Assembly: GCF_900660745.1 (NCBI RefSeq)
Contig: NZ_LR215048.1
Location: forward strand, 1,612,001 to 1,676,000
Length of the DNA: 64,000 nucleotides
Reading direction: 5' to 3'
Source: Haploplasma axanthum
Lineage (GTDB): Bacteria; Bacillota_I; Bacilli_A; Acholeplasmatales; Acholeplasmataceae
Shown here: positions 1-64,000 of the stretch, in pieces
Position numbering within the stretch: the stretch's first letter is position 1
How the letters are laid out: every line of letters begins with the position of its first letter
Notes under the pieces: generated by a model
What the model saw: the letters and a program-made list of their open reading frames with translations, nothing else
Told to the model about the DNA's origin: nothing
Databases searched by the model: none
Position numbers and translations under genes: made by a program

Positions 1-1044
1 AATAGCTTTATGCTCTTTAAAAAACCTTGAATAATCAAATTGTGTCTTTTGACGTTCCCACATATCAAAAGCATCTGAAACAATCAAGAATCCCATTTCA
101 TCTGCTAGCTCCATAAAATCTGGAGCAGGAACATAGTGCGCAGTTCTAATTGCATTAACTCCCATTTCTTTCAGCTGTTCAAATCTTCTTCTTTGTAAAA
201 CTTTAGAAAATACAGATCCTAAACTTCCAAAATCATGATGTTCACAAACTCCGTTTAATTTAGATTTTTTACCATTAATAAATAATCCTTTTTCAGAATC
301 CATAACAATATCTCTAAATCCAACATTTTGTTTATGTGTATCATATAAGTTATCATTAATATAAAGATTTGTTTCTAAACTATACAGATTTGGGTCATCT
401 GGCGACCATAAAATTGGTTTTTCTACAACTAATTTTTGTTTTATTAGTTTATTGTTTACACTATCTTTTTGATGTGCTATTAATTTGTCTTTATAGTATA
501 ATTTCTGTTCTAAAAATCCACTATCATGTGTAAGTTCAGTATGAATTACAACAGAACCATCAAAATGATTAGTTTTAACATATACGCCATCGTTTAATAT
601 TCTTTTTTTATTTTTCTTTATAAACCAAACATCACGATATATTCCAGCTCCTGAATACCATCTCGAATTAGGGTGTTCATGTTTAACTTGAACAACAACT
701 CTATTTTTACCTTTTTTCAAATATTTAGTTATCTCAAATTCGAAGGAAGTATATCCATATTTCCATGCTCCAACAGATTGATCATTGATATAAACTGTTG
801 AATCCATATATACTCCTTCAAATTTAAGAAAATATGAAAAGTCATTTTCAATTTCCAATTCAAAATCTTTCAAATACCAACCACTTGATGTTTCATATAA
901 ATTCTTAACATTATAGATTAACCAGTCATGTGGTAATGCTACATCAATAAATTCTTTTTCTTTTTTTAATATATGATTTAATGTAGTTTCAATTGGCTGT
1001 TTTAAAAACTTCCAAAATAGATTAAATTTTTTTGTTTCATTCAT
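1..1044 (-). CDS. Glycoside hydrolase family 2 (beta-galactosidase/beta-glucuronidase type), 5' part only
   Basis: The reading frame is open from 1044 to the window edge, giving 348 codons, so the C-terminal half is missing. It begins with a sugar-binding jelly-roll (roughly residues 20-170), then an Ig-like domain, then the start of the TIM barrel with the family stretches NGVCEHHD and MGVNAIRTAHY. The catalytic glutamates lie outside the window. No signal peptide is present, so it is probably cytoplasmic and cleaves imported beta-glycosides. I chose the ATG at 1044 because GGAG sits 9 bases upstream; in-frame ATGs at 1050 and 1059 are poorly spaced. It is 34 bases downstream of the GH5 gene and probably in the same transcript. 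The exact substrate is open. Confidence 0.88.
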   Translation of the reverse strand, partial: MNETKKFNLFWKFLKQPIETTLNHILKKEKEFIDVALPHDWLIYNVKNLYETSSGWYLKDFELEIENDFSYFLKFEGVYMDSTVYINDQSVGAWKYGYTSFEFEITKYLKKGKNRVVVQVKHEHPNSRWYSGAGIYRDVWFIKKNKKRILNDGVYVKTNHFDGSVVIHTELTHDSGFLEQKLYYKDKLIAHQKDSVNNKLIKQKLVVEKPILWSPDDPNLYSLETNLYINDNLYDTHKQNVGFRDIVMDSEKGLFINGKKSKLNGVCEHHDFGSLGSVFSKVLQRRRFEQLKEMGVNAIRTAHYVPAPDFMELADEMGFLIVSDAFDMWERQKTQFDYSRFFKEHKAI

Positions 1045-1078
1045 AGTCATTTTCTCCATTAAATCAATCCTTTAAACT

Positions 1079-2815
1079 TTATTTTTTAATATACTCAAAT
1101 GTTATTTCTACATTTCTAAGTTCAGCATACTTTTCACCATCAATTAATACTGCACGTGCTAATTTACTTAATCCTGGTTTAACATATCTTGCGTCATCAG
1201 GAATATTAGTAACCCAAGTATTATAAATATTAACTCTTGTTGTTATCTTATCATCTGAAACTGTATATGATTCTGCAGTTACTTTAACTACTTCACTATT
1301 TACTTTAATTTCTTTTATAGCAATAACATAATTTGGAAAATTGGTTTCCCCGTTATATATTCCCAGTGCCATAAATGTCATTGAATTAGCAAATCCACCA
1401 GATACACCACTAAAATCAAGTGATACTGTATATTCTCCTGCACCACTTACTTCGACATCAGTAGCAACTACACCAGCAGTTTTATCATTTGGATTATAAA
1501 AATTACCTTTACTATTACTATATCCAACATTATAATCTTTACTATTGTACATAATATATGCCATTACTTTATCTTCAAAACCTGTTGCTCCAGAAGGCGC
1601 ATCTAAAACTGCTTTATCTAACGCTTTTCTAGCATTATCTTTAATTGTTTCAATAGTCAGTTTTGATTCATTTTCAACGTTTCTACTTGAATATAGATTC
1701 GCTATTCCTTCATCTTTCATTTTCAGTTCTTTTCTATCAAAAAAATCACTTCTATCCCATAGTAACGGAACAAAATCATATAAATCTGAATTATCAAATA
1801 CATTTTTTATATACTCTAATGTATTTCCTTTTAATGTTCCATTTTTAAGTGGTATTGCAGCAAATTCTCCAAATACTACGCCATACCCCTTTTTAGTAAA
1901 TTTAGTCATTTTTTCAAACAACTCATTCATTTCTTGATATTCTTCTTTTGTTCCCCACTCGGTTTTAGATTCTCCATCTCCTGCATATGTCCATGGAGTA
2001 TAGTAGTGAACAGATACTAATTGTTTACCTTCAACTTTATCTGTCGGCATGATAAATCTATCATCAATAGTCTTTTCAATATCGGTATTATATCCAGCAA
2101 TTAATAAGAATCTATCTTCATTTTTACCACCAGTAGATCTAACAGTATCAACAAATTTCTGATTAATCTTATTAGTTACTTGATACGTCTCATCTTCTGT
2201 AAGTGTACCCTTAACTTCATTTATTTCATCATTTAATCTTGAACCAAGTTCTTCGTTCGCAGATTCTAAAATTAATTTATATGAGTAATCTTTAAAATGC
2301 TCTGAAATCTGTTTCCACATTTCCGTATACATAGTCATTGCTTTTTCTCTTGTTGATTGCTCAGGTTGACCAAACATTCCCCACCAACCACCAGACCAAT
2401 GTTCATTGACTATTACATACATATCAGCATCAAGTGCATAGTTAACAATTTCTGAAACTCTTTTTAATAGTTTCTCATTGATTACATAATTATCATTTTC
2501 GTAATCCATCATATTAGTCCATGCAACAGGGATTCTAATTGTATCAAAACCTGCCTCTTTCATGCCTTTAATCATTTCTTTAGTTGTAACTGGCATTCCC
2601 CATGCTGTTTCATACATTTCAGTATCTGCATCAATACCATGTTCAACTCTTCCATATGCTTCCATAGTATTTCCAAGATTTGTACCATTTCCCATATCTC
2701 TTGATACTTCAATTGCATTCATTTTTTTAATTCTATCTTCAGTTTTGTTAGACACACAACCTACTAAAATAAGTGATGTAATAATAGCTAAAAAACCAAA
2801 TATAATTTTTTTCAT
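1079..2815 (-). CDS. Lipoprotein GH5 endoglucanase with C-terminal carbohydrate-binding-like module
   Basis: A lipobox (LVGC, Cys20) predicts a membrane-anchored enzyme facing outward. Residues about 30-395 form a GH5 barrel: TIRIPVAW, the acid/base in SANEE (Glu188) and the nucleophile in VFGEFA (Glu317). Residues about 417-578 are a separate module with GAGEYTVSLDF, NGETNFPNYVI and TTRVNIYNTW. The same module is repeated four times in the surface protein at 7679-10033. The Shine-Dalgarno GGAGG is well placed at the ATG. GH5 chemistry and the neighbours suggest beta-1,4-glucan or mixed-linkage glucan as substrate, but GH5 also holds mannanases and others. A terminator-like hairpin separates it from the upstream YesL-like gene. 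Confidence 0.87.
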   Translation of the reverse strand: MKKIIFGFLAIITSLILVGCVSNKTEDRIKKMNAIEVSRDMGNGTNLGNTMEAYGRVEHGIDADTEMYETAWGMPVTTKEMIKGMKEAGFDTIRIPVAWTNMMDYENDNYVINEKLLKRVSEIVNYALDADMYVIVNEHWSGGWWGMFGQPEQSTREKAMTMYTEMWKQISEHFKDYSYKLILESANEELGSRLNDEINEVKGTLTEDETYQVTNKINQKFVDTVRSTGGKNEDRFLLIAGYNTDIEKTIDDRFIMPTDKVEGKQLVSVHYYTPWTYAGDGESKTEWGTKEEYQEMNELFEKMTKFTKKGYGVVFGEFAAIPLKNGTLKGNTLEYIKNVFDNSDLYDFVPLLWDRSDFFDRKELKMKDEGIANLYSSRNVENESKLTIETIKDNARKALDKAVLDAPSGATGFEDKVMAYIMYNSKDYNVGYSNSKGNFYNPNDKTAGVVATDVEVSGAGEYTVSLDFSGVSGGFANSMTFMALGIYNGETNFPNYVIAIKEIKVNSEVVKVTAESYTVSDDKITTRVNIYNTWVTNIPDDARYVKPGLSKLARAVLIDGEKYAELRNVEITFEYIKK

Positions 2816-2839
2816 TTTTATCCTCCAATGTTTATACTT

Positions 2840-2867
2840 TTATAAAAGGCAGTTTAAAAGCTGCCTT
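2840..2867 (-). terminator. Hairpin between YesL-like gene and GH5 gene
   Basis: AAGGCAG and CTGCCTT form a 7-bp stem (2846-2852 with 2861-2867), followed on the minus strand by TTTTATA. It is probably a partial terminator that lowers GH5/GH2 expression relative to the importer genes. Confidence 0.6.
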
Positions 2868-2871
2868 AAGT

Positions 2872-3492
2872 TCAAGAAGATATATTATCATTCTCAATAT
2901 TTCTAAATATTTTTTTTGAAATTGCACTAGCACCATAAAAAACTGTACTTGGTCCAATAATTAGTCCTATAAAAATAAGCGGTACATTAAAATTAAAAAA
3001 TCCTATTAGTAATGCAACAACAATCCATAAAAGAATTGTTCTAAAAAAATACTTATATGTAATTTTTCTTGAGTTTAATAAAGTTCCTTTGATTGTATTT
3101 TCATATCTTGCTAGTAGTGGAAATGCATAGGTTATATGTACTAATCCAATATAAGATATGAAGATCCCAGATATTAAGAAAATAATTGGATTATCTTTTG
3201 CTTTATTAAAAACTTCAATATTAATATACGCACAATAAGCTAAAAAAATCGTTATTAATCCTAAAATGATTCCTTGCTTCAAATTCTTTTTAAATGATTC
3301 ATAAAAATCACTCATAATATTACCTTCATGATTATCAACCATTTTTAATGTAACACTATAAGCGGCTACTGTTGACGCGCCTATTGTAACAATTGGTAAG
3401 CTGAAAACTAACCATAAAAAATTAAGTTTTAAAATATCCCATAAAGTGGACATAAATTTGTATAGTTTACCATCTACTGAAAATAAACGCAT
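2872..3492 (-). CDS. YesL/DUF624 family membrane protein
   Basis: A 206-residue polytopic protein with about five membrane segments. The N-terminal pattern (KLYKFMSTLWDILKLNFLW followed by SLPIVTIGASTVA) is characteristic of the YesL/DUF624 family. These proteins recur beside Lpl/Yte-type CUT1 importers for complex oligosaccharides and are thought to be transport accessory factors, though no biochemical role is established. Here it directly follows the solute-binding protein gene, 27 bases away, with a good Shine-Dalgarno (AAAAGGTGA). I infer that it belongs to the same importer operon. Confidence 0.8.
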   Translation of the reverse strand: MRLFSVDGKLYKFMSTLWDILKLNFLWLVFSLPIVTIGASTVAAYSVTLKMVDNHEGNIMSDFYESFKKNLKQGIILGLITIFLAYCAYINIEVFNKAKDNPIIFLISGIFISYIGLVHITYAFPLLARYENTIKGTLLNSRKITYKYFFRTILLWIVVALLIGFFNFNVPLIFIGLIIGPSTVFYGASAISKKIFRNIENDNISS

Positions 3493-3519
3493 TTTTCTTC
3501 ACCTTTTTCTTTTTATCTA

Positions 3520-5202
3520 TTATTTTGAATTTTTAACTTGTTGTTCTAAAGTATGACGTCTTAATGCTTCTTGTTGTGACCATTCTAAACATAATTGGTA
3601 TCCATGTCCATTAGCTTTTCTAGTCATTTCATTTATATATATATTAAATTCTTTATCATCTTTAGCATATATCGCTTTCCAAGAACCATCAGTAATTTCT
3701 TTGATTACTCTTCCCCACTTAGCATTAAGTTCTGCATCTCTACTACCTTTACTAAAACTTGTTGCAATTGCAACTTTATAGTTAGTATGTTTTTCTAAAT
3801 ATTGTTGGTTATTATCAGAAGAAAACTCTTCACGCCATCTCTTGTGAACATCATTTAAGTTTTCACCTTGATTACTCTTCCAATAATCCCAATGGAATCT
3901 TTCTTCTTGTTTAGATTCTGGATTAATTGCATCAAGTGACCATGTTGTTCCACCAAGTTTATATGAACCATCTTTAAATGTTCCAGTATATCCGCTATCT
4001 GCTGGGAATGGTTCAGAAAGATTTTGTCTCATTTTCTTACCTAGTTCAGTAAATTTCGTATATCCTTCTTCATCATAATACCAGTTTAAATCTTTTGGAC
4101 CATATTCAACTGTCATTCTTCCCTCTGGAGTACTTAACCAGTTAATAATTTCCATAGCTAACTCAGGATATTGAGTCTTAGAGCCAATTGACCAAATATA
4201 TTCTCCACCCATAGGATTTAATCCATATACAAGTGGTGTTGCTTCACTTGGTGCAAGTGATAACATTATTTTTCCTGCATTCACGTGTTCACTAGTGTTA
4301 TAAGCTATATTCCCGGCATAATTAAAGATTGAGAAGAATGTTCCTCCTCTTTGAACCTTTTCAATCATCTTATCGTATGTTTGAGTCATTGAATCTGGAT
4401 CTATTAAACCTTCTTGGAATAATCTATTAAAGAATTTCAACATTTGGATATATGGTCCATTTTCTTCTAAAGCACCATGATAATCTCCTGTTTCAACATT
4501 ATATAAACCAATTCCAAGTTCATCTAACCCATAATATGCTGTTGCCATAGCTTTAACATACATTACCATTTCAGCATCCCAATCAGGCCATAAAGAAAGT
4601 GCATATGTTGGTGTTCCTGCCTCATCAAGAGGTTCAAGTTTTTTCATTTCTTTAAACAGTTCAACCAAATCATCTAAATCTTTTATTTCTGGTTTATTTA
4701 ATCTTTCATATAAATCATATCTAATATCCCATGTATAAAAGAATGAAGCGTGATCATCAGCATTTAATGCAACATCATGTCCAAATCCTAACAACTTATT
4801 GTTGCCGTTTAAGTTACGATTCTTTTCTAATGCTTTTCCAAAATTCTCTTTAATGTATGGTCCAAATTCATCTAATAAACCATCTTGTTCCCAATCAAAT
4901 AGCAAGTTTTTTTCAACAGCATTTTTATATCTAATGCCATCTTCTCCCCAAACTACTATATCTCCTAAATTACCTGATTCAACTCTTGTAGTATAGATAT
5001 TTTCTCCATCATTAACAATGTTGATTTTTACATTAAATTTCTTTTCTAAAACTTCTGCAAACCATCCTTTCATTTCTCCAGAACTATTTGCAAGTTGACT
5101 ATAAACAGTTAAAGTAACTGTCTCTTTTTTAGGTGTACAAGCAGCTAACACCGTAAATAGTGTTAGCAATAATGTCAAACCCATAATAGAATATTTTTTC
5201 AT
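3520..5202 (-). CDS. Extracellular solute-binding lipoprotein of a CUT1 (LplA-type) sugar importer
   Basis: The lipobox LAAC (Cys22) follows a hydrophobic N-terminus, so this is a membrane-anchored binding protein. At 560 residues it matches the large LplA-type binding proteins for oligosaccharides, not the roughly 420-residue MalE type. The family region TPEGRMTVEYGP is visible. I chose the ATG at 5202, which has AAGGAGG 7 bases upstream; the longer frame start at 5229 reads into the preceding permease gene. It follows the two permease genes and is surrounded by beta-glycanases, so the inferred ligands are beta-glucan oligosaccharides. Confidence 0.88.
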   Translation of the reverse strand: MKKYSIMGLTLLLTLFTVLAACTPKKETVTLTVYSQLANSSGEMKGWFAEVLEKKFNVKINIVNDGENIYTTRVESGNLGDIVVWGEDGIRYKNAVEKNLLFDWEQDGLLDEFGPYIKENFGKALEKNRNLNGNNKLLGFGHDVALNADDHASFFYTWDIRYDLYERLNKPEIKDLDDLVELFKEMKKLEPLDEAGTPTYALSLWPDWDAEMVMYVKAMATAYYGLDELGIGLYNVETGDYHGALEENGPYIQMLKFFNRLFQEGLIDPDSMTQTYDKMIEKVQRGGTFFSIFNYAGNIAYNTSEHVNAGKIMLSLAPSEATPLVYGLNPMGGEYIWSIGSKTQYPELAMEIINWLSTPEGRMTVEYGPKDLNWYYDEEGYTKFTELGKKMRQNLSEPFPADSGYTGTFKDGSYKLGGTTWSLDAINPESKQEERFHWDYWKSNQGENLNDVHKRWREEFSSDNNQQYLEKHTNYKVAIATSFSKGSRDAELNAKWGRVIKEITDGSWKAIYAKDDKEFNIYINEMTRKANGHGYQLCLEWSQQEALRRHTLEQQVKNSK

Positions 5203-5212
5203 ATTTACCTCC

Positions 5213-6109
5213 TTAGCCCTTAACGGCACCTAACATAATTCCCTTTTCAAAATATCTTTGCATAAAAGGATATACTATAAATATTGGTATAAGAGTTACC
5301 ATTGTAACTGTATACTTTAAAACTTTACTATTTAAAGCCATTGCTGCAGCATTCGGTGAACTTGATATTATATCTTTCAAGTTACTTGCTTCATTTAAAT
5401 ATACATATAATCTATGTTGCAATGTATATAATTTGGGCGCATTTTGCATATATACTAATGAATCTATGAATGAATTCCAATGATTTACTGCCCCAAAGAT
5501 TGCAATTGTAGCTAGAATTGGTTTTGAAAGCGGCCATATAATCTTTCTAAAAACCATAAAGTATCCAGCACCATCAATTAATGCACTTTCTTCCAATTCT
5601 CTAGGAATTGATTCAATGTATGTTTTAACTAAGATAATATTATATGGAGCAATAATTGAAGGAATTATATATCCCATAAAATTATCAGTTAAACCTAACA
5701 TAGATAAATTTAAGAATACTGGCATAATTCCTGCATTAAAATACATCGTAATAATTAAGAATCTATACCAAAACTTTCTATTTCTCATTTCTTCTTTAGT
5801 TACTAAATACCCAATAAATGCAGATGCTAAAACCATAAGTCCAGTACCTAAAACTGTTCTTGCAACTGTTACAACAAACGAAACACCAAGATCATTAACC
5901 GATGTAAGTGCTAAATAGTTTCTAATATTTATCCCTACTGGTATGAAGTTTATCATTCCTTTTTGTACAGCATCATTATTAGATATTGTGTTTATAAATA
6001 TATAATAAAACGGAAATATACAAGCTAATGTAAAGAGGAAAAATACAGTGTAGTTAGCAATATTGAATAAAGCATCTTTAAATGTTAAATTTTTAAATTT
6101 CTTTTTCAT
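5213..6109 (-). CDS. CUT1 ABC importer permease, LplC type
   Basis: 298 residues with six predicted membrane segments. The cytoplasmic EAA loop that docks the ATPase is visible as EESALIDGAGYF followed by KPILATI. It ends in the usual GIMLGAVKG. Its length is normal for the family. Shine-Dalgarno AGGAGG precedes the ATG. It lies 12 bases after the partner permease and 10 bases before the binding protein, which indicates one operon. No ATPase gene is present in this cluster, so the MsmX-type ATPase at 36679-38067 probably energises it. Confidence 0.9.
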   Translation of the reverse strand: MKKKFKNLTFKDALFNIANYTVFFLFTLACIFPFYYIFINTISNNDAVQKGMINFIPVGINIRNYLALTSVNDLGVSFVVTVARTVLGTGLMVLASAFIGYLVTKEEMRNRKFWYRFLIITMYFNAGIMPVFLNLSMLGLTDNFMGYIIPSIIAPYNIILVKTYIESIPRELEESALIDGAGYFMVFRKIIWPLSKPILATIAIFGAVNHWNSFIDSLVYMQNAPKLYTLQHRLYVYLNEASNLKDIISSSPNAAAMALNSKVLKYTVTMVTLIPIFIVYPFMQRYFEKGIMLGAVKG

Positions 6110-6121
6110 GTTTTTCCTCCT

Positions 6122-7561
6122 CTATATAATACTTTCTTTTCTTATTACTTTAGATGCTTTATTAACACTAAACAATAAGATAATACTTATTAATGATTTC
6201 AACATACCAACAACCGTTGACAATGCTATATTTGGATTTTTACTTGCAATACCTAACTGATAAACATATAAGTCTAATACTTCCATCTTTCCAGTATTAA
6301 TTGCGTTTTGGAACACTAAATATTGATCCATACCATTGCTTAAAATATTTGCAACAGACATTATTAATAATACGAAGAATGTTGGCATTAATGAAGGTAG
6401 TGTAATATATCTCATTTTTTGGAATCTTGTTGCTCCATCAATTGATGCTGATTCATACATTGCTGGGTCAATACTTGATATTGATGCGATATAAATAATG
6501 GCACTCCATCCTATACCTTTCCACATACCCCAAGCCCACATTTTAACCCATGTAAAACTTCCATCCATTAAATAATTCTTATTACCACCAAAAATACCAT
6601 TTACAAATCCATCAGTAGAAAACATTGCAAGTGCAATCGAATAAACAATTACCCAGCTTATAAAGTTTGGAATTGTTGAAAAGATTTGAACGAATTTTTT
6701 AAACTTTGTACTTGTTATTTCAACTAAGAACATTGCAAAGAACATTGGTAACCAACTAGTCAATAATCCTAAACCACTCATTGCCAATGTATTTCCTAAA
6801 ACTCTAAACATATCATTTCTCATCGATTCATTTTGGAATAAGAAAGTAAACCACCTAAAACCAACAAAATTATCAGCATTTAATTGCCCACCTACTTGAT
6901 AGTCATAAAATGCATATCGCCATCCTGTTAAAGGTAGATACGAGAATACGAAAATTAAGGCAGCAAACGGTAAGAACATTAATAACAGTTGATTTCCACC
7001 ACTCATCTCATATCGTTCTTCTTTACTAGATTTTGGTACTAATATTAATAGTATAACTGACAAAATTAATACCAATACTGCTAATATCAAGAAGATATAG
7101 AATCCTTGTGAGAATCTTGGCATCACTCTTTCTAAATTTTTTGAACCACTTATTTTTACATAGCTAATATAGATTCCTATTAAACCTAAAATTTGTAATG
7201 AGCTTCCAATCAATGTAACTCTATTTGCTAAATTTTTAAATTTCGTATTTCCTATTTGTAATGTTGAACCAACTAGTGTTGCAATAATTGCTAAAACTGA
7301 AATCAAACTTGAAACAAATATAATTATAAAATCAATTTGATTTACCCATTCTAATCTTATTGCACGCTGTGCTTCACTTACAAGTCTATTATATGAAATC
7401 GCTGATGTAAAAAATGACATAGTTTTATTAATCAATTCTGTAACTCTAGCAGGATTAATACTTGGTACAAAAGTTAATACAGCAGAAATTACTGCTAATA
7501 CAACTAATGCAATTTGCATTCCACCTACTATTTTCACTTTAAGTTTATTTTCTTCGTTCAT
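6122..7561 (-). CDS. CUT1 ABC importer permease, LplB type, with N-terminal membrane extension
   Basis: The C-terminal roughly 300 residues are a normal LplB-type permease with the EAA loop YESASIDGATRFQKM. The N-terminal roughly 180 residues are extra: about four additional membrane segments joined by a charged linker (KSSKEERYE). Usual family members are about 300-320 residues, against 479 here. I chose the ATG at 7561 because GAGGAG is 8 bases upstream; the ATG at 7567 is only 2 bases from it. The gene begins the importer operon, after a hairpin that separates it from the surface-protein gene. Confidence 0.87.
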   Translation of the reverse strand: MNEENKLKVKIVGGMQIALVVLAVISAVLTFVPSINPARVTELINKTMSFFTSAISYNRLVSEAQRAIRLEWVNQIDFIIIFVSSLISVLAIIATLVGSTLQIGNTKFKNLANRVTLIGSSLQILGLIGIYISYVKISGSKNLERVMPRFSQGFYIFLILAVLVLILSVILLILVPKSSKEERYEMSGGNQLLLMFLPFAALIFVFSYLPLTGWRYAFYDYQVGGQLNADNFVGFRWFTFLFQNESMRNDMFRVLGNTLAMSGLGLLTSWLPMFFAMFLVEITSTKFKKFVQIFSTIPNFISWVIVYSIALAMFSTDGFVNGIFGGNKNYLMDGSFTWVKMWAWGMWKGIGWSAIIYIASISSIDPAMYESASIDGATRFQKMRYITLPSLMPTFFVLLIMSVANILSNGMDQYLVFQNAINTGKMEVLDLYVYQLGIASKNPNIALSTVVGMLKSLISIILLFSVNKASKVIRKESII

Positions 7562-7618
7562 AGTCATTTCTCCTCATAATATTAAAATGTAGTTAACCCA
7601 CATTTAAACTCAATAAAG

Positions 7619-7650
7619 GATTTAGCATAGGCGCAAACCTACACTAAATC
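7619..7650 (-). promoter_or_regulatory. Interrupted hairpin between surface-protein gene and importer operon
   Basis: GATTTAG pairs with CTAAATC and TAGG with CCTA, separated by a symmetric two-base internal loop, with a 6-base apical loop. On the minus strand it is not followed by a U-run, so it is a poor terminator in the direction of the genes. On the plus strand it is followed by a T-rich tract. It could be a processing or stability element setting different levels for the surface protein and the importer. Confidence 0.45.
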
Positions 7651-7678
7651 TTTTATTTTTTTGTTTTTTTATTTATTT

Positions 7679-10033
7679 TTATCTATTCTTTTTTAATAAC
7701 ATAGCAATTGTAACTGCTGATGTTATAACTCCAATTGCAGCAATGATACTAACAATTATAAGTGCTGTATTATTAGTCTTAGCTGGTGCACTTGGATTTG
7801 GTGTTGGATTAGGTGTAGGATCTACTGGTGTTGGATCTACCGGAGTTGGATCAACTGGTGTATCTCCTTCAATACCTGTACCTGTAATTGTAAATTCAAT
7901 TTTAATTTCATCTTTTGGATTCAATTGAGCTGGATCAACTGCAGATTTTTCCATTCCACTTGGTGCCCATTGATTATGTAATTGAATTCTAAGATTTCCT
8001 TTATCTTCTAAATCACCAACATAAATATTACTTGCTGTAACATTAATTTCTTTTCCATCAACCCAAACTTTAACAGAAACTTTAAGATCTTCAGCTATCA
8101 TATATTTTCCATCAGAATTTGCTTTTAGAGTTCCTATTTTAATCATTGCCTCTGCTAATCCTACAATATCAACAGTTAAAACACGTCCTGATTCAGCTTG
8201 TTCTGCAGCATTAACATCATCTTTTGTAATAGTTACAGTATATTTTCCATCACCTTTAAATTTAGTATCTCCTGCTTTACCAGCTTCTTGATGTGACCAA
8301 GCATCTTTGGCATCATTAAAACCTAAGAATGCAATAAACTCTGTTGGAAGTTCATATTCTTCAAATCCACCAACTGTTACTGAGAAAATAATTTCAATAG
8401 TAGTAATTTCTAGTTCCTCATTTTCATCAATAATAAGAGGACTATTTGTTGCATTATCTAATTCAACATTTCCTGCTACACGTGAATCTACATCTGCTTT
8501 TGTTTCAACAGCAGCAATCAATCCTGTTTCTGTATCAGTTATGTCCGCAGATGTAAAACTATTTCCTAGTTTTCTTTCAACACCATTAATTGTAATCTTA
8601 TCAATTCTTATAAAACTATTTGGGAAGTACTTTTCACCTTCTAATATGTTTAAGCTTAATAATCTAATATCATCAATTTTCCCAGCATCTGTTGCTGTAA
8701 AATCTAATGATGCTGTATATTGTCCATAACCTGTAATAGTTGGTTCAACTTTTACAACTTTATCATCTGTTACTTTTGCACCATCAACTTTAATAAATGC
8801 ATTTGGTTTAACTTTTTCAGGATCAGTTGGAACTGAAACTTTATCAACTGGTACTGGTCTAACACTAGCACCTGGCATCAATGTAAACGTAACTTCTAAT
8901 TTTGATACTTCAATTTTGTTAAGTTCTTCGCCTAAAACATAGTTTACTTTTACGTTATCACCAACAACATCTGTTCTTTGAACGATAGGTTTAGATGTAA
9001 TATATCCGCTTCCTAACCCTAAGAATGTACGAGCATTTTTAATAGTCGCATCATCTTGCCAATCATTAAATAGATTTGTTCTTGTATCAAGTTTATTATC
9101 AGAAGAAGTATAAGTCGTTCTAAGTGATACTTCTTTATCATTAATCTTAACACTAGTTATTTGCATATAACTCATTGGGAAAACAAATTCACCATTCAAG
9201 ATTTCAACATCAAAGAATGCAAATCCATTTCCACTTTTTCCTTCTGGCACTTGATATGAAACAGTGTATTCTTCTCCATATCCAGTTACTTCTTGATAAA
9301 CAGCACCTGCTTGTTCTGTTCCATCATACCAATGTTGAACACCCCAATCAGCACTTGCATAATTAATATAAGCAACTGTTTTTCCTGTTCCAGCAGTAAC
9401 ATCAAATTTGATACCATCTTTAACAGTAAATGTTATTTCAATTTTCGTGATACCTTCAAACTTGTTAAAAACTTTTTCAAGATCTATAGCATTAGCTGTA
9501 ACTGCTGCCGATCCAAACTCTGTTCTACCTTTGTTAACATTTCCCCATTCATTAGATATATTAACTCTTGTATCAAATCTTACTTCTCCTGTTTCCTTAC
9601 CATCAGCATCTTTGATTTTATTTTCTTCTGAAGTTGTATACGTTTTACCACTCAAAATTTTATCTTCGTTTTTCACTTCATCAAAAAACTCAGTACCATT
9701 AATCTTAAACTGATCAATAACAAGAACTTTATTAGAAAGAATTGACTCACCATCAAAAACTTCAAGAGCTAAGAAATTTAATTCTTTTATACTATCTCCC
9801 GTTTCACTAAAATCAACAGATACAGTATATTGTCCGTCTCCACTTACTTTTTCATTAACAACGGCAACTTTTTCCGTTCCGTTTGTTAACTGCCAACCAT
9901 TACCACCAACATTAATAAATGCAGTTCTACTGTTTTCTTCAGCATTAACATGATTTATAAAACCACCAATTGTAAACAATGATAAAAACATCGTAAATAC
10001 CGCGATAAATAATTTCTTACTAATTTTTTGCAT
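7679..10033 (-). CDS. Membrane-anchored surface protein of four tandem carbohydrate-binding-like modules
   Basis: The signal peptide spans residues 1-31. Four divergent copies of one module follow, at roughly 36-206, 219-388, 417-555 and 567-727. Recurrent elements are GxGxYTVSxDF, GExxFPN, a YTSSDNKLDTR-like strand, a N-x-W turn and a closing EITFTV-like strand. A Pro-rich spacer with VDPTP repeats (about 730-750) leads to a single C-terminal membrane helix and a KKNR stop-transfer end. There is no catalytic domain and no LPXTG. The module also forms the C-terminus of the GH5 lipoprotein. I infer a glycan-capture protein on a wall-less surface; binding itself is not shown by the sequence. 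I cannot assign the module confidently to a numbered CBM family. Confidence 0.75.
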   Translation of the reverse strand: MQKISKKLFIAVFTMFLSLFTIGGFINHVNAEENSRTAFINVGGNGWQLTNGTEKVAVVNEKVSGDGQYTVSVDFSETGDSIKELNFLALEVFDGESILSNKVLVIDQFKINGTEFFDEVKNEDKILSGKTYTTSEENKIKDADGKETGEVRFDTRVNISNEWGNVNKGRTEFGSAAVTANAIDLEKVFNKFEGITKIEITFTVKDGIKFDVTAGTGKTVAYINYASADWGVQHWYDGTEQAGAVYQEVTGYGEEYTVSYQVPEGKSGNGFAFFDVEILNGEFVFPMSYMQITSVKINDKEVSLRTTYTSSDNKLDTRTNLFNDWQDDATIKNARTFLGLGSGYITSKPIVQRTDVVGDNVKVNYVLGEELNKIEVSKLEVTFTLMPGASVRPVPVDKVSVPTDPEKVKPNAFIKVDGAKVTDDKVVKVEPTITGYGQYTASLDFTATDAGKIDDIRLLSLNILEGEKYFPNSFIRIDKITINGVERKLGNSFTSADITDTETGLIAAVETKADVDSRVAGNVELDNATNSPLIIDENEELEITTIEIIFSVTVGGFEEYELPTEFIAFLGFNDAKDAWSHQEAGKAGDTKFKGDGKYTVTITKDDVNAAEQAESGRVLTVDIVGLAEAMIKIGTLKANSDGKYMIAEDLKVSVKVWVDGKEINVTASNIYVGDLEDKGNLRIQLHNQWAPSGMEKSAVDPAQLNPKDEIKIEFTITGTGIEGDTPVDPTPVDPTPVDPTPNPTPNPSAPAKTNNTALIIVSIIAAIGVITSAVTIAMLLKKNR

Positions 10034-10213
10034 AATTATTTCCTTTCTATTTTCTTATTTTTTGCCACACTTATGCTTGTGACATCTAAACCCCATATCC
10101 ATTTTCTTGTCTTTTAAAGATTTTCTTTAAAATGAGTGTAAATAACTCACGTGCTGTTATTCACTAATGAACTTATTCTCTTTGTTGAAGCTTAGTTTAT
10201 CAGTTGTCCTAAC

Positions 10214-10227
10214 CGAAAACGTTTTCG
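10214..10227 (-). promoter_or_regulatory. Perfect LacI-type operator at the start of the surface-protein transcript
   Basis: CGAAAACGTTTTCG is a perfect 14-bp palindrome with a central CG, as expected for a LacI-family repressor. It lies just downstream of the -10 box at 10235-10240 and covers the predicted transcription start. Confidence 0.8.
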
Positions 10228-10234
10228 CACATTT

Positions 10235-10263
10235 ATTATAACATCACGAAAAAACGTTGTCAA
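10235..10263 (-). promoter_or_regulatory. Consensus sigma-A promoter for the surface-protein/importer locus
   Basis: TTGACA, a 17-base spacer and TATAAT match the housekeeping consensus exactly. The predicted leader is about 195 bases long. It contains the inverted repeat TTTTAAAG/CTTTAAAA near 10110-10135 and ends in the Shine-Dalgarno AAAGGAAA before the ATG at 10033. Confidence 0.85.
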
Positions 10264-10281
10264 TTCACAAAAATCACTCCT

Positions 10282-10295
10282 TGTAAGCGTATTCA
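10282..10295. promoter_or_regulatory. cre-like site (catabolite control)
   Basis: TGTAAGCGTATTCA fits the Bacillus cre pattern TGNAANCGNWWNCA at every fixed position. It lies upstream of the -35 box of the surface-protein promoter, where CcpA-type proteins can modulate transcription. No ccpA gene is in the window, and LacI-family operators look similar, so the bound protein is uncertain. Confidence 0.5.
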
Positions 10296-10339
10296 CGAAA
10301 ATATTTAAATTAATCGCTTTGTTATCACGTTTAAATCAA

Positions 10340-10352
10340 GAAATCGTTTTCG
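10340..10352. promoter_or_regulatory. Second LacI-type operator-like site
   Basis: CGAAAACGATTTC on the minus strand resembles the perfect operator about 125 bases away. Paired sites at this distance are typical of repression by DNA looping. The rest of the 10034-10437 gap holds the promoter, the leader and the GH3 terminator, with no credible gene. Confidence 0.45.
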
Positions 10353-10382
10353 TAAAATCTTTTTTTATTACTTAAACAAAGT

Positions 10383-10409
10383 AAAAAAACGCCATTTTAT
10401 TGGCGTTTT
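10383..10409 (-). terminator. Terminator of the GH3 gene
   Basis: A 9-bp stem, AAAACGCCA/TGGCGTTTT, with a 6-base loop and a T7 run on the minus strand, directly downstream of the GH3 stop codon. Confidence 0.85.
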
Positions 10410-10437
10410 AGTGTTTATTATTCTATATGTCTCGATA

Positions 10438-13437
10438 TTAACCGTGTTTTATTACATTAATGCTATGGACATTAAGTCCAGTCTTGTGGAATTTAAATGA
10501 AATATATTCATTCGTTTTATCTATAATAACAAAACTTGTAATTTTAACTTTATTTCCTTCTGTTCCGTTTGTTGTTAGTGTTTGTTTATTAATATTATCA
10601 ACGTAAACGGAGAAAGGCATTTGATATATACTTGGCAAGTTTGCTGAGATTTCTAATTCAACAATATACTTACCAAATTCTTTTGGTTCTACAGCATATA
10701 TGTATATTGATCCTTTTTCAATATTACTCCAAGAATCATTAGCGAGTTGATTTTTATATACAAATCCATTTAAATCTAGATCTATTCTTCCCCAATTTGT
10801 ATTTGGAAGTTTATAAATATTAGTTTTATTTACATTCTTTAGAATATCAGTTATTTCATCAACTTTAAGTGCTGGTTTAACACCAAATGTATACAAACTT
10901 TGTTCAGCATTAGTTATTAATCCATATGTTATTTGATTTTTATTTTCCAAAATATCAAATTTTGACTTTAAATTATTATCAGCTTCATTTTCAAAACTTG
11001 TTAACATATCTTGATTAATGAACGGATATTTCGAGTGAGTTTCATTTGTTTTAAACCAATAATCAATTTTCTTTTCATTACTTGTTACTTGGATATTATG
11101 TTTACGCTTAAATACAGGAGTTTCCATAATAAATTTCAAAATATTATGAACATTTCTTTGAATTTCAGCTAAAGTAATATTACCTTTTTGATATTCTTCT
11201 AATAAATTGTTTTTATACTCTAAAACATTTGGAACAACCATGTAAAGATCATTTTGAGCTCTAACCATTACAGCAATATTTTCCTTACTTGGTTCATCAT
11301 TATCAGTGTTCATTTGTGCCCACCAATCTGTCATAACAATTCCTTCAAACTTCCATTCATTTCTTAAAATGGTAGTTGTTAAATCGTAATTGCTTGCAGT
11401 CCAAATTCCATTAATTGGATTATATGCAGTCATAATAACACTTGCTTTTGCTTCTTTTACAGCTATTTCAAATCCTTTTAAATATATTTCTCTTAATGCT
11501 CTTTCAGAAATTATACTATTTGCAATTGTTCTTGCAGTTTCTTGATTGTTTGCTGCAAAATGCTTAAGTGATCCGTTAACTCCAGATTTATGTAACCCTT
11601 GAACTACCGCGCTTGCCATAATTCCTGTTAATAATGGATCTTCACTAAAATATTCAAAGTTTCTTCCATTTAAAGGATGTCTTTGAATATTCATACCAGG
11701 ACCTAGTATTATATCAATATCATAATTTCTCATTTCTAGTCCTTCTAGTTCATATAAATCTTTAACAAGACTTGGATTGAATGTTGATGCAAGTAGCGTT
11801 CCATTTGGAAGACTAGTTGCAAATCCACCACTATCCATTCTTATTCCCGATGGACCATCTGAACAACATGCAATTGGAATTTCTTTTTCTAACAATTCAT
11901 CTGTTACACCACCAAAAGCACTTGCTGTACCTGCAGTAACTTTAGGACTTGACATTCCTTCACCTAATGATATATTTTTCATATCATTAATTGATAATGA
12001 TCCAATAAATTCTTCAAGAGTTATTTTTTTATTAAGTACATCTGTTAAAGTATAGTTTTCATTATTTAATTTAAATGACTTTGGGAAATTATTTTTAATT
12101 CTTGTTTGAAGATCAATTGTTCTTTGTGGAACTGCTTCAAAGGTAATTTTATACTTATTATCTTTTGTTAAACTTGGTTTGATTCTTTTGTATTTTTTAA
12201 TAGGCGCCATTGCTTCTGTAAGTTTTTCAACAACAATATTTTCATCTAATACTTTAGTTAATGCAAGTTTGTTATTTCTTAACGATGTTCCTACATAAAT
12301 ACTATACAAACCTTTTTCAAGTACATATGCTGATTTTTGGATATATCCAAAATCATCATAACTTGCCATTTTACTCATTTCAACTTCAATTGTAACTATT
12401 TCTTTTTCTTTTGGTTTAATAAGTTTAGTCTTTTTAAATGCTAATAGTTCAATTTTAGGTTTACCAAGTACACCTTGAGGTGCACTAAAATAAACTTGAA
12501 CAGTTTCTTTTCCAATAAACTCTCCTGTATTTTTAACTTCAACATCAAGTTTAAACTTATTATCTTTAATTTGATGATTGACAACATTCACTTCAAAAGT
12601 TGAATAACTTAATCCAAAACCAAATGGATATAAAACATCATCTTCATAAAATGTTTCGAAAAAACGATATCCAACATAAATATCTTCTTCATAAATAACT
12701 TCTTTTTTATTACCAAAATTTTTGTTCGCTGGATAATTATCTAATGTTTTTACAATTGTAGCTGGAAGTTTACCACTTGGTGTTATATATCCTGAAATAA
12801 CATCTACGGTTGCTCTTGCACCGTCTTGTCCACCATGCCATGCGTATAATAGACCATCAACATCTAGTTCTTTAATAAAATTCATATCAATGATATTACC
12901 AACATTTAAGATAACAACAACTTTTCCATAAATCTTTTTAATTGTTTTAATAGCTTGATATTCAATTTCGGTTAGCAAATAACTTCCTTCACCTTTATGA
13001 TTATCTCTATCTTCACCAGCAGTTCTTCCAATAATCATTATTGGCGTTTCGTTCTCACGTTTAATCTTTTTGATAAGATCTTGTGTAATTTCCATTTCTT
13101 CTTGTGCCCAAGGTTCACTTGCCCACATACCATTTCCAGCATTAAATGGATTCTCTGCTATCCATTTATCATAAATTTGAACAAGTTCTTTGTTAACATC
13201 TATTCTTGGATTTTCATTAAACGCTTCAAGGAAACTTGGAACATCTGTTACGTTAACTAATCCACCTGATCCTGTTCCACTTTTATAATAGTCTTTTTGA
13301 ATTCTACCAAAAAGTGCTACTTTACCGTTTATGATTGGTAAAATACTATTTTTGTTTTCTAATAAAACATTCCCTTCATGCGCAACTCTTCTAGCAAAAT
13401 CACGCAAAGGCTTTAATGGTTCATTTTTATTTTTCAC
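10438..13437 (-). CDS. Glycoside hydrolase family 3 beta-glucosidase with permuted domains
   Basis: The domain order is reversed from the usual GH3. The GH3 C-terminal alpha/beta sandwich comes first (about 13-270, EGNVLLEN, then ALFGR), then a fibronectin-III-like domain (about 285-375), then the catalytic barrel (about 470-800). KHFAANNQE and the nucleophile Asp in IVMTDWWA (about residue 704) are intact. A further roughly 150 residues follow at the C-terminus. There is no signal peptide, so it probably hydrolyses imported cello-oligosaccharides in the cytoplasm. Translation appears to start at GTG (13437) after AGGGTGAT, because a nearby ATG reads into a stop. Permuted GH3 enzymes are known from Ruminococcus-type bacteria. 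It has its own promoter region and terminator. Confidence 0.9.
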   Translation of the reverse strand: MKNKNEPLKPLRDFARRVAHEGNVLLENKNSILPIINGKVALFGRIQKDYYKSGTGSGGLVNVTDVPSFLEAFNENPRIDVNKELVQIYDKWIAENPFNAGNGMWASEPWAQEEMEITQDLIKKIKRENETPIMIIGRTAGEDRDNHKGEGSYLLTEIEYQAIKTIKKIYGKVVVILNVGNIIDMNFIKELDVDGLLYAWHGGQDGARATVDVISGYITPSGKLPATIVKTLDNYPANKNFGNKKEVIYEEDIYVGYRFFETFYEDDVLYPFGFGLSYSTFEVNVVNHQIKDNKFKLDVEVKNTGEFIGKETVQVYFSAPQGVLGKPKIELLAFKKTKLIKPKEKEIVTIEVEMSKMASYDDFGYIQKSAYVLEKGLYSIYVGTSLRNNKLALTKVLDENIVVEKLTEAMAPIKKYKRIKPSLTKDNKYKITFEAVPQRTIDLQTRIKNNFPKSFKLNNENYTLTDVLNKKITLEEFIGSLSINDMKNISLGEGMSSPKVTAGTASAFGGVTDELLEKEIPIACCSDGPSGIRMDSGGFATSLPNGTLLASTFNPSLVKDLYELEGLEMRNYDIDIILGPGMNIQRHPLNGRNFEYFSEDPLLTGIMASAVVQGLHKSGVNGSLKHFAANNQETARTIANSIISERALREIYLKGFEIAVKEAKASVIMTAYNPINGIWTASNYDLTTTILRNEWKFEGIVMTDWWAQMNTDNDEPSKENIAVMVRAQNDLYMVVPNVLEYKNNLLEEYQKGNITLAEIQRNVHNILKFIMETPVFKRKHNIQVTSNEKKIDYWFKTNETHSKYPFINQDMLTSFENEADNNLKSKFDILENKNQITYGLITNAEQSLYTFGVKPALKVDEITDILKNVNKTNIYKLPNTNWGRIDLDLNGFVYKNQLANDSWSNIEKGSIYIYAVEPKEFGKYIVELEISANLPSIYQMPFSVYVDNINKQTLTTNGTEGNKVKITSFVIIDKTNEYISFKFHKTGLNVHSINVIKHG

Positions 13438-13468
13438 TATTCATCACCCTAATTTTCATATTAAAATC

Positions 13469-13515
13469 ATTATAACATATTTATTTATATTCTTTTTGAA
13501 AAGAGAATATGTTAT
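13469..13515 (-). promoter_or_regulatory. GH3 promoter region with embedded inverted repeat
   Basis: A TATAAT box lies at 13469-13474 on the minus strand. The 10-bp arms ATAACATATT (13472-13481) and AATATGTTAT (13506-13515) overlap the -10 box and the region just beyond the -35 position. This looks like an operator for a dimeric regulator. The -35 hexamer itself is weak. Confidence 0.45.
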
Positions 13516-13540
13516 GATTCTCATTATTTTATTATATATT

Positions 13541-13573
13541 AAAAAACGATCAGTATCAAAACTTAATCGTTTT
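13541..13573 (-). terminator. Terminator of the alpha-glucosidase/malQ operon
   Basis: An 8-bp stem, AAAACGAT/ATCGTTTT, with a 15-base loop and T residues on the minus strand, just downstream of malQ. Confidence 0.65.
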
Positions 13574-13586
13574 CTTAGTAAAACAT

Positions 13587-15050
13587 CTATTTTCTACCGT
13601 AGAGTTTAGTCCATCTAGCAATTTTAAACTCTAAATCTTTTTTCCAATAATCTTTTTCCAATCTCCACATCCAATTTCCACCCAATGTAGAGGGAATATT
13701 CATTCTAGCTTCTTCACCTAAATCTAGATAATCTTGCATTGGAATGATCGTTAATTTTGACTTAGTAGATAATGCAATCTTAATTAAACTATCAACTTCA
13801 TTACCTTTAACTTCACAATTAATATAATCAAGACAATATTCTAAATCATCTTTATTAAGTTTGTTAAACCATTGTCTAGTTGTTTCATTATCATGTGTAC
13901 CAGTGTAAGCAATTGAATTTTCATCATAAGAATATGGAATATAATCACTTTCATCTCTTGAATCAAAAGCAAACTGCAACAACTTCATTCCAGGAAAACC
14001 AGTATCTTTAAGTAATTTTCTTACATCATCAGTTATAACACCCAAGTCTTCGGCAATAATATTTAGATCTCCTAATTTTTCTTTAATCTTTTTAAATAGT
14101 TTTATTCCTGGACCTTTTTCCCACTTACCATTAATTGCATTAGTGTCTTTCGCTGGAATACTATAATAATTTTCAAAACCAATAAAATGATCAATTCTAA
14201 TCATATCAAACAAACTCATTTGGCTTTCAATTCGCTTAATCCACCATTTAAAATCTTCTTTTTCATGATTAGACCAATTGTAAAGTGGATTTCCCCATAA
14301 TTGTCCAAGTGCTGTAAAACCATCTGGTGGAACACCAGCAACATGGATTGGTTTTAATTCATCATTCAATTGGAATAAGTTGGGATTAATCCAAACATCA
14401 CTACTATCATAAGCAACATAAATTGGAATATCTCCAATTATATTAATACCGTTATTATTCGCATACTTTTTTAAATCCATAAATTGTTTATACGCAGTGT
14501 ATTGTAGAAAAAGTTGAAACTTAATGTCTTCACTTAATAATTCTTCTAGTTTTGAAATAGCATTTTTATTTCTGGTTCTTATTTCCACCGGCCAGTTAAT
14601 TAATGATACATCATCATAATACTTCTTTATTGATATGAATAGAGCATAATCATATACCCATTCTTTTTGTTCATTTAAGAATTTTTGGTATCCATCACTT
14701 GCATGATTAAATCTCTTAAATGCTTTTTTCAGGATTTCAAAACGTTCATTATATAGCTTTCCATAATCTACTTTATTTGATTCTATCTTAGTTGTTATTT
14801 CATTTTGTTTTAAGAGATTTTCTTTAACAAGAATATCTAAATCAATAAAATATGGGTTTAATGCATTAACTGAAAATGTTTGATATGGTGAATCTCCATA
14901 AGATGTTGGTCCTAAAGGAAGTATTTGCCAATAACTTTGATTTGTTTGTTTTAAAAAATCGATAAATCGATATGCTTCAGCACCAAAAGTTCCAATTCCA
15001 TAATTACTTGGAAGACTTGATACATGTAATAATATTCCACTTTTTCTCAT
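13587..15050 (-). CDS. malQ: 4-alpha-glucanotransferase (amylomaltase, GH77)
   Basis: 487 residues, the normal MalQ length. The N-terminal signature RKSGILLHVSSLPS is followed by YGDSPYQ, the nucleophile Asp in RIDHF, the acid/base Glu in AEDLG and the third acid in GTHDNETT. It transfers glucan chains between maltodextrins in the cytoplasm, producing longer substrates for the phosphorylase. The upstream alpha-glucosidase stop codon overlaps the start region; tandem ATGs occur at 15053 and 15050, and I prefer 15050 because AGGAG is then 6 bases away. It is the second gene of a two-gene operon facing the neopullulanase/regulator genes. Confidence 0.95.
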   Translation of the reverse strand: MRKSGILLHVSSLPSNYGIGTFGAEAYRFIDFLKQTNQSYWQILPLGPTSYGDSPYQTFSVNALNPYFIDLDILVKENLLKQNEITTKIESNKVDYGKLYNERFEILKKAFKRFNHASDGYQKFLNEQKEWVYDYALFISIKKYYDDVSLINWPVEIRTRNKNAISKLEELLSEDIKFQLFLQYTAYKQFMDLKKYANNNGINIIGDIPIYVAYDSSDVWINPNLFQLNDELKPIHVAGVPPDGFTALGQLWGNPLYNWSNHEKEDFKWWIKRIESQMSLFDMIRIDHFIGFENYYSIPAKDTNAINGKWEKGPGIKLFKKIKEKLGDLNIIAEDLGVITDDVRKLLKDTGFPGMKLLQFAFDSRDESDYIPYSYDENSIAYTGTHDNETTRQWFNKLNKDDLEYCLDYINCEVKGNEVDSLIKIALSTKSKLTIIPMQDYLDLGEEARMNIPSTLGGNWMWRLEKDYWKKDLEFKIARWTKLYGRK

Positions 15051-16720
15051 CATTTTCTCCTAACCTTTAAAACAATACTTTCGTATGGTTTTAATTGTAA
15101 TATTTTCTTTTCAAAACTTGTTGTTTTATAATTTGATAATAATACATCATCGATATAATAGTTTTCTAAATCATATTCTTCATCTTTATTTGAAAATGAA
15201 TTAATTACTAAAAAAAGACTATTATTACTTTCTCTTTCATATATATAGATCTTTTCGTTCATAAGGTCTAACTGTTTATATGTTCCATATATAAGAGTAT
15301 TATTTGTTTTACGTAATTTTATTATTTGTTTGTAGTGATTAAAAATAGAATCACTATCCTCTAAATTGTTTAAGACATTTATATCGTGATAATTTGGATT
15401 AATGTTGATCCACGGTTCAACTTTTGAAAAACCAGCATATTTTGAATTGTCCCATTGAATAGGTGTTCTAGCATTATCTCTAGAACTCTTAGAAACTCTA
15501 AAAATTTTCTCAGTATCACTAATATCTTTAAGTTCTTTATAATAATTTATACTTGAAATATCTTTAAAATCTTCAAATTTTTCAAAAGGATAGTTTGTCA
15601 TTCCGATTTCTTCACCTTGATAAATAAAGGGTGTTCCTCTCATCAAATATAGTGATGTTGCAAGCATTTTTGCAGATTCCTTAAAAAACTTTTGATCACC
15701 ATATTGACTCATTAATCGCGGTTGATCATGATTTAACCAATTTAAAGGAAGCCATCCTTCTGTTTTAAAAGCTTCTTGCCATTTATTAAAAACATGTTTT
15801 AAATCTATTACATTAGTTCTTAAATCTTTATAATCATTTATTTCATTGAGATTATTACACCAATTATGGTCAAAGTTAAAAACCATTGAAAGTTCCTTTG
15901 AATTAAATCCTGAATACTGAAGTGCTGAATCAATTGATGCTGCACCACCTACTTCTCCAACTGTAAGTGCATCATATTTACTAAAAACTTCTTTGTTCAT
16001 TTCTTTTAGATATTCATGAACTTTCGGTAAATTAGAAAACTTATTCCAATCTAAAACTATTCCTGAACCTAATCTTGAATCTTCAAAAGGTGCTCTATCC
16101 AAGTGACTTACCGCATCAATTCTAAAACCATCAATTCCTAAATCTAGCCACCATTTAGCAACCGACATCATTTCTAATCTAAGTTCTTTATTTGACCAAT
16201 TTAAATCTGGCATTTTATCAGAAAAAATTTTCATATAATACATATTAGTTATACTGTCTTTTTTCCAAGCACTTCCACCAAAAAAAGAACCCCAATTTGT
16301 TGGTGGTAATTCTTTACCATCAACTATTTTTCCGTCTTTCCATATATAATAATCACGTTTAGAATTATTGGAGCTACTTTTTGACTCAATGAACCATTTA
16401 TGCTCATCAGATGTATGATTTAAAACTAAGTCTAAAATAATCTTAATATCATACTTTTTCGCTTCCTTTAATAACTCTTTAAAGTCGTTAACTGTTCCGA
16501 ATTCTCTTGCGACATTAAAAAAATCTCTAACATCATATCCATTATCATCCATTGGTGAATCATAAAACGGGCAAATCCAAATCAAATCTATTCCTAAATT
16601 ATTTAAATAATGAAGTTTTTGTTTTATTCCATTAATATCTCCAATACCGTCATTGTTTGAATCATAAAAACTCTTTGGATATATCTGATACCCTATCTTT
16701 TCCATCCACCATTTTTTCAT
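15050..16720 (-). CDS. GH13 alpha-glucosidase / oligo-1,6-glucosidase
   Basis: About 556 residues with the GH13_31 layout: IGYQIYPKSFYDSNNDGIGD at the start, DLVLNHTSD, the nucleophile Asp in GFRIDAVSH, the acid/base Glu in TVGEVGG and WLNHDQPR. No signal peptide is present, so it acts on imported maltose, isomaltose or short dextrins. The residue after the nucleophile motif does not settle alpha-1,4 versus alpha-1,6 preference. I chose the ATG at 16720 (GAGGTG 9 bases upstream); a GTG at 16732 lies inside that ribosome-binding site. It is divergent from the neopullulanase gene across an operator-rich 116-base gap. Confidence 0.88.
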   Translation of the reverse strand: MKKWWMEKIGYQIYPKSFYDSNNDGIGDINGIKQKLHYLNNLGIDLIWICPFYDSPMDDNGYDVRDFFNVAREFGTVNDFKELLKEAKKYDIKIILDLVLNHTSDEHKWFIESKSSSNNSKRDYYIWKDGKIVDGKELPPTNWGSFFGGSAWKKDSITNMYYMKIFSDKMPDLNWSNKELRLEMMSVAKWWLDLGIDGFRIDAVSHLDRAPFEDSRLGSGIVLDWNKFSNLPKVHEYLKEMNKEVFSKYDALTVGEVGGAASIDSALQYSGFNSKELSMVFNFDHNWCNNLNEINDYKDLRTNVIDLKHVFNKWQEAFKTEGWLPLNWLNHDQPRLMSQYGDQKFFKESAKMLATSLYLMRGTPFIYQGEEIGMTNYPFEKFEDFKDISSINYYKELKDISDTEKIFRVSKSSRDNARTPIQWDNSKYAGFSKVEPWININPNYHDINVLNNLEDSDSIFNHYKQIIKLRKTNNTLIYGTYKQLDLMNEKIYIYERESNNSLFLVINSFSNKDEEYDLENYYIDDVLLSNYKTTSFEKKILQLKPYESIVLKVRRK

Positions 16721-16775
16721 TATCAAAAACACCTCTTTATTACAATTCTATCATATATAATTTAAGTTAAAAATG

Positions 16776-16819
16776 TGTTATCGGTTTCATATTGTAGCGT
16801 TTTCATTTAATGCTATAAT
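16776..16819. promoter_or_regulatory. Divergent mal control region: two operator-like sites and a -10 box
   Basis: TGTTATCGGTTTCA (16776-16789) and TTGTAGCGTTTTCA (16792-16805) are CG-centred half-palindromes of the LacI/cre type. TATAAT at 16814-16819 serves the neopullulanase gene on the plus strand, with the second site inside its spacer. The regulator gene lies in the plus-strand operon, so autoregulation is likely. Confidence 0.6.
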
Positions 16820-16836
16820 TAGGTGGGTGATAAATT

Positions 16837-18600
16837 ATGAATACACATGCATTACTTCATAGAGCAAAATCCGAATATGCTTATGCCTATGATAAAAAAA
16901 CTCTACATATTACTTTACGTACAGCCAAAAACGACTTTGAAAGTGTTGAATTATTATATGGAGATCCTTTTAATTGGTTTGAAAAAGAATGGAAAAAATA
17001 CCAAAAAAAAATGATCAAACGCTATCAAACTGAATCGTTTGATTACTATTTTATATCAATTAAACCTGAAGATTTACGCTGTAAATATGCATTTATTTTA
17101 AACAATAATGCTAAGTCATACATGTATGGTTCTAAAAGATTAATTGAATATAATAAAGAAAAACTTGATTTACAAAATCTTTTTAATTATCCTTATATAA
17201 ATCCAGAAGACTTACCTCATACACCTTCATGGGTAAAAGACACTGTTTGGTATCAAATTTTTCCTGATCGTTTTTATACTAAAAAAAGCTTGTTGCCATG
17301 GGGAAAACTACCTGTTTATAATAATGAAATTTATGGTGGGAATATTCAAGGGATTATTGAAAAATTGCCTTATCTTGCCGATTTAGGGATTACAGGAATT
17401 TATTTTACTCCAATCTTTGAAGCAAAAACAGCGCATAAATATGATACTATTAATTACTATAAGATTGATCCTTCTTTTGGAACTAATGAAGACTTCAAAG
17501 AACTTGTTGATAAAGCTCATTCCCATAATATCAAAATTATGTTAGATGGTGTTTTCAATCATAGTGGTTATCTACATCCTTTCTTTCAAGACGTTATTAA
17601 AAATAATGAAACAAGTATTTATAAAAACAGTTTCTATATTGATAAATTTCCTGTTGTTAACTTTGAACTAGATAGTAACAATGAACCTAAACAACATTCA
17701 ATTAAAAACTTGAACTTTAAAACTTTCGCATATACTCCTCATATGCCTAAGTGGAATACCGATGATTCTTTAACAAAAGAGCATCTATTAGGTGTCATTG
17801 AATACTGGATTAAAAACTATAATATTGATGGTTGGAGACTAGATGTATCAAATGAAGTAAGTCATGATTTTCTTCGCGATATTAAGAAAATTTCTAGAAA
17901 TACCAATCCGAATACATTTATTCTTGGTGAAAACTGGGATCAATCACTTCCCTGGCTACAAGGGGACCAATTAGATTCTGTTATGAACTATGATTTAGCA
18001 TATCCTTTATGGGAATATTTAGAACACAATATTGATTTGAATGAATTCATTAATATTGTTAATAATTATCTTGCTCTAACTCCTAAAAATGCAATGGAAA
18101 ATATGTTTAACTTAATTGATAGTCACGATACTGTAAGAATCCTAAGACGTCTAAATGATAACAAAGATCGAGTAAAACTTGCTTATCTATTTATGTTTTT
18201 ATCTGCTGGAGCACCAAACATCTACTATGGTGGTGAAGTTGGTCTAACAGGTGATCAAGATCCCGATAATCGTCGTTGCATGATTTGGGATAGCAATAAA
18301 CAAGATCTAGAGTTATTCAATTTTATTAAACGCTTAATTTCATTAAGAGATAAATATTCTGTTTTTAAAGATTATGATTATAAATTTTTATCTACTGAAA
18401 TACTTGCTTTTACAAAAGAAAGAAATAATCAAAAACTACTTGTTGTTATCAATAACAGTCCAGAACAAAAAACTTTCAGTGTTCCAAATGAATTAAAGGA
18501 CTCATATTTAGACTTAATTAATAATAGTGTAGCAATTTATGATAAAATAACATTAGATGCTTACGACTTTAAATTATTAATTAAGGAGGAAACAAATTAA
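16837..18600 (+). CDS. Neopullulanase / cyclomaltodextrinase (GH13_20)
   Basis: 587 residues. Residues about 1-125 match the CBM34-like N-terminal domain, and the barrel starts at WYQIFPDRF. The catalytic triad is intact: Asp in GWRLDVSNE (about 336), Glu in ILGENWD (about 364) and Asp in LIDSHDTVR (about 428). With no signal peptide, it would degrade imported cyclodextrins, branched dextrins or maltotriose in the cytoplasm. AGGTGGGTGA precedes the ATG. The stop codon overlaps the start of the LacI-type regulator (TAATG), so the two are translationally coupled. Confidence 0.92.
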   Translation: MNTHALLHRAKSEYAYAYDKKTLHITLRTAKNDFESVELLYGDPFNWFEKEWKKYQKKMIKRYQTESFDYYFISIKPEDLRCKYAFILNNNAKSYMYGSKRLIEYNKEKLDLQNLFNYPYINPEDLPHTPSWVKDTVWYQIFPDRFYTKKSLLPWGKLPVYNNEIYGGNIQGIIEKLPYLADLGITGIYFTPIFEAKTAHKYDTINYYKIDPSFGTNEDFKELVDKAHSHNIKIMLDGVFNHSGYLHPFFQDVIKNNETSIYKNSFYIDKFPVVNFELDSNNEPKQHSIKNLNFKTFAYTPHMPKWNTDDSLTKEHLLGVIEYWIKNYNIDGWRLDVSNEVSHDFLRDIKKISRNTNPNTFILGENWDQSLPWLQGDQLDSVMNYDLAYPLWEYLEHNIDLNEFINIVNNYLALTPKNAMENMFNLIDSHDTVRILRRLNDNKDRVKLAYLFMFLSAGAPNIYYGGEVGLTGDQDPDNRRCMIWDSNKQDLELFNFIKRLISLRDKYSVFKDYDYKFLSTEILAFTKERNNQKLLVVINNSPEQKTFSVPNELKDSYLDLINNSVAIYDKITLDAYDFKLLIKEETN

Positions 18601-19568
18601 TGAAACCAACAATCCGTGATGTTGCTAAAAAAGCTAATGTTAGTGTTTCAACTGTATCAAGAGTAATTAATAAAAAGGGTTATGTCCATAAAGAAACAGA
18701 AGACATTATCTTAAAAACAATTGAAGAATTAGGTTTTATTCCTAATCAACTTGCTCGAAGTTTGACTAATCGTTCTTCAAAAATAATCGGTGTAATTGTT
18801 CCACATATTGGACCAACTTTTTATGGAGAGCTTCTTGAAGGTATTGAATCTCAAGCTGCAACATCTGGTTATAAAACAATGTTTTGTCACACTCAAGATG
18901 ATCCAGTTAGAGAACTTGAATATTTAAAGTTCTTTGAACAGTATAATATCGAAGGATTAATTATTGCTTCTAATTTTTCAAACACTGCACTACTCTCTGA
19001 TTTAAATATCCCGGTTATTACTGTTGACCATATTCTTGATGAGAATATCCCATCAATTACTTCTGACAATTTAAAAGGTGGAGAATTAGGTGCTTTAGAA
19101 TTAGTTAATCGTGGCAGAAAAAAAATTATGCTATTTAGAGGTCCATCATTTTTACTTACAACAATGGAAAGAACCATTGGAGCATTAAAAATCTTTAAAC
19201 AAGCTGGGTTATATGTTGAAATTTTTGACTTTGATTTAGTTAATCCAGACATCACATTGATTGAGCAAATTCTAATCAATAATCCTGAAACAGATGGAAT
19301 ATTTGCATTTTCAGATACGATTGCTTTAGCAACCATGAATACATTAAAGAAAATTGGAAAAAAGATTCCTGATGATGTTTCAATTATTGGATATGATAAT
19401 ATTCCTTTTGCAAGCTGGGTATCTCCAAAACTTACTACTATTAATCAACCTGTAAATTTAATGGGAAAACAAACTTTTATTAAACTTTCTCAATTAATTA
19501 GAGAAAAAGAATTAGAAACATTACATGATGTAATATCTGTTGAAATAATAAAGCGTGATTCAGTATAA
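18600..19568 (+). CDS. malR: LacI-family transcriptional regulator of maltodextrin use (MalR-like)
   Basis: 322 residues. The N-terminal HTH (TIRDVAKKANVSVSTVSRVIN) and the hinge helix with LARSLTN are typical of LacI proteins, followed by a periplasmic-binding-protein-like sensor domain (IIGVIVPHIG, later DDVSIIGYDN). It overlaps the neopullulanase gene by one base, and a GAGGAAAC Shine-Dalgarno lies inside that gene. Position and content point to control of the mal genes in this window. The CGGTTTCA-type sites at 16776, 30293 and 36501 are the candidate operators. The effector is probably a maltodextrin, which is inferred. Confidence 0.85.
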   Translation: MKPTIRDVAKKANVSVSTVSRVINKKGYVHKETEDIILKTIEELGFIPNQLARSLTNRSSKIIGVIVPHIGPTFYGELLEGIESQAATSGYKTMFCHTQDDPVRELEYLKFFEQYNIEGLIIASNFSNTALLSDLNIPVITVDHILDENIPSITSDNLKGGELGALELVNRGRKKIMLFRGPSFLLTTMERTIGALKIFKQAGLYVEIFDFDLVNPDITLIEQILINNPETDGIFAFSDTIALATMNTLKKIGKKIPDDVSIIGYDNIPFASWVSPKLTTINQPVNLMGKQTFIKLSQLIREKELETLHDVISVEIIKRDSV

Positions 19569-19571
19569 AGA

Positions 19572-19605
19572 AAAAGCACTAGTTTTTAAAAAATTAGTGC
19601 TTTTA
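19572..19605. terminator. Bidirectional terminator between malR and the amylase gene
   Basis: AAAAGCACTA and TAGTGCTTTT form the stem, with a T-rich tract on both strands. It lies between convergent genes. Confidence 0.8.
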
Positions 19606-19609
19606 TTTT

Positions 19610-20899
19610 TTATTTCAAATTTATCATTCTTGTATCAATAATTATCGGATATTTTAAATCATTTATAATACTATTTTTAATATTAACTTCTTTATTGTTT
19701 AATAAGTTTAGATATGTACCATCTTTTAAAGGTGTTCTAACTTCTAATTTATCTTCAAGATTAAAAACACCTAAAAGATATCTATCATTTTTCTTATACG
19801 AAAACATTGCAAAGTCTTTACAAACTAAATCAAAAACTCCTGTAGAAAGAATTTCTTCTTTATTTAATTCGTTTAATTTTTTTATTAATGATTCAATGCT
19901 ATTTTCTTTATTCCAGTTTATTAAATCATTTTCAAAAAGATTTGGACGTTTATCATTTAAATATTCACCACCGGCATAAATAAATGGAACTCCTCTTAGG
20001 AAAAACTGCATCGCTACTAAATTTACTAGTTGATTTTTACTTTTAACTTTTGATGCAATTCTTTCTTGATCATGATTTTCGAAAGATCTAGCTTTAATAT
20101 AATTTTTAGGATAAATCATTTCTTGTTTAATAATTTCTTCTAACCATCTTGATAAAGAATTTTTACCTTCAAGAAAGCCATCCATAAATTTAAAAATATC
20201 ATAATCATAGCAAATATCAAACGCATCATACATCATCGAATCACTTGAGGCATCAAAACCTAAATCTCTAATATATTTAATGAAGCCTAACTCAACTGAT
20301 TCAGTTAACCAAATTAAATTTGAGTTTAGTTTATCTACTTCCATTCTTGCTTCTATCCAAAAATCAATCGGAATCAATGGAGCAACATCACATCTAAAGC
20401 CATCAACCTTAGTAGACCAATACTTTAAGACATCAATTAAATATTTCCAAAGTTTTTTATTACTGAAATCAAAATCAGTAATATCACTCCAATCACCAAC
20501 ACGATTAGCAAATTCGCCTTTTTCATTTTTATAAAACCATTTTGGATGTTCCTTAACTAATTTCGAGTCTCTAGAGGTATGATTAAAAACAATATCCATC
20601 ATTAATAACATACCACGTTTATTTACTTCCATTTTTAACTGAAGAAAATCATCAAGTGTTCCATGTAGACTATCGATAGCATAGTAATCCATAATTGAAT
20701 ATGGACTACCAACACTACCTTTTCTTGCTACTTTACCAATTGGATGAAATGGTAGTAAATAGACAATATCAAAACCCATTGATTTTATTCTATCTAAATC
20801 TTTAATTACGCCTTTGAAATCTTGTGTTTTTGAATGTTGTCTTATAAAGACTTGGTAAATAGACTTATTTCTTAATTCATATTTTGTTTGTTTCGCCAT
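19610..20899 (-). CDS. Cytoplasmic GH13 alpha-amylase family enzyme
   Basis: 429 residues without a signal peptide. Conserved regions are visible: DIVFNHTSRDS, the nucleophile Asp in GFRCDVAPL, the acid/base Glu in WLTESVE and FENHDQER. The protein is shorter than most bacterial amylases, with a brief C-terminal beta domain. It probably trims imported maltodextrins. It follows the phosphorylase gene by three bases with no strong Shine-Dalgarno, which suggests translational coupling. The exact linkage preference is not readable from the sequence. Confidence 0.85.
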   Translation of the reverse strand: MAKQTKYELRNKSIYQVFIRQHSKTQDFKGVIKDLDRIKSMGFDIVYLLPFHPIGKVARKGSVGSPYSIMDYYAIDSLHGTLDDFLQLKMEVNKRGMLLMMDIVFNHTSRDSKLVKEHPKWFYKNEKGEFANRVGDWSDITDFDFSNKKLWKYLIDVLKYWSTKVDGFRCDVAPLIPIDFWIEARMEVDKLNSNLIWLTESVELGFIKYIRDLGFDASSDSMMYDAFDICYDYDIFKFMDGFLEGKNSLSRWLEEIIKQEMIYPKNYIKARSFENHDQERIASKVKSKNQLVNLVAMQFFLRGVPFIYAGGEYLNDKRPNLFENDLINWNKENSIESLIKKLNELNKEEILSTGVFDLVCKDFAMFSYKKNDRYLLGVFNLEDKLEVRTPLKDGTYLNLLNNKEVNIKNSIINDLKYPIIIDTRMINLK

Positions 20900-20902
20900 T
20901 TT

Positions 20903-23287
20903 TTATTTACCAAAAGTAATTCTTTTTAACTTCCATATATCGCGATTATATTCGTTGATTGTTCGATCAGATGTAAAGAATCCTGCATTAGCAATATTAA
21001 TAATTGCTTTTTTACGCCATCTTTCTTGGTTTTTATACTCTTCATTTGCTCTTTCATGTGCTTTAACATAAGCATCAAAATCTTTCATTACTAAGAAATA
21101 ATCGTTATAAAGAAGATTGTCTTTAATATCTTTAAAATGATCTTTATCTTTATCTATTGTTTCAATAAAGTTAAATACTTCTTGCAATCTTAAATCACTG
21201 TTATATGTTTCTAAAGGTTTATACGACTTTGTGTCATATATTTCATTGACTTCTTTCGAACTTAATCCAAAAATAAACTCATTTTCTATTCCAGCAAGTT
21301 CAGCTATTTCAACGTTTGCACCATCCATTGTTCCGATTGTTAGTGCCCCATTTAACATAAATTTCATATTACCAGTTCCACTTGCTTCTTTAGATGCTGT
21401 TGAAATCTGTTCTGACAAATCTGCAGCAGTCATAATATATTCAGCATATGTTACATTATAGTTTTCAACAAAAACAACTTTTAATAATTTATTTGTATCT
21501 TCATCATTATTAATAATTTTTGCTGTCGCATTAATAAGCTCGATTATTCTTTTAGCCATATAATAGCTTGGTGCTGATTTTGCTCCAAAAATAAAACTAT
21601 GTGGATAATAATCTTTTTTAAATTTTGAATCTTTCTTCAACCTTAAATAAACATAAATTATATGCATTATATTCATTAATTGTCTTTTATATTCATGCAA
21701 TCTTTTAACTTGAATATCAAAAATGCTATTAACATCTAAATCAATATTCTCTAGTTTTTTAATTCTATCAGCTAATTGTTGCTTCTTTATTTTTTTAACT
21801 TCAAATACTTCTTCTTGTGTTTTAATATCATTTACATATTTTTCAAACTCTTTTATTAAAGATAAATCTTTATGCCAATCTGTTCCAATTTTTCTATCTA
21901 ACAGATTAACTAATTCCTTATTAATATGCATAAGCCATCTTCTGTGAGTTATTCCATTAGTTTTATTATTAAATTTAGTAGGGTATAATTTATTAAAATC
22001 TTTCATAACAATATTCTTCAAAATATCAGTATGTAATGCAGCAACTCCATTAACACTAAATGAACCATATATACAGATATTAGCCATTTTAACCATATCA
22101 TCATTAATTAATAACATTTCATTTATTTGATTATTTGTAAATCTACCATCATCAACAATTAGTTCTCTAAATTTTTCATTCATCAAGACAATAATCTCAT
22201 AGATTCTTGGTAATAATTTTTTAAATAAATTAACATTCCATTTTTCTAATGCTTCTGCTAATATTGTGTGATTAGTAAATGCTGCTGTTTTAGATGTTAG
22301 TATAAATGCTTCATCATACGTAAAGCCTTCTTCATCCATTAAAATTCTAATAAGTTCAGGAATAATAAGGGTTGGATGTGTATCATTAATTTGGAATACA
22401 TAATACTTATCAAGTTCTTTAATATCTCTTCCAAGACTTTTATGTTCTCTAATTGCATTTCTAATTCCTGCTGCACTAAATAGATATTGTTGTTCAAGTC
22501 TTAATAGTTTACCATCATCAGTTGAGTCATCTGGATATAACGATTCAGATATTTTTTCAACCATTTCTAAATAATCTTTATTTTGATTTTTAACTTTTTC
22601 ACTAGGTTCAGTTGACCAAAGTCTTAAATCTGTCACAACTCCATTTTGATCTCCAACTACTTTAACATCATATGGTACAGCTTTAACTGTTATTGAATCG
22701 ACTAGTTTTCCATTTTTAAATTCACCAAAAAATTCAATATCTAGTGATTCATTTTCTTTTTTAGTTTCCCATACAAAAGGTTCATCTAACCATGGATCTT
22801 GATGTTCTACTTGTCTGTTATTAACTATTTCTTGAACAAAGAAACCTTTTTTATATCTAATACTATTACCATACAATGGAAGTCCTAATGATGCTCCTGA
22901 GTCTAAGAAACACGCAGCTAATCTACCTAATCCCCCATTACCTAATCCGGCATCTGACTCCCGTTCTTCTATTTCATTTATATCAATATTTAAATCAGTA
23001 AATGCTTCTCTTACAATATGATATACTCCACTATTATGGAGATTGTTTGTAACTAGTCTTCCCATTAAGAATTCCATTGAAAAATAAATGGCTTTTTTTA
23101 AATTGTTCTCTCTTACATACTCGCTTGTTTCATTATATGATTTTTCTAGGTTTTCGTTTGTAAGTTTTGCTAGTATTGTATATTTTTCTGTAATTGAAGC
23201 ATTTTCAACTGAAACATTAAATTGTTTCTTTAATGCTTCAGTATATGCTTTTTTAAAAGTCTCTTTATTTTCAAAAATTTTTTTCAT
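20903..23287 (-). CDS. glgP: Glycogen/maltodextrin phosphorylase (GT35)
   Basis: 794 residues, normal for the family. Visible signatures are SMEFLMGR, GLGNGGLGRLAACFLDS and the pyridoxal-phosphate lysine in EASGTGNMKF. It phosphorolyses alpha-1,4-glucans to glucose-1-phosphate in the cytoplasm. It sits in the mal operon behind malG and before the amylase, with no glycogen synthesis genes nearby. Its likely substrate is therefore imported maltodextrin (a malP role), not stored glycogen. Shine-Dalgarno GAAAGG precedes the ATG. Phosphoglucomutase, needed downstream, is not in this window. Confidence 0.95.
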   Translation of the reverse strand: MKKIFENKETFKKAYTEALKKQFNVSVENASITEKYTILAKLTNENLEKSYNETSEYVRENNLKKAIYFSMEFLMGRLVTNNLHNSGVYHIVREAFTDLNIDINEIEERESDAGLGNGGLGRLAACFLDSGASLGLPLYGNSIRYKKGFFVQEIVNNRQVEHQDPWLDEPFVWETKKENESLDIEFFGEFKNGKLVDSITVKAVPYDVKVVGDQNGVVTDLRLWSTEPSEKVKNQNKDYLEMVEKISESLYPDDSTDDGKLLRLEQQYLFSAAGIRNAIREHKSLGRDIKELDKYYVFQINDTHPTLIIPELIRILMDEEGFTYDEAFILTSKTAAFTNHTILAEALEKWNVNLFKKLLPRIYEIIVLMNEKFRELIVDDGRFTNNQINEMLLINDDMVKMANICIYGSFSVNGVAALHTDILKNIVMKDFNKLYPTKFNNKTNGITHRRWLMHINKELVNLLDRKIGTDWHKDLSLIKEFEKYVNDIKTQEEVFEVKKIKKQQLADRIKKLENIDLDVNSIFDIQVKRLHEYKRQLMNIMHIIYVYLRLKKDSKFKKDYYPHSFIFGAKSAPSYYMAKRIIELINATAKIINNDEDTNKLLKVVFVENYNVTYAEYIMTAADLSEQISTASKEASGTGNMKFMLNGALTIGTMDGANVEIAELAGIENEFIFGLSSKEVNEIYDTKSYKPLETYNSDLRLQEVFNFIETIDKDKDHFKDIKDNLLYNDYFLVMKDFDAYVKAHERANEEYKNQERWRKKAIINIANAGFFTSDRTINEYNRDIWKLKRITFGK

Positions 23288-23300
23288 AAAATCTACCTTT

Positions 23301-24692
23301 CTATCCTTTAGTTGCTCCTGCCATTATTCCTTCAATTAAATATTTTTGGAATGCCATATAAAGCACTGCAATTGGCATACCTACTATTAACGCAGCGGCG
23401 GCAAACGCTGAATAATCCAAGCTATTAGTATCGTTAATAAAGTTGAAAATTCCTACTGCAAGTGTCCATTGTTGTTGAATATCATAGTCAGCTGGTGATC
23501 CTGCTGGTGCATGATTTAACAAATAACCTGGAAGCATATAATCCATCCATGGTGCCATAAACATTGAAACTGCAACAAATGTTAAAATTGGAACTGCAAG
23601 TGGTAAGATAATCTTTGCAAATATTTTAACTTTACTTGCTCCATCAATCATTGCTGATTCATCCAAGTCTTTTGGTATTTGATCTAAGAATCCTTTAATT
23701 AACCAAATATTTCCTGGTATACTTCCACCAATATAAAGAATGGTTAATGCTGTTGGTTTACCTAATAATCCAAACTTCCAGAAAAGAATATACATTGCAA
23801 GTAATCCCATAAATGATGGAAATGCTTGTAATACTAAGATTGATAATAACCCTGCTTTTTTACCTTTAAATTTAAATCTTGCAAAAACGTATGATGCACC
23901 TGTAATGATTAAAGTTCCTATTACCATGTTGATTATTGCAATAATCAATGTATTTTTATACCATGTTGTAAACTTTGTTTCATTGAATAACCTTTTAAAA
24001 GCATTCATATTTGGTGAATCTGGCCATATCGTATTTGGAACACCTGATTGAACATCTGAGAATGCCATACCAAAGATATAGATTACTGGAACAATAACAA
24101 TTATTGCCATCAAGGCTATTTCTCCTTGGATTAGGATTCTTTGAATTATATTTTTAGGTCTGAATACATCTATTAGTTTTCTACCTTTTAGATTAGATTT
24201 TTTTGCTACACATATTTTATTAATTATAAAGAAACTTGCGATTGGTATTAAACCAATTAAACCATATTTTGTTCCTTCATAACCACGTTTTTTTGCGAAA
24301 TCAACAGTTAATCCTTGGTTTAAAAGGAATAATAAAATAATTACAAACGTTACTAATAAAGCTCTCATAGCATTATTCTTAAATGATAAATTAAAAATAA
24401 CTGATATTGGTATTAAAACTAATGTAATCAATGTAACAATTAAAAATGATATTCCAATTCGCTTCGATACTAACTCTCCACTATAAATATGATCATAATG
24501 TCTTTGTTCATATTCTCGATTTTTAAATGGCAATTTTTTTGTATAAAAATGCCCATAAACCGGAATTAAAGTTAACAGTTTACTTTTAGTATCATGGAGG
24601 TCTTTAATCTTTAAAATTTCAAATGAACCAAAATACTGTGTTAGTAGTGCTGTAAAAACTACTATTACTATTAATAATATTATTAATGTCAT
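23301..24692 (-). CDS. malG: Maltodextrin ABC permease MalG with N-terminal extension
   Basis: The last roughly 280 residues are a standard MalG: EAA loop DESAMIDGASKVKIF, then IILPLAVPILTF, ending GIMAGATKG. The first roughly 185 residues add about four membrane segments and a charged loop (KKLPFKNREYEQR). That makes 463 residues against the usual 280-300. The gene starts 3 bases after malF, whose stop codon lies within the malG Shine-Dalgarno (AAGGAGGACTAA). It forms the importer channel with MalF. The role of the extra membrane region is unknown. Confidence 0.9.
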   Translation of the reverse strand: MTLIILLIVIVVFTALLTQYFGSFEILKIKDLHDTKSKLLTLIPVYGHFYTKKLPFKNREYEQRHYDHIYSGELVSKRIGISFLIVTLITLVLIPISVIFNLSFKNNAMRALLVTFVIILLFLLNQGLTVDFAKKRGYEGTKYGLIGLIPIASFFIINKICVAKKSNLKGRKLIDVFRPKNIIQRILIQGEIALMAIIVIVPVIYIFGMAFSDVQSGVPNTIWPDSPNMNAFKRLFNETKFTTWYKNTLIIAIINMVIGTLIITGASYVFARFKFKGKKAGLLSILVLQAFPSFMGLLAMYILFWKFGLLGKPTALTILYIGGSIPGNIWLIKGFLDQIPKDLDESAMIDGASKVKIFAKIILPLAVPILTFVAVSMFMAPWMDYMLPGYLLNHAPAGSPADYDIQQQWTLAVGIFNFINDTNSLDYSAFAAAALIVGMPIAVLYMAFQKYLIEGIMAGATKG

Positions 24693-24695
24693 TTT

Positions 24696-27164
24696 TTAGT
24701 CCTCCTTAAATGCTCTTGTTCTTGATAAGTTCCACGCAGTTACTGATCCAACTACTAGAAATACAAGTACAGAAAACACTGAAGCCATGTTATAAACACT
24801 ATAATCCACCGTTAGTTTATACATCCACGAAATTAATATGTCGGTTGATCCGGCATAACCTCGTGATGCTAATCCACTATTCGGTCCACCGCCGGTAATA
24901 AAGTAAATAACCCCAAAGTTATTAAAATTCCCCGAGAATGACATTATCAGTATGGGGGCGGTTGAATATAAAACTAATGGTATCGTAATTTTAGTGAGTT
25001 TTTGTAACCCTGTTGCTCCATCAATATCTGCAGCTTCATATAGATTCTTATCAATTGCAGTCATAATACCAGTCATTAACGCCATAAAGTATGGGAATCC
25101 TAACCAAATATTAACTACAACTAATGTTGCTCTCACGAATGTAATATTATAAGGATTTGTAAACCATTGAATATTATCATTACCTAGCCAGAAAAATTTT
25201 ACAAAACCACTAACTTCCGAATATGATTTTCCTAATATTCCAATATTTGTAAATAAATCATAAACACCAATATTCATTAGCAATTGATTAATAAAGCCAG
25301 TTTCTTTAAACATAACTGAAAATACCATTTGAGATAATAATGCTGGAATCGCCCATGGTAAGATTAAAATTGTTCTCCATAGTTTTCGAAAAACTACTTT
25401 TTCACTATTTAATATTAACGCTTGAATGAATCCACCAAAGAAAACTGTAAAGGTTGATAAAACTGCCCAAACTATTGTCCAACCTAAAACACTCCAGAAT
25501 GCTTTACCAAATGATGCACCTAATCCAGTGTTAAAATTAAATAATGCAATAAAGTTCTCAAATCCAACATAACTAAAGTTTTCAACCATTGATTGATTAC
25601 CTTTAATTGAAGTAAATGCAATTAAAAATCCAAATAAAATTGGCATTATTGAAATAAATGCTAATACAAAAACAGCTGGTGATAATACAATATATTCAAA
25701 ACCATTTTCCCAAACTGATTTAAAGTATTTACGATCATTTTCAACTTCTTCTTGGAGTCGTTTTTGTTCTGACACTTTATATGCATCTTTTATCGACCAT
25801 ACCATAAATATAATGAAGAATAATGATAATAAGACAGCTATCAATCCTTCAATAAGTAACATAGTTGATATATGTCCTTGAATTGGAATACTTTCAACTA
25901 AATTGATATATTGATTTAAATTATCTGTTGAATTAGCATCTCCAATCATTGCATTACTTAATGCCATATAACTTGTATAATTTTGCTTCTTAGCACTTCC
26001 AAGTGTAACAACAGACCAGTATCCTTTTACAAACATTCCTGCTCGATCATAAAAGAAATTATTATAATATTTTATAAATTCTTCTTTAACTTCCGGATTT
26101 ATTTCAAAACTTATCATTAACATTAATCTTTCAAAATCTGTTGATGTGTATTGATTTCCTGGAACTAAAAAAGTTGATTGCATCATTTTTTTAAATGTCT
26201 TCATTATTGTTGAATCATTATATTGCATTCTATAACCATTATGAACAAGTGCTGGTTCATAATATTCATATATAGTTTTATCATTTATATACATTGGTCC
26301 TAAAACTGTTACTTTAGTTAACGTATTTTCCGGACTTGAGTATATCAAATTATCATTTTGATTCAATAATAAATACTTAGTATTTTGTTCTATTTTCCCA
26401 TCTTCAACAACTTTTTCAATAACTCTTAGATAATAGTTATTATCACTACCTTTATAAAAATCATTTTTCTTTTCAATAGTAATTAAATCTTTATTATCTT
26501 TTAAAACTGATGGATTTTCTATTTTTTTATCTGTTAATAAGTTTGTTTCAACATATTCTTTCTCATTAACGCCTTCATCTGTTACTATTTGTTTTTCAAC
26601 GTAAAATTTATTTGTTAATGAATCTAAATACAACACTTCATTTGTTCTTAAATAATTAAAGCCATCCAAATTGAAATCTTCAGAATGAATTACTTCGTTT
26701 GTTGTTAGATTTGTATACTTCTTAAAACTTGTTCTTTTAAATTCTTCAGCAAAAAATCTAATTGCTTCTTTCTCAGTGAAATTCTTTTCTGTTCCGTTTA
26801 AAGGAATCATTTCACCATTAACTTCAGCAAAAACAACTCCTATTTCTGTCAAAAAGTTTTCAAAGTTTTCATTTTTAAAACTTGCTTTTTCTGATGCTTT
26901 AGCATCATTTAAATATTGATAGTAAACGAATGGCATTCTTTCAAACCAAGAATCTCCAAAATCTTCTCCCGGAATTTTACTAAATGCTAATTCATTATCA
27001 AAACTTTCTTTATAGAAATATTTACTTGTTGCAAGTTCGATTGTAATAAAACTTGCAAATATAACAAAAAAGAACAATGCTTTAATAAACTGTTTATTAA
27101 ATAATTGACCTAATCCCCATATAAATCCTGATGCTATAGCTTTTAAATAACTTTTTGTTTTCAT
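24696..27164 (-). CDS. malF: Maltodextrin ABC permease MalF with a very large extracellular domain
   Basis: 822 residues. One membrane helix (about 28-48) is followed by an extracellular stretch of about 385 residues (about 50-436), a second helix, a charged cytoplasmic linker (about 465-485) and then the permease core with the EAA loop YEAADIDGATGLQKL. The E. coli MalF P2 loop, the known extreme case, is about 180 residues. The ectodomain is rich in Asn, Lys, Glu and aromatics and matches nothing I recognise. It could contact the substrate-binding protein or surface glycans. A terminator-like hairpin separates it from malE. Shine-Dalgarno GAGGAGAGG is strong. Confidence 0.88.
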   Translation of the reverse strand: MKTKSYLKAIASGFIWGLGQLFNKQFIKALFFFVIFASFITIELATSKYFYKESFDNELAFSKIPGEDFGDSWFERMPFVYYQYLNDAKASEKASFKNENFENFLTEIGVVFAEVNGEMIPLNGTEKNFTEKEAIRFFAEEFKRTSFKKYTNLTTNEVIHSEDFNLDGFNYLRTNEVLYLDSLTNKFYVEKQIVTDEGVNEKEYVETNLLTDKKIENPSVLKDNKDLITIEKKNDFYKGSDNNYYLRVIEKVVEDGKIEQNTKYLLLNQNDNLIYSSPENTLTKVTVLGPMYINDKTIYEYYEPALVHNGYRMQYNDSTIMKTFKKMMQSTFLVPGNQYTSTDFERLMLMISFEINPEVKEEFIKYYNNFFYDRAGMFVKGYWSVVTLGSAKKQNYTSYMALSNAMIGDANSTDNLNQYINLVESIPIQGHISTMLLIEGLIAVLLSLFFIIFMVWSIKDAYKVSEQKRLQEEVENDRKYFKSVWENGFEYIVLSPAVFVLAFISIMPILFGFLIAFTSIKGNQSMVENFSYVGFENFIALFNFNTGLGASFGKAFWSVLGWTIVWAVLSTFTVFFGGFIQALILNSEKVVFRKLWRTILILPWAIPALLSQMVFSVMFKETGFINQLLMNIGVYDLFTNIGILGKSYSEVSGFVKFFWLGNDNIQWFTNPYNITFVRATLVVVNIWLGFPYFMALMTGIMTAIDKNLYEAADIDGATGLQKLTKITIPLVLYSTAPILIMSFSGNFNNFGVIYFITGGGPNSGLASRGYAGSTDILISWMYKLTVDYSVYNMASVFSVLVFLVVGSVTAWNLSRTRAFKED

Positions 27165-27180
27165 TATTTCGCCCTCTCCT

Positions 27181-27226
27181 CAAAAAAACGAAATGAAGCA
27201 GCAGATATTTCTACTGCTTTCATTTC
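27181..27226 (-). terminator. Intra-operon terminator between malE and malF
   Basis: A long stem (GAAATGAA plus GCAG pairing with CTGC plus TTCATTTC, one bulged T) is followed by T7 on the minus strand. Partial termination here would give more binding protein than permease, a common arrangement in CUT1 operons. Confidence 0.8.
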
Positions 27227-27240
27227 ATATATAATTATTA

Positions 27241-28581
27241 TTATGCACCTAGTCCAGCTTTTGTTTTATATGAAGCTTCTGCTTCTTTTAATGCATCTAA
27301 AATTGGTTTATTATTATTCCAAATTTCTTTTACTAATGTTTCTGCTGGTTCCCAATAATAAGTTACTTGAGGAATTGTTGGCATTGGAACGGCATTTTCT
27401 AATTGCTTAGACATTGCCATCATTGCTTGATCTTCTAAAACACCGTCAATATTTGCAAGCAATTCATTTTTTAAGGCTGGTAATTTTGATTTATATTCAA
27501 ATTGAAGTTGCATTGCAATATCTGAACTTAAGAATTCAACAAATTTAATTGCATCTTCTTTATTCTTAGAATATTTATACACGGCAGCCATAACTGCTCC
27601 AGCAAATGGTTTTGTTTCTTTACCATTAATTGTTGGAAGTTGTGCTACGCCAAAGTCAATTTTCTTATTTTTAAACCCTTCCATATTCCATGGTCCACCA
27701 ATTACATAAGGGATTTTACCTTCTTCAAATAACGTTGCTCCATTGATAGAATCATGTGTTCCGTTACCTGTTGTTATTGGTTTTAACTGTTCTTTTAACC
27801 ACGTCATTCCATCACTTAAACTTTCAAACCCAACTGATGATGGATTATTTAAACTTGGTCCAAATGGAGTCCAATCAAATGCCGAATAAATATGTTGCAT
27901 GAAATAACTATCAGCCCAGTGATTACTAATTCCTAAATAATAGTTTCCTAATTGTGCATTAGTTGATGTTCCACCTTGAACAACTGTTGAATTCCAAGTT
28001 TTTGCTTGTTCTATTAATTCCTCATAAGTTGTTACAGGTTCACCAGTAACTAATTTTTTATTATAGTATAGTCCAATTGATTCTAACGACATTGGAACTG
28101 CATATAATCTTTCTACGGCATTTGGATTACTTGGATCAAATGAACCTGTTGATTCATCATATTTTAAAGTTGCAATACTTGTTCCAAGTTCATGTGCACG
28201 TTCTTTAATTTTTGTTGCAGTTGCTGTTGGTAGAGGAAAAACTAAATCTTCTAAAACAGCTTGTGCTAAATGATCATGTGGAAATTGGAATACATCGGCA
28301 CCATTTCCTGAAGGTCCAAAAGTCTTTAGATGCTCTCTGGCATCAACAGAACCTTTATGTTGATGTTCAACAATTATGTTTGGATATAATTTATTAAACT
28401 CCTTAATAACTGCTTCCATATAATCTCCAGCCTCATCATCAATCCATACTCTAATTACTGATTTTTTTGCTTTTGATTCTGAGAAGTCAACTTCTTCTCC
28501 ATTCTTACCTACTTTTTCTTTACATGAGACTAAAAAGAGGGCTCCAACAAATACTAAAAATATACTTAATGCTTTTTTCAT
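27241..28581 (-). CDS. malE: Maltodextrin-binding lipoprotein MalE
   Basis: Lipobox LVSC (Cys20), then a group-1 solute-binding fold of about 427 residues with IRVWIDDEAGDY, GADVFQFPHD and YVIGGPWNM. It delivers maltodextrins to MalFG at the outer face of the membrane. I chose the ATG at 28581, preceded by GAGGTT; the frame start at 28596 overlaps the upstream gene. It is the second gene of the operon that starts with the starch-binding protein, and is followed by an internal terminator that should favour its expression over the permeases. Confidence 0.93.
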   Translation of the reverse strand: MKKALSIFLVFVGALFLVSCKEKVGKNGEEVDFSESKAKKSVIRVWIDDEAGDYMEAVIKEFNKLYPNIIVEHQHKGSVDAREHLKTFGPSGNGADVFQFPHDHLAQAVLEDLVFPLPTATATKIKERAHELGTSIATLKYDESTGSFDPSNPNAVERLYAVPMSLESIGLYYNKKLVTGEPVTTYEELIEQAKTWNSTVVQGGTSTNAQLGNYYLGISNHWADSYFMQHIYSAFDWTPFGPSLNNPSSVGFESLSDGMTWLKEQLKPITTGNGTHDSINGATLFEEGKIPYVIGGPWNMEGFKNKKIDFGVAQLPTINGKETKPFAGAVMAAVYKYSKNKEDAIKFVEFLSSDIAMQLQFEYKSKLPALKNELLANIDGVLEDQAMMAMSKQLENAVPMPTIPQVTYYWEPAETLVKEIWNNNKPILDALKEAEASYKTKAGLGA

Positions 28582-28592
28582 GTTAATTAACC

Positions 28593-30188
28593 TCACTTAA
28601 TCTTTCTTGTTACTCTAAATGTGAATTTTTCTTGTGCAATATTTCCCCAAGCATCTTCAACTTGAACCATAATTACATAATCACCTTCAATATTTGTGTT
28701 AAGTTTTGAAAATTCACCACTTGGAACATAAAAATGTTGTGTTAAATCGCCATCACGATTGTCTGTTACCATAATAATCGGGAATTTATTTTGATCAAAC
28801 TTTTTATTCCAAGCAATTTCAATAATTCTATCTGCTTCAGCTACACCAGAGAAATTAGGTGAAACAAATCTAATTACTGGTTTTTCTCTATCCAAATCAA
28901 GCTCTAATTCTGCTTCTCTTGGTGTTTCTAAATCTCCATCATTAAAGAAAACTTTGTATCGTTTATTAATATCTAAATCATTTTTTAAAGTAATAACAAA
29001 ATCCTTCAATGTCTTGTTTGATGTTCCTTTTGCATAGTCAACACTTTCAAATGCAATTTCTTCACCATATGTTTCAGTAGTAGCATCTACTGCTGATGTT
29101 ATTTCTTTAATTTTAAACCAGCTTTTAATTTTATTATCTGCTGCTAGTTTTTCATCATCAGTTTCGGCTAATACATATAGGTTTTGTAACTCTTGATTTG
29201 TTTGAACAATTACTGTTCTTTTATCTATTGCATATGTTCCACTTGCCTCTTTACCTTGAGCCTTAGGAGTAAATCCTACTAATTCAAATGCGAATGCTTC
29301 TTTTCTAAATGATTCAGGATTATTCACCCAAACATTATTCATTGTTGTATTATTATTTCCTTTGTTTACAACATATACAAAATCTAATTGACCTGTAGCT
29401 TTTTTATTTTCAATATACGCTGCGTTGTCTTCTGTATTTGGTTTAATATCCCCTGTTTTTTTACTGTTGTCACCATCTCCATAGTATAAAAGTGCAACTG
29501 GCTCTTTTTCTAAATCTTCATAATATAAAATCCCAGCTTTAATGAATGTTCCAACTGTTGATTTTCCTGCATTGTTAAAAATCTTCAAAGGATTATTCCA
29601 TCCCACAGCATTACTTGATGCTTCAAAACCATCACTATGAACTCCTAAGTTTTCTTCATAACTATTAGTTGGATCATAATAAACAATAACTATTCCTTGC
29701 TTATCAGGATTTGCAACAATATATGTTGATTCCCCATCTGCATCTTTTTCTTCATTTGTTCTTGTATTACTTCCTTCGAAAACATAAATATGAACTGTTT
29801 TATCAGCAACAACTACAGAATTTTGAATCTCGTGATTTGCATATTTTCTACTCCAGTTTTGCACTTCGGTTTCTTGACCTACATTATCAAAACCAACTGC
29901 TTGAAATCCCATTGAACCTTCACTTCTAACTGGAACATCATTCAATTCCCAGAAAATTCCAAAATCATCTGTTTTTGTTTTTTCACTTAATGCTGTTGGT
30001 CCTTTAATACCTTCTGCCCAAGTATCAGCTCCAATTCCCCACGTATTTAAGCCGACATCTTCGTATTCACCATCTAATTTTTGAAAATGAATAACTAAAT
30101 TACCTTTACCTTCGGCTCTTACACTAACTGTTTGTACTAGTAAAACTGATGATATCGCCATCAATAAAACACATAAAAACTTTTTCAT
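28593..30188 (-). CDS. Secreted starch-binding-like protein, first gene of the mal operon
   Basis: 531 residues with a signal peptide (about 1-25, no lipobox). Residues about 30-135 (LVIHFQK, then GLNTWGIG) and about 165-280 (IVIVYYDPTNSY, VGWNNPLKIFNNAG) resemble CBM41/pullulanase-associated starch-binding domains. The C-terminal roughly 90 residues form an Ig-like repeat (VTDNRDGDL, then VEDAWGNIA). No catalytic domain or membrane anchor is seen. It leads an operon with malEFG, glgP and an amylase, so I infer that it holds starch or dextrin near the cell, comparable in role to SusE/F. Function is inferred from domain resemblance. Confidence 0.7.
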   Translation of the reverse strand: MKKFLCVLLMAISSVLLVQTVSVRAEGKGNLVIHFQKLDGEYEDVGLNTWGIGADTWAEGIKGPTALSEKTKTDDFGIFWELNDVPVRSEGSMGFQAVGFDNVGQETEVQNWSRKYANHEIQNSVVVADKTVHIYVFEGSNTRTNEEKDADGESTYIVANPDKQGIVIVYYDPTNSYEENLGVHSDGFEASSNAVGWNNPLKIFNNAGKSTVGTFIKAGILYYEDLEKEPVALLYYGDGDNSKKTGDIKPNTEDNAAYIENKKATGQLDFVYVVNKGNNNTTMNNVWVNNPESFRKEAFAFELVGFTPKAQGKEASGTYAIDKRTVIVQTNQELQNLYVLAETDDEKLAADNKIKSWFKIKEITSAVDATTETYGEEIAFESVDYAKGTSNKTLKDFVITLKNDLDINKRYKVFFNDGDLETPREAELELDLDREKPVIRFVSPNFSGVAEADRIIEIAWNKKFDQNKFPIIMVTDNRDGDLTQHFYVPSGEFSKLNTNIEGDYVIMVQVEDAWGNIAQEKFTFRVTRKIK

Positions 30189-30264
30189 TTTTTCCTCCTT
30201 TTGTATGAGATCAAGTTTGATATCTCATTTTGACATCTTGATAATATCATATTATAAGTCTTAA

Positions 30265-30306
30265 TGTAAACGCTTTATCACTTTTTCTTCTTTGCAACCG
30301 GTTTCA
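30265..30306. promoter_or_regulatory. Divergent operator region between starch-binding operon and pullulanase
   Basis: TGCAACCGGTTTCA (30293-30306) fits the cre/LacI pattern TGNAANCGNWWNCA fully and contains the palindrome AACCGGTT. TGTAAACGCTTTATCA (30265-30280) is a second site whose minus strand includes TTTACA, the likely -35 box of the starch-binding operon (TTTACA, 18-base spacer, TATTAT). Joint MalR and/or CcpA control of both transcripts is likely. Confidence 0.6.
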
Positions 30307-30379
30307 TAATACATATATGGGAATATCAATTTTTTAAAGTTTTTTTTATGATATTATTATGGCATAACAGGAGGTTAAA

Positions 30380-33304
30380 ATGAAAAAGATACTATGTAGT
30401 TTTATGTTGTTAATTATGAGTATTTTTATGGTTACTACTCATATTTATGCTTTATCTAATGATATTGAAATAATTAGAATTCATTATTTTAGATATGACA
30501 AAAAATATGACGGTTTTAACATATGGCTTTGGGAAAGCGAACCAACAAGTAGTGGAGGAATTCAATTTGATTTTTCAAATACAAACGTTGATGAGTATGG
30601 AGCTTGGATAGATATTGATTTTAAAACTAACTATCCATCAGCAACCAAATTAGGTATAATAATAAAAAAAGGAGGATGGGACGGATACCGTGAAATAGGA
30701 GGAGACCGTTTCATAGATTTGAGCAAAATGGAAATAAAAAACAAAAAAGGAAATGTATATACTGTTCAAGATGATATTCAAATTGGTTTAAGTGATAATG
30801 ATTTAGCAAATAATATTCCAGATTATAGCCCTAAAATATTATCAGCTTCTTTTACTAATAATAAAGAAATAGTAATTCAAACTAGCAATCAAATAAATTC
30901 ATACAATTTTTACAAGAATAACGTTATTCTTCAAAGCGGTACCAATCAATCAATTAATTTCAAAATCACACTTAACGAACCTATTGATTTATTAAGCAGT
31001 TATAGTATTGAAGTTGTTTTTGATGATAATACAACATCAAGAAGAAATATTTCAATTCAAAATCTTTATGATACGAAAGAATTCGAAGATGCATTCACAT
31101 ATAATGATGCTTTAGGTTATATTTATTCACAAAATAAAACTATTTTCAGGTTATGGGCTCCACTGAGCGAAAAAGTTACATTAAATCTTTATAATCAAGG
31201 ACATCCAAACTATTCTAATAACGGAACAAAAATTGATGAACTAATTCCATATAAATCAATTGATCTTAAACAAATAAATAATGGGGCATGGGAGGTAACT
31301 GTTGATGGTAATTTAGCAAATAAATACTATACATACACAGTGACAAATTATGGAGTTTCAAATGAAGTAACTGATCCTTATTCATATTCAACTGGTGCTA
31401 ACGGTCTTAGATCAATGGTTGTAAGTTTTAGCGAAACTAATCCAGAAAATTGGGAATATAATAAACGCCCAAATACAATTAAAAATTTAACTGATTACAT
31501 TGTTTACGAACTTCATGTTAGAGATTTAACAACACATTCATCTTGGAATGGTCACGAAGACTATCGAGGCAAATTTTTAGGTTTTACAGAAACTGGAACA
31601 ACATATACTAAAAATGGTACTACTGTTACTACTGGTATTGATCATATAGCTGAATTAGGTGTTAATGCTGTTCAATTACTTCCAATCTTTGATTTCGGCT
31701 ATATTGATGAAGTGGCTATTAAAAACGATCCAAACTATACAGATACATTCAATTGGGGTTATATGCCATATCACTTTAATACTTTAGAAGGTTCTTATTC
31801 AACTAATCCATTTGATGGAGCAAATCGTATCAATGAATTCAAACAGCTAGTTAATTCATTACATGAAAAAGACATTAGAGTTATTATGGACGTAGTTTAT
31901 AACCATACTGGTGAATCGGAAAACTCGAATTTCAACAAAATATTACCAGGCTACTTCCATAGAATGAAAAGTGATGGATCATTCTCAAATGGTAGTGGAA
32001 CAGGTAATGAAACAGCTTCTGAAAGATCCATGGTTAGAAAGTTTATGGTTGATTCTGTGAAATTCTTAGCAACAGAATATAACCTTTCTGGTTTCAGATT
32101 TGATTTAATGGCTCTTCATGATTCTGAAACAATGCAACAAATCCGTGACATGTTAACTGAAATTGATCCAACAATTGCTATTTATGGTGAACCATGGGAT
32201 GCAGGTGGCGCTGCAATTTCAGAAAAAGATGCTGCAGGAAAAAAGAATATCAAAAATATGGAAGGCGTTGGAGCATTTAATGATATTACAAGAGATGCAA
32301 TCAAAGGATCCGTTTTCAACGAGAGTGAAGGTGCTTGGTTACAAGGAACAAATACTGCTTCATTTGTTGAAGATATTAAATACGGAATTGTTGGTGGTGT
32401 AGAACATAAAGAAGTTAATATTCAAGATAAATGGCATTTAAGTCCTGAAAAAACAATCAATTATGTAAGTGCGCATGATAACAATACTCTTTACGATAAA
32501 TTAAAACTAACAAAAGTTCCAAACTCAAGAATCAAAGATTTACAAATCCAAGCAAATGCAATAATTCTTACCTCTCAAGGAATACCATTCCTTCATGCTG
32601 GTGTTGAATTTATGAGATCAAAACCTAAAGAATCCGGTGGATATGATGAAAACTCATATGAATCACCAGATTCTGTTAACCAGTTAAGATGGGACCGCAA
32701 AGCAGAATATGTCGATGTTTTTGAATACTATAAAACTTTAATTTTTATTAGAAAAACATATCCTCAGTTTAGAATGCTCAATAAAAATGATATTGCTTCT
32801 TCTATCAAGTTCATCAATACAAACAGTAGTAATATTATAGCTTTCGGGATTAATAATCCAACAATGCCTAAAGTAGTTGTTATTCATTCTGGTCAAACAA
32901 AAGGTAACGAATCAGTACAATTACCAAATGGAATAAAATATCGTCAATTAACTTCTCATCAATCACATAGTATTTTCGGTTTAAATGAAGTTTCAGATAT
33001 CTTTTATACTTTACCAAACACAACATCAATTCTAATTGAAAACAAGTCTATCAATGATGTTTCATTAAAAAAAGATATTGTAAAAATTAAAAAAGGGAAA
33101 TCCTTTAATCCTATTGATAATCTAAATTATGACAAAGATAAATATAATGTATTTACATCATCATTTTATAATACAAACATATCTGGTACTTATGTTATTT
33201 CATTAACTGTTGTTGATAAAGAAGGTAACTTCTTACCTTTAGAATATATTCTTAATATTGACTCTAAAATTAAAGTTACTTTAAACGGAGAAATTAATGT
33301 ATGA
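30380..33304 (+). CDS. pulA: Secreted pullulanase type I (GH13_14)
   Basis: 974 residues with a signal peptide (about 1-26). In order come a CBM41-like N-terminal domain (about 30-140), a CBM48-like domain (about 235-330, YIYSQNKTIFRLWAP) and a GH13 barrel with the pullulanase motif FNWGYMPYHF and VVYNHTGES. Asp in GFRFDLM, Glu in YGEPWD and Asp in SAHDN complete the triad. The C-terminal roughly 100 residues look Ig-like. It debranches alpha-1,6 links in pullulan or starch outside the cell. No membrane anchor is present. The stop overlaps the next lipoprotein start (ATGA). Shine-Dalgarno AGGAGG precedes the ATG. Confidence 0.93.
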   Translation: MKKILCSFMLLIMSIFMVTTHIYALSNDIEIIRIHYFRYDKKYDGFNIWLWESEPTSSGGIQFDFSNTNVDEYGAWIDIDFKTNYPSATKLGIIIKKGGWDGYREIGGDRFIDLSKMEIKNKKGNVYTVQDDIQIGLSDNDLANNIPDYSPKILSASFTNNKEIVIQTSNQINSYNFYKNNVILQSGTNQSINFKITLNEPIDLLSSYSIEVVFDDNTTSRRNISIQNLYDTKEFEDAFTYNDALGYIYSQNKTIFRLWAPLSEKVTLNLYNQGHPNYSNNGTKIDELIPYKSIDLKQINNGAWEVTVDGNLANKYYTYTVTNYGVSNEVTDPYSYSTGANGLRSMVVSFSETNPENWEYNKRPNTIKNLTDYIVYELHVRDLTTHSSWNGHEDYRGKFLGFTETGTTYTKNGTTVTTGIDHIAELGVNAVQLLPIFDFGYIDEVAIKNDPNYTDTFNWGYMPYHFNTLEGSYSTNPFDGANRINEFKQLVNSLHEKDIRVIMDVVYNHTGESENSNFNKILPGYFHRMKSDGSFSNGSGTGNETASERSMVRKFMVDSVKFLATEYNLSGFRFDLMALHDSETMQQIRDMLTEIDPTIAIYGEPWDAGGAAISEKDAAGKKNIKNMEGVGAFNDITRDAIKGSVFNESEGAWLQGTNTASFVEDIKYGIVGGVEHKEVNIQDKWHLSPEKTINYVSAHDNNTLYDKLKLTKVPNSRIKDLQIQANAIILTSQGIPFLHAGVEFMRSKPKESGGYDENSYESPDSVNQLRWDRKAEYVDVFEYYKTLIFIRKTYPQFRMLNKNDIASSIKFINTNSSNIIAFGINNPTMPKVVVIHSGQTKGNESVQLPNGIKYRQLTSHQSHSIFGLNEVSDIFYTLPNTTSILIENKSINDVSLKKDIVKIKKGKSFNPIDNLNYDKDKYNVFTSSFYNTNISGTYVISLTVVDKEGNFLPLEYILNIDSKIKVTLNGEINV

Positions 33305-33636
33305 AAAAAATTATTCTATTTTTATCAATAATTATATCTATTTTATTTTTAACCTCATGTGGGAAAAAAAATCAAAGTGTTGATATAATTGATCAAAAAT
33401 TTGAAGGTAATACTTATACTTTAACTTTAAATGTCAATAAAGATTTATCAAGTGATGAAACATATGAACTTGCATATAGTTCAGCAAGTGAAATATATTT
33501 ACAATTAAAAGATAAAATTCTTCAAAATAAAAGATACCTAAATATTATATTTATGGTAAATAACGAAGAAAAACTAAAATTAAACTTTGTTGTAAACGAA
33601 ACAATAGAACATCCAGGATTAAAACTATTAAATTAA
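33301..33636 (+). CDS. Small lipoprotein coupled to the pullulanase gene
   Basis: 111 residues with lipobox LTSC (Cys20). The mature part is about 90 residues and apparently beta-rich; I recognise no family. Its ATG overlaps the pullulanase stop codon by four bases, so the two are translationally coupled, and a strong terminator follows. The pullulanase lacks a membrane anchor, so a tethering or chaperone role is conceivable, but that is inference from position alone. Confidence 0.7.
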   Translation: MKKIILFLSIIISILFLTSCGKKNQSVDIIDQKFEGNTYTLTLNVNKDLSSDETYELAYSSASEIYLQLKDKILQNKRYLNIIFMVNNEEKLKLNFVVNETIEHPGLKLLN

Positions 33637-33645
33637 TTAAATTTA

Positions 33646-33679
33646 AATGAGTTATACTTATGTGTAGCTCATTTTTTTA
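33646..33679 (+). terminator. Terminator of the pullulanase operon
   Basis: A 12-bp stem with GU pairs (AATGAGTTATAC with GTGTAGCTCATT), a 4-base loop and a T7 run on the plus strand. Confidence 0.9.
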
Positions 33680-33680
33680 T

Positions 33681-33703
33681 AAAAAAAAGAGCATTAGCTC
33701 TTT
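33681..33703 (-). terminator. Terminator of the RDD/amylase/DUF1189 operon
   Basis: AAAGAGC and GCTCTTT form the stem, with an ATTA loop and a T8 run on the minus strand, reaching the DUF1189 stop codon. Confidence 0.85.
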
Positions 33704-33704
33704 A

Positions 33705-34529
33705 TTAAACAAATGTTTTCTTACCAAAAATCAACATAACTAACATCACTGTCATTCCTGTTGTTAACTGGAAAACAACTGGTCCAAACGGAAATGATAA
33801 CAGCCCTGAAAAGAATGCTAAAACTGAAGCTAAGCCCATTGAAAGTACTACAAACTTAATTGTATCTTTGAATGAGATAAAGTTTTGATATCCAAATCTA
33901 AATAATTGCACTAATCCTGAAAGAATTAAAACATAGATTACATTTACTAAAATCTGTGTTAGATTGTTTCTTACTATCGTATAAAAAACTGTATAACTTG
34001 AAAATGATTTCTCAATTGAACTAGCAAATTTTTCGAATAGTATTTTTTGGTTTTCTTGATTTGATATTTTAAGTTCTTTAAAACTAAATTGATCATCACT
34101 AAATCCTTTATAACCTATCGCCTCTAAAAACTTTCCTTTTCCATCAACATAAATAATACTTTCTTCACTTAAAATGATATGATTTTTATATTGAGTAATA
34201 TCTGTAATTTTTTCTTGATTATTAATTATATATGTTATGTCTTTATGCTTATTTTTATATACTTTTTGATCACCATTATTGATTAATTTTCCACCCTTAA
34301 TAACAATATCATTTGGCAAATCCCAATTAATAGGTATTTCTTTACTAAAATCTTCAATAACAAAATCTAATCTACTACCATCATTTTTAACTGCTTCGTA
34401 TGAAGCTGGGAAATTTGCTATTAACACTAAAACTATAAAATAAATAATAATTTTCCAAAATGGTTTATCTAAACTTTTTAAAAGTTTGGGAAATTCAAAC
34501 GAGTTTTTAAAATACTTAATTAGAAACAT
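33705..34529 (-). CDS. DUF1189 family membrane protein
   Basis: 274 residues. One N-terminal membrane helix (about 27-43) is followed by an extracytoplasmic domain (about 45-185) and four C-terminal membrane segments ending GKKTFV. This layout fits DUF1189, a family repeatedly found with maltose/maltodextrin genes in Firmicutes but without a proven function. The gene overlaps the end of the amylase gene by 14 bases, with its Shine-Dalgarno (GGGAG) inside it, so coupled expression with a surface amylase is likely. Confidence 0.78.
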   Translation of the reverse strand: MFLIKYFKNSFEFPKLLKSLDKPFWKIIIYFIVLVLIANFPASYEAVKNDGSRLDFVIEDFSKEIPINWDLPNDIVIKGGKLINNGDQKVYKNKHKDITYIINNQEKITDITQYKNHIILSEESIIYVDGKGKFLEAIGYKGFSDDQFSFKELKISNQENQKILFEKFASSIEKSFSSYTVFYTIVRNNLTQILVNVIYVLILSGLVQLFRFGYQNFISFKDTIKFVVLSMGLASVLAFFSGLLSFPFGPVVFQLTTGMTVMLVMLIFGKKTFV

Positions 34530-35997
34530 TTATATATTCTCCCAACTTATCAAATGGAATCTTAAATATTGCTGTTCCATAAGCACTAACCTCTTTACTA
34601 TTATAAAGTGCATCTAGTTCAATATCAACAACAATTTCTTTATCAGTAATATTATGAACAACTAATACTGCTTCTTTGTAATCATCAGTATCAATCGCTC
34701 TAATATATCCTTGATATCCCGTACCATTATAACTATAAAATAAATCTCCATCCATTAATGCTTTACTTTTCTTTCTTACAGAAATCATATCCTTATAAAC
34801 ATTATACATTGATGTTTCATCACTATTTTGATCTATTAAAGATTTTGTTGAATCATTACTTCCATCACTTGCAAGCCATGTGGTAGTTCGATTATCACCC
34901 CAAATAAATGGTTGTCTTCTATATTCATCATAGACAATCTTCCCATTTATTTCTTCACCTTCATATCTTGTTCCTTTTAATCCTAGTTCATCTCCATAAT
35001 AAATAAATGGGGATCCTTGTAAAGTCAATAATACACGAACCGCTTGTTTAAGTTTATCTACGTTTTGATATTCAATCATTGAGGCTATTCTATCTAAATC
35101 ATGATTACCTAAAAAAGGACTATCAACTAATTCTCTTGTATATTTTTTATATTCGTTATACATTCTTTCAAGATTTCTAGTTAATAAGTAGTTATTTGTT
35201 CCAACCCCAATTTTTTCTTTTATTTCTTTAGCTATATAGAAATTAAAAAATGATCCTTGACTTAAATAGTATTTCTTTAAAATGTTATAATCATATTCAA
35301 AAACTTCTCCAACAACAAAGCCACCTTTATTTTTTACATAAGCAGTTAGTTCAGTCATAAACTCTATATTTTCATTTTCAGCAGTTACACCAAATTCTTC
35401 AAACATATGCTTAACTGCATCAACTCTAAAACCATTTATCCCTAAATCCATATAAAAATCAACAATCTTATATATTTCATTTACAACATTTTCATTTCTT
35501 AAATTTAAATCAATTAATCCACCACCAAACGCTTGATAAGGCGTACTACCTTGCCACACATAATAATCTCGATAATCACCTTCATTACTTTTAGATGCTA
35601 AATACCAAGGATGTTGGTCTGAAGTATGATTAATCACTAAATCTAAAACAATTTTTATATCTTTCTTTTTTGCTTCAGTTATAAGTTCTTTCAAATCATC
35701 CATAGTACCATAATCACTATTTATTTTGAAAAAATCAATCGTATCATATCCGTGATATGTTCCAGATTCAAATATTGGCAGTAACCAAAGTGCAGTTACA
35801 CCTAAATCTTCAAAGTATGATAAATTTTCTGTAATACCCTTTAAATCTCCAATCCCATCATTATTACTATCTGCAAAAGACCTAACAAATAAAGTATAAT
35901 AAATATCATTATTATAAACTATCTTTTCTTCTTTCTTACATCCAAGCAAAAGAAATGACATTATAATCATTGTTGAAAATATTAATATTTTTTTCAT
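34516..35997 (-). CDS. Lipoprotein GH13 alpha-amylase
   Basis: Lipobox LLGC (Cys20) tethers the enzyme to the outer face of the membrane. The GH13 regions are intact: DLVINHTSD, nucleophile Asp in GFRVDAVKH, acid/base Glu in VVGEVFE and LGNHDLDR. 493 residues in total. It should cut starch or long dextrins at the surface before import. The start ATG at 35997 shares one base with the RDD gene stop codon (TGATG), with GAGGG as Shine-Dalgarno. The TTG at 36000 is less likely. Together with the secreted pullulanase and starch-binding protein it supplies MalE. Confidence 0.92.
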   Translation of the reverse strand: MKKILIFSTMIIMSFLLLGCKKEEKIVYNNDIYYTLFVRSFADSNNDGIGDLKGITENLSYFEDLGVTALWLLPIFESGTYHGYDTIDFFKINSDYGTMDDLKELITEAKKKDIKIVLDLVINHTSDQHPWYLASKSNEGDYRDYYVWQGSTPYQAFGGGLIDLNLRNENVVNEIYKIVDFYMDLGINGFRVDAVKHMFEEFGVTAENENIEFMTELTAYVKNKGGFVVGEVFEYDYNILKKYYLSQGSFFNFYIAKEIKEKIGVGTNNYLLTRNLERMYNEYKKYTRELVDSPFLGNHDLDRIASMIEYQNVDKLKQAVRVLLTLQGSPFIYYGDELGLKGTRYEGEEINGKIVYDEYRRQPFIWGDNRTTTWLASDGSNDSTKSLIDQNSDETSMYNVYKDMISVRKKSKALMDGDLFYSYNGTGYQGYIRAIDTDDYKEAVLVVHNITDKEIVVDIELDALYNSKEVSAYGTAIFKIPFDKLGEYINVSN

Positions 35998-36455
35998 CAA
36001 AACCCTCTTTTCTTCATACTTTCAGTCTTACCTAAATAATCATCATTATTTCTGTTTTTTTGTGTTTCTAAATCAATAGCTTTTGTTTTAAAAATATAAT
36101 CATGAATGGTTTTACTTACAGTTTTTTCCGAAAGAAAAAAATAGGCTATAACACTATATAGACCAAAAGTAACTAAACTTAAAGCTGTTTTGACTAATTC
36201 TCTAAGAATAGCCTTCCATACACTTATATCAGAACCATCATCATTTACTATCTTTATTTTTTGAATTCTTTTCCCGAATGTTTGTCCCCTTGAAAAAAAG
36301 TTTGGAACAATATTAACTAGTATATAAACTACTACTACAATTACAACCTTTAAGGTAACATTTTGTAATCCTAACGCTGCAATAATAACAGCAATCATCA
36401 ATGCTGAAATATCAATAGCAAAAGCCTTAACTCTTTTCTCAAATCTTGGTATCAT
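35997..36455 (-). CDS. RDD family membrane protein
   Basis: 152 residues with about three membrane segments. The N-terminal MIPRFEKRVKAFAIDISAL and the later RGQTFGKRIQKIKIV follow the RDD pattern (KRVxAxxID, TxGKRixxlkv). The family's role is poorly defined; some members act as ion exchangers. It is the first gene of the operon with the surface amylase and DUF1189, and its promoter carries a mal-type operator. Shine-Dalgarno GAGGTG precedes the ATG. Confidence 0.82.
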   Translation of the reverse strand: MIPRFEKRVKAFAIDISALMIAVIIAALGLQNVTLKVVIVVVVYILVNIVPNFFSRGQTFGKRIQKIKIVNDDGSDISVWKAILRELVKTALSLVTFGLYSVIAYFFLSEKTVSKTIHDYIFKTKAIDLETQKNRNNDDYLGKTESMKKRGF

Positions 36456-36479
36456 TTTTTCACCTCATATATATATTTT

Positions 36480-36514
36480 ATTATAACATAGAGAGTATAA
36501 TGAAACCGTTTTTA
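36480..36514 (-). promoter_or_regulatory. RDD/amylase promoter with mal-type operator
   Basis: The -10 box TATAAT lies at 36480-36485. The sequence TAAAAACGGTTTCA (36501-36514, minus strand) covers the -35 region and shares CGGTTTCA with the sites at 16776 and 30293. Binding there would block this promoter. Confidence 0.6.
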
Positions 36515-36569
36515 TTTTAATAAAAAAAAATCACTACATAATTTGGTTCTTGTTTTATACACTTTCATG

Positions 36570-36668
36570 TATAATATATTAAAATTACGAGGGTAGCACA
36601 ACCTCAAAATTATTATATCATGTAAATAGAAAAAAGACTGTATCTATTTTAACATTATACAGTCTTTT
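36570..36668 (+). ncRNA. Candidate small RNA in the gap between RDD and ATPase genes
   Basis: On the plus strand, TATAAT (36570-36575) is followed by a GAGG/CCTC hairpin with loop GTAGCACAA (36589-36605) and a 12-bp terminator hairpin, so a transcript of about 85-90 bases is possible. The -35 box is weak (TTCTTG at 17 bases). The loop recalls the T-box AGGGTGGNACC element only superficially, and no gene follows on this strand. This is a pattern-based guess. Confidence 0.25.
36632..36668. terminator. Terminator downstream of the MsmX-type ATPase gene
   Basis: A perfect 12-bp stem, AAAAGACTGTAT/ATACAGTCTTTT, with a 13-base loop and T-rich tracts on both strands. Confidence 0.85.
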
Positions 36669-36678
36669 ACTTATTTAC

Positions 36679-38067
36679 TTATTTTTTAGTTGTTTTTTTA
36701 GCTGGTTCTTTTTTTGTTGTTGTAGTTTTCTTTGCTGGAGTTTTTGATGTAGTAGCTTTTTTCACTGGTGCTTTTTCAGCTACTTTCTTTTCTTCTTTTG
36801 GTTCAACAACTTTAACTTCTTCAACTACTGTTTCTTCGACTGCAACTACTTCTTCAACTTTTGCTGGTTTTTCAGTTTTTTCTTCAACTTTAGTTGTTTT
36901 GTTAGCAAACTTAAGTCTCTTAATACCATGTGGTTGATCTTCTAATGAAATTGGTTTACCATTTTCATAACGTAATCTTAAATCTGTTTCAATATCAAAG
37001 AAATGAACTTTTTCAGGATCTAAAGCAAGTTCTAATTGGTTACCCATTTGAATTCCTGTCTTAGCATTTACAACCGCACAAACATTTGATTCATTTAGTG
37101 TTGTATAAATATTTGTTTCTGAACCTAATAATTCTGCAACATCAACAGTAACTTTAACTGTTGTATCTTTGAATCTTTCATCTTCAGTTGATCCTAAATG
37201 TAAATCTTCTGGTCTAATACCTAATGTAACTTCTTTATTAATCATATAGAAATCTTCTAAAATCTTAATTTGTTTCTTAGGTAATTTAACTGTTTGTCCA
37301 TTAATAGTGAACTCACCTTTTTCATTAACAACTACGTTAAGGAAGTTCATTGGTGGAGTACCCATAAATCCTGCAACGAATTTATTGATTGGGCCATCAT
37401 AAATATTTTTAGGTGTATCAACTTGTTGGATATATCCTTGATCCATAACTACGATTCTATCAGCCATTGTCATCGCTTCAATTTGATCGTGCGTTACGTA
37501 AATTGTTGTTGTTTCAATTTGGCGGTGAAGTTTAATTAATTCCCCACGCATTTGAACTCTTAACTTAGCATCTAAGTTTGATAATGGTTCGTCCATCAAG
37601 AATACTTTAGCATTACGAACGATTGCTCTTCCTAATGCAACTCTTTGTCTTTGTCCCCCTGATAAAGCCTTAGGTTTACGTTTTAAATATTCTGTTAATC
37701 CTAAGATTTTAGCAGCATGCATAACTTTTTCTTCGATTTCTGCTTTAGGCATTTTTCTAAGTTTTAGACCGAAAGCCATGTTATCATATACAGTCATATG
37801 TGGGTATAGAGCATAACTTTGGAAAACCATCGCAATGTTACGATCTTTTGGTGGTTGATCATTTACTAAATCTTGATCAATATATAATTCACCACTTGAA
37901 ATATCTTCTAATCCTGCTACCATTCTTAATGTAGTTGATTTACCACATCCTGATGGACCTACTAATACAATAAATTCTTTATCTTTAATTTCTAAATTAA
38001 AATCAAAAACTGCTTGTACACCATTAGGATAAACTTTATTTAAATCTTTTAATAATAATGTTGCCAT
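36679..38067 (-). CDS. msmX: Sugar ABC transporter ATPase (MsmX/MalK type) with long acidic-then-basic tail
   Basis: Residues about 1-235 are the ATPase: Walker A GPSGCGKST, signature LSGGQRQRVALGRA, Walker B VFLMDEPLSNLD and the His-switch VTHDQ. Residues about 235-375 are the TOBE-type regulatory domain. The last roughly 80 residues are unusual: a Glu/Val-rich stretch, then a Lys/Ala/Thr-rich end resembling histone-H1-like tails. Typical MsmX proteins stop near 370. Both CUT1 clusters lack an ATPase, so this one probably serves both, as MsmX does in Bacillus. Shine-Dalgarno AAGGAGG precedes the ATG. Confidence 0.93.
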   Translation of the reverse strand: MATLLLKDLNKVYPNGVQAVFDFNLEIKDKEFIVLVGPSGCGKSTTLRMVAGLEDISSGELYIDQDLVNDQPPKDRNIAMVFQSYALYPHMTVYDNMAFGLKLRKMPKAEIEEKVMHAAKILGLTEYLKRKPKALSGGQRQRVALGRAIVRNAKVFLMDEPLSNLDAKLRVQMRGELIKLHRQIETTTIYVTHDQIEAMTMADRIVVMDQGYIQQVDTPKNIYDGPINKFVAGFMGTPPMNFLNVVVNEKGEFTINGQTVKLPKKQIKILEDFYMINKEVTLGIRPEDLHLGSTEDERFKDTTVKVTVDVAELLGSETNIYTTLNESNVCAVVNAKTGIQMGNQLELALDPEKVHFFDIETDLRLRYENGKPISLEDQPHGIKRLKFANKTTKVEEKTEKPAKVEEVVAVEETVVEEVKVVEPKEEKKVAEKAPVKKATTSKTPAKKTTTTKKEPAKKTTKK

Positions 38068-38095
38068 GTGAAGCCTCCTTGTTTTTTGTAAGTTA

Positions 38096-38139
38096 ATTAT
38101 AACAAAGAAAGCGCTTAAATAAAATGTGCAATTTGCACA
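38096..38139 (-). promoter_or_regulatory. Promoter region of the ATPase gene with cre-like site and 15-bp palindrome
   Basis: TATAAT lies at 38096-38101. The sequence TTTAAGCGCTTTCT (38106-38119, minus strand) is cre-like with two mismatches and lies in the -10/-35 spacer. TGTGCAATTTGCACA (38125-38139) is a perfect odd palindrome of 7+1+7 bases. It starts right after the regulator stop codon and fits an operator upstream of this promoter. Confidence 0.6.
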
Positions 38140-38703
38140 CTATTTAACAATTTGATAGATTAAATATCCATCAATAAAATTTTTAACGTTGAAGCCAGTT
38201 ATTACTTGAAACTTATCTAATCTTTGATTTAATGTATTTCGATGTAAGAAAAGTTCTTTTGAAGCATTACTAGCGTTTTGATTATTTTCAAGAAATATTT
38301 TAATCGTTTTATACATTTCTTTATCTTTATAGTATTCTGATAAAACAAGTTTTTTTACATCTTCTGTTACTTCACTTATCTCCGATAGAAATATTTTATT
38401 ATCTAAATACACTTTATTATATGCAAGCTTATCTTTAACCTTTAAAAATATTTTTAATGCTTGCTCAAGTTCTTCTTTATTTTTATAATTGATTGATTCA
38501 TAAACCAAGAACTTACTATAAATATCCGAAGCTAAACTTTCTACTAGTTCTTTAATTCCGCCTGTTGAGTAATTAAAGAAAATTATCATATTGTAGTCAT
38601 TAATCAAATAGTTGTCTATATCAATTGCTTGTGAGAATATTTCAATAATTATATTACTATATTCATTAATTTTAGTTTTCATTTCAAAGTAAATAAATTG
38701 CAC
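38140..38703 (-). CDS. PucR/CdaR-type transcriptional regulator
   Basis: 187 residues. The C-terminal roughly 55 residues (KTIKIFLENNQNASNASKEL, then HRNTLNQRLDKF) match the PucR C-terminal helix-turn-helix, while the N-terminal part has no domain I recognise and is short for the family. Translation probably starts at GTG (38703) after GAGGTGA; an in-frame ATG lies 7 codons later. TGTGCAATTT overlaps the start codon, and the full palindrome lies directly after the stop, before the ATPase gene. I infer control of the ATPase gene and of itself. The ligand is unknown. Confidence 0.7.
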   Translation of the reverse strand: MQFIYFEMKTKINEYSNIIIEIFSQAIDIDNYLINDYNMIIFFNYSTGGIKELVESLASDIYSKFLVYESINYKNKEELEQALKIFLKVKDKLAYNKVYLDNKIFLSEISEVTEDVKKLVLSEYYKDKEMYKTIKIFLENNQNASNASKELFLHRNTLNQRLDKFQVITGFNVKNFIDGYLIYQIVK

Positions 38704-38705
38704 AT
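38696..38705 (-). promoter_or_regulatory. Half-operator over the regulator start codon
   Basis: TGTGCAATTT repeats ten bases of the 15-bp palindrome at 38125-38139, here spanning the GTG start. It could mediate autoregulation, or be chance in an AT-rich sequence. Confidence 0.3.
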
Positions 38706-38728
38706 TCTCACCTCAATCTTTTTAATTA

Positions 38729-39703
38729 TTATAACATTATATTAACTGTTTTAACAATTTCTTTTCCGTTAGTTCTATATATATATTTTTTTTGTTCTCT
38801 ATCAATAAACAATTCAAACACATCATCCGTGTCAAGATTGATTATATTATAGGTATCTAAATCTTTTTTTACTACTTGATATTTTAATTCATCGATTGTT
38901 ATCTCAATTTGTTCATCTTCAATTTCAATTTTAATTTCTTTCACCTTATTATCGTTTTCAAAGATAGTATACTGATACTCTGCTTCATCATTTTCAATTT
39001 CTTTTTCTATTTCAATTCTATTTCGATAGTTCTTTTCATAGATTATAACTTTTACTTCACTTTCATCTGTGTCATATTCTTCTTCTGATTTAAAATTATA
39101 TTCTTTAGATTGATAAACTAAAATTCCTTCCATTTTTTTCTCATGATCATCATCATCTTCTATTGTTCTATCTTCATTATAGTAAAGTGTGTACTCATTT
39201 TCTTTATTAAAAACATCTTTAACTTTTACTTCCATCTTAAATTCATATTTATCATACTGTTTATTATCATGTTTTTTAATAATCGAGATATTAGTAGTCG
39301 TAAGTTCTAAATATTCCAAAACTATATTAAGATGTTTATTAAAATAATCTATTTCTGAATCAGATACAATTTTTGAAATGCTGCTTTGGTTATTTGATGT
39401 TACATTCATTCCTGATACAACATAATTAGCAACTATCTGATCTTTTTTAGTAACTACAACTTTCTCTTCTTTGCTTATAATGTTATTACCTCTAAAAATA
39501 AAACTTAATACTATAACAAAGACTAATACTACCATTACTAATGAAATACTTGAGATCAAATTAAATCTAAATTTCTTTCTACTTTTTTCAACATATACTT
39601 CTTTATCAATTTCAATGCTTTTTAAATCAATCTTATTAATAACATTAGGTGTATTATTTTCTATTTCTTTTTTGATTGTTTTCAATATATCTTTTTCTTT
39701 CAT
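38729..39703 (-). CDS. Membrane anti-sigma-like protein with acidic extracytoplasmic domain
   Basis: 324 residues. A cytoplasmic N-terminus of about 48 residues precedes one membrane helix (about 49-69). The remaining roughly 255 residues are extracytoplasmic, strongly acidic and beta-rich. The gene overlaps the sigma-factor gene by 4 bases (ATGA), the classic sigma/anti-sigma arrangement. The ectodomain aligns with the lipoprotein at 40244-41089, sharing YYNE, an ENDE stretch and FEIEDEDDE/IEIEDEQIE-type strands. I recognise no named anti-sigma family. Role is inferred from topology and coupling. Confidence 0.68.
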   Translation of the reverse strand: MKEKDILKTIKKEIENNTPNVINKIDLKSIEIDKEVYVEKSRKKFRFNLISSISLVMVVLVFVIVLSFIFRGNNIISKEEKVVVTKKDQIVANYVVSGMNVTSNNQSSISKIVSDSEIDYFNKHLNIVLEYLELTTTNISIIKKHDNKQYDKYEFKMEVKVKDVFNKENEYTLYYNEDRTIEDDDDHEKKMEGILVYQSKEYNFKSEEEYDTDESEVKVIIYEKNYRNRIEIEKEIENDEAEYQYTIFENDNKVKEIKIEIEDEQIEITIDELKYQVVKKDLDTYNIINLDTDDVFELFIDREQKKYIYRTNGKEIVKTVNIML

Positions 39704-40221
39704 AATTTAATCTCCTTCCCAGCCTCTTTCATTTTTTTAATGGCTTTATTATATATCCATGTAATTGTACCTAAAGGTTTATTTAAAATCTCAGCAATCT
39801 CACGGTGTTTTAAACTATCTAATGAGTAAAGCATAATAACTTCTCTTTCTTCATCATCTAAAAAACTTAGTAAGTAATTAGCATTATATTCATTATCAAC
39901 ATCACTTCTAGAAGCAGGAAATAGATATTCATTTTCATGAATATCTACTGACATTTCTTTTTTCCTTCTACGATAGTCATCAATTGCAGTATTTCTTGCT
40001 ATTGTTAATAACCATGTTGTAAATTTATTTTTATAATTATATGTATTTATTGATTTAATCATTTTTATATATGTATCTTGCATTAAATCTTCTGTTAAAT
40101 TTTGATCTTTAGTTATTGCGATTATTATGGAGTAAACAGATGTTTTAGTTTTTTCATATATATATTCAAAGGCTTTTTCATCTTTAGTTTTTAATTTTTC
40201 AATTGCATCTTCAAAATTCAT
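39700..40221 (-). CDS. ECF-type RNA polymerase sigma factor
   Basis: 173 residues with sigma region 2 (about 10-75: DLMQDTYIKMIKS, TWLLTIARNTAIDDYRRRK) and region 4 (about 115-165: LDDEEREVIMLYSLDSLKHREIAEILN). There is no region 3, as is usual for ECF factors. It directs polymerase to a small regulon, probably for envelope or surface stress, and is held by the overlapping membrane partner gene. Shine-Dalgarno GGAGGAATTAG precedes the ATG. The lipoprotein gene lies 22 bases upstream and is probably in the same transcript. Confidence 0.92.
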   Translation of the reverse strand: MNFEDAIEKLKTKDEKAFEYIYEKTKTSVYSIIIAITKDQNLTEDLMQDTYIKMIKSINTYNYKNKFTTWLLTIARNTAIDDYRRRKKEMSVDIHENEYLFPASRSDVDNEYNANYLLSFLDDEEREVIMLYSLDSLKHREIAEILNKPLGTITWIYNKAIKKMKEAGKEIKL

Positions 40222-40243
40222 CTAATTCCTCCATACAGACTAA

Positions 40244-41089
40244 TTATTTATTATTAGTATATACTATTCTTCCATTTTCATCACGAATAATGTCTAGTAT
40301 AATTATTTCTTTGTTATTATAATCACCAAATTCTAAAATAGCTTTTTCTTTATTTTTTTGAATTGTCATTCTATATTTGTCTAAACCATTACTTGTTTTC
40401 ATTTTTAATTCTAATTCAATTTCATCATCTTCATCTTCTATTTCAAACTCAAAATGATAAACTATTTTATTATTTTCATGAACTGAATATATGTATTTTT
40501 TAGATTTTTCATCATTTTCCATTTCAGTTTCATACTTGATTTTTATAAATTTATTTTCATCAATTGATACTTTTAAATCAAGTTCAAACTCTTCACTTAC
40601 TTCATTGTCTTCAATTTCTTTTTCAATAGTTTTAATACCATTTATTATATATGTTAAATCATTATTAATTATTAAACCTTGAACACTATAAAGTGTTTCT
40701 TCTTCTATTTCATCATCATCATTTTCAATTTCTGTCTTTAATATTTTTTCATTGTAATACATTTTATATGTATCAGTACTATTTACATTAATCAAAATTA
40801 GATTATCATATTCACTATTATCTGACTCAATTTTATCTACTTTGAAAGAATCTTCATTAATAATTGAAAACATTAAATCAAAATCTATATTTTGATTATT
40901 CTCTTCTTGATCCATTTTTACATTTTTAATCAAGCTCTCTTTTAAATTGTTAACTCCTGTAACAGTTGATACTGCATAAACCTTTTCGATGCTATTATAG
41001 GCATTTTCATCCCTTTTATTCTTATTACTACAACTAACTAGAACTATTGTTCCAAAAATAATTAAGCCAATATAAAATATCTTTTTCAT
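40244..41089 (-). CDS. Acidic lipoprotein, paralogue of the anti-sigma ectodomain
   Basis: 281 residues with lipobox LVSC (Cys20). The mature protein is very acidic, with alternating Glu/Asp beta-strand patterns (YHFEFEIEDEDDEIELEL). It aligns with the extracytoplasmic part of the anti-sigma protein encoded two genes downstream. It is the first gene of the lipoprotein/sigma/anti-sigma operon. It may be a partner or decoy in the signal pathway, or sense the same stimulus. No named family is recognised. A TATAAT box lies upstream near 41120. Confidence 0.75.
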   Translation of the reverse strand: MKKIFYIGLIIFGTIVLVSCSNKNKRDENAYNSIEKVYAVSTVTGVNNLKESLIKNVKMDQEENNQNIDFDLMFSIINEDSFKVDKIESDNSEYDNLILINVNSTDTYKMYYNEKILKTEIENDDDEIEEETLYSVQGLIINNDLTYIINGIKTIEKEIEDNEVSEEFELDLKVSIDENKFIKIKYETEMENDEKSKKYIYSVHENNKIVYHFEFEIEDEDDEIELELKMKTSNGLDKYRMTIQKNKEKAILEFGDYNNKEIIILDIIRDENGRIVYTNNK

Positions 41090-41162
41090 ATTAATTACCT
41101 CTCTTTCTGTATATTATACGAACGAGACTATACTTTTTATTGGTAAAAAAAATTTTTTTATT

Positions 41163-41189
41163 AAAAAAGGTGGGATTTTACTCCCACCT
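41163..41189 (-). terminator. Terminator of hpf
   Basis: An 8-bp stem, AGGTGGGA/TCCCACCT, with a 6-base loop, followed by T6 on the minus strand. Confidence 0.93.
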
Positions 41190-41198
41190 AAGTTAGTT

Positions 41199-41744
41199 TT
41201 ATTCAGTTTCAATTATTGCATAATCTCCATCAATTCTTCGATAAACAACATTTGTTTTATTTGTTGCTTTATCTAGAAAAACATAAAAATCATGTCCTGC
41301 TAGTTCCATTTCAACGATTGCCTCATCAGCTGTTAATGGAATAAGTTCGATTTTTTTATTTTTTACTAATGTTGTTGCAAACATTTCTTTTTCAAGTGAT
41401 TCAGCATCAAATTCTGAACTAAAAGCATTTTTAATACCTTCTTTTTCAAAATGTGAATTAAGTTTGTCTTTATATCTTCTTATTTGTGAGACTAACTTAT
41501 CAATTGATTTATCGATTGCAGCATACATATCTACTTCAGTAACTTCAGCACGGATAGTTTTTCCTTTTGCAATCACTGTAACTTCGACTTTATGGTGATC
41601 TGAATAGACTTTAGTAACAACGCGAATTTTTTCTACCGTGTCATCACCAAACATTGACACTACTTTGTCTAATTTTTTTTCAGCATATTTTCTTATCGCT
41701 TCAGTTGGGATAAACCCATTCTTTCCAATTACTTCAATCTTCAT
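41199..41744 (-). CDS. hpf: Ribosome hibernation promoting factor, long form
   Basis: 181 residues. The N-terminal domain (about 1-98) has the HPF/YfiA fold pattern ending in DKLVSQIRRYKDK. The C-terminal domain (about 122-180, FATTLVKNKKIELIPLTADEA, later GHDFYVFLDK) is the dimerisation domain found only in long HPF. It dimerises idle 70S ribosomes into 100S particles. I chose the ATG at 41744, 7 bases from AAGGAG; the ATG at 41750 is too close. It overlaps the ComF-like gene by 11 bases, echoing the comF-hpf order of Bacilli. Confidence 0.95.
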   Translation of the reverse strand: MKIEVIGKNGFIPTEAIRKYAEKKLDKVVSMFGDDTVEKIRVVTKVYSDHHKVEVTVIAKGKTIRAEVTEVDMYAAIDKSIDKLVSQIRRYKDKLNSHFEKEGIKNAFSSEFDAESLEKEMFATTLVKNKKIELIPLTADEAIVEMELAGHDFYVFLDKATNKTNVVYRRIDGDYAIIETE

Positions 41745-42105
41745 AATCATTCTCCTTTGTTTTACTTAAGGTAATCATATATATGTTACCAAAATTTATT
41801 TTACTTATTTTATCATAAATTACATTACTATATATATCAAAATACAATATAATTTTATCCTCCCTATTTTTTAAATAATATATATAGTAAGGTTTCAAAA
41901 AGTTCATTAGTGCATATTCATTACTAGATTTATCAAATAAAACATTTAAATATAATAAATAATTGTTAATTGGATATACTATCAATTCTTGAATAAATAT
42001 CAATCTACTGAAACAATTATCACAAATCTTATGAATATTTTGTTTAAAAATATTTTTATATGTAATTCTTTTGTTTATTAATTCTTGACATACTAGACAG
42101 TACAT
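41734..42105 (-). CDS. Shortened ComF-like protein with N-terminal zinc finger
   Basis: 123 residues. CLVC (3-6) and CDNC (33-36) form a four-cysteine zinc site like that at the start of ComFC. ComFC proteins are usually about 220-240 residues with a phosphoribosyltransferase domain; here that domain, including its DDVxTTG motif, is absent. The position before hpf is the usual one for comFC, which supports descent from it. A competence role is doubtful. It may be a relic or a repurposed small protein. Shine-Dalgarno AAGGAG precedes the ATG, and the frame is intact. Confidence 0.6.
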   Translation of the reverse strand: MYCLVCQELINKRITYKNIFKQNIHKICDNCFSRLIFIQELIVYPINNYLLYLNVLFDKSSNEYALMNFLKPYYIYYLKNREDKIILYFDIYSNVIYDKISKINFGNIYMITLSKTKENDYED

Positions 42106-42150
42106 TATATATCTTCTCCTTTAATATATAATGACATCTAATATATGATT

Positions 42151-44205
42151 TTACTTTTTATATTCTAAAATAATTTTATCAATCAAGTGATTAGGAACTT
42201 CTTCGTATCGTAAAAACTCACGTTTAAAATTTCCACTACCTTGAGTCATTGCTTTTAAATCTATTACATATTTTGTTACTTCTGATTCAGGTACTTCGGC
42301 TTGGATTATTTGATAACCTTCTTTTTGATCCATCCCTAAGATTCTTCCACGTCGTTTATTTAAATCGCCCATTACATCTCCAACATACTCATCTTTGACC
42401 GTTACATCTAACTTCAGAATTGGTTCGAGGATTGTTGCATTTGCCTCCAAAACAGCATTTTTGAATGCTAATGCAGCTGCTAATTTAAATGAGATTTCAT
42501 TTGAATCAACATCATGATACGAACCATCATATAGAGTTGCTTTCACGTTTATCACTGGAAAACCAGCTAATGGTCCTTTTTCAAAAGTTTCTTGTAATCC
42601 TTTTTCAACTGCTGGAAAATATCCTTTTGGAACTGCACCACCAACTACTTCGCTTGCAAATTCAAAATTTGAAGTCGTTGGCTCAAACCTAATGAAAACA
42701 TGTCCATATTGACCCGCTCCACCTGATTGTTTTTTATGTTTACCTTCACCATTAACTAGTTTTTTAATTGTTTCACGATAACTAATTTTTTGATCCATAA
42801 TATCAACATCAACTTTATATAAGTTTTTTAGTTTTTCTAAAACATAACCAAGATGTGTTATCCCTTGTCCTCCAATAAGTAATTGTGCGGTTTCTTTATT
42901 TCTTGTAACAACAAATGTTGGATCCTCAAAATTTATTTTTTGTAAAGCTGAAGAAATTTTATCTTCATCATTTCTATTTTTGGGATGAATTGCTAGATAT
43001 ATAACAGGTGTTCTAGTATATACTTCTTTGTATTTAATAGGATTTTTTACATCAGAAATTGTTTCTCCAGTCCTAAAATCAAGTTTAGCAACAGCACAAA
43101 TATCTCCAGCATTAAATAAATCTTGGGAAATTTGTTCTTTTCCTCTCATTGTAAAAACATTAGCTATCTTTACCGTTTTATTTTGATCAACATTAATAAT
43201 TTCTTGTCCATTTCTTAGTGTTCCAGAATTAATTTTAACTAAGTTAATTGTTCCTAAAAACGGATCAACAATTGTTTTAAATATATATCCTGAAAATGGT
43301 TCTTCGTTTGTTGTTCTTCTATTAACTTCTTTTTTAGTATTAATATCAATACCTATTAATGGAGCAAGTTCATTTGGAGCTGGTAAATAGTCAACAAGCA
43401 TTTCTAACAATGTTCTAACACCAACTGTTTTTCCTGCACTACCAACTAAAACCGGAGTTAATTCTCCATTCATAATTCCAATTCTAAGACCTTTTTTCAT
43501 ATCTTCTTCTGGAATGCTTCCTGTTTCAAAAAATAAGTCAAGAAGTTCTTCACTAGTTTCTGCGACACTTTCCATAATCATTGTTCTTAAATCATCAACA
43601 ACTTTTTTCTTATCTTCCCATACTGGAGCATCATGTGAATCAACTCCATCATAAATACGAGCTTTATTTTCAACAACATTTACAAAACCATCAAACTTTT
43701 CATCACGACCAAGTGGCCATGTAAGTGGAACAGCTTTTTTACCTAATTTAGTTCTAATTTCTTCTAAGCATTGATCAAATTTTATATTAGGTTGATCCAT
43801 TTTATTAACAAATAATACTGCTGGAATATGACGTTTTCTAATTTCTCTCCAAACACGTTCTGTTCCCACTTCAACACCCTTAGTAGCATCAATAACAATA
43901 ATTGCTCCTTTTACCACTTCTAATGTTTGGTCTAAGTCACCAATAAATTCATCACCACCAGGAACATCTAACAAATTAAGTTTATAATCTTTCCATTCAA
44001 CTGGGATTAATGATAATGAGAAACTACTCATTTTATTTTTTTCTTCTAGCAAATAATCAGAAACTGTATTTTTCTTTTCAATTTCCCCTTTTTTTTCAAT
44101 TGCTTTTGTGGCATAAAGAATTGCTTCTACTAAACTTGTTTTACCAGTCCCTTGGTGGCCAACAACTGCAATATTACGAATTTTATTTGTTGCATACTCT
44201 CTCAT
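42151..44205 (-). CDS. EF-G-like translation factor GTPase (FusA2 type)
   Basis: 684 residues with the EF-G domain order. G1 is GHQGTGKTS, not the canonical GHIDAGKTT; G3 DVPGGDEF and G4 NKMD are present. Domain IV includes GGAGQYGHV and the C-terminal domain GDLNKRRGRILGM. The altered G1 and divergence mark it as the paralogous EF-G-like family, whose role is not settled; the housekeeping fusA would lie elsewhere. Shine-Dalgarno CAGGAGG precedes the ATG. A cre-like site lies directly upstream of that. Confidence 0.9.
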   Translation of the reverse strand: MREYATNKIRNIAVVGHQGTGKTSLVEAILYATKAIEKKGEIEKKNTVSDYLLEEKNKMSSFSLSLIPVEWKDYKLNLLDVPGGDEFIGDLDQTLEVVKGAIIVIDATKGVEVGTERVWREIRKRHIPAVLFVNKMDQPNIKFDQCLEEIRTKLGKKAVPLTWPLGRDEKFDGFVNVVENKARIYDGVDSHDAPVWEDKKKVVDDLRTMIMESVAETSEELLDLFFETGSIPEEDMKKGLRIGIMNGELTPVLVGSAGKTVGVRTLLEMLVDYLPAPNELAPLIGIDINTKKEVNRRTTNEEPFSGYIFKTIVDPFLGTINLVKINSGTLRNGQEIINVDQNKTVKIANVFTMRGKEQISQDLFNAGDICAVAKLDFRTGETISDVKNPIKYKEVYTRTPVIYLAIHPKNRNDEDKISSALQKINFEDPTFVVTRNKETAQLLIGGQGITHLGYVLEKLKNLYKVDVDIMDQKISYRETIKKLVNGEGKHKKQSGGAGQYGHVFIRFEPTTSNFEFASEVVGGAVPKGYFPAVEKGLQETFEKGPLAGFPVINVKATLYDGSYHDVDSNEISFKLAAALAFKNAVLEANATILEPILKLDVTVKDEYVGDVMGDLNKRRGRILGMDQKEGYQIIQAEVPESEVTKYVIDLKAMTQGSGNFKREFLRYEEVPNHLIDKIILEYKK

Positions 44206-44215
44206 AATTGCCTCC

Positions 44216-44229
44216 TGTAATCGTTTTCA
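44216..44229. promoter_or_regulatory. cre-like site in the leader of the EF-G-like gene
   Basis: TGAAAACGATTACA (minus strand) fits TGNAANCGNWWNCA at all fixed positions. It sits immediately upstream of the Shine-Dalgarno, where a bound repressor would block elongation. Confidence 0.45.
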
Positions 44230-44321
44230 TTAATATATATTTATTATATCATAATAATAAGTATAGTATATATTTTTATTCTTTTTTACGTTTAATGATA
44301 TAATTATTATGGTGATAAATT

Positions 44322-44561
44322 ATGAACAAAACAATAATTAAATTAATCGAATCCTATCAAAAAGATGTTTCTCCGAATTGGGACTTTAAATGTAGACATA
44401 CTCCTTCTTGTTCAAATTATGCAAAAGAAGCATATGAAAAGCATAACTTTTTAAGAGCATCTTTTCTTACAACAAAAAGACTTTTATCTTGCAACCCATT
44501 ATTTAAACCTTCATATGATCCGGTACCTGACAAGAAAGAAAAGAGAAAAAGCAATGATTAA
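44322..44561 (+). CDS. yidD: Membrane protein insertion efficiency factor YidD
   Basis: 79 residues. The family core is visible: IESYQKDVSPNW, CRHTPSCSNYAKEA and CNPLFKPSYDPVP. YidD is a small amphipathic membrane-associated protein that assists YidC/Sec insertion. It is expressed alone here, away from rnpA/yidC, with TATAAT at about 44299 and GGTGAT upstream. It overlaps the next membrane-protein gene by 8 bases. Confidence 0.93.
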   Translation: MNKTIIKLIESYQKDVSPNWDFKCRHTPSCSNYAKEAYEKHNFLRASFLTTKRLLSCNPLFKPSYDPVPDKKEKRKSND

Positions 44562-45054
44562 ATATGCATTTTCTAGGCTTAAAGAAAGAAAATATATTGT
44601 TCAGGGTGCTATTTTTTTCATTTTATTTTTATTTATATATTCAATACTTGATTATCTAAACTATCGTGAATCATCAAACAAACTAAGTATATATCTACTA
44701 CTTGTTAATATTATCCTAAATATACTAATGTCTACTGCAAGCATGTTACTATTAAATTTAAGTACTATCATGGTTGAATTAAAAACTGGTGGTGATAACA
44801 CTTCAAGTTTCAGTTTTATATCCGTTTTAATCGGAATATTCACATACGGTTGTACAAGTTGTGTGATTGCATTTCTTAGTGTTCTAGGGATTACCTTTAC
44901 ACCAACTATTTTTCCCTTAATTAATATTGGTAACGGTATTCTATATAAACTACTTTCCTTTCTTTTCCTTATAATTGGTTTTACAATTGTCTTAACTAAT
45001 ATCTCAAAAGGAAAATGTAAGGTTAATCTAAAAAAACAAAAGGCCAAAGTTTAA
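44554..45054 (+). CDS. Membrane protein with GCTSC motif, coupled to yidD
   Basis: 166 residues with about four membrane segments and a basic C-terminus. A YGCTSCVIAF segment places two cysteines (C-x-x-C) at the start of a membrane helix, suggesting a redox or metal site. I do not recognise the family. The start ATG at 44554 lies inside the end of yidD, so the two are translationally coupled; a longer frame start at 44515 is unlikely. It ends in a terminator shared with the convergent gene. Confidence 0.7.
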   Translation: MIKYAFSRLKERKYIVQGAIFFILFLFIYSILDYLNYRESSNKLSIYLLLVNIILNILMSTASMLLLNLSTIMVELKTGGDNTSSFSFISVLIGIFTYGCTSCVIAFLSVLGITFTPTIFPLINIGNGILYKLLSFLFLIIGFTIVLTNISKGKCKVNLKKQKAKV

Positions 45055-45076
45055 GTACAAACTTTGACCTTTATTT
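45038..45076. terminator. Bidirectional terminator between convergent membrane-protein genes
   Basis: AAAGG and CAAAGTTT pair with AAACTTTG and CCTTT (one mismatch), with T-rich tracts on both sides. Confidence 0.8.
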
Positions 45077-45523
45077 TTATTCTTGAATTAATTTAAATGC
45101 TGATATTAAACCACCTATAATTGATAACACTAAAGCTAGTATACCAAAGGTTGCTATTTCAATACCAACTTTTGTTGTTCCAGAAACACCAAGGATTGTT
45201 CCTACAACTGAGACTTCTTTTACAACTAATGCTAAGATTACTGAAGCTAAAAAAGCAATCAAAGACAAGAAACCACCAAATCTACCCTTGAAAATCACAC
45301 TAAGTAATCCGCCTGCTGCTGGAAGTGTAAATGCAAGTGTTAAGAGTAAATTAAATTTCATTTCACCGCTTACAATATCATTCCCTTGTTTTGAACCAAA
45401 TGCTAATTTAGTTCCCTCAATCAATTCATCACTGATTTTGTATGATTTTAAAAAATAGAAAACTGTTGCAACTATTCCTAAAAGCAAAACAATCAATGAA
45501 AGAAATTCAGCAATTTTCTTCAT
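45077..45523 (-). CDS. Small membrane protein of unknown function
   Basis: 148 residues with four predicted membrane segments: about 7-27, 57-79, 84-102 and 121-143. The last two contain Gly- and Ile-rich helices. The N-terminal segment could be read as a signal anchor. No family is recognised. AGGAGG lies before the ATG. It is a single gene, convergent with the yidD pair. Confidence 0.65.
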   Translation of the reverse strand: MKKIAEFLSLIVLLLGIVATVFYFLKSYKISDELIEGTKLAFGSKQGNDIVSGEMKFNLLLTLAFTLPAAGGLLSVIFKGRFGGFLSLIAFLASVILALVVKEVSVVGTILGVSGTTKVGIEIATFGILALVLSIIGGLISAFKLIQE

Positions 45524-45597
45524 TATATTTTCCTCCTAATGTAATGTTTTATATTTTCATAATATCATTATATATTTCAAATTACAAATAATTGACT

Positions 45598-46440
45598 CTA
45601 TTTGAGTTCATTACTTGAATATTCAATAAATGCTTTAAAAACCTCTTTAGTAACCACTGCATCGTCTTTAGCGTCGTGTACCTGTTCAAATTCTTTTTTA
45701 TAATATGTTTCATATGCTTTAAAAAGCCCTAAATCATCTTTCAAATTAAAATAGTCTTTATGTAACTTTAATAAATCAATAAAATCATTTCTATTAGTAA
45801 CAGCTTTTACCTTATATAAGTTATATGAATGATTCAAAGCAATAATATCATTTTTACCCCAAACAACAATTTTTGGTTGATATTTGTTTTTTATATCTCG
45901 CATTTTTTTGTAAAATACATCATATGGTTCAGAAAGACGATCATACTTATCAAAATCAATACTTAAAAACTTTAAAGTTCTTTTACTAATTGGTGTTTGT
46001 TTTACGGTATTTATATATGCTGTATCCTCTAAAACTATTTTTCCACTATTTTCCATTAACAAATATCCATACTGGATAATCTCTGGTATAAAATTTTTTT
46101 CTTTATATGATGGTATTGTCATTTCTAAATCAAGAAAAAGAAAGTACTTCTTATTTTCTAAAAAACTTATCATTTCTTTTTTCAAACTTAGATGATTATA
46201 TAAAACTCTTTTATGCTTTAAATCTATTATTTCATTAAAGTGCATTACATGATAGACTTTTTTTTGCTCTATTGTTTTTGTTTTATCTGAAACTTCAAAA
46301 TCAACTAAAACATTTTTCTTTAACTGCTCTATAAAAATTTTTGATAACCTTTTAGTCAAATAAAAACCAGTTTTTTGATTACCAATTTGGCAATAAAAAA
46401 TCTTTCTTCGATAATCTACATTTTTAATTATTAATCTCAT
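45598..46440 (-). CDS. DEDDh-type 3'-5' exonuclease
   Basis: 280 residues. After an N-terminal domain of about 95 residues, the exonuclease core begins with LFLDLEMTIPSY (Exo I, D-x-E) and ends with HDAKDDA (Exo III, H-x4-D), as in RNase T / ERI-1-like enzymes. It probably trims RNA or single-stranded DNA; the substrate is not readable. The start overlaps the end of uvrC by 17 bases, so the two are co-transcribed. Confidence 0.82.
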   Translation of the reverse strand: MRLIIKNVDYRRKIFYCQIGNQKTGFYLTKRLSKIFIEQLKKNVLVDFEVSDKTKTIEQKKVYHVMHFNEIIDLKHKRVLYNHLSLKKEMISFLENKKYFLFLDLEMTIPSYKEKNFIPEIIQYGYLLMENSGKIVLEDTAYINTVKQTPISKRTLKFLSIDFDKYDRLSEPYDVFYKKMRDIKNKYQPKIVVWGKNDIIALNHSYNLYKVKAVTNRNDFIDLLKLHKDYFNLKDDLGLFKAYETYYKKEFEQVHDAKDDAVVTKEVFKAFIEYSSNELK

Positions 46441-48154
46441 CTTTTAACACATCCCTAATACTTTTAATAACTTCTTTCGGTATCTTTAAGCTTATGAATC
46501 TTTCGTCGCTTGCATTTGCCATATCTTTTATACTATTAAAACTTTTAAGAAGTTTTTGTTTCCTAACTGGTCCAAGACCAACCACTTTATCAAGCGGAGA
46601 TTCCTTAAACTTTTTCTTTCTTGTTTGTCTGTGAAATGTAATTGCATATCTATGAACTTCTTCTGAAATCTTAAATAACAATTGATAAACATCGCGATGA
46701 TCTTTTAATAGAACTTCTTTATCACTCAAAACAATTGCTTCTAATTGATGTTTATCATTTTTTCTTAATCCAGCAACTTTAATATCTAAATTTAGACTAT
46801 CTAAAACTTCTTTGGCTATTTTCAAATGACCTTTACCACCATCAACTAAAACTAAATCAGGTTTATTAAGTCCTTCAATTAAAACTTTTTGGTATCTTCT
46901 ATAGATTACTTCACGCATTGCTGCATAATCATCATTTTGGGTTGTTTTCAAATGATATTTTCGATATAGTTTCTTATTAAACTTCCCATTTTCATAGACA
47001 ATCATCGCAGAAATTGGTGCAGTTCCAAAAAGTTGTGAGTTATCAAAAACTTCAATTAAATCTACTTTTTTTATTTCTAATAATTCTTTTAGTTTATCTA
47101 ATGCTTGATTTGTTTTTTCAAATTTATTTCTATATAACATTTGATAGTTTTCTAAGTCCATTCGAGCATTTTTAGAAGCCAATTCAACGATTTTTCTCTT
47201 ATCACCTTTTTGAGGTATAAAAATATTTTTAAGATCAACCAGTTCCTCTTCTTTAAACATTTTCATATCAAATAATAATTCATCTGGAAGAAAATCTTCA
47301 TAAAATTGTACTAAATAATTAATACTAAATTCTTTTGCATCTCCAACGTATGAGAAAACTACTTGATGTTGATCAGTAATTTTTCCATTTCTCATAAATA
47401 AAATTTGAATTGCAATATCTTCATCATTATAAGCAACCCCAATAATATCTCGATCTTTATAATCATTTAAACTAATTATTTGTTTCTCAGTTGTATTCTT
47501 TATGTGTTCAATCTTATCTCTAATAACTGCTGCTCTTTCAAACATCATATTTTCACTATATTTAATCATTGCTTTTGTTAACGCATCAATAATTTCTTTA
47601 GTATCACCTTTAAGAAATCTTGTTATTTTAGCTACTTGTTTATTATAATTATTACTAATATCTGTAACTATATCACTTCCAATTTCCTCATAAAAATTGG
47701 GAATAGTTTCAATTCTGCCCATTGGAAAAATCAATTGTAAAAGTCTAGCAGTTTCTCTAGCACTTATGACATTAGGATATGGTCCAAATAACTTACCTTT
47801 TGTTTTTTTAGTTCTTACTACTCTGATTTCAGGTGGAACTGTATTAGTAATCTCAATATAAGGATATGTTTTATCATCCATAAAAACAATATTATATTTT
47901 GGGCGATATTCTTTTATTAGGTTTAATTCTAGAATAAGTGATTCTTGCTCACTATTTGTAATAACTAAGTCAAAATCCCTGATTTCAGAAACCAGTTTAG
48001 TCGTCTTTGTATTATGTGAGCCCATAAAATATGACTTCACTCGATTTTTTAAATTTTTAGCTTTACCTACATATATAACTTGTCCTTGATCGTTTTTCAT
48101 TAAATAACAACCAGGATTATCAGGTAATAGTTTTAGTTTCTCTTTTAAGTTCAT
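46424..48154 (-). CDS. uvrC: Excinuclease ABC subunit C
   Basis: 576 residues. The order is the GIY-YIG nuclease (about 12-95, PGCYLMK, then VIYVGKAKNLKNRV), a UVR motif (about 190-225), the RNase-H-like 5' nuclease (about 335-500, VDGGKGH) and C-terminal helix-hairpin-helix (VVGLGPVRKQKLL). It makes both incisions in nucleotide excision repair with UvrAB. I chose the ATG at 48154, preceded by AGGTGG; the longer frame start at 48184 would read through the rpoZ terminator. An extended -10 (TGCTATAAT) at 48173-48178 gives it its own promoter. Confidence 0.96.
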   Translation of the reverse strand: MNLKEKLKLLPDNPGCYLMKNDQGQVIYVGKAKNLKNRVKSYFMGSHNTKTTKLVSEIRDFDLVITNSEQESLILELNLIKEYRPKYNIVFMDDKTYPYIEITNTVPPEIRVVRTKKTKGKLFGPYPNVISARETARLLQLIFPMGRIETIPNFYEEIGSDIVTDISNNYNKQVAKITRFLKGDTKEIIDALTKAMIKYSENMMFERAAVIRDKIEHIKNTTEKQIISLNDYKDRDIIGVAYNDEDIAIQILFMRNGKITDQHQVVFSYVGDAKEFSINYLVQFYEDFLPDELLFDMKMFKEEELVDLKNIFIPQKGDKRKIVELASKNARMDLENYQMLYRNKFEKTNQALDKLKELLEIKKVDLIEVFDNSQLFGTAPISAMIVYENGKFNKKLYRKYHLKTTQNDDYAAMREVIYRRYQKVLIEGLNKPDLVLVDGGKGHLKIAKEVLDSLNLDIKVAGLRKNDKHQLEAIVLSDKEVLLKDHRDVYQLLFKISEEVHRYAITFHRQTRKKKFKESPLDKVVGLGPVRKQKLLKSFNSIKDMANASDERFISLKIPKEVIKSIRDVLKDEINN

Positions 48155-48182
48155 ATTAATACCACCTAATAAATTATAGCAC

Positions 48183-48204
48183 AAAAAAAGAGGACATGCC
48201 TCTT
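48183..48204 (-). terminator. Terminator of gmk-rpoZ
   Basis: AAGAGG and CCTCTT form the stem, followed by T-rich sequence on the minus strand. It overlaps the rpoZ stop codon and precedes the uvrC promoter. Confidence 0.8.
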
Positions 48205-48415
48205 AATTAAATTCTATCTTAACTTTGTCTTTTAATATTTCTTCTAATGCAATACCAACGCTTTTAACACATTTTGCATCTTCAACAATTAAATCATCAC
48301 GATCAATTATTTCTGCAACTTTACTTGCTGCATAAACTAATTTATACTTTGAATCAATTTTTTCTAATAACTTATCAATTGATGGATATCTCATACCATC
48401 TTTATTTTTTTGCAT
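48203..48415 (-). CDS. rpoZ: RNA polymerase omega subunit
   Basis: 70 residues. MRYPSIDKLLEKIDSKYKLVYAASKVAEI is the conserved omega N-terminus, and the standard partner gmk lies directly upstream. It stabilises the assembled RNA polymerase core. The ATG at 48415 has GGAGG 8 bases upstream, inside the gmk end; an internal Met at residue 8 is the alternative start. The two genes are one base apart. Confidence 0.93.
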   Translation of the reverse strand: MQKNKDGMRYPSIDKLLEKIDSKYKLVYAASKVAEIIDRDDLIVEDAKCVKSVGIALEEILKDKVKIEFN

Positions 48416-48416
48416 T

Positions 48417-49037
48417 TTATTTTTCCTCCAACATTCTTAAATAATTGTGGATAGATCTTTCAGTTTTCGCATGTTCTGCTCTAATAATTGCCATAATTCT
48501 ATCCGCTGCATTATCAACATCATCATTAACAACGATGTAATCATACTTATGTGCTAATAAAAACTCTTTATCAGCTTTCTCAACTCTCTGCTTAATAATC
48601 TCAGGCGATTCTGTCCCACGCTTTAATAATCTATCATATAGTGCTTGTTTTCCTGGTGGAACAATAAATATAAATACAGCATCTTTAACATTTTTTCTAA
48701 TTTGAAGGGCACCATCTACTTCAATCTCAAGAACAACTTCCTTTCCTTCGGCAAGTTCTTCATCAATAATATCTTTTGGAGTCCCATAATAGTTTCCAAC
48801 AAATTCTGCCCATTCTAAGAATTTACCTTCGGCAATTCTTTTTTCAAATGTTTCACGATCAACAAAATAATAATCAACACCATCTACTTCACCCGGTCTT
48901 GGTTTTCTAGTCGTCATCGAAACTGAATATACTAAATTGTGATTAGGCTTGTTAAAAAGAGCACGTCGAACGGTTCCTTTACCTACTCCCGAGGGTCCTG
49001 AAATTATAACTAATAAACCTTTTTCATTTAATTTCAT
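48417..49037 (-). CDS. gmk: Guanylate kinase
   Basis: 206 residues, the usual size. P-loop GPSGVGKGTV, GMP-binding SMTTRKPRPGEVDGVDYYF and the lid region LLKRGTESPEII are present. It phosphorylates GMP to GDP in the cytoplasm. It pairs with rpoZ as in most Firmicutes. GAGGTGA precedes the chosen ATG; an earlier out-of-frame ATG reads into a stop within five codons. Confidence 0.97.
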   Translation of the reverse strand: MKLNEKGLLVIISGPSGVGKGTVRRALFNKPNHNLVYSVSMTTRKPRPGEVDGVDYYFVDRETFEKRIAEGKFLEWAEFVGNYYGTPKDIIDEELAEGKEVVLEIEVDGALQIRKNVKDAVFIFIVPPGKQALYDRLLKRGTESPEIIKQRVEKADKEFLLAHKYDYIVVNDDVDNAADRIMAIIRAEHAKTERSIHNYLRMLEEK

Positions 49038-49149
49038 TCATCTTCACCTCTTTTTCTAATATCAATTTAATACATTAATTAATTATATAATATTATGTCA
49101 AAATAGTAAATACTTATACGAAGAAAACACATACTTTTTAGTTTTATGG

Positions 49150-49155
49150 TATAAT
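49150..49155 (+). promoter_or_regulatory. Extended -10 promoter of rqcH
   Basis: TGGTATAAT combines a TG element with a consensus -10 box. The predicted leader is under 15 bases. Confidence 0.65.
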
Positions 49156-49170
49156 TTATTGGGTGATATT

Positions 49171-50748
49171 ATGGCATTAGATGGCTTTTTCATTAATAAA
49201 TTGATTGAAGAAATCGAACCTAAAATTAAACATAGCAGAGTTGAGAGAATTGAACAAATATCTAAAGATACTTTTGTCTTTAGTTTATACTATCAAAAGA
49301 ATAGATTTTATTTATATTTTAAACTTAATGCTCCAAACGCTTCTTTCTTTTTAGGATTGAAAAATACAAATAACTCATATGAAGGTAGTAATCTTTTAAG
49401 CATTCTTAAAAAGAATATTGAAGGAACTTTTTTGTCCTCTATTATACAAAAAGATAATGACCGAGTTGTTATACTCTCTTTTGAAGGTGTTGATTTATTA
49501 GATGGTAAATTTGAAAAAAAATTAATACTTGAATTGATGGGTAGACATAATAATTTGATTCTCACAAAAGATAATATAATTATCGATGCTTATCAAAAAA
49601 AGTTTTCAGAAAGTTCTAGAAGTATTCTACCCAAAATTGAATTCACTTTTTTTCCTACTGATAAAAAACCATATGTATACAATGAAAACCTTATTATTGA
49701 AAATAAATCATTTTTGTCAAAATCATATATTGGTATTTCTCCATTATTATCAAATTATTTATTCTTAAATAAAATTGATATTGCTAAAGTAAATGTTAGA
49801 CCAACTAAAGATTTATCAAGTAATCAGTTTTATTGGTTTGATTTATTTGATGAGTCAATTAACAAAAAAAGTTTTAATACGTTGTCAGAGTTACTTGAAA
49901 GTAATGTATTAATTCCAAATACTAATTCAAATAAGTATGAAACATTTGTTAAAAAAGAACTATTAAAATATGAAAAAAAATTAGAGAAAAACACTGAACA
50001 TTTTGAAGAAGCTTATATAAATCTAAACTTTAAAAATAAAGGTGATGCTGTTTATGGCAGTGGTTTGAATCTTTCAAATCGTTACACCGAAGTAATTGAC
50101 TTTGAAAATAATAAAATCGAACTTAATCCTTTAAAAACTTTAAATGAAAATGCTCAAGATTTTTATAAAAAATATCAAAAAGCTAAAAGAACCATTGGAC
50201 ATCTTGATGAACAAAAAAAAGAATTTCTAGCAACTATCTCGCTAATGAAACAATTTTTATATGATATTAAAAATGAAAAAGAAAATTTTAATGAAATTGA
50301 AGAACAATTAATAAAGATAGGCTTCAAAAATAAAAAGAAAAAACCTAATAATAAAAAGAAAGTTTCTACTTCTAACATTTTAAAATATGAATATAATCAA
50401 GCAATCTTTTTAATTGGAAAAAACAACCTTCAAAACGAAGAATTAACTCATAAAATAGCTAATCATAATGACTTATGGTTCCATGTTGAAAATGCCCCTG
50501 GTAGTCATGTAGTTTTAAAAGGTGCCATTAATAATCAAAATCTTGAAATTGCAGCGATGCTTGCTGCTAAATATTCATCAATTAATGAAATGATTGTTAT
50601 TCCAGTAAATTATACTCAAATTAAGAACATAAAAAAAATACCAAAGATTCCTGGTTACCAAGTAATTATTAAAAACTATGAAACAATTAATATAAAAATT
50701 AATAATGAACTACTTGAATCAATTCATATTGCAAACAAGTTGAAATAA
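49171..50748 (+). CDS. rqcH: Ribosome quality control factor RqcH (NFACT family)
   Basis: 525 residues with the NFACT-N domain (start MALDGFFINKLIEEIEPK), a middle helical/coiled-coil region (about 260-400) and the C-terminal NFACT-R domain (about 415-525, NDLWFHVENAPGSHVVLKG). RqcH binds stalled 50S-peptidyl-tRNA and adds alanine tails. It was formerly called a fibronectin-binding protein. I chose the ATG at 49171; the frame start at 49159 is a TTG overlapping the GGGTGAT ribosome-binding site. Confidence 0.93.
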   Translation: MALDGFFINKLIEEIEPKIKHSRVERIEQISKDTFVFSLYYQKNRFYLYFKLNAPNASFFLGLKNTNNSYEGSNLLSILKKNIEGTFLSSIIQKDNDRVVILSFEGVDLLDGKFEKKLILELMGRHNNLILTKDNIIIDAYQKKFSESSRSILPKIEFTFFPTDKKPYVYNENLIIENKSFLSKSYIGISPLLSNYLFLNKIDIAKVNVRPTKDLSSNQFYWFDLFDESINKKSFNTLSELLESNVLIPNTNSNKYETFVKKELLKYEKKLEKNTEHFEEAYINLNFKNKGDAVYGSGLNLSNRYTEVIDFENNKIELNPLKTLNENAQDFYKKYQKAKRTIGHLDEQKKEFLATISLMKQFLYDIKNEKENFNEIEEQLIKIGFKNKKKKPNNKKKVSTSNILKYEYNQAIFLIGKNNLQNEELTHKIANHNDLWFHVENAPGSHVVLKGAINNQNLEIAAMLAAKYSSINEMIVIPVNYTQIKNIKKIPKIPGYQVIIKNYETINIKINNELLESIHIANKLK

Positions 50749-50801
50749 ACTTTTAAATTGTATATTATATGTATAGAGTAACAAAGAGGAGGAAATATTT
50801 T

Positions 50802-51410
50802 ATGAAATATACTTTACCTAAATTAGGTTATGAATATGATGCATTAGAACCATTCATCGATGCAAAGACAATGGAAATACATCATACAAAACATCATCAA
50901 GCATACGTTAATAATTTAAACGCTGCATTAGAAAAACATCCGGATTTCAATGTTAAATTAGAGGATTTCTTAGCAGATTTAACTTTAGTACCTGAAGATA
51001 TAAGAGGTGCTGTAAGAAATAACGGTGGTGGACATTTTAATCACACACTATTCTGGACACTTCTAAAAGTTAACAATGGCGAAGGTCCAAAAGGTGATTT
51101 ATTAGAGGCTATTAATAAAAAATTTGGTTCATTTGATAAATTCAAAGATGAATTCAGTAAAGCAGCTGCAACAAGATTTGGTAGTGGTTGGGCTTGGCTA
51201 ATCGTTAATAAGAAAAATGAACTTGAAGTAACTTCTACTCCAAATCAAGATACACCTCTTGATCTTGGTACACCAATTCTTGGTGTAGACGTATGGGAAC
51301 ATGCTTATTACTTAAACTATCAAAATAGACGCCCTGATTATGTTTCTGCATTTTTCCAAGTTGTAAATTGGGATGAAGTTGCTAAACTTTTCAAAAACGC
51401 TAAAAAATAA
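50802..51410 (+). CDS. sodA: Superoxide dismutase, Fe/Mn type
   Basis: 202 residues. Metal ligands lie in [24 protein letters not shown] and DVWEHAYYL (Asp and His). Lengths and spacing match Mn/Fe superoxide dismutases; the metal cannot be decided safely by eye. The ATG at 50802 follows GAGGAGG; the frame start at 50769 is upstream of that site. A terminator with a GAAA tetraloop follows. Its presence implies at least occasional exposure to oxygen. Confidence 0.96.
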
Positions 51411-51421
51411 TATTGTTATTT

Positions 51422-51447
51422 AAACCTTGAGAAATCAAGGTTTTTTT
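51422..51447 (+). terminator. Terminator of sodA
   Basis: A 9-bp stem, AAACCTTGA/TCAAGGTTT, closed by a stable GAAA tetraloop and ending in T7. Confidence 0.95.
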
Positions 51448-51484
51448 ATTTCTTAAATGTTATAATTTATTGGGAGTGATACTT

Positions 51485-52114
51485 ATGAAAATAAATAAAC
51501 CTAATGTTTCTATTATTAATGAAAAAACATTAGAACTATTTACATATGAAAATGAATATACAAATGCATTAATTGAAGGAAATGATTATGATTCTTTCTA
51601 TACAATTAGTGATACAACAATCAGTTCTTGTATTTTCAAGGATATTGATTTTGAAAAGATTTCATTAACTAATATTAATATTGTTGATTCAGTATTTGAA
51701 AACTGTAATTTATCAAATAAAGTCTTTGATAAAAAACTACTTAGACGCGTTATTTTTAAGAATTGTAAATTATTTGGATCAAGTTTTATAGATTCAAGTC
51801 TTCAAGACATTGAATTTTTAAGTTGTAATCTAAAATATCTTAATTTTGCAAATGCAAATTTAAAAAATATTTTTTTTAATACTTCTGATTTATCAAACTC
51901 TTTTTTTATGGAAACAAAAAACAAAAACCTTTATTTTCAAGAAACCAAATTAAATGAAACAGAATTTATTAAAACAACTCTAACAAAAGTAGACTTCTCA
52001 TCTTCAGATATCTTTGGAACCCATTTTGATTTACTATCATTACGCGGAATTATAATCGATGAATTTCAAAGTCGTTATTTAGTTGGTATGCTTGGTGTAA
52101 AAATAAAAGAATAA
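51485..52114 (+). CDS. Pentapeptide-repeat-like protein
   Basis: 209 residues. Rows such as CNLKYLNFANANLKNIFF, then TSDLSNSFF and TKLNETEFIKTTL, follow the A(D/N)LXX pentapeptide rhythm, predicting a right-handed quadrilateral beta-helix. No signal peptide or membrane segment is present. Some family members mimic DNA and protect gyrase, but nothing here shows that role. The ATG at 51485 has GGGAGTGA upstream; TATAAT lies at about 51461. Confidence 0.8.
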   Translation: MKINKPNVSIINEKTLELFTYENEYTNALIEGNDYDSFYTISDTTISSCIFKDIDFEKISLTNINIVDSVFENCNLSNKVFDKKLLRRVIFKNCKLFGSSFIDSSLQDIEFLSCNLKYLNFANANLKNIFFNTSDLSNSFFMETKNKNLYFQETKLNETEFIKTTLTKVDFSSSDIFGTHFDLLSLRGIIIDEFQSRYLVGMLGVKIKE

Positions 52115-52121
52115 ACTTAGT

Positions 52122-52157
52122 AAAAAAACATCTTATTATTTACAAGATGTTTTTTTA
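52122..52157 (+). terminator. Terminator of the pentapeptide-protein gene
   Basis: AAAACATCTT and AAGATGTTTT form the stem with an 8-base loop and T7 on the plus strand. The region from here to 52300 shows no gene or other signal. Confidence 0.9.
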
Positions 52158-52299
52158 GTTATTAACTATAATATTACTATTATTTATGCTACTAGTAATT
52201 ATTTTTATTATTATAAAATTCAAGTAGCAAACTATTAAATATTAAGTTTTTCATAGAAATCTTTGTATATTACAAATTTGTAGTCTTGTTATAATTTTA

Positions 52300-52341
52300 T
52301 AAAAAAAACTCAGGCATATAACATAAATGTTTAACCTGAGT
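52300..52341 (-). terminator. Terminator of the tRNA-Trp gene
   Basis: ACTCAGG and CCTGAGT form the stem, with T8 on the minus strand. Confidence 0.85.
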
Positions 52342-52354
52342 GTGCTATGTATAA

Positions 52355-52429
52355 TGGCAGAGACACAAGGATTTGAACCCTGACCAACGGTTTTGGAGAC
52401 CGTTGTGCTACCGTTGACACCATGCCTCT
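52355..52429 (-). tRNA. trnW: tRNA-Trp (anticodon CCA)
   Basis: A complete cloverleaf: 7-bp acceptor AGAGGCA/TGTCTCT (one GT pair), anticodon stem ACGGT/ACCGT around CTCCAAA, T-loop TTCAAAT and an encoded CCA end. The CCA anticodon reads UGG, which agrees with standard-code tryptophan use in this window. Confidence 0.97.
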
Positions 52430-52436
52430 AAATGAG

Positions 52437-52475
52437 CGACAATAGAATTATAACATAAACGCTATTGTCGTGCAA
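52437..52475 (-). promoter_or_regulatory. tRNA-Trp promoter flanked by a 9-bp inverted repeat
   Basis: TTGCAC, a 17-base spacer and TATAAT (52447-52452) form the promoter. The perfect repeat CGACAATAG (52437-52445) and CTATTGTCG (52462-52470) brackets the -10 box. It may be an operator, or the weak terminator of the preceding membrane-protein gene. Confidence 0.65.
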
Positions 52476-52482
52476 GTAAATT

Positions 52483-53445
52483 TTAATTATCTTTTTCTTC
52501 TTTTATTACTTCAATTTCTTCTGCTGCCTTTTTTTGATATTTTCTATCATTAATATAATTAATTGTTGGCTTCAAGAAAAATATTAGATATGTAATTACT
52601 GTTGCTATTAAGGCGAAAACTACTACTGTGTTTGTAACTATTTTTTGATATTTCTTAAAATCATCAACTCTTAGTTTACCTAAATTGCTTGAATCATCAT
52701 ATAATGCATCCTTATTAAACTCATTTATTGATCCGTTAAAACCACTTGCCTGTAAAACATCATCTTCCTTTTTTAACAAATCAAAAGTTTTGCTCATTTC
52801 AACTTCATCATCTGATACAATTGACGCAACTTTTTTAGTAATTGGTTTATCATCTTCTTTTTCAACTTTAGTATAATCTTCAAATACAAGTTCAAACTTA
52901 TCAATTTTGCTAGTTTCTTTTACTTGATTTTTTTTATCAACCATAACTTGATAACTAAATACCATTTCTTTTTTATCATTAAAGTTTTGAGCAACTAATG
53001 ATATTGGTAATCTTTTATCAATACTTGCTGGATAATAATCAGTTATTGGTGATTCTTCACCATTCATAAATATATTTAGTCTAATAATAACTTTATCTTC
53101 GTTATACTTTTCTTTATCACTAACAAGTTCTTTATAATTAATACCATTATCTTTCAGAAAAAATACTAAATATTTATTTTCACCAACTTTAGCTTGATAA
53201 ACTGAAAATTCAAAGGGAAAAGCCTCATCTTCAGATTTAGCATGATAAATCGGATCCTTCAAATAGGATTCAACCATAGTTGCTGTCATATAGACTTCCA
53301 TATACTCTTCTATTTGCCCATTCTTCAAATAATCGATACCACTATTATAATATTTAACTTGTTTATTCATATTTGCATAACGTACAACCATCATTCCTAT
53401 AATTACTACTACAATACCGTATAATACTCTTCCAATCCATTTCAT
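52483..53445 (-). CDS. Bitopic membrane protein of unknown function
   Basis: 320 residues with a membrane helix at each end (about 5-24 and 274-294), an extracytoplasmic region of about 250 residues between, and a charged cytoplasmic tail (about 295-320). The middle shows mixed alpha/beta patterns (YYNSGIDYLKNGQIEEYMEVYM early on) and no motif I recognise. It is a single gene with Shine-Dalgarno TTAGGAGTG. Function unknown. Confidence 0.65.
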   Translation of the reverse strand: MKWIGRVLYGIVVVIIGMMVVRYANMNKQVKYYNSGIDYLKNGQIEEYMEVYMTATMVESYLKDPIYHAKSEDEAFPFEFSVYQAKVGENKYLVFFLKDNGINYKELVSDKEKYNEDKVIIRLNIFMNGEESPITDYYPASIDKRLPISLVAQNFNDKKEMVFSYQVMVDKKNQVKETSKIDKFELVFEDYTKVEKEDDKPITKKVASIVSDDEVEMSKTFDLLKKEDDVLQASGFNGSINEFNKDALYDDSSNLGKLRVDDFKKYQKIVTNTVVVFALIATVITYLIFFLKPTINYINDRKYQKKAAEEIEVIKEEKDN

Positions 53446-53527
53446 ATGAAATCACTCCTAACTACCTAAATATAATACTATAAAAAACACATTATAACAA
53501 CTAAAAGAAAAAAATAACATTTTTCCC

Positions 53528-53555
53528 TTTACAAAACTTTAAAATAAGGTATAAT
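53528..53555 (+). promoter_or_regulatory. Promoter of the tRNA-His/tRNA-Gln unit
   Basis: TTTACA, a 16-base spacer and TATAAT, ending 16 bases before the first tRNA base. Confidence 0.8.
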
Positions 53556-53571
53556 AGTTTATGCGTGATAT

Positions 53572-53648
53572 GGCGGTTGTGGCGAAGTGGTTAACGCATC
53601 GGTTTGTGGATCCGACATTCGGGGGTTCGATTCCCCTCAGCCGCCCCA
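53572..53648 (+). tRNA. trnH: tRNA-His (anticodon GTG)
   Basis: The gene encodes the extra G-1 opposite C73, the identity mark of tRNA-His, and the CCA end. The anticodon loop is TTGTGGA. The closing anticodon-stem pair (31-39) is T opposite T, a mismatch compared with the Bacillus subtilis gene. Confidence 0.96.
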
Positions 53649-53657
53649 TGCACAGAT

Positions 53658-53731
53658 AGGCCCATAGCCAAGCGGTAAGGCAACGGACTTTGACTCCGTC
53701 ACCGTAGGTTCAAATCCTGCTGGGCCTGCCA
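53658..53731 (+). tRNA. trnQ: tRNA-Gln (anticodon TTG)
   Basis: Acceptor AGGCCCA/TGGGCCT, anticodon stem ACGGA/TCCGT around CTTTGAC, T-loop TTCAAAT, encoded CCA. It lies 9 bases after tRNA-His in the same transcript. Confidence 0.96.
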
Positions 53732-53743
53732 TCCAAGTTATTT

Positions 53744-53770
53744 AAACCTGATTTAATTATCAGGTTTTTT
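53744..53770 (+). terminator. Terminator of the tRNA-His/Gln unit
   Basis: AAACCTGAT and ATCAGGTTT form a 9-bp stem with a 6-base loop and T-run. Confidence 0.92.
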
Positions 53771-53828
53771 CTTTACATATTTTTTTTTTAATATATAATA
53801 GAATTAATATCTAAAGGAGGTCATCACT

Positions 53829-54101
53829 ATGTTTGCTTTTTTAGCTCAAGAAGGATATGAGTATGTAATACCTTTATTTTTCATTCTAGTTGTTATTATA
53901 GTAATTTTAGTATTTTTATATAATCGTAGAAAAAGAAAAAGATCATTAAACATTGATAAAAAGATTGACCTATTTTCAATTTCAAAGGTTAATGACGATT
54001 ATATAGTTAAAGATAATTTATCTGGAACAACAATTGTATTAAAGACTTTTGATGACGTTATTGAATACATTAACACTCATATAAATGAAAAAAAGGATTA
54101 G
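53829..54101 (+). CDS. Small single-span membrane protein of unknown function
   Basis: 90 residues. One membrane helix (about 14-32) is followed by a basic stop-transfer run (NRRKRKRS) and a cytoplasmic domain of about 50 residues with DDYIVKDNLSGTTIVLKTFDD. The strong AAAGGAGG before the ATG and its own terminator support a real gene. No family is recognised. Confidence 0.7.
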   Translation: MFAFLAQEGYEYVIPLFFILVVIIVILVFLYNRRKRKRSLNIDKKIDLFSISKVNDDYIVKDNLSGTTIVLKTFDDVIEYINTHINEKKD

Positions 54102-54125
54102 TTCGAAACTATCCTTTTATTTTTT
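54091..54125. terminator. Bidirectional terminator between the small membrane protein and galM
   Basis: AAAAGGAT/ATCCTTTT with an inner AGTT/AACT stem and T-rich flanks on both strands. Confidence 0.8.
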
Positions 54126-55084
54126 TACTCGTTTAATTCATATGTGATTTGTTGATTGTATTCTTCACTTGGTTTTAAGATTACAGAATTAAAATTTTTA
54201 TGGTTTATAGCATCCGGTTCAAATTGTGGCTCAAATGCTATTCCAGCATGTTTAACACTCTTTCTATCAAGTAATTCTTGGTTTGGTGCACTATTTAATG
54301 AATAGATTTGAATTCCTGGATATGAGGTGGTTATTTTTAAACTTTTATTATTATATGAAAGTATTAATTCATGTTTATCTTTCGCAAATAAAAATGGATG
54401 ATCAATACCATTAGTTTTTCCTTTAAGTGAATCATCAAGTACAACTTTTTTAAGTTCTACTTGATTACTGAAATCAAAGATAGTATTTTTAACATCTAAA
54501 ATTAGTCCTGTTGGCACTAAATCATTATCAGTGTCTAAAACCTTATCTATCGTTGAAACCAGTTTATGAGTTAAAATATCTCCTTCTTGATTACTTAAGT
54601 TAAAGTATGAGTGATTTGTTAAATTTACAATGGTATCAGAATCTGTTTTAGCATTATATGTTAGAATCATCTTGTTTCCAATTAATTCATAACTAACATA
54701 GACTGTTAAATTACCTGGATATCCTTCTTCACCATCTTTTGATACATACTTAAAAGTAATTTTACTATCTGTATGATCAACAACTTCAAATTCTCTCATG
54801 TAAAAACCTTCGGGTCCACCATGTCCATGGTTATTCCCATGGAAATTACGATTTAATTGGTACTCTTTATTATTTAAAGTAAATTTTCCCTCTTTAATAC
54901 GATTTGCATATCTTCCAATTGTATTAGATAAATAACCATTTTTAGGATTTAAATAATCTTCTAAATTTTTGTTGCTTAAAATAATATTTGTCTTATCCTT
55001 AAAAGCAACCCACTTATAAATTGTCGCTCCAACATCTAATAACGTGATTTCTTGGAAATCATTTTTAATAACATATTTTTTCAT
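54125..55084 (-). CDS. galM: Aldose 1-epimerase
   Basis: 319 residues. Active-site histidines lie in NNHGHGG and LTNHSYFNL, and the catalytic Glu in FEPQFEPDA. It interconverts the alpha and beta anomers of glucose or galactose. It follows pgi by six bases without a strong Shine-Dalgarno, so it is probably translationally coupled. It would process the beta-anomers released by the GH2/GH3 enzymes before phosphorylation by the nearby ROK kinase. Confidence 0.93.
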   Translation of the reverse strand: MKKYVIKNDFQEITLLDVGATIYKWVAFKDKTNIILSNKNLEDYLNPKNGYLSNTIGRYANRIKEGKFTLNNKEYQLNRNFHGNNHGHGGPEGFYMREFEVVDHTDSKITFKYVSKDGEEGYPGNLTVYVSYELIGNKMILTYNAKTDSDTIVNLTNHSYFNLSNQEGDILTHKLVSTIDKVLDTDNDLVPTGLILDVKNTIFDFSNQVELKKVVLDDSLKGKTNGIDHPFLFAKDKHELILSYNNKSLKITTSYPGIQIYSLNSAPNQELLDRKSVKHAGIAFEPQFEPDAINHKNFNSVILKPSEEYNQQITYELNE

Positions 55085-55090
55085 TAATAC

Positions 55091-56383
55091 TTACTTTTTC
55101 AAAACGTTTTCGTAGCCTTTTTTACCAAGTAATGCAAACATATTTTTCTTATATTTTTCTACACCTGGTTGATTAAATGGATCTACATCTAATAAATAAG
55201 CACTCATAGCACAAGCTAATTCAAAGAAATAAATCATTTGTCCAAAAGTATGTTCTGAAATATCTTTAACTTCAATTAACATATTTGGAACATTACCATC
55301 TACGTGCGCTAAGATTGTTCCATCAATTGCTTTTTCATTAACATATTTAATTGATTTACCTGCTAAATAATTTAAATTATCTAAATCATTATCTTCTTTT
55401 TCAATTATAACATCATCATTAATTTCATTAATCTTTAAAACTGTTTCGAATAAGTGTCTTTCGCCTTCTTGAATGTATTGTCCTAATGAATGTAAGTCAG
55501 TTGAAAAGTTTGCACTTGCTACAAATAATCCTTTTCCATCTTTACCTTCTGATTCACCAAATAATTGTTTCCACCATTCAGCAAAGAATCCTAAATTTGG
55601 ATCATAATTAACTAACATTTCGATTTTTTTACCTGATACGTAAAGCAAATAACGCATTACAGCATATAAATAAACATCATTTTTGTTTAAATCAGGGTTT
55701 AATGATTTTGTATAAATATCTTTTGCTCCTTCAAGGATAGCATCAATATCATATCCTTTTACAGCAAATGGTAATAATCCTACTGGTGTTAAAACACTAA
55801 ATCTTCCACCAACACTATCAGGAATAACATACATTTCGTATCCTTCATTCTTAGATAGTTCATGCAAGCTTCCTTTTTTACCATCAGTTGTTGCAATTAC
55901 TCTTTCTGCATAGTTCTTGCCATATCTTTTAATAAGTTCGTTCTTTAAAACTCTAAAAGCAATCGCTGGTTCAGTTGTAGTACCAGATTTTGAAATAACG
56001 TTAACGCTAAAATCTTTATCTTTTAAATATTCTAGTAAGTTTTTTAAGTATCTTCCTGACATATTATGTCCAGCATATAATACTTCAATATCTTGTTTAG
56101 CAAATGGTTTATCTAAAAACTCGATTCCTGCTTTACTACCTGCATATGAACCTCCAATACCTACAACAACTAATACTTGACTATTTTTACGTATTCTTTC
56201 AGCTGTCTTTTTAATTCTTCCTAATAAATCTTTTTGTTCAGTTACAGGAATATCTAACCATCCTAAAAAATCTGATGGTTTTTCTTCTTGATGAATCATT
56301 TCGTGAATTTTATTTACTCTTTTTTGCATTTCATCTTGATTAAATTCAACGAATGACTTAGCATATTCAATATTTAATTTCAT
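55091..56383 (-). CDS. pgi: Glucose-6-phosphate isomerase
   Basis: 430 residues, the short Bacillus-type enzyme. Signatures VVVGIGGSYAGSKAG, SKSGTTTEPA and GGRFSVLTPVGLLP are present. It converts glucose-6-phosphate to fructose-6-phosphate in glycolysis. AGAGAGG precedes the ATG, and TATAAT lies at 56434-56439. It is divergent from the ROK kinase gene across 241 bases that hold promoters only. Confidence 0.96.
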   Translation of the reverse strand: MKLNIEYAKSFVEFNQDEMQKRVNKIHEMIHQEEKPSDFLGWLDIPVTEQKDLLGRIKKTAERIRKNSQVLVVVGIGGSYAGSKAGIEFLDKPFAKQDIEVLYAGHNMSGRYLKNLLEYLKDKDFSVNVISKSGTTTEPAIAFRVLKNELIKRYGKNYAERVIATTDGKKGSLHELSKNEGYEMYVIPDSVGGRFSVLTPVGLLPFAVKGYDIDAILEGAKDIYTKSLNPDLNKNDVYLYAVMRYLLYVSGKKIEMLVNYDPNLGFFAEWWKQLFGESEGKDGKGLFVASANFSTDLHSLGQYIQEGERHLFETVLKINEINDDVIIEKEDNDLDNLNYLAGKSIKYVNEKAIDGTILAHVDGNVPNMLIEVKDISEHTFGQMIYFFELACAMSAYLLDVDPFNQPGVEKYKKNMFALLGKKGYENVLKK

Positions 56384-56572
56384 CTTTTTCTTCCTCTCTA
56401 TACCTAATTATTAATATTATTTAACCAAATATGATTATATCATATTATTGTTTATTTTTACTATTATCATAAGTTTTTTAAATAGAAAATTGTTTATCTT
56501 TTTATTAATTAGTTGCTATTCAATAAATTAGACTCTTTTTTCAACTTTAGCATTCATTTTCGCATTATTAAC

Positions 56573-56601
56573 TTGTTTTTAAATAACAATTATCATATAA
56601 T
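56573..56601 (+). promoter_or_regulatory. Promoter of the ROK kinase gene
   Basis: TTGTTT, a 17-base spacer and TATAAT, 23 bases upstream of the start codon. Confidence 0.75.
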
Positions 56602-56624
56602 TGTATTTATTAGGAGGCGATAAA

Positions 56625-57497
56625 ATGAGATATTTTTTCACAGTAGACATAGGTGGTACTGATATGAAGTACGGAGTTATAAATGAAAATGCAGAATTAG
56701 TTTTCAAATCTATTACTCCAACAAACGGTCATCTAGGAGGAAAAAATGTTACAAAGCAAATTTCTGACCTATTCAAAGAATTAAGTAAAGAATATAAATT
56801 AGAAGGAATTGCAATCTCATCAACAGGTGTAATTGATGAAACAACTCAGATACTTACACCAAGTATTTCAATTATCAATTATGAAGAAGTGAATTTTAGA
56901 AAAGAACTTGCTCATTTAAATGTTCCGGTTTCAGCAGAAAACGATGTAAATAGTATGGCACTTTGTGAAAAAGATTTAGTAATAAACAGTGATAAAATGA
57001 AGTGTGTAATTGCTATGACTGTTGGTACAGGTATTGGTGGAGCAATTTTTATTGATAATAATCTTCACAAAGGTTTCTTATTTACAGCTGGCGAATGGGG
57101 AAAAATGAAAATTGGACATAATACATATGAAGGTCTTGCTTCTACTTCTTCTTTAGTAGCAGCAGCTAATGAAATCTACCCTGAACTAGATAATGGAGTT
57201 AATGTTTTTAAACTCTATGATAGTGGTAATGAAGAAATAATCAAAATAGTTGATACTTTTTATGATAATCTAGCAACAGGATTAGCAAATATTATTTATG
57301 TACTAAACCCTGATCATATTGTTTTAGGTGGAGGTATTACTAATCGTGGTGAAAGATTCTTAAATGAATTAAAAGCTAAATTAACTCCAAAACTTTGGGA
57401 TTATTTTGGAGATAAATTTAAAATCACTCTTGCAAAAACTAAAAATGATGCAGGAATGATTGGTGCATTTAAAAATTTCAAATTAACTTTTAAATAA
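56625..57497 (+). CDS. ROK-family sugar kinase (glucokinase or beta-glucoside kinase)
   Basis: 290 residues. The phosphate-binding DIGGTDMKYG, catalytic Asp in SAENDVNSMA and GTGIGGAIF are clear. The Cys-rich zinc motif of many ROK kinases is absent where GEWGKMKIGH occurs. It phosphorylates a hexose with ATP. Glucose is the simplest choice beside pgi and galM; a cellobiose kinase (BglK) role is possible given the beta-glucan genes. I chose the ATG at 56625 after AGGAGGCG. Confidence 0.87.
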   Translation: MRYFFTVDIGGTDMKYGVINENAELVFKSITPTNGHLGGKNVTKQISDLFKELSKEYKLEGIAISSTGVIDETTQILTPSISIINYEEVNFRKELAHLNVPVSAENDVNSMALCEKDLVINSDKMKCVIAMTVGTGIGGAIFIDNNLHKGFLFTAGEWGKMKIGHNTYEGLASTSSLVAAANEIYPELDNGVNVFKLYDSGNEEIIKIVDTFYDNLATGLANIIYVLNPDHIVLGGGITNRGERFLNELKAKLTPKLWDYFGDKFKITLAKTKNDAGMIGAFKNFKLTFK

Positions 57498-57562
57498 AAA
57501 ACAAGTTCATTTTTAATGTGTACCCCAAGTCAAGGACTAAATAAAAAAAAGTATCTGCATTG

Positions 57563-58438
57563 TTAATGTAACGCTATTAGAGATGGCTTAACTTCTAAGG
57601 AGAGGCCATCTTTTTTGTTTTTATTTCTGAACATATCACCATAATTTTTAGGTGTCATACGTTTAAGATTCCATTGATAGCGGTGATTATTATAATAATC
57701 AATATATTTATCAATAGCCTCTTTAACTTCTTCAAAAGTCTTACAATCTATTAAATTAATTTCATCTTTCATGTGACCAAAGAACGATTCGATCGGTGCG
57801 TTGTCCCAGCAGTTACCACGCCTTGACATGGATTGTTCCAAGTTTAACTCTTTTATCATGCGTTGAAATGATAAAGATGTATAATGACTTCCTTGATCAG
57901 AATTAATTAATGCGTCTGATGCTAACTCAATTTTATCCAAATCTTTCATGGTATCTTCAACAAATTTGATATCTAATGATTTTGATACTTGATAGGCATG
58001 TATTTCATTGGTTACTCCATCTTTAATCGCTGATAGATAAGCACGTTTATTCAAGTCGTATGTCAAATATGTAATATCAGTAAGAAGAATTTGATTAGGA
58101 TTACCTTCTTTAAATTTTCGTTCTAATTTATTAGGAGCGACATGACTTGTTTTTAAAGCTTTCGCCATTCGTCTATATGGGTTAGCTTTTCTAATCGGAC
58201 AAAAAAGTCCAAACTTTTTCATCAGTCTACGGATTTTCTTAATGTTCATAATGATATTAAATTGGTCTTCTAAAGTCATTTTAATCATTCTAGCCCCTTT
58301 ATTGAAACCTTTATATCTATATGCTGACATAATGAATTCAAATGCTTCTTCATCATTAAAAGTTCTAGTTTGTCTAGTCTCACTATCACTTAAATAACTA
58401 TAGTAGCCGCTTTTTGATACACCTGCTATTTTTACCAT
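57563..58438 (-). CDS. IS3-family transposase OrfB (DDE integrase domain)
   Basis: 291 residues from the first ATG. An HTH_21-like region (about 40-75) precedes the rve domain with the DDE acids in LLTDITYL, INSDQGSHY and APIESFFGHM. The frame stays open about 29 codons upstream of that ATG, so OrfB is probably made as an OrfA-OrfB fusion by -1 frameshifting at C AAA AAG (58519-58525, minus strand). All catalytic residues are present, so the element could be active. Confidence 0.92.
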   Translation of the reverse strand: MVKIAGVSKSGYYSYLSDSETRQTRTFNDEEAFEFIMSAYRYKGFNKGARMIKMTLEDQFNIIMNIKKIRRLMKKFGLFCPIRKANPYRRMAKALKTSHVAPNKLERKFKEGNPNQILLTDITYLTYDLNKRAYLSAIKDGVTNEIHAYQVSKSLDIKFVEDTMKDLDKIELASDALINSDQGSHYTSLSFQRMIKELNLEQSMSRRGNCWDNAPIESFFGHMKDEINLIDCKTFEEVKEAIDKYIDYYNNHRYQWNLKRMTPKNYGDMFRNKNKKDGLSLEVKPSLIALH

Positions 58439-58473
58439 CTCGTCAATTGATATTTTCCATTTCTTATTATTCC

Positions 58474-58926
58474 TTAATCTTTTGATGATTTCATATTTTT
58501 CCCTGGGCTTAACTTTTCCTTTTTGATCGCCAACCTTTCTAGCCTTTCCAGTTCCAATAATAGTTCTCGTTCCTGTTTTAAATACTCAATCTCTAATCGT
58601 TGTCTTTCAATGATTTCATCTTTGGTTAAGTGTTTAGTCTTTGGTCTACCTAAATTTCTTTGTCTCGTATCATTTAACCCTTCTAAACGTTTGGATTGTT
58701 TACGCCATCTATTCGATGAATTATTTATTCTTGATTCACCTAAAACTTCATCATCAAAACCTGCTTCAATAAATATCTGACGTGGTAGTTTACCTTTTGC
58801 ATGTTCAATCAAAAAATGATTCTTAAAGTGCTTGTGGTATGTAATTCCTTTTATACTTACACTTTTAACATTAGGATTCTGTTTAAGTTCTTTTACCTGC
58901 TCTTCCGTAAAGTAATGTATTCCCAT
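58474..58926 (-). CDS. IS3-family OrfA (DNA-binding part)
   Basis: 150 residues with a helix-turn-helix-like region (LPRQIFIEAGFDDEVLG), a basic stretch and a leucine-zipper-like coiled coil near the C-terminus (RQRLEIEYLKQERELLLELERL) typical of IS3 OrfA proteins. I chose the ATG at 58926 after GCAGGTGA; the frame start at 58944 lacks a ribosome-binding site. The C-terminal end overlaps the upstream extension of OrfB. Confidence 0.85.
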   Translation of the reverse strand: MGIHYFTEEQVKELKQNPNVKSVSIKGITYHKHFKNHFLIEHAKGKLPRQIFIEAGFDDEVLGESRINNSSNRWRKQSKRLEGLNDTRQRNLGRPKTKHLTKDEIIERQRLEIEYLKQERELLLELERLERLAIKKEKLSPGKNMKSSKD

Positions 58927-58964
58927 TTGTTCACCTGCTTTCATATATTCTTATTATACCAAAC

Positions 58965-59021
58965 AAAAATACCCTATAAAACTAGAGTATCCTTTTTTTA
59001 AGGAGTCCGTTTTATAGGGTA
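58965..59021 (-). terminator. Hairpin at the IS left end, likely insulating terminator
   Basis: TACCCTATAAAAC and GTTTTATAGGGTA (58970-58982 and 59009-59021) form a perfect 13-bp stem that includes the terminal repeat and is followed by T5 on the minus strand. It would stop transcription entering from outside before the transposase promoter (TATAAT near 58952). Confidence 0.6.
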
Positions 59022-59047
59022 CATTTTACTTTCGAACTTGCTTTTTT

Positions 59048-59632
59048 TTATCTAAATCTTTTAATATTTATTAAATGCATCAAATAAATTACAAAGAAAT
59101 ATATTGGAATTACAATAATAAAAATCCAGTATTTATTTGGAATATCGATTGATATAAATAATGATAATGCTGCAGTCCAAATAAATGTTGTCGTATATAT
59201 AAATGAAATAAACCTTTTCTTCCATACGATTGAAAAAATCATAAGAACAAGAGAGGAAACTGGTAGTGCATATATGAATAAATGCCAAGCAGTATAGTCA
59301 ATTTGTAATATTGATAAGATCCCATACGCTATACCTGCTAAAACTATCACAATTGAAGCATAAAAATATGCTACAGTATATCTTTTCATCCCTTTGTTTA
59401 ATTTTGATTTAACTTTTTTATCACTCAACATATCATCTAAACTAATTCCAAAGAAATCTGCTAGTTCTTTTAAAACTAAAACTGACGGAATACCTTCAGA
59501 TCTTTCCCATTTTGAGATACTTTTATCTGAATAGTTTAATTTCTCAGCTAAATCTGCTTGAGTTAAATTAAACTTTTTTCGATAATAAATAATATTATCA
59601 GCAATTTGTTTTGCTATTTTTTCTTGATTCAT
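59048..59632 (-). CDS. XRE-family regulator with C-terminal membrane segments
   Basis: About 194 residues. The helix-turn-helix (QIADNIIYYRKKFNLTQADLAEK..., then SDKSISKWERSEG) covers about residues 5-60. A short linker leads to about four membrane segments (about 80-190), a layout known from membrane-tethered XRE regulators. Start choice is uncertain: in-frame ATGs lie at 59665, 59650 and 59632. The predicted transcript begins near 59664, and the conserved domain starts at 59632. A palindrome overlaps the -35 box, suggesting autoregulation. Confidence 0.8.
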   Translation of the reverse strand: MNQEKIAKQIADNIIYYRKKFNLTQADLAEKLNYSDKSISKWERSEGIPSVLVLKELADFFGISLDDMLSDKKVKSKLNKGMKRYTVAYFYASIVIVLAGIAYGILSILQIDYTAWHLFIYALPVSSLVLMIFSIVWKKRFISFIYTTTFIWTAALSLFISIDIPNKYWIFIIVIPIYFFVIYLMHLINIKRFR

Positions 59633-59669
59633 AGATCTAATCAACTCCATGTTTATCTTAATCATATTT

Positions 59670-59706
59670 ATTTTACCATAATTTGCTACTCTACTCAAAG
59701 TAGAGT
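59670..59706 (-). promoter_or_regulatory. XRE gene promoter with overlapping operator palindrome
   Basis: TTGAGT (59693-59698), a 17-base spacer and TAAAAT (59670-59675). ACTCTACT and AGTAGAGT (59688-59706) form a perfect 8-bp inverted repeat with a 3-base centre over the -35 box. Confidence 0.7.
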
Positions 59707-59745
59707 TGATTTTATAACTCTATTTTTTATAAAACTATTAGTAGG

Positions 59746-59774
59746 TTGATACTTTGCATACGTACGAATATAAT
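59746..59774 (+). promoter_or_regulatory. Promoter of the degV gene
   Basis: TTGATA, a 17-base spacer and TATAAT, about 68 bases upstream of the start codon. Confidence 0.8.
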
Positions 59775-59842
59775 AAATATATACAAAAAAAGGAATAAAA
59801 TGCTACAAAATTGTCAAAAACAATATAAAAGGGTGTGAGAAA

Positions 59843-60730
59843 ATGAGTAACTATGTACTTACTTGCTGTTCAACAGCGGATTTATCAATTGAATATTTAA
59901 AAAAAAGAAATATTAATTATATCGGTTTCCATTACATAATTGATGGAAAAGATTACTTAGATGATTTAGGTCAAACAATTCCATATAAAGATTTTTACAA
60001 CTTGATGAGAAGTGGTGCAGATACAAAAACTTCTCAAGTTAATGTTGATGAGTTTATAAGTTTTTTTGAACCTTTCTTAAAAAAAGGCTTAGATATTCTA
60101 CATGTATCTTTATCATCAGGAATTTCAAGTGCATTCAATTCTGCAAATATCGCACAAAGAATTCTTTTAGAATCTTATCCAAATAGAAAAATAATTATCA
60201 TTGATTCTTTAGCAGCTTCTTCTGGATATGGGTTATTAATGGATAAAATTGCTGATCAGCGTGATAAAAACCTTCCAATAAGCCAATTACAATCTTGGAT
60301 TGAAGATAATAAATTAAACTTACATCATTGGTTTTATTCAACTGATTTATCTTATTATGTTAAAGGTGGTCGTATAACTCAAGCCGCAGGTTTTATTGGT
60401 TCTATTCTTCGCATGTGTCCTTTACTTAATATGAATGATAAAGGCATGTTAATACCACGATTTAAAGTTGTTGGTAAAAAACGTGTTATGTCAAAAATAG
60501 TTGATAAAATGATAGAATATGCATATGATAATATTGACTACTCAGAAAAATGTTTTATCTCGCATGCTGATTGTTTAGATGATGCGTTAGAGGTAGCACG
60601 TAACATTGAAAAAACCTTTCCAAAACTGAATGGAAAAGTAGAAATTTTCAATGTAGGTACTACTATAGGTAGTCATACAGGTCCTGGAACATTAGCATTA
60701 TTTTTCTGGGGTACGAAAAGAAGTGAATAA
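59843..60730 (+). CDS. DegV family fatty-acid-binding protein
   Basis: 295 residues. DegV landmarks are SSGISSAFNSANIA, IIIDSLAASSGYG and YVKGGRITQAAGFIGSIL. DegV proteins bind a fatty acid and, in some Firmicutes, present it to fatty-acid kinase FakA for phospholipid synthesis. No fakA is in the window. It is a single gene with its own promoter and terminator. Confidence 0.93.
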   Translation: MSNYVLTCCSTADLSIEYLKKRNINYIGFHYIIDGKDYLDDLGQTIPYKDFYNLMRSGADTKTSQVNVDEFISFFEPFLKKGLDILHVSLSSGISSAFNSANIAQRILLESYPNRKIIIIDSLAASSGYGLLMDKIADQRDKNLPISQLQSWIEDNKLNLHHWFYSTDLSYYVKGGRITQAAGFIGSILRMCPLLNMNDKGMLIPRFKVVGKKRVMSKIVDKMIEYAYDNIDYSEKCFISHADCLDDALEVARNIEKTFPKLNGKVEIFNVGTTIGSHTGPGTLALFFWGTKRSE

Positions 60731-61405
60731 CTAATCCTTTGAATTCTTGTTTCTAACAAGGATTCTTTTTTTATATACAAAACCCACTACTATAGCACTA
60801 ACTATTATAATTGTTAATATTAAAATAGTTTTATTATTTTTCTCTTCAATATAGGCTTCATTAACTACTAGTACTTTTATTAATTTATTTTCTTTTTTAT
60901 TTTTAAACATAATTTCTATATAAAACTTTCCATTTGCTTTTTCATTACCACTGTATTCATCAACTCTAATTTGATAATCTTCATAATCTATTTTTTTATC
61001 TTTAACAATTATTTGAATTATTTCTTCAATTAATATCCCTTGTTCTTGAAGTATCAATTCTTCTATTTCTTCGCTAAAACTTATATTAACGATAGTTAAA
61101 AAATAATTTGTTGTTTTATTTAAACTATTAACTACTGAATACTCTTGAATATATTTTCCAATCCTTCTTTGATTATCATCATATTCATCTCGGACCAGTT
61201 TAATCTTAACACTAATATCACCATCATTTTGATCAATAGCTCTTAACTTTAAAATATTTAGAATATCAACCTGACTATACGGATTGTTGATATCATTGAT
61301 TATTGTGTCAAATTCGCTTTTAGCGGGCTTTAAATCATTAACACTAGTATTTGTATAGTAAAACACACTAAATCCAATTAAAAGAAAAATAAAAACTTTA
61401 CTCAT
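60731..61405 (-). CDS. Secreted/membrane protein with Ig-like domain, unknown function
   Basis: 224 residues. The N-terminal hydrophobic segment (about 4-18) and a C-terminal helix (about 192-212, followed by KKRILVRNK) suggest a protein anchored at both ends. Residues about 45-110 resemble an Ig-like repeat (DQNDGDISVKI, then YSVVNSLNKTTNYFLTIVN), the same style as in the secreted starch-binding protein. Shine-Dalgarno AAGGGAG precedes the ATG. Function unknown. Confidence 0.6.
   Translation of the reverse strand: MSKVFIFLLIGFSVFYYTNTSVNDLKPAKSEFDTIINDINNPYSQVDILNILKLRAIDQNDGDISVKIKLVRDEYDDNQRRIGKYIQEYSVVNSLNKTTNYFLTIVNISFSEEIEELILQEQGILIEEIIQIIVKDKKIDYEDYQIRVDEYSGNEKANGKFYIEIMFKNKKENKLIKVLVVNEAYIEEKNNKTILILTIIIVSAIVVGFVYKKRILVRNKNSKD
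60732..60772. terminator. Terminator between degV and the convergent membrane-protein gene
   Basis: CTTGTT-TCT-AACAAG hairpin, or the alternative AATCCTT/AAGGATT stem, followed by a T-run on the plus strand. Confidence 0.7.
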
Positions 61406-61462
61406 AAATAAAAACTCCCTTCTACTTTATCATTACTAAATAAAAGAGATTTTACTTTTATA

Positions 61463-61490
61463 ATAAAAAAAGTTAGTCAAATGACTAACT
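61463..61490 (-). terminator. Terminator of the ntdP operon
   Basis: AGTTAGTC and GACTAACT form the stem, followed by T7 on the minus strand. Confidence 0.88.
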
Positions 61491-61493
61491 CAA

Positions 61494-62231
61494 TCACGCA
61501 TAATATTCAGAATCCAAATTATCAAAATCTGATTCACGGTAAACTCTATAAGCAAAATATATTATAAAAATACTTATTAATATTCCTATAGCATACATAA
61601 TTAATTCCATTATTCCTAGTGTAGATATTACTCTTACATTTATTAAGTCACTAAAAACATCTAAAACATAAACAGCAATTACAAACAATAATGATTCTTT
61701 TGCTTTAGAGGTTGCAAGTATTAAAAGAATTATTACGATATAAAGAATCGTTGTTAGAAAACTAAAATTAAAATATGAATAAATTAGTGTAATAGTTAGT
61801 AAAAGTTTAATCTCTCTTTTTACACTCACTTGATAAAGTTTAATTTCATCTCGATGTGCATACATTTTAATAAGTGAATACGCTGCAACAAAACCACTAA
61901 ATAATATTATTATCCCATCAATTAATCCATATGACGTTTGCATAGTAATTAATTCATAAACCATTCTTAAGCTCTCTGGTACAAAAAATGCAAAACATAT
62001 AAAATGAGCTACAAATGAACTTCCGATATTTTCGAACTTAGTAGCAATTAGAATCCAAATAACATATCCTACTATTTTAATTAGTAATGCTTGCCATATT
62101 AGACTAAACTCGATTCCATAAGAAAGAGTTACTGCTATATCTGCAGCACTAACAACAAACATAAACATAAATAATAAATTCCCAGATAATCCTGTACCTT
62201 TTTGTGCTTTCAATCTTTCAATAAAATTCAT
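61494..62231 (-). CDS. Polytopic membrane protein of unknown function
   Basis: 245 residues with about eight membrane segments and short loops; the C-terminus is acidic (DFDNLDSEYYA). No family is recognised. It overlaps the aromatic-acid-exporter-like gene by four bases (ATGA), so the two are translationally coupled, and it closes the three-gene operon. Shine-Dalgarno AAAAGGAG is strong. Confidence 0.65.
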   Translation of the reverse strand: MNFIERLKAQKGTGLSGNLLFMFMFVVSAADIAVTLSYGIEFSLIWQALLIKIVGYVIWILIATKFENIGSSFVAHFICFAFFVPESLRMVYELITMQTSYGLIDGIIILFSGFVAAYSLIKMYAHRDEIKLYQVSVKREIKLLLTITLIYSYFNFSFLTTILYIVIILLILATSKAKESLLFVIAVYVLDVFSDLINVRVISTLGIMELIMYAIGILISIFIIYFAYRVYRESDFDNLDSEYYA

Positions 62232-63205
62232 TGTAAATTCTCCTTTTCAATAAAATTAGGATATTTATTGTGAAACTCAATTTTAAGACTTAAAAATGTT
62301 TCTAATTCATTTATTATTTGAAATAGAACTGCTCTAGTTTCAAATTCAATCCTTGTCTTTGGTAATTCTGATTTCACAAAATATTCCTTTAATTCTTCTA
62401 ACTCAACAATTAATTTAGAAGCATAATTATTAAAGCCAATACTTTTGCCAACTTTATCAATAAAATCAGCGATAACAAATCTATATGGATGATTTTCTTT
62501 TATGCTATCAACATTTTTATCAATTGCATCAAGAACACTTATTTGCATATTTCTCATATATAAATATGTAATATATCGATGATCATTTTGTAAAATAATA
62601 TCTCTATCAATCATATGAACTTCACTCATTATTTTTCCTAATTCTTTTTTTGAGTTTATTTTTAATTCAGTTTTCTCAGTATTTAAAAGTTTATTTTTAA
62701 TTTTTAAAAGCTTTTCTTCAAGAATAGAATCTACATCTCTTAAACTCTTTTTCATACTTTGAACACTTGACTGAGGATAAATCATATTAACAATAAATGC
62801 TACTCCGATTGCTATTACGAGTAATAACGTTTCTTCAAGTACAAAAGCAAATGTTATCATGTCTATGCTCAAGAGATGTGTTACTATAACAACACTTGGA
62901 ACAATACCTTCTGGTGCATTTAAAAACCATGATGCTGATATGAAAATAATTAAGAAACAAGAAAAAACTAAAAAAGAATGACCAATATATGTAAACATTA
63001 GTGTTGCTAATAAAATAGCAGCTACTCCGCTTATTAATCTTTTAATTGCTATATTAATAAAATCTCTTTTTGTCCATTGTATTGATAGAATTGCTATAGC
63101 ACTAGCCGTAGTATAATATCTAACATTTAAAAAATATGCTAGAAAAAGAGTTACTATTCCAGCAATTATCATTTTTATTGAAATATGAACTAATTTTGTT
63201 TTCAT
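62228..63205 (-). CDS. Aromatic acid exporter-like membrane protein (ArAE/FUSC, DUF939 type)
   Basis: 325 residues. Six N-terminal membrane segments (about 8-140), with YYTTASAIAILSIQWTKRD and NAPEGIVPSVVIVTHLL matching the ArAE_1/DUF939 pattern, are followed by a helical cytoplasmic domain of about 180 residues. The family is loosely linked to export of aromatic acids, but the substrate is unproven. Its start overlaps the ntdP-like stop (ATGA). Confidence 0.82.
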   Translation of the reverse strand: MKTKLVHISIKMIIAGIVTLFLAYFLNVRYYTTASAIAILSIQWTKRDFINIAIKRLISGVAAILLATLMFTYIGHSFLVFSCFLIIFISASWFLNAPEGIVPSVVIVTHLLSIDMITFAFVLEETLLLVIAIGVAFIVNMIYPQSSVQSMKKSLRDVDSILEEKLLKIKNKLLNTEKTELKINSKKELGKIMSEVHMIDRDIILQNDHRYITYLYMRNMQISVLDAIDKNVDSIKENHPYRFVIADFIDKVGKSIGFNNYASKLIVELEELKEYFVKSELPKTRIEFETRAVLFQIINELETFLSLKIEFHNKYPNFIEKENLQ

Positions 63206-63744
63206 ACTTTCTTTTCCTTCAATTGATCAAAAAAAGCTATATTATAATGATTCATAACATATTCATTATTAAATGGAGCTTCTTTTTTTATAATTTTATC
63301 AATCAATACTTTAAGTTCATTTTCAATAATACTTTTAACATCCATTGGGTAATGCATTTTTTTCAAATGATAATTATATTCATTTTCATCTAAAACTTTA
63401 TATGTACCATCAGGATACACTTTTACATCTAGATCATAATCAATATACTTAATTGCTTCACCATCATATAGATAAGGACTCGACAAATTACAGTAATAAT
63501 AAATTCCGTCCTTTTTGAACATAACAATAACATTAAACCATGCATTATCATAAAAATAGCAAATTGCAGGTTCTTTTGTATACCAAGTTCTTCCATTTTC
63601 TTCAATAACTTTAGCTTTATTATGTGCAGTAACTAACATATGTTCATTTTTATCAATTACTTTTGTGTTTTTCCATACGCGGTGAATTTTTTGATCATGT
63701 TTATAACTTTGAATGCTCACAGACATCTCTTTAATTAATTCCAT
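63202..63744 (-). CDS. ntdP: Nucleoside tri-/diphosphate phosphatase family protein (DUF402)
   Basis: 180 residues. The DUF402 core is clear: IQSYKHDQKIHRVWKNT, then NLSSPY, IKYIDYDLDVKVYPDG and LDENEYNYHLKKMHYP. Staphylococcal Ntdp of this family hydrolyses nucleoside di- and triphosphates. It is the first gene of the operon with the exporter-like protein. GAGGTGA lies before the ATG and TATAAT at 63769-63774. The symbol follows family resemblance. Confidence 0.87.
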   Translation of the reverse strand: MELIKEMSVSIQSYKHDQKIHRVWKNTKVIDKNEHMLVTAHNKAKVIEENGRTWYTKEPAICYFYDNAWFNVIVMFKKDGIYYYCNLSSPYLYDGEAIKYIDYDLDVKVYPDGTYKVLDENEYNYHLKKMHYPMDVKSIIENELKVLIDKIIKKEAPFNNEYVMNHYNIAFFDQLKEKKV

Positions 63745-63935
63745 AATTTCACCTCAAAACTTATTAACATTATAGCATTTATTTATAAGATATAAAAGTT
63801 TTATATTAATTAAAAAAGGATTTCATAAAAAGAATTCTTTATTTTCATCTTGCTTATTACTTAAACGCACAATAAATATAATGCTTTTTAGTTTTTATTT
63901 TTTTAAAAATCTTAACTGTCCTTTGTTATCAAATA

Positions 63936-63957
63936 AAAAAACGGCTCTATTAAGCCG
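63936..63957 (-). terminator. Terminator downstream of the partial tRNA
   Basis: CGGCT and AGCCG form the stem with a 6-base loop and T-run on the minus strand. Between 63775 and this point I see no gene or other signal. Confidence 0.7.
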
Positions 63958-63968
63958 ATATTTTAAAA

Positions 63969-64000
63969 TGGTGCGAAATGGGGGATTTGAACCCCCACGG
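63969..64000 (-). tRNA. 3' end of a tRNA gene, probably tRNA-Leu
   Basis: The T arm GGGGG-TTCAAAT-CCCCC, the acceptor strand ATTTCGC, discriminator A and encoded CCA are visible; the rest is outside the window. The CCGT before the T arm resembles the end of the long variable loop of tRNA-Leu genes. The anticodon is not visible, so identity is tentative. Confidence 0.7.

Follow-up and report, generated by a model that had tools for sequence, protein, structure and literature searches.

The window, by which we mean the whole stretch of 64,000 nucleotides of Haploplasma axanthum DNA that was analysed, carries on its minus strand a gene for a multi-module surface protein (MMP), which lies between a beta-glucosidase gene and the genes of an ABC importer and a GH5 lipoprotein. 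From upstream to downstream, the genes and control elements are:

10438..13437, minus strand: GH3 beta-glucosidase, upstream of MMP (Pfam GH3 domains; nearest solved structures are beta-glucosidases)
10235..10263, minus strand: sigma-70 type promoter TTGACA-17-TATAAT (12 of 12), ahead of MMP
10215..10226: palindromic LacI-type operator GAAAACGTTTTC, shortly after the -10 box
7679..10033, minus strand: MMP, 784 aa (open reading frame and translation)
6122..7567, minus strand: ABC permease of the 480 aa type, adjoining the MMP gene (Pfam BPD_transp_1; synteny)
5213..6109, minus strand: ABC permease of the 300 aa type (Pfam BPD_transp_1)
3520..5229, minus strand: extracellular solute-binding lipoprotein (SBP) of the importer (Pfam SBP_bac_1, 3.5e-8; lipobox LAAC)
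2872..3492, minus strand: DUF624/MusI-like membrane protein of the importer operon (Pfam DUF624, 9.5e-18)
1079..2815, minus strand: GH5 endo-glucanase lipoprotein (Pfam Cellulase, 6.5e-44)
1082..1585, minus strand: C-terminal module of GH5, residues 411-578, the last 168 (BLASTP to MMP module 2 E 8e-15, z 18)

A terminator-like stem (10409-10386) lies between the GH3 gene and the MMP gene and, as this hairpin splits the two, MMP is probably the first gene of its operon. The operator has a second copy with one mismatch at 10340-10351, 125 bp away, and a count of 3 matches was reached in 0/100 shuffles. The left flank of the window (L103) contains the same pair, also 125 bp apart, plus one further site, and there the sites stand upstream of the two LacI genes. 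These LacI regulator genes are very similar to each other (L103 5497-6504 and 10690-11706, with LacI-type operators upstream of each), and two near-identical GH94 phosphorylase genes (L103 1-2097 and 8259-10679) lie a few kilobases apart; the duplicate GH94 and LacI genes are a segmental duplication. We also noticed, between the MMP gene and the permease, a stem-loop (14 bp, 7650-7619) followed by a weak T tail, which could cut transcription and leave the surface protein in excess over the importer. In the GH3 protein the C-terminal domain precedes the N-terminal domain, and about 220 extra terminal residues have no Pfam match. The MusI model scored 98.5 bits on the DUF624 protein, below its cut-off of 160, and the PDB search gave no relative of the SBP from which to guess its ligand.

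The architecture of MMP was derived by computation from its translation, sequence comparisons and an AlphaFold2 model of the whole protein, with the following features, all on the minus strand:

9941..10033: signal peptide, residues 1-31 (the translation begins with a hydrophobic stretch; same pattern in the orthologue L020), with predicted cleavage after VNA
9398..9931: module 1, residues 35-212 (BLASTP to modules 2 and 3 and the GH5 module, E 5e-11 to 1e-13)
8858..9391: module 2, residues 215-392, the copy nearest to the family norm (residues 317-325 carry the motif TRTNLFNDW)
8354..8809: module 3, residues 409-560 (BLASTP relation; orthologue alignment)
7874..8353: module 4, residues 561-720, a divergent member (hhalign to the module profile)
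7772..7873: Pro/Thr-rich spacer, residues 721-754 (sequence; disordered in the model)
7688..7768: C-terminal membrane helix, residues 756-782, followed by KKNR (helix in the model; hydrophobic stretch)

In the model the four modules are beta-rich domains, residues 726-758 are disordered (pLDDT <50) and residues 756-782 form a helix, while no enzyme domain was found in Pfam or NCBIfam searches. Modules 1, 2 and 3 and the C-terminus of GH5 are mutually related (BLASTP E 1e-8 to 1e-15), with local-alignment scores 14-18 SD above those of 300 shuffles. Compared pairwise, module 4 is weak (z 1-6), yet profile A6, built from 74 module sequences, recognises it (hhalign probability 92%, E 6e-7), and it is conserved in the MMP orthologues; for these two reasons the count of four holds, the fourth copy being divergent. 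The preliminary description, made from the sequence alone, had read this protein as an enzyme-free one in which a signal peptide is followed by four divergent repeats of one beta-rich module, then by a Pro-rich spacer and a helix at the C-terminus, and had seen the same module fused to the GH5 lipoprotein of the locus; the translation, the model and the database searches agree with it on all these points, three of the repeats being clearly related and the fourth recognised by its profile match.

We also compared the module with known families. Neither the MMP modules nor the 74 module sequences matched a Pfam CBM family at a credible score (curated cut-off), and the modules, taken singly or as 12- and 74-sequence profiles, had no credible match in Pfam, NCBIfam or the PDB sequences. 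A profile match to a non-carbohydrate domain, the result that the earlier description had given as contrary to its reading, was looked for in Pfam and NCBIfam, where none was credible. Predicted alone by AlphaFold2 with 74 natural sequences, module 2 is mostly beta (pLDDT 90.7, pTM 0.87), a confident prediction of an independent beta-sandwich fold, as typical for CBMs. Like a CBM, the module is a discrete contiguous domain on a carbohydrate-active enzyme, where it stands C-terminal to GH5, as do 66 module copies at other loci besides that of the window. Foldseek against the PDB gave no match at E <= 0.001 for the module or the whole protein, which is no proof of a new fold, and the best VIA-align Z of 5.0-5.1 (module and whole protein) is within noise. 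The top VIA-align hit of the module was the C-terminal domain of a cycloisomaltooligosaccharide glucanotransferase (Z 5.0, rmsd 3.3, 102 residues aligned); CBM32 chains (Z 3.1-4.0, 93-97 residues aligned) and discoidin-type domains (Z 3-4) also scored within the noise range. This pattern, though in the noise, fits a galactose-binding-like beta-sandwich, as CBM32/discoidin-like domains recur as weak fold neighbours at Z 3-4; they have no sequence match with the module, and with Z in the noise membership cannot be claimed. A new CBM-like family is plausible, since the module fits neither a curated family nor a solved structure, the known CBMs being compared in their Pfam versions. The suggestion of a new CBM family thus stands as far as the missing fit in Pfam, NCBIfam and the PDB goes, within a comparison restricted to Pfam-held CBM families. 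A search of the open-access literature, with subscription papers and preprints outside it, found no description of the module or of an MMP-type protein. CBM112 of Bacteroides GH26 mannanases gives an example of how a CBM family gets founded (PMC13357471); this mannan-binding family from Bacteroides is set beside our module by description, not by sequence.

Conservation points to a putative binding face. Among 74 modules, R318, N320 and Y/F322 of one strand are 97-100% conserved, and W325 and W230 nearly as strictly. The three residues alternate with the hydrophobic positions 319 and 321 on the strand, and for this reason the R-x-N-x-Y residues should face away from the hydrophobic core; the alternation, from which this is read rather than from coordinates, suggests that they face outward like binding residues. 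The core motif is kept in 66/66 GH5-linked copies and in 64/66 enzyme-free copies. In the window, module 1 retains R-N-N-W but is missing the aromatic loop (VQHFFG in orthologues), and module 4 retains an R-x-x-L-H-N-x-W core. In module 3 both the R-N-Y-N-W motif and the aromatic loop are gone; they are present in its orthologues, which have KQTRLNFYNIW or close variants. Module 3 of the window protein is therefore probably non-binding, and at most two or three of the four modules may be competent. Considering that module 3 is without the motif and module 1 without the aromatic loop, modules 2 and 4 are the best binding candidates.

With a six-sequence module alignment as query, about 85,000 species genomes were scanned and 223 relatives confirmed. 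The best 78 loci of these 223 are nearly all from Lachnospiraceae, Oscillospiraceae and other Clostridia, and many come from rumen, gut or termite samples according to their record titles. Two architectures recur: in one, a single module ends a GH5 enzyme; in the other, two to four modules make up an enzyme-free protein. Directly downstream of the enzyme-free multi-module gene we found a homologue of the window's 480 aa type permease in 25/25 testable loci (gap -12 to 571 bp), the count covering the enzyme-free loci where sequence continues downstream of the gene, and this permease is usually accompanied by an SBP and often by DUF624 and GH5. Two uncultured Acholeplasmatales MAGs (same class, another family) possess a GH5-module protein together with an MMP orthologue; the orthologues are 40-42% identical, the complete one has four modules, and the gene order is that of the window: multi-module gene, two permeases, SBP, DUF624 and GH5. 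No module relative was found in viral contigs. The module system is thus a widespread Clostridia-type one, apparently undescribed so far, and no mollicute speciality.

In a tree of GH5 sequences rooted at the midpoint only, the window sequence groups with two Acholeplasmatales sequences (98/85), and this group stands beside one unclassified Bacillota MAG (94/86), the rest of the set being Clostridia. The position in this midpoint-rooted tree, together with the patchy distribution, suggests gene transfer. In 150 related genomes, matches outside the own genome were found in two only (G101 and G129); their proteins (L003, L004) were set aside as relatives of MMP, as the match consists of the Pro-rich tail and helix only. 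These two proteins, from the same order as the window genome, have the spacer and the C-terminal helix in common with MMP, and the two elements may represent a common surface anchor in the order. Several Oscillospiraceae loci have, just upstream of the GH5-module gene, a protein of 470-590 aa with faint module similarity (L026 1504-3264, L027 6934-8601, L048 2-1408, L055, L060, L065, L070), possibly a far-diverged capture protein.

The substrate was considered from the enzymes of the neighbourhood, identified by Pfam and PDB relatives, with export signals judged by eye from the N-termini. On the same strand to the left of the window lie genes for GH2, GH31, GH29, a LacI regulator, GH94 and GH43, and the five enzymes have no evident export signals. 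The genome has no other GH31, and this one resembles YicI, a known alpha-xylosidase, along almost the whole protein (E 3e-277); GH29 resembles solved alpha-L-fucosidases and an exo-alpha-L-galactosidase. Elsewhere, GH29, GH31 and GH42 surround the homologous genes of Eubacterium ruminantium (L050), and the Acholeplasmatales loci L018-L020 contain a xylose isomerase and a xylulokinase, as identified by sequence. The GH set, under common LacI-type operators, fits a fuco-galacto-xyloglucan locus, and the locus has what marks a Gram-positive xyloglucan oligosaccharide locus: ABC permeases, an SBP, and GH31, GH3 and beta-galactosidase without export signals. The genes examined in the xyloglucan cluster include no ATPase gene; for this reason the ABC ATPase with a Walker A motif found in the alpha-glucan cluster of the window (36679-38067) may be shared and serve both importers.

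We consider MMP to be, with fair probability, the part of a xyloglucan utilisation locus that captures the glycan, holding (xylo)glucan near GH5 and the importer. The protein would be exported and kept on the membrane by its C-terminal helix, displaying a flexible string of four beta-sandwich modules to which (xylo)glucan chains in solution or large oligosaccharides would bind. Bound glycan would then stay near the GH5 lipoprotein, which has the same module, and near the importer SBP, both encoded downstream, the importer genes directly so. GH5 would cut the chain outside the cell, the ABC importer would take up branched oligosaccharides, and fucosidase (GH29), beta-galactosidase (GH2), alpha-xylosidase (GH31), beta-glucosidase (GH3) and phosphorylase (GH94) would complete the breakdown inside. 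In this scheme the computation shows the kinship of the modules, the architecture, the conserved gene order, the set of enzymes and the missing match to a known family, and from these we infer surface display, glycan binding, xyloglucan as the ligand and the hand-over to the importer.

The ligand could be broader, as GH5 members of this kind can act on several beta-glucans. It is unlikely, but conceivable, that the locus serves a different beta-glucan (cellulose, mixed-linkage glucan or glucomannan) and that the module binds beta-1,4-glucans in general: the nearest solved structures of GH5 are cellulases and a beta-1,3-1,4-glucanase besides xyloglucanases, and most GH5-module loci have no GH31 in the fetched flanks. 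On the contrary, a YicI-type GH31, GH29 and GH2 fit the side chains of xyloglucan and would have nothing to do on cellulose or lichenan, so that the gene context points to xyloglucan over cellulose, lichenan or mannan in general.

The main rival to capture of xyloglucan is a scaffold by module-module contacts, in which the modules make protein-protein contacts and the anchored string docks GH5 and SBP in a surface complex with no glycan binding. The presence of the same module in GH5 and in the anchored protein, whose gene is always beside the importer, would suit such docking. Against this, many loci have a GH5-module protein but no enzyme-free protein within the fetched flanks, which suits binding better, and the module copies of one protein have diverged to about 30% identity, unlike docking repeats kept for one partner; we therefore regard docking as improbable. 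That the modules are mere spacers of a structural stalk or general adhesin, several of them degenerate and the gene carried along in the operon, is very improbable: modules 1 and 3 of the window copy do lack some conserved positions, but the core motif is intact in all but two of the enzyme-free copies, the gene order is strict across distant taxa, and the MMP gene has a strong promoter and an operator of its own.

The proposed capture of xyloglucan by an anchored, enzyme-free protein recalls the SusE/SusF-type proteins of Bacteroidetes, which are enzyme-free, multi-domain, surface-anchored and encoded beside an importer, as MMP is. Homology with them is not convincing (Pfam SusF_SusE E 0.48, 11.1 bits against a cut-off of 27.5), the neighbours of MMP are ABC permeases and an SBP instead of SusC/SusD, and its host, unlike theirs, is without an outer membrane. 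The early view of the protein as a Sus-like solution is thus right for the enzyme-free modules on a membrane anchor, and not for the importer, which is an ABC importer in a Clostridia-type locus with no SusCD pair. Evenly balanced, in our judgement, is the wider proposition that the module is a new xyloglucan-binding CBM family and that the enzyme-free proteins form an undescribed, widespread, transporter-linked class of Firmicutes and Mollicutes, a counterpart of SusE/F for ABC importers.

In Ruminiclostridium cellulolyticum, tasks are split in a very similar way, outside cleavage, ABC import and inside trimming of xyloglucan having been shown experimentally (PMC4780118). Its locus is like that of the window in having two permeases and an SBP without an own ATPase, and a GH31 alpha-xylosidase, a GH3 beta-glucosidase and a beta-galactosidase without signal sequences. 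It differs in cleaving outside by cellulosomes instead of a lipoprotein GH5, in two-component/AraC instead of LacI regulation, and in GH42 in place of GH2, and no multi-module binding protein is named in the passages compared. Sas20 of Ruminococcus bromii (PMC9112005) resembles MMP in being a Gram-positive protein without an enzyme part; its glycan-binding domains are discrete and flexible, with features unpredictable from sequence. It belongs to starch, to an amylosome complex instead of a transporter operon, and has other domains.

If capture is true, a family-level glycan-binding module would join the means by which Clostridia of the rumen and termite gut deal with plant fibre, ABC-importer loci could have a capture protein of their own, like the Sus loci of Bacteroidetes, and a full hemicellulose locus would exist in a mollicute, a group usually regarded as reduced parasites. 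Two points stand out: the module is unplaced, and an ABC importer is strictly paired with a putative binding protein that has no enzyme domain. A multi-module gene immediately before a permease gives a simple gene signature for such loci.

We also asked whether the anchor reflects life without a wall, as it had been proposed that a membrane-tied capture protein is a special solution of a wall-less cell. Neither a penicillin-binding transpeptidase nor a sortase is encoded in the Haploplasma axanthum genome, and because of this the organism looks wall-less. With no LPxTG motif in the MMP C-terminus and no sortase in the genome, a sortase-anchored protein was rejected. The helix as a wall-less adaptation was rejected as well, and the proposal with it, as walled Lachnospiraceae have an equivalent protein, many of their versions ending, without LPxTG, in a lysine-bearing helix like that of MMP. 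The MAG versions L022 and L023 have a lipobox in place of the helix, and other multi-module versions have neither a C-terminal helix nor an obvious anchor. Finally, the alpha-glucan cluster of the window encodes, beside an ABC importer, an exported protein with no enzyme domain (28593-30188) and with weak pullulanase-associated (PUD) and bacterial Ig-like matches, which is perhaps a second capture protein, for starch-like glucans.
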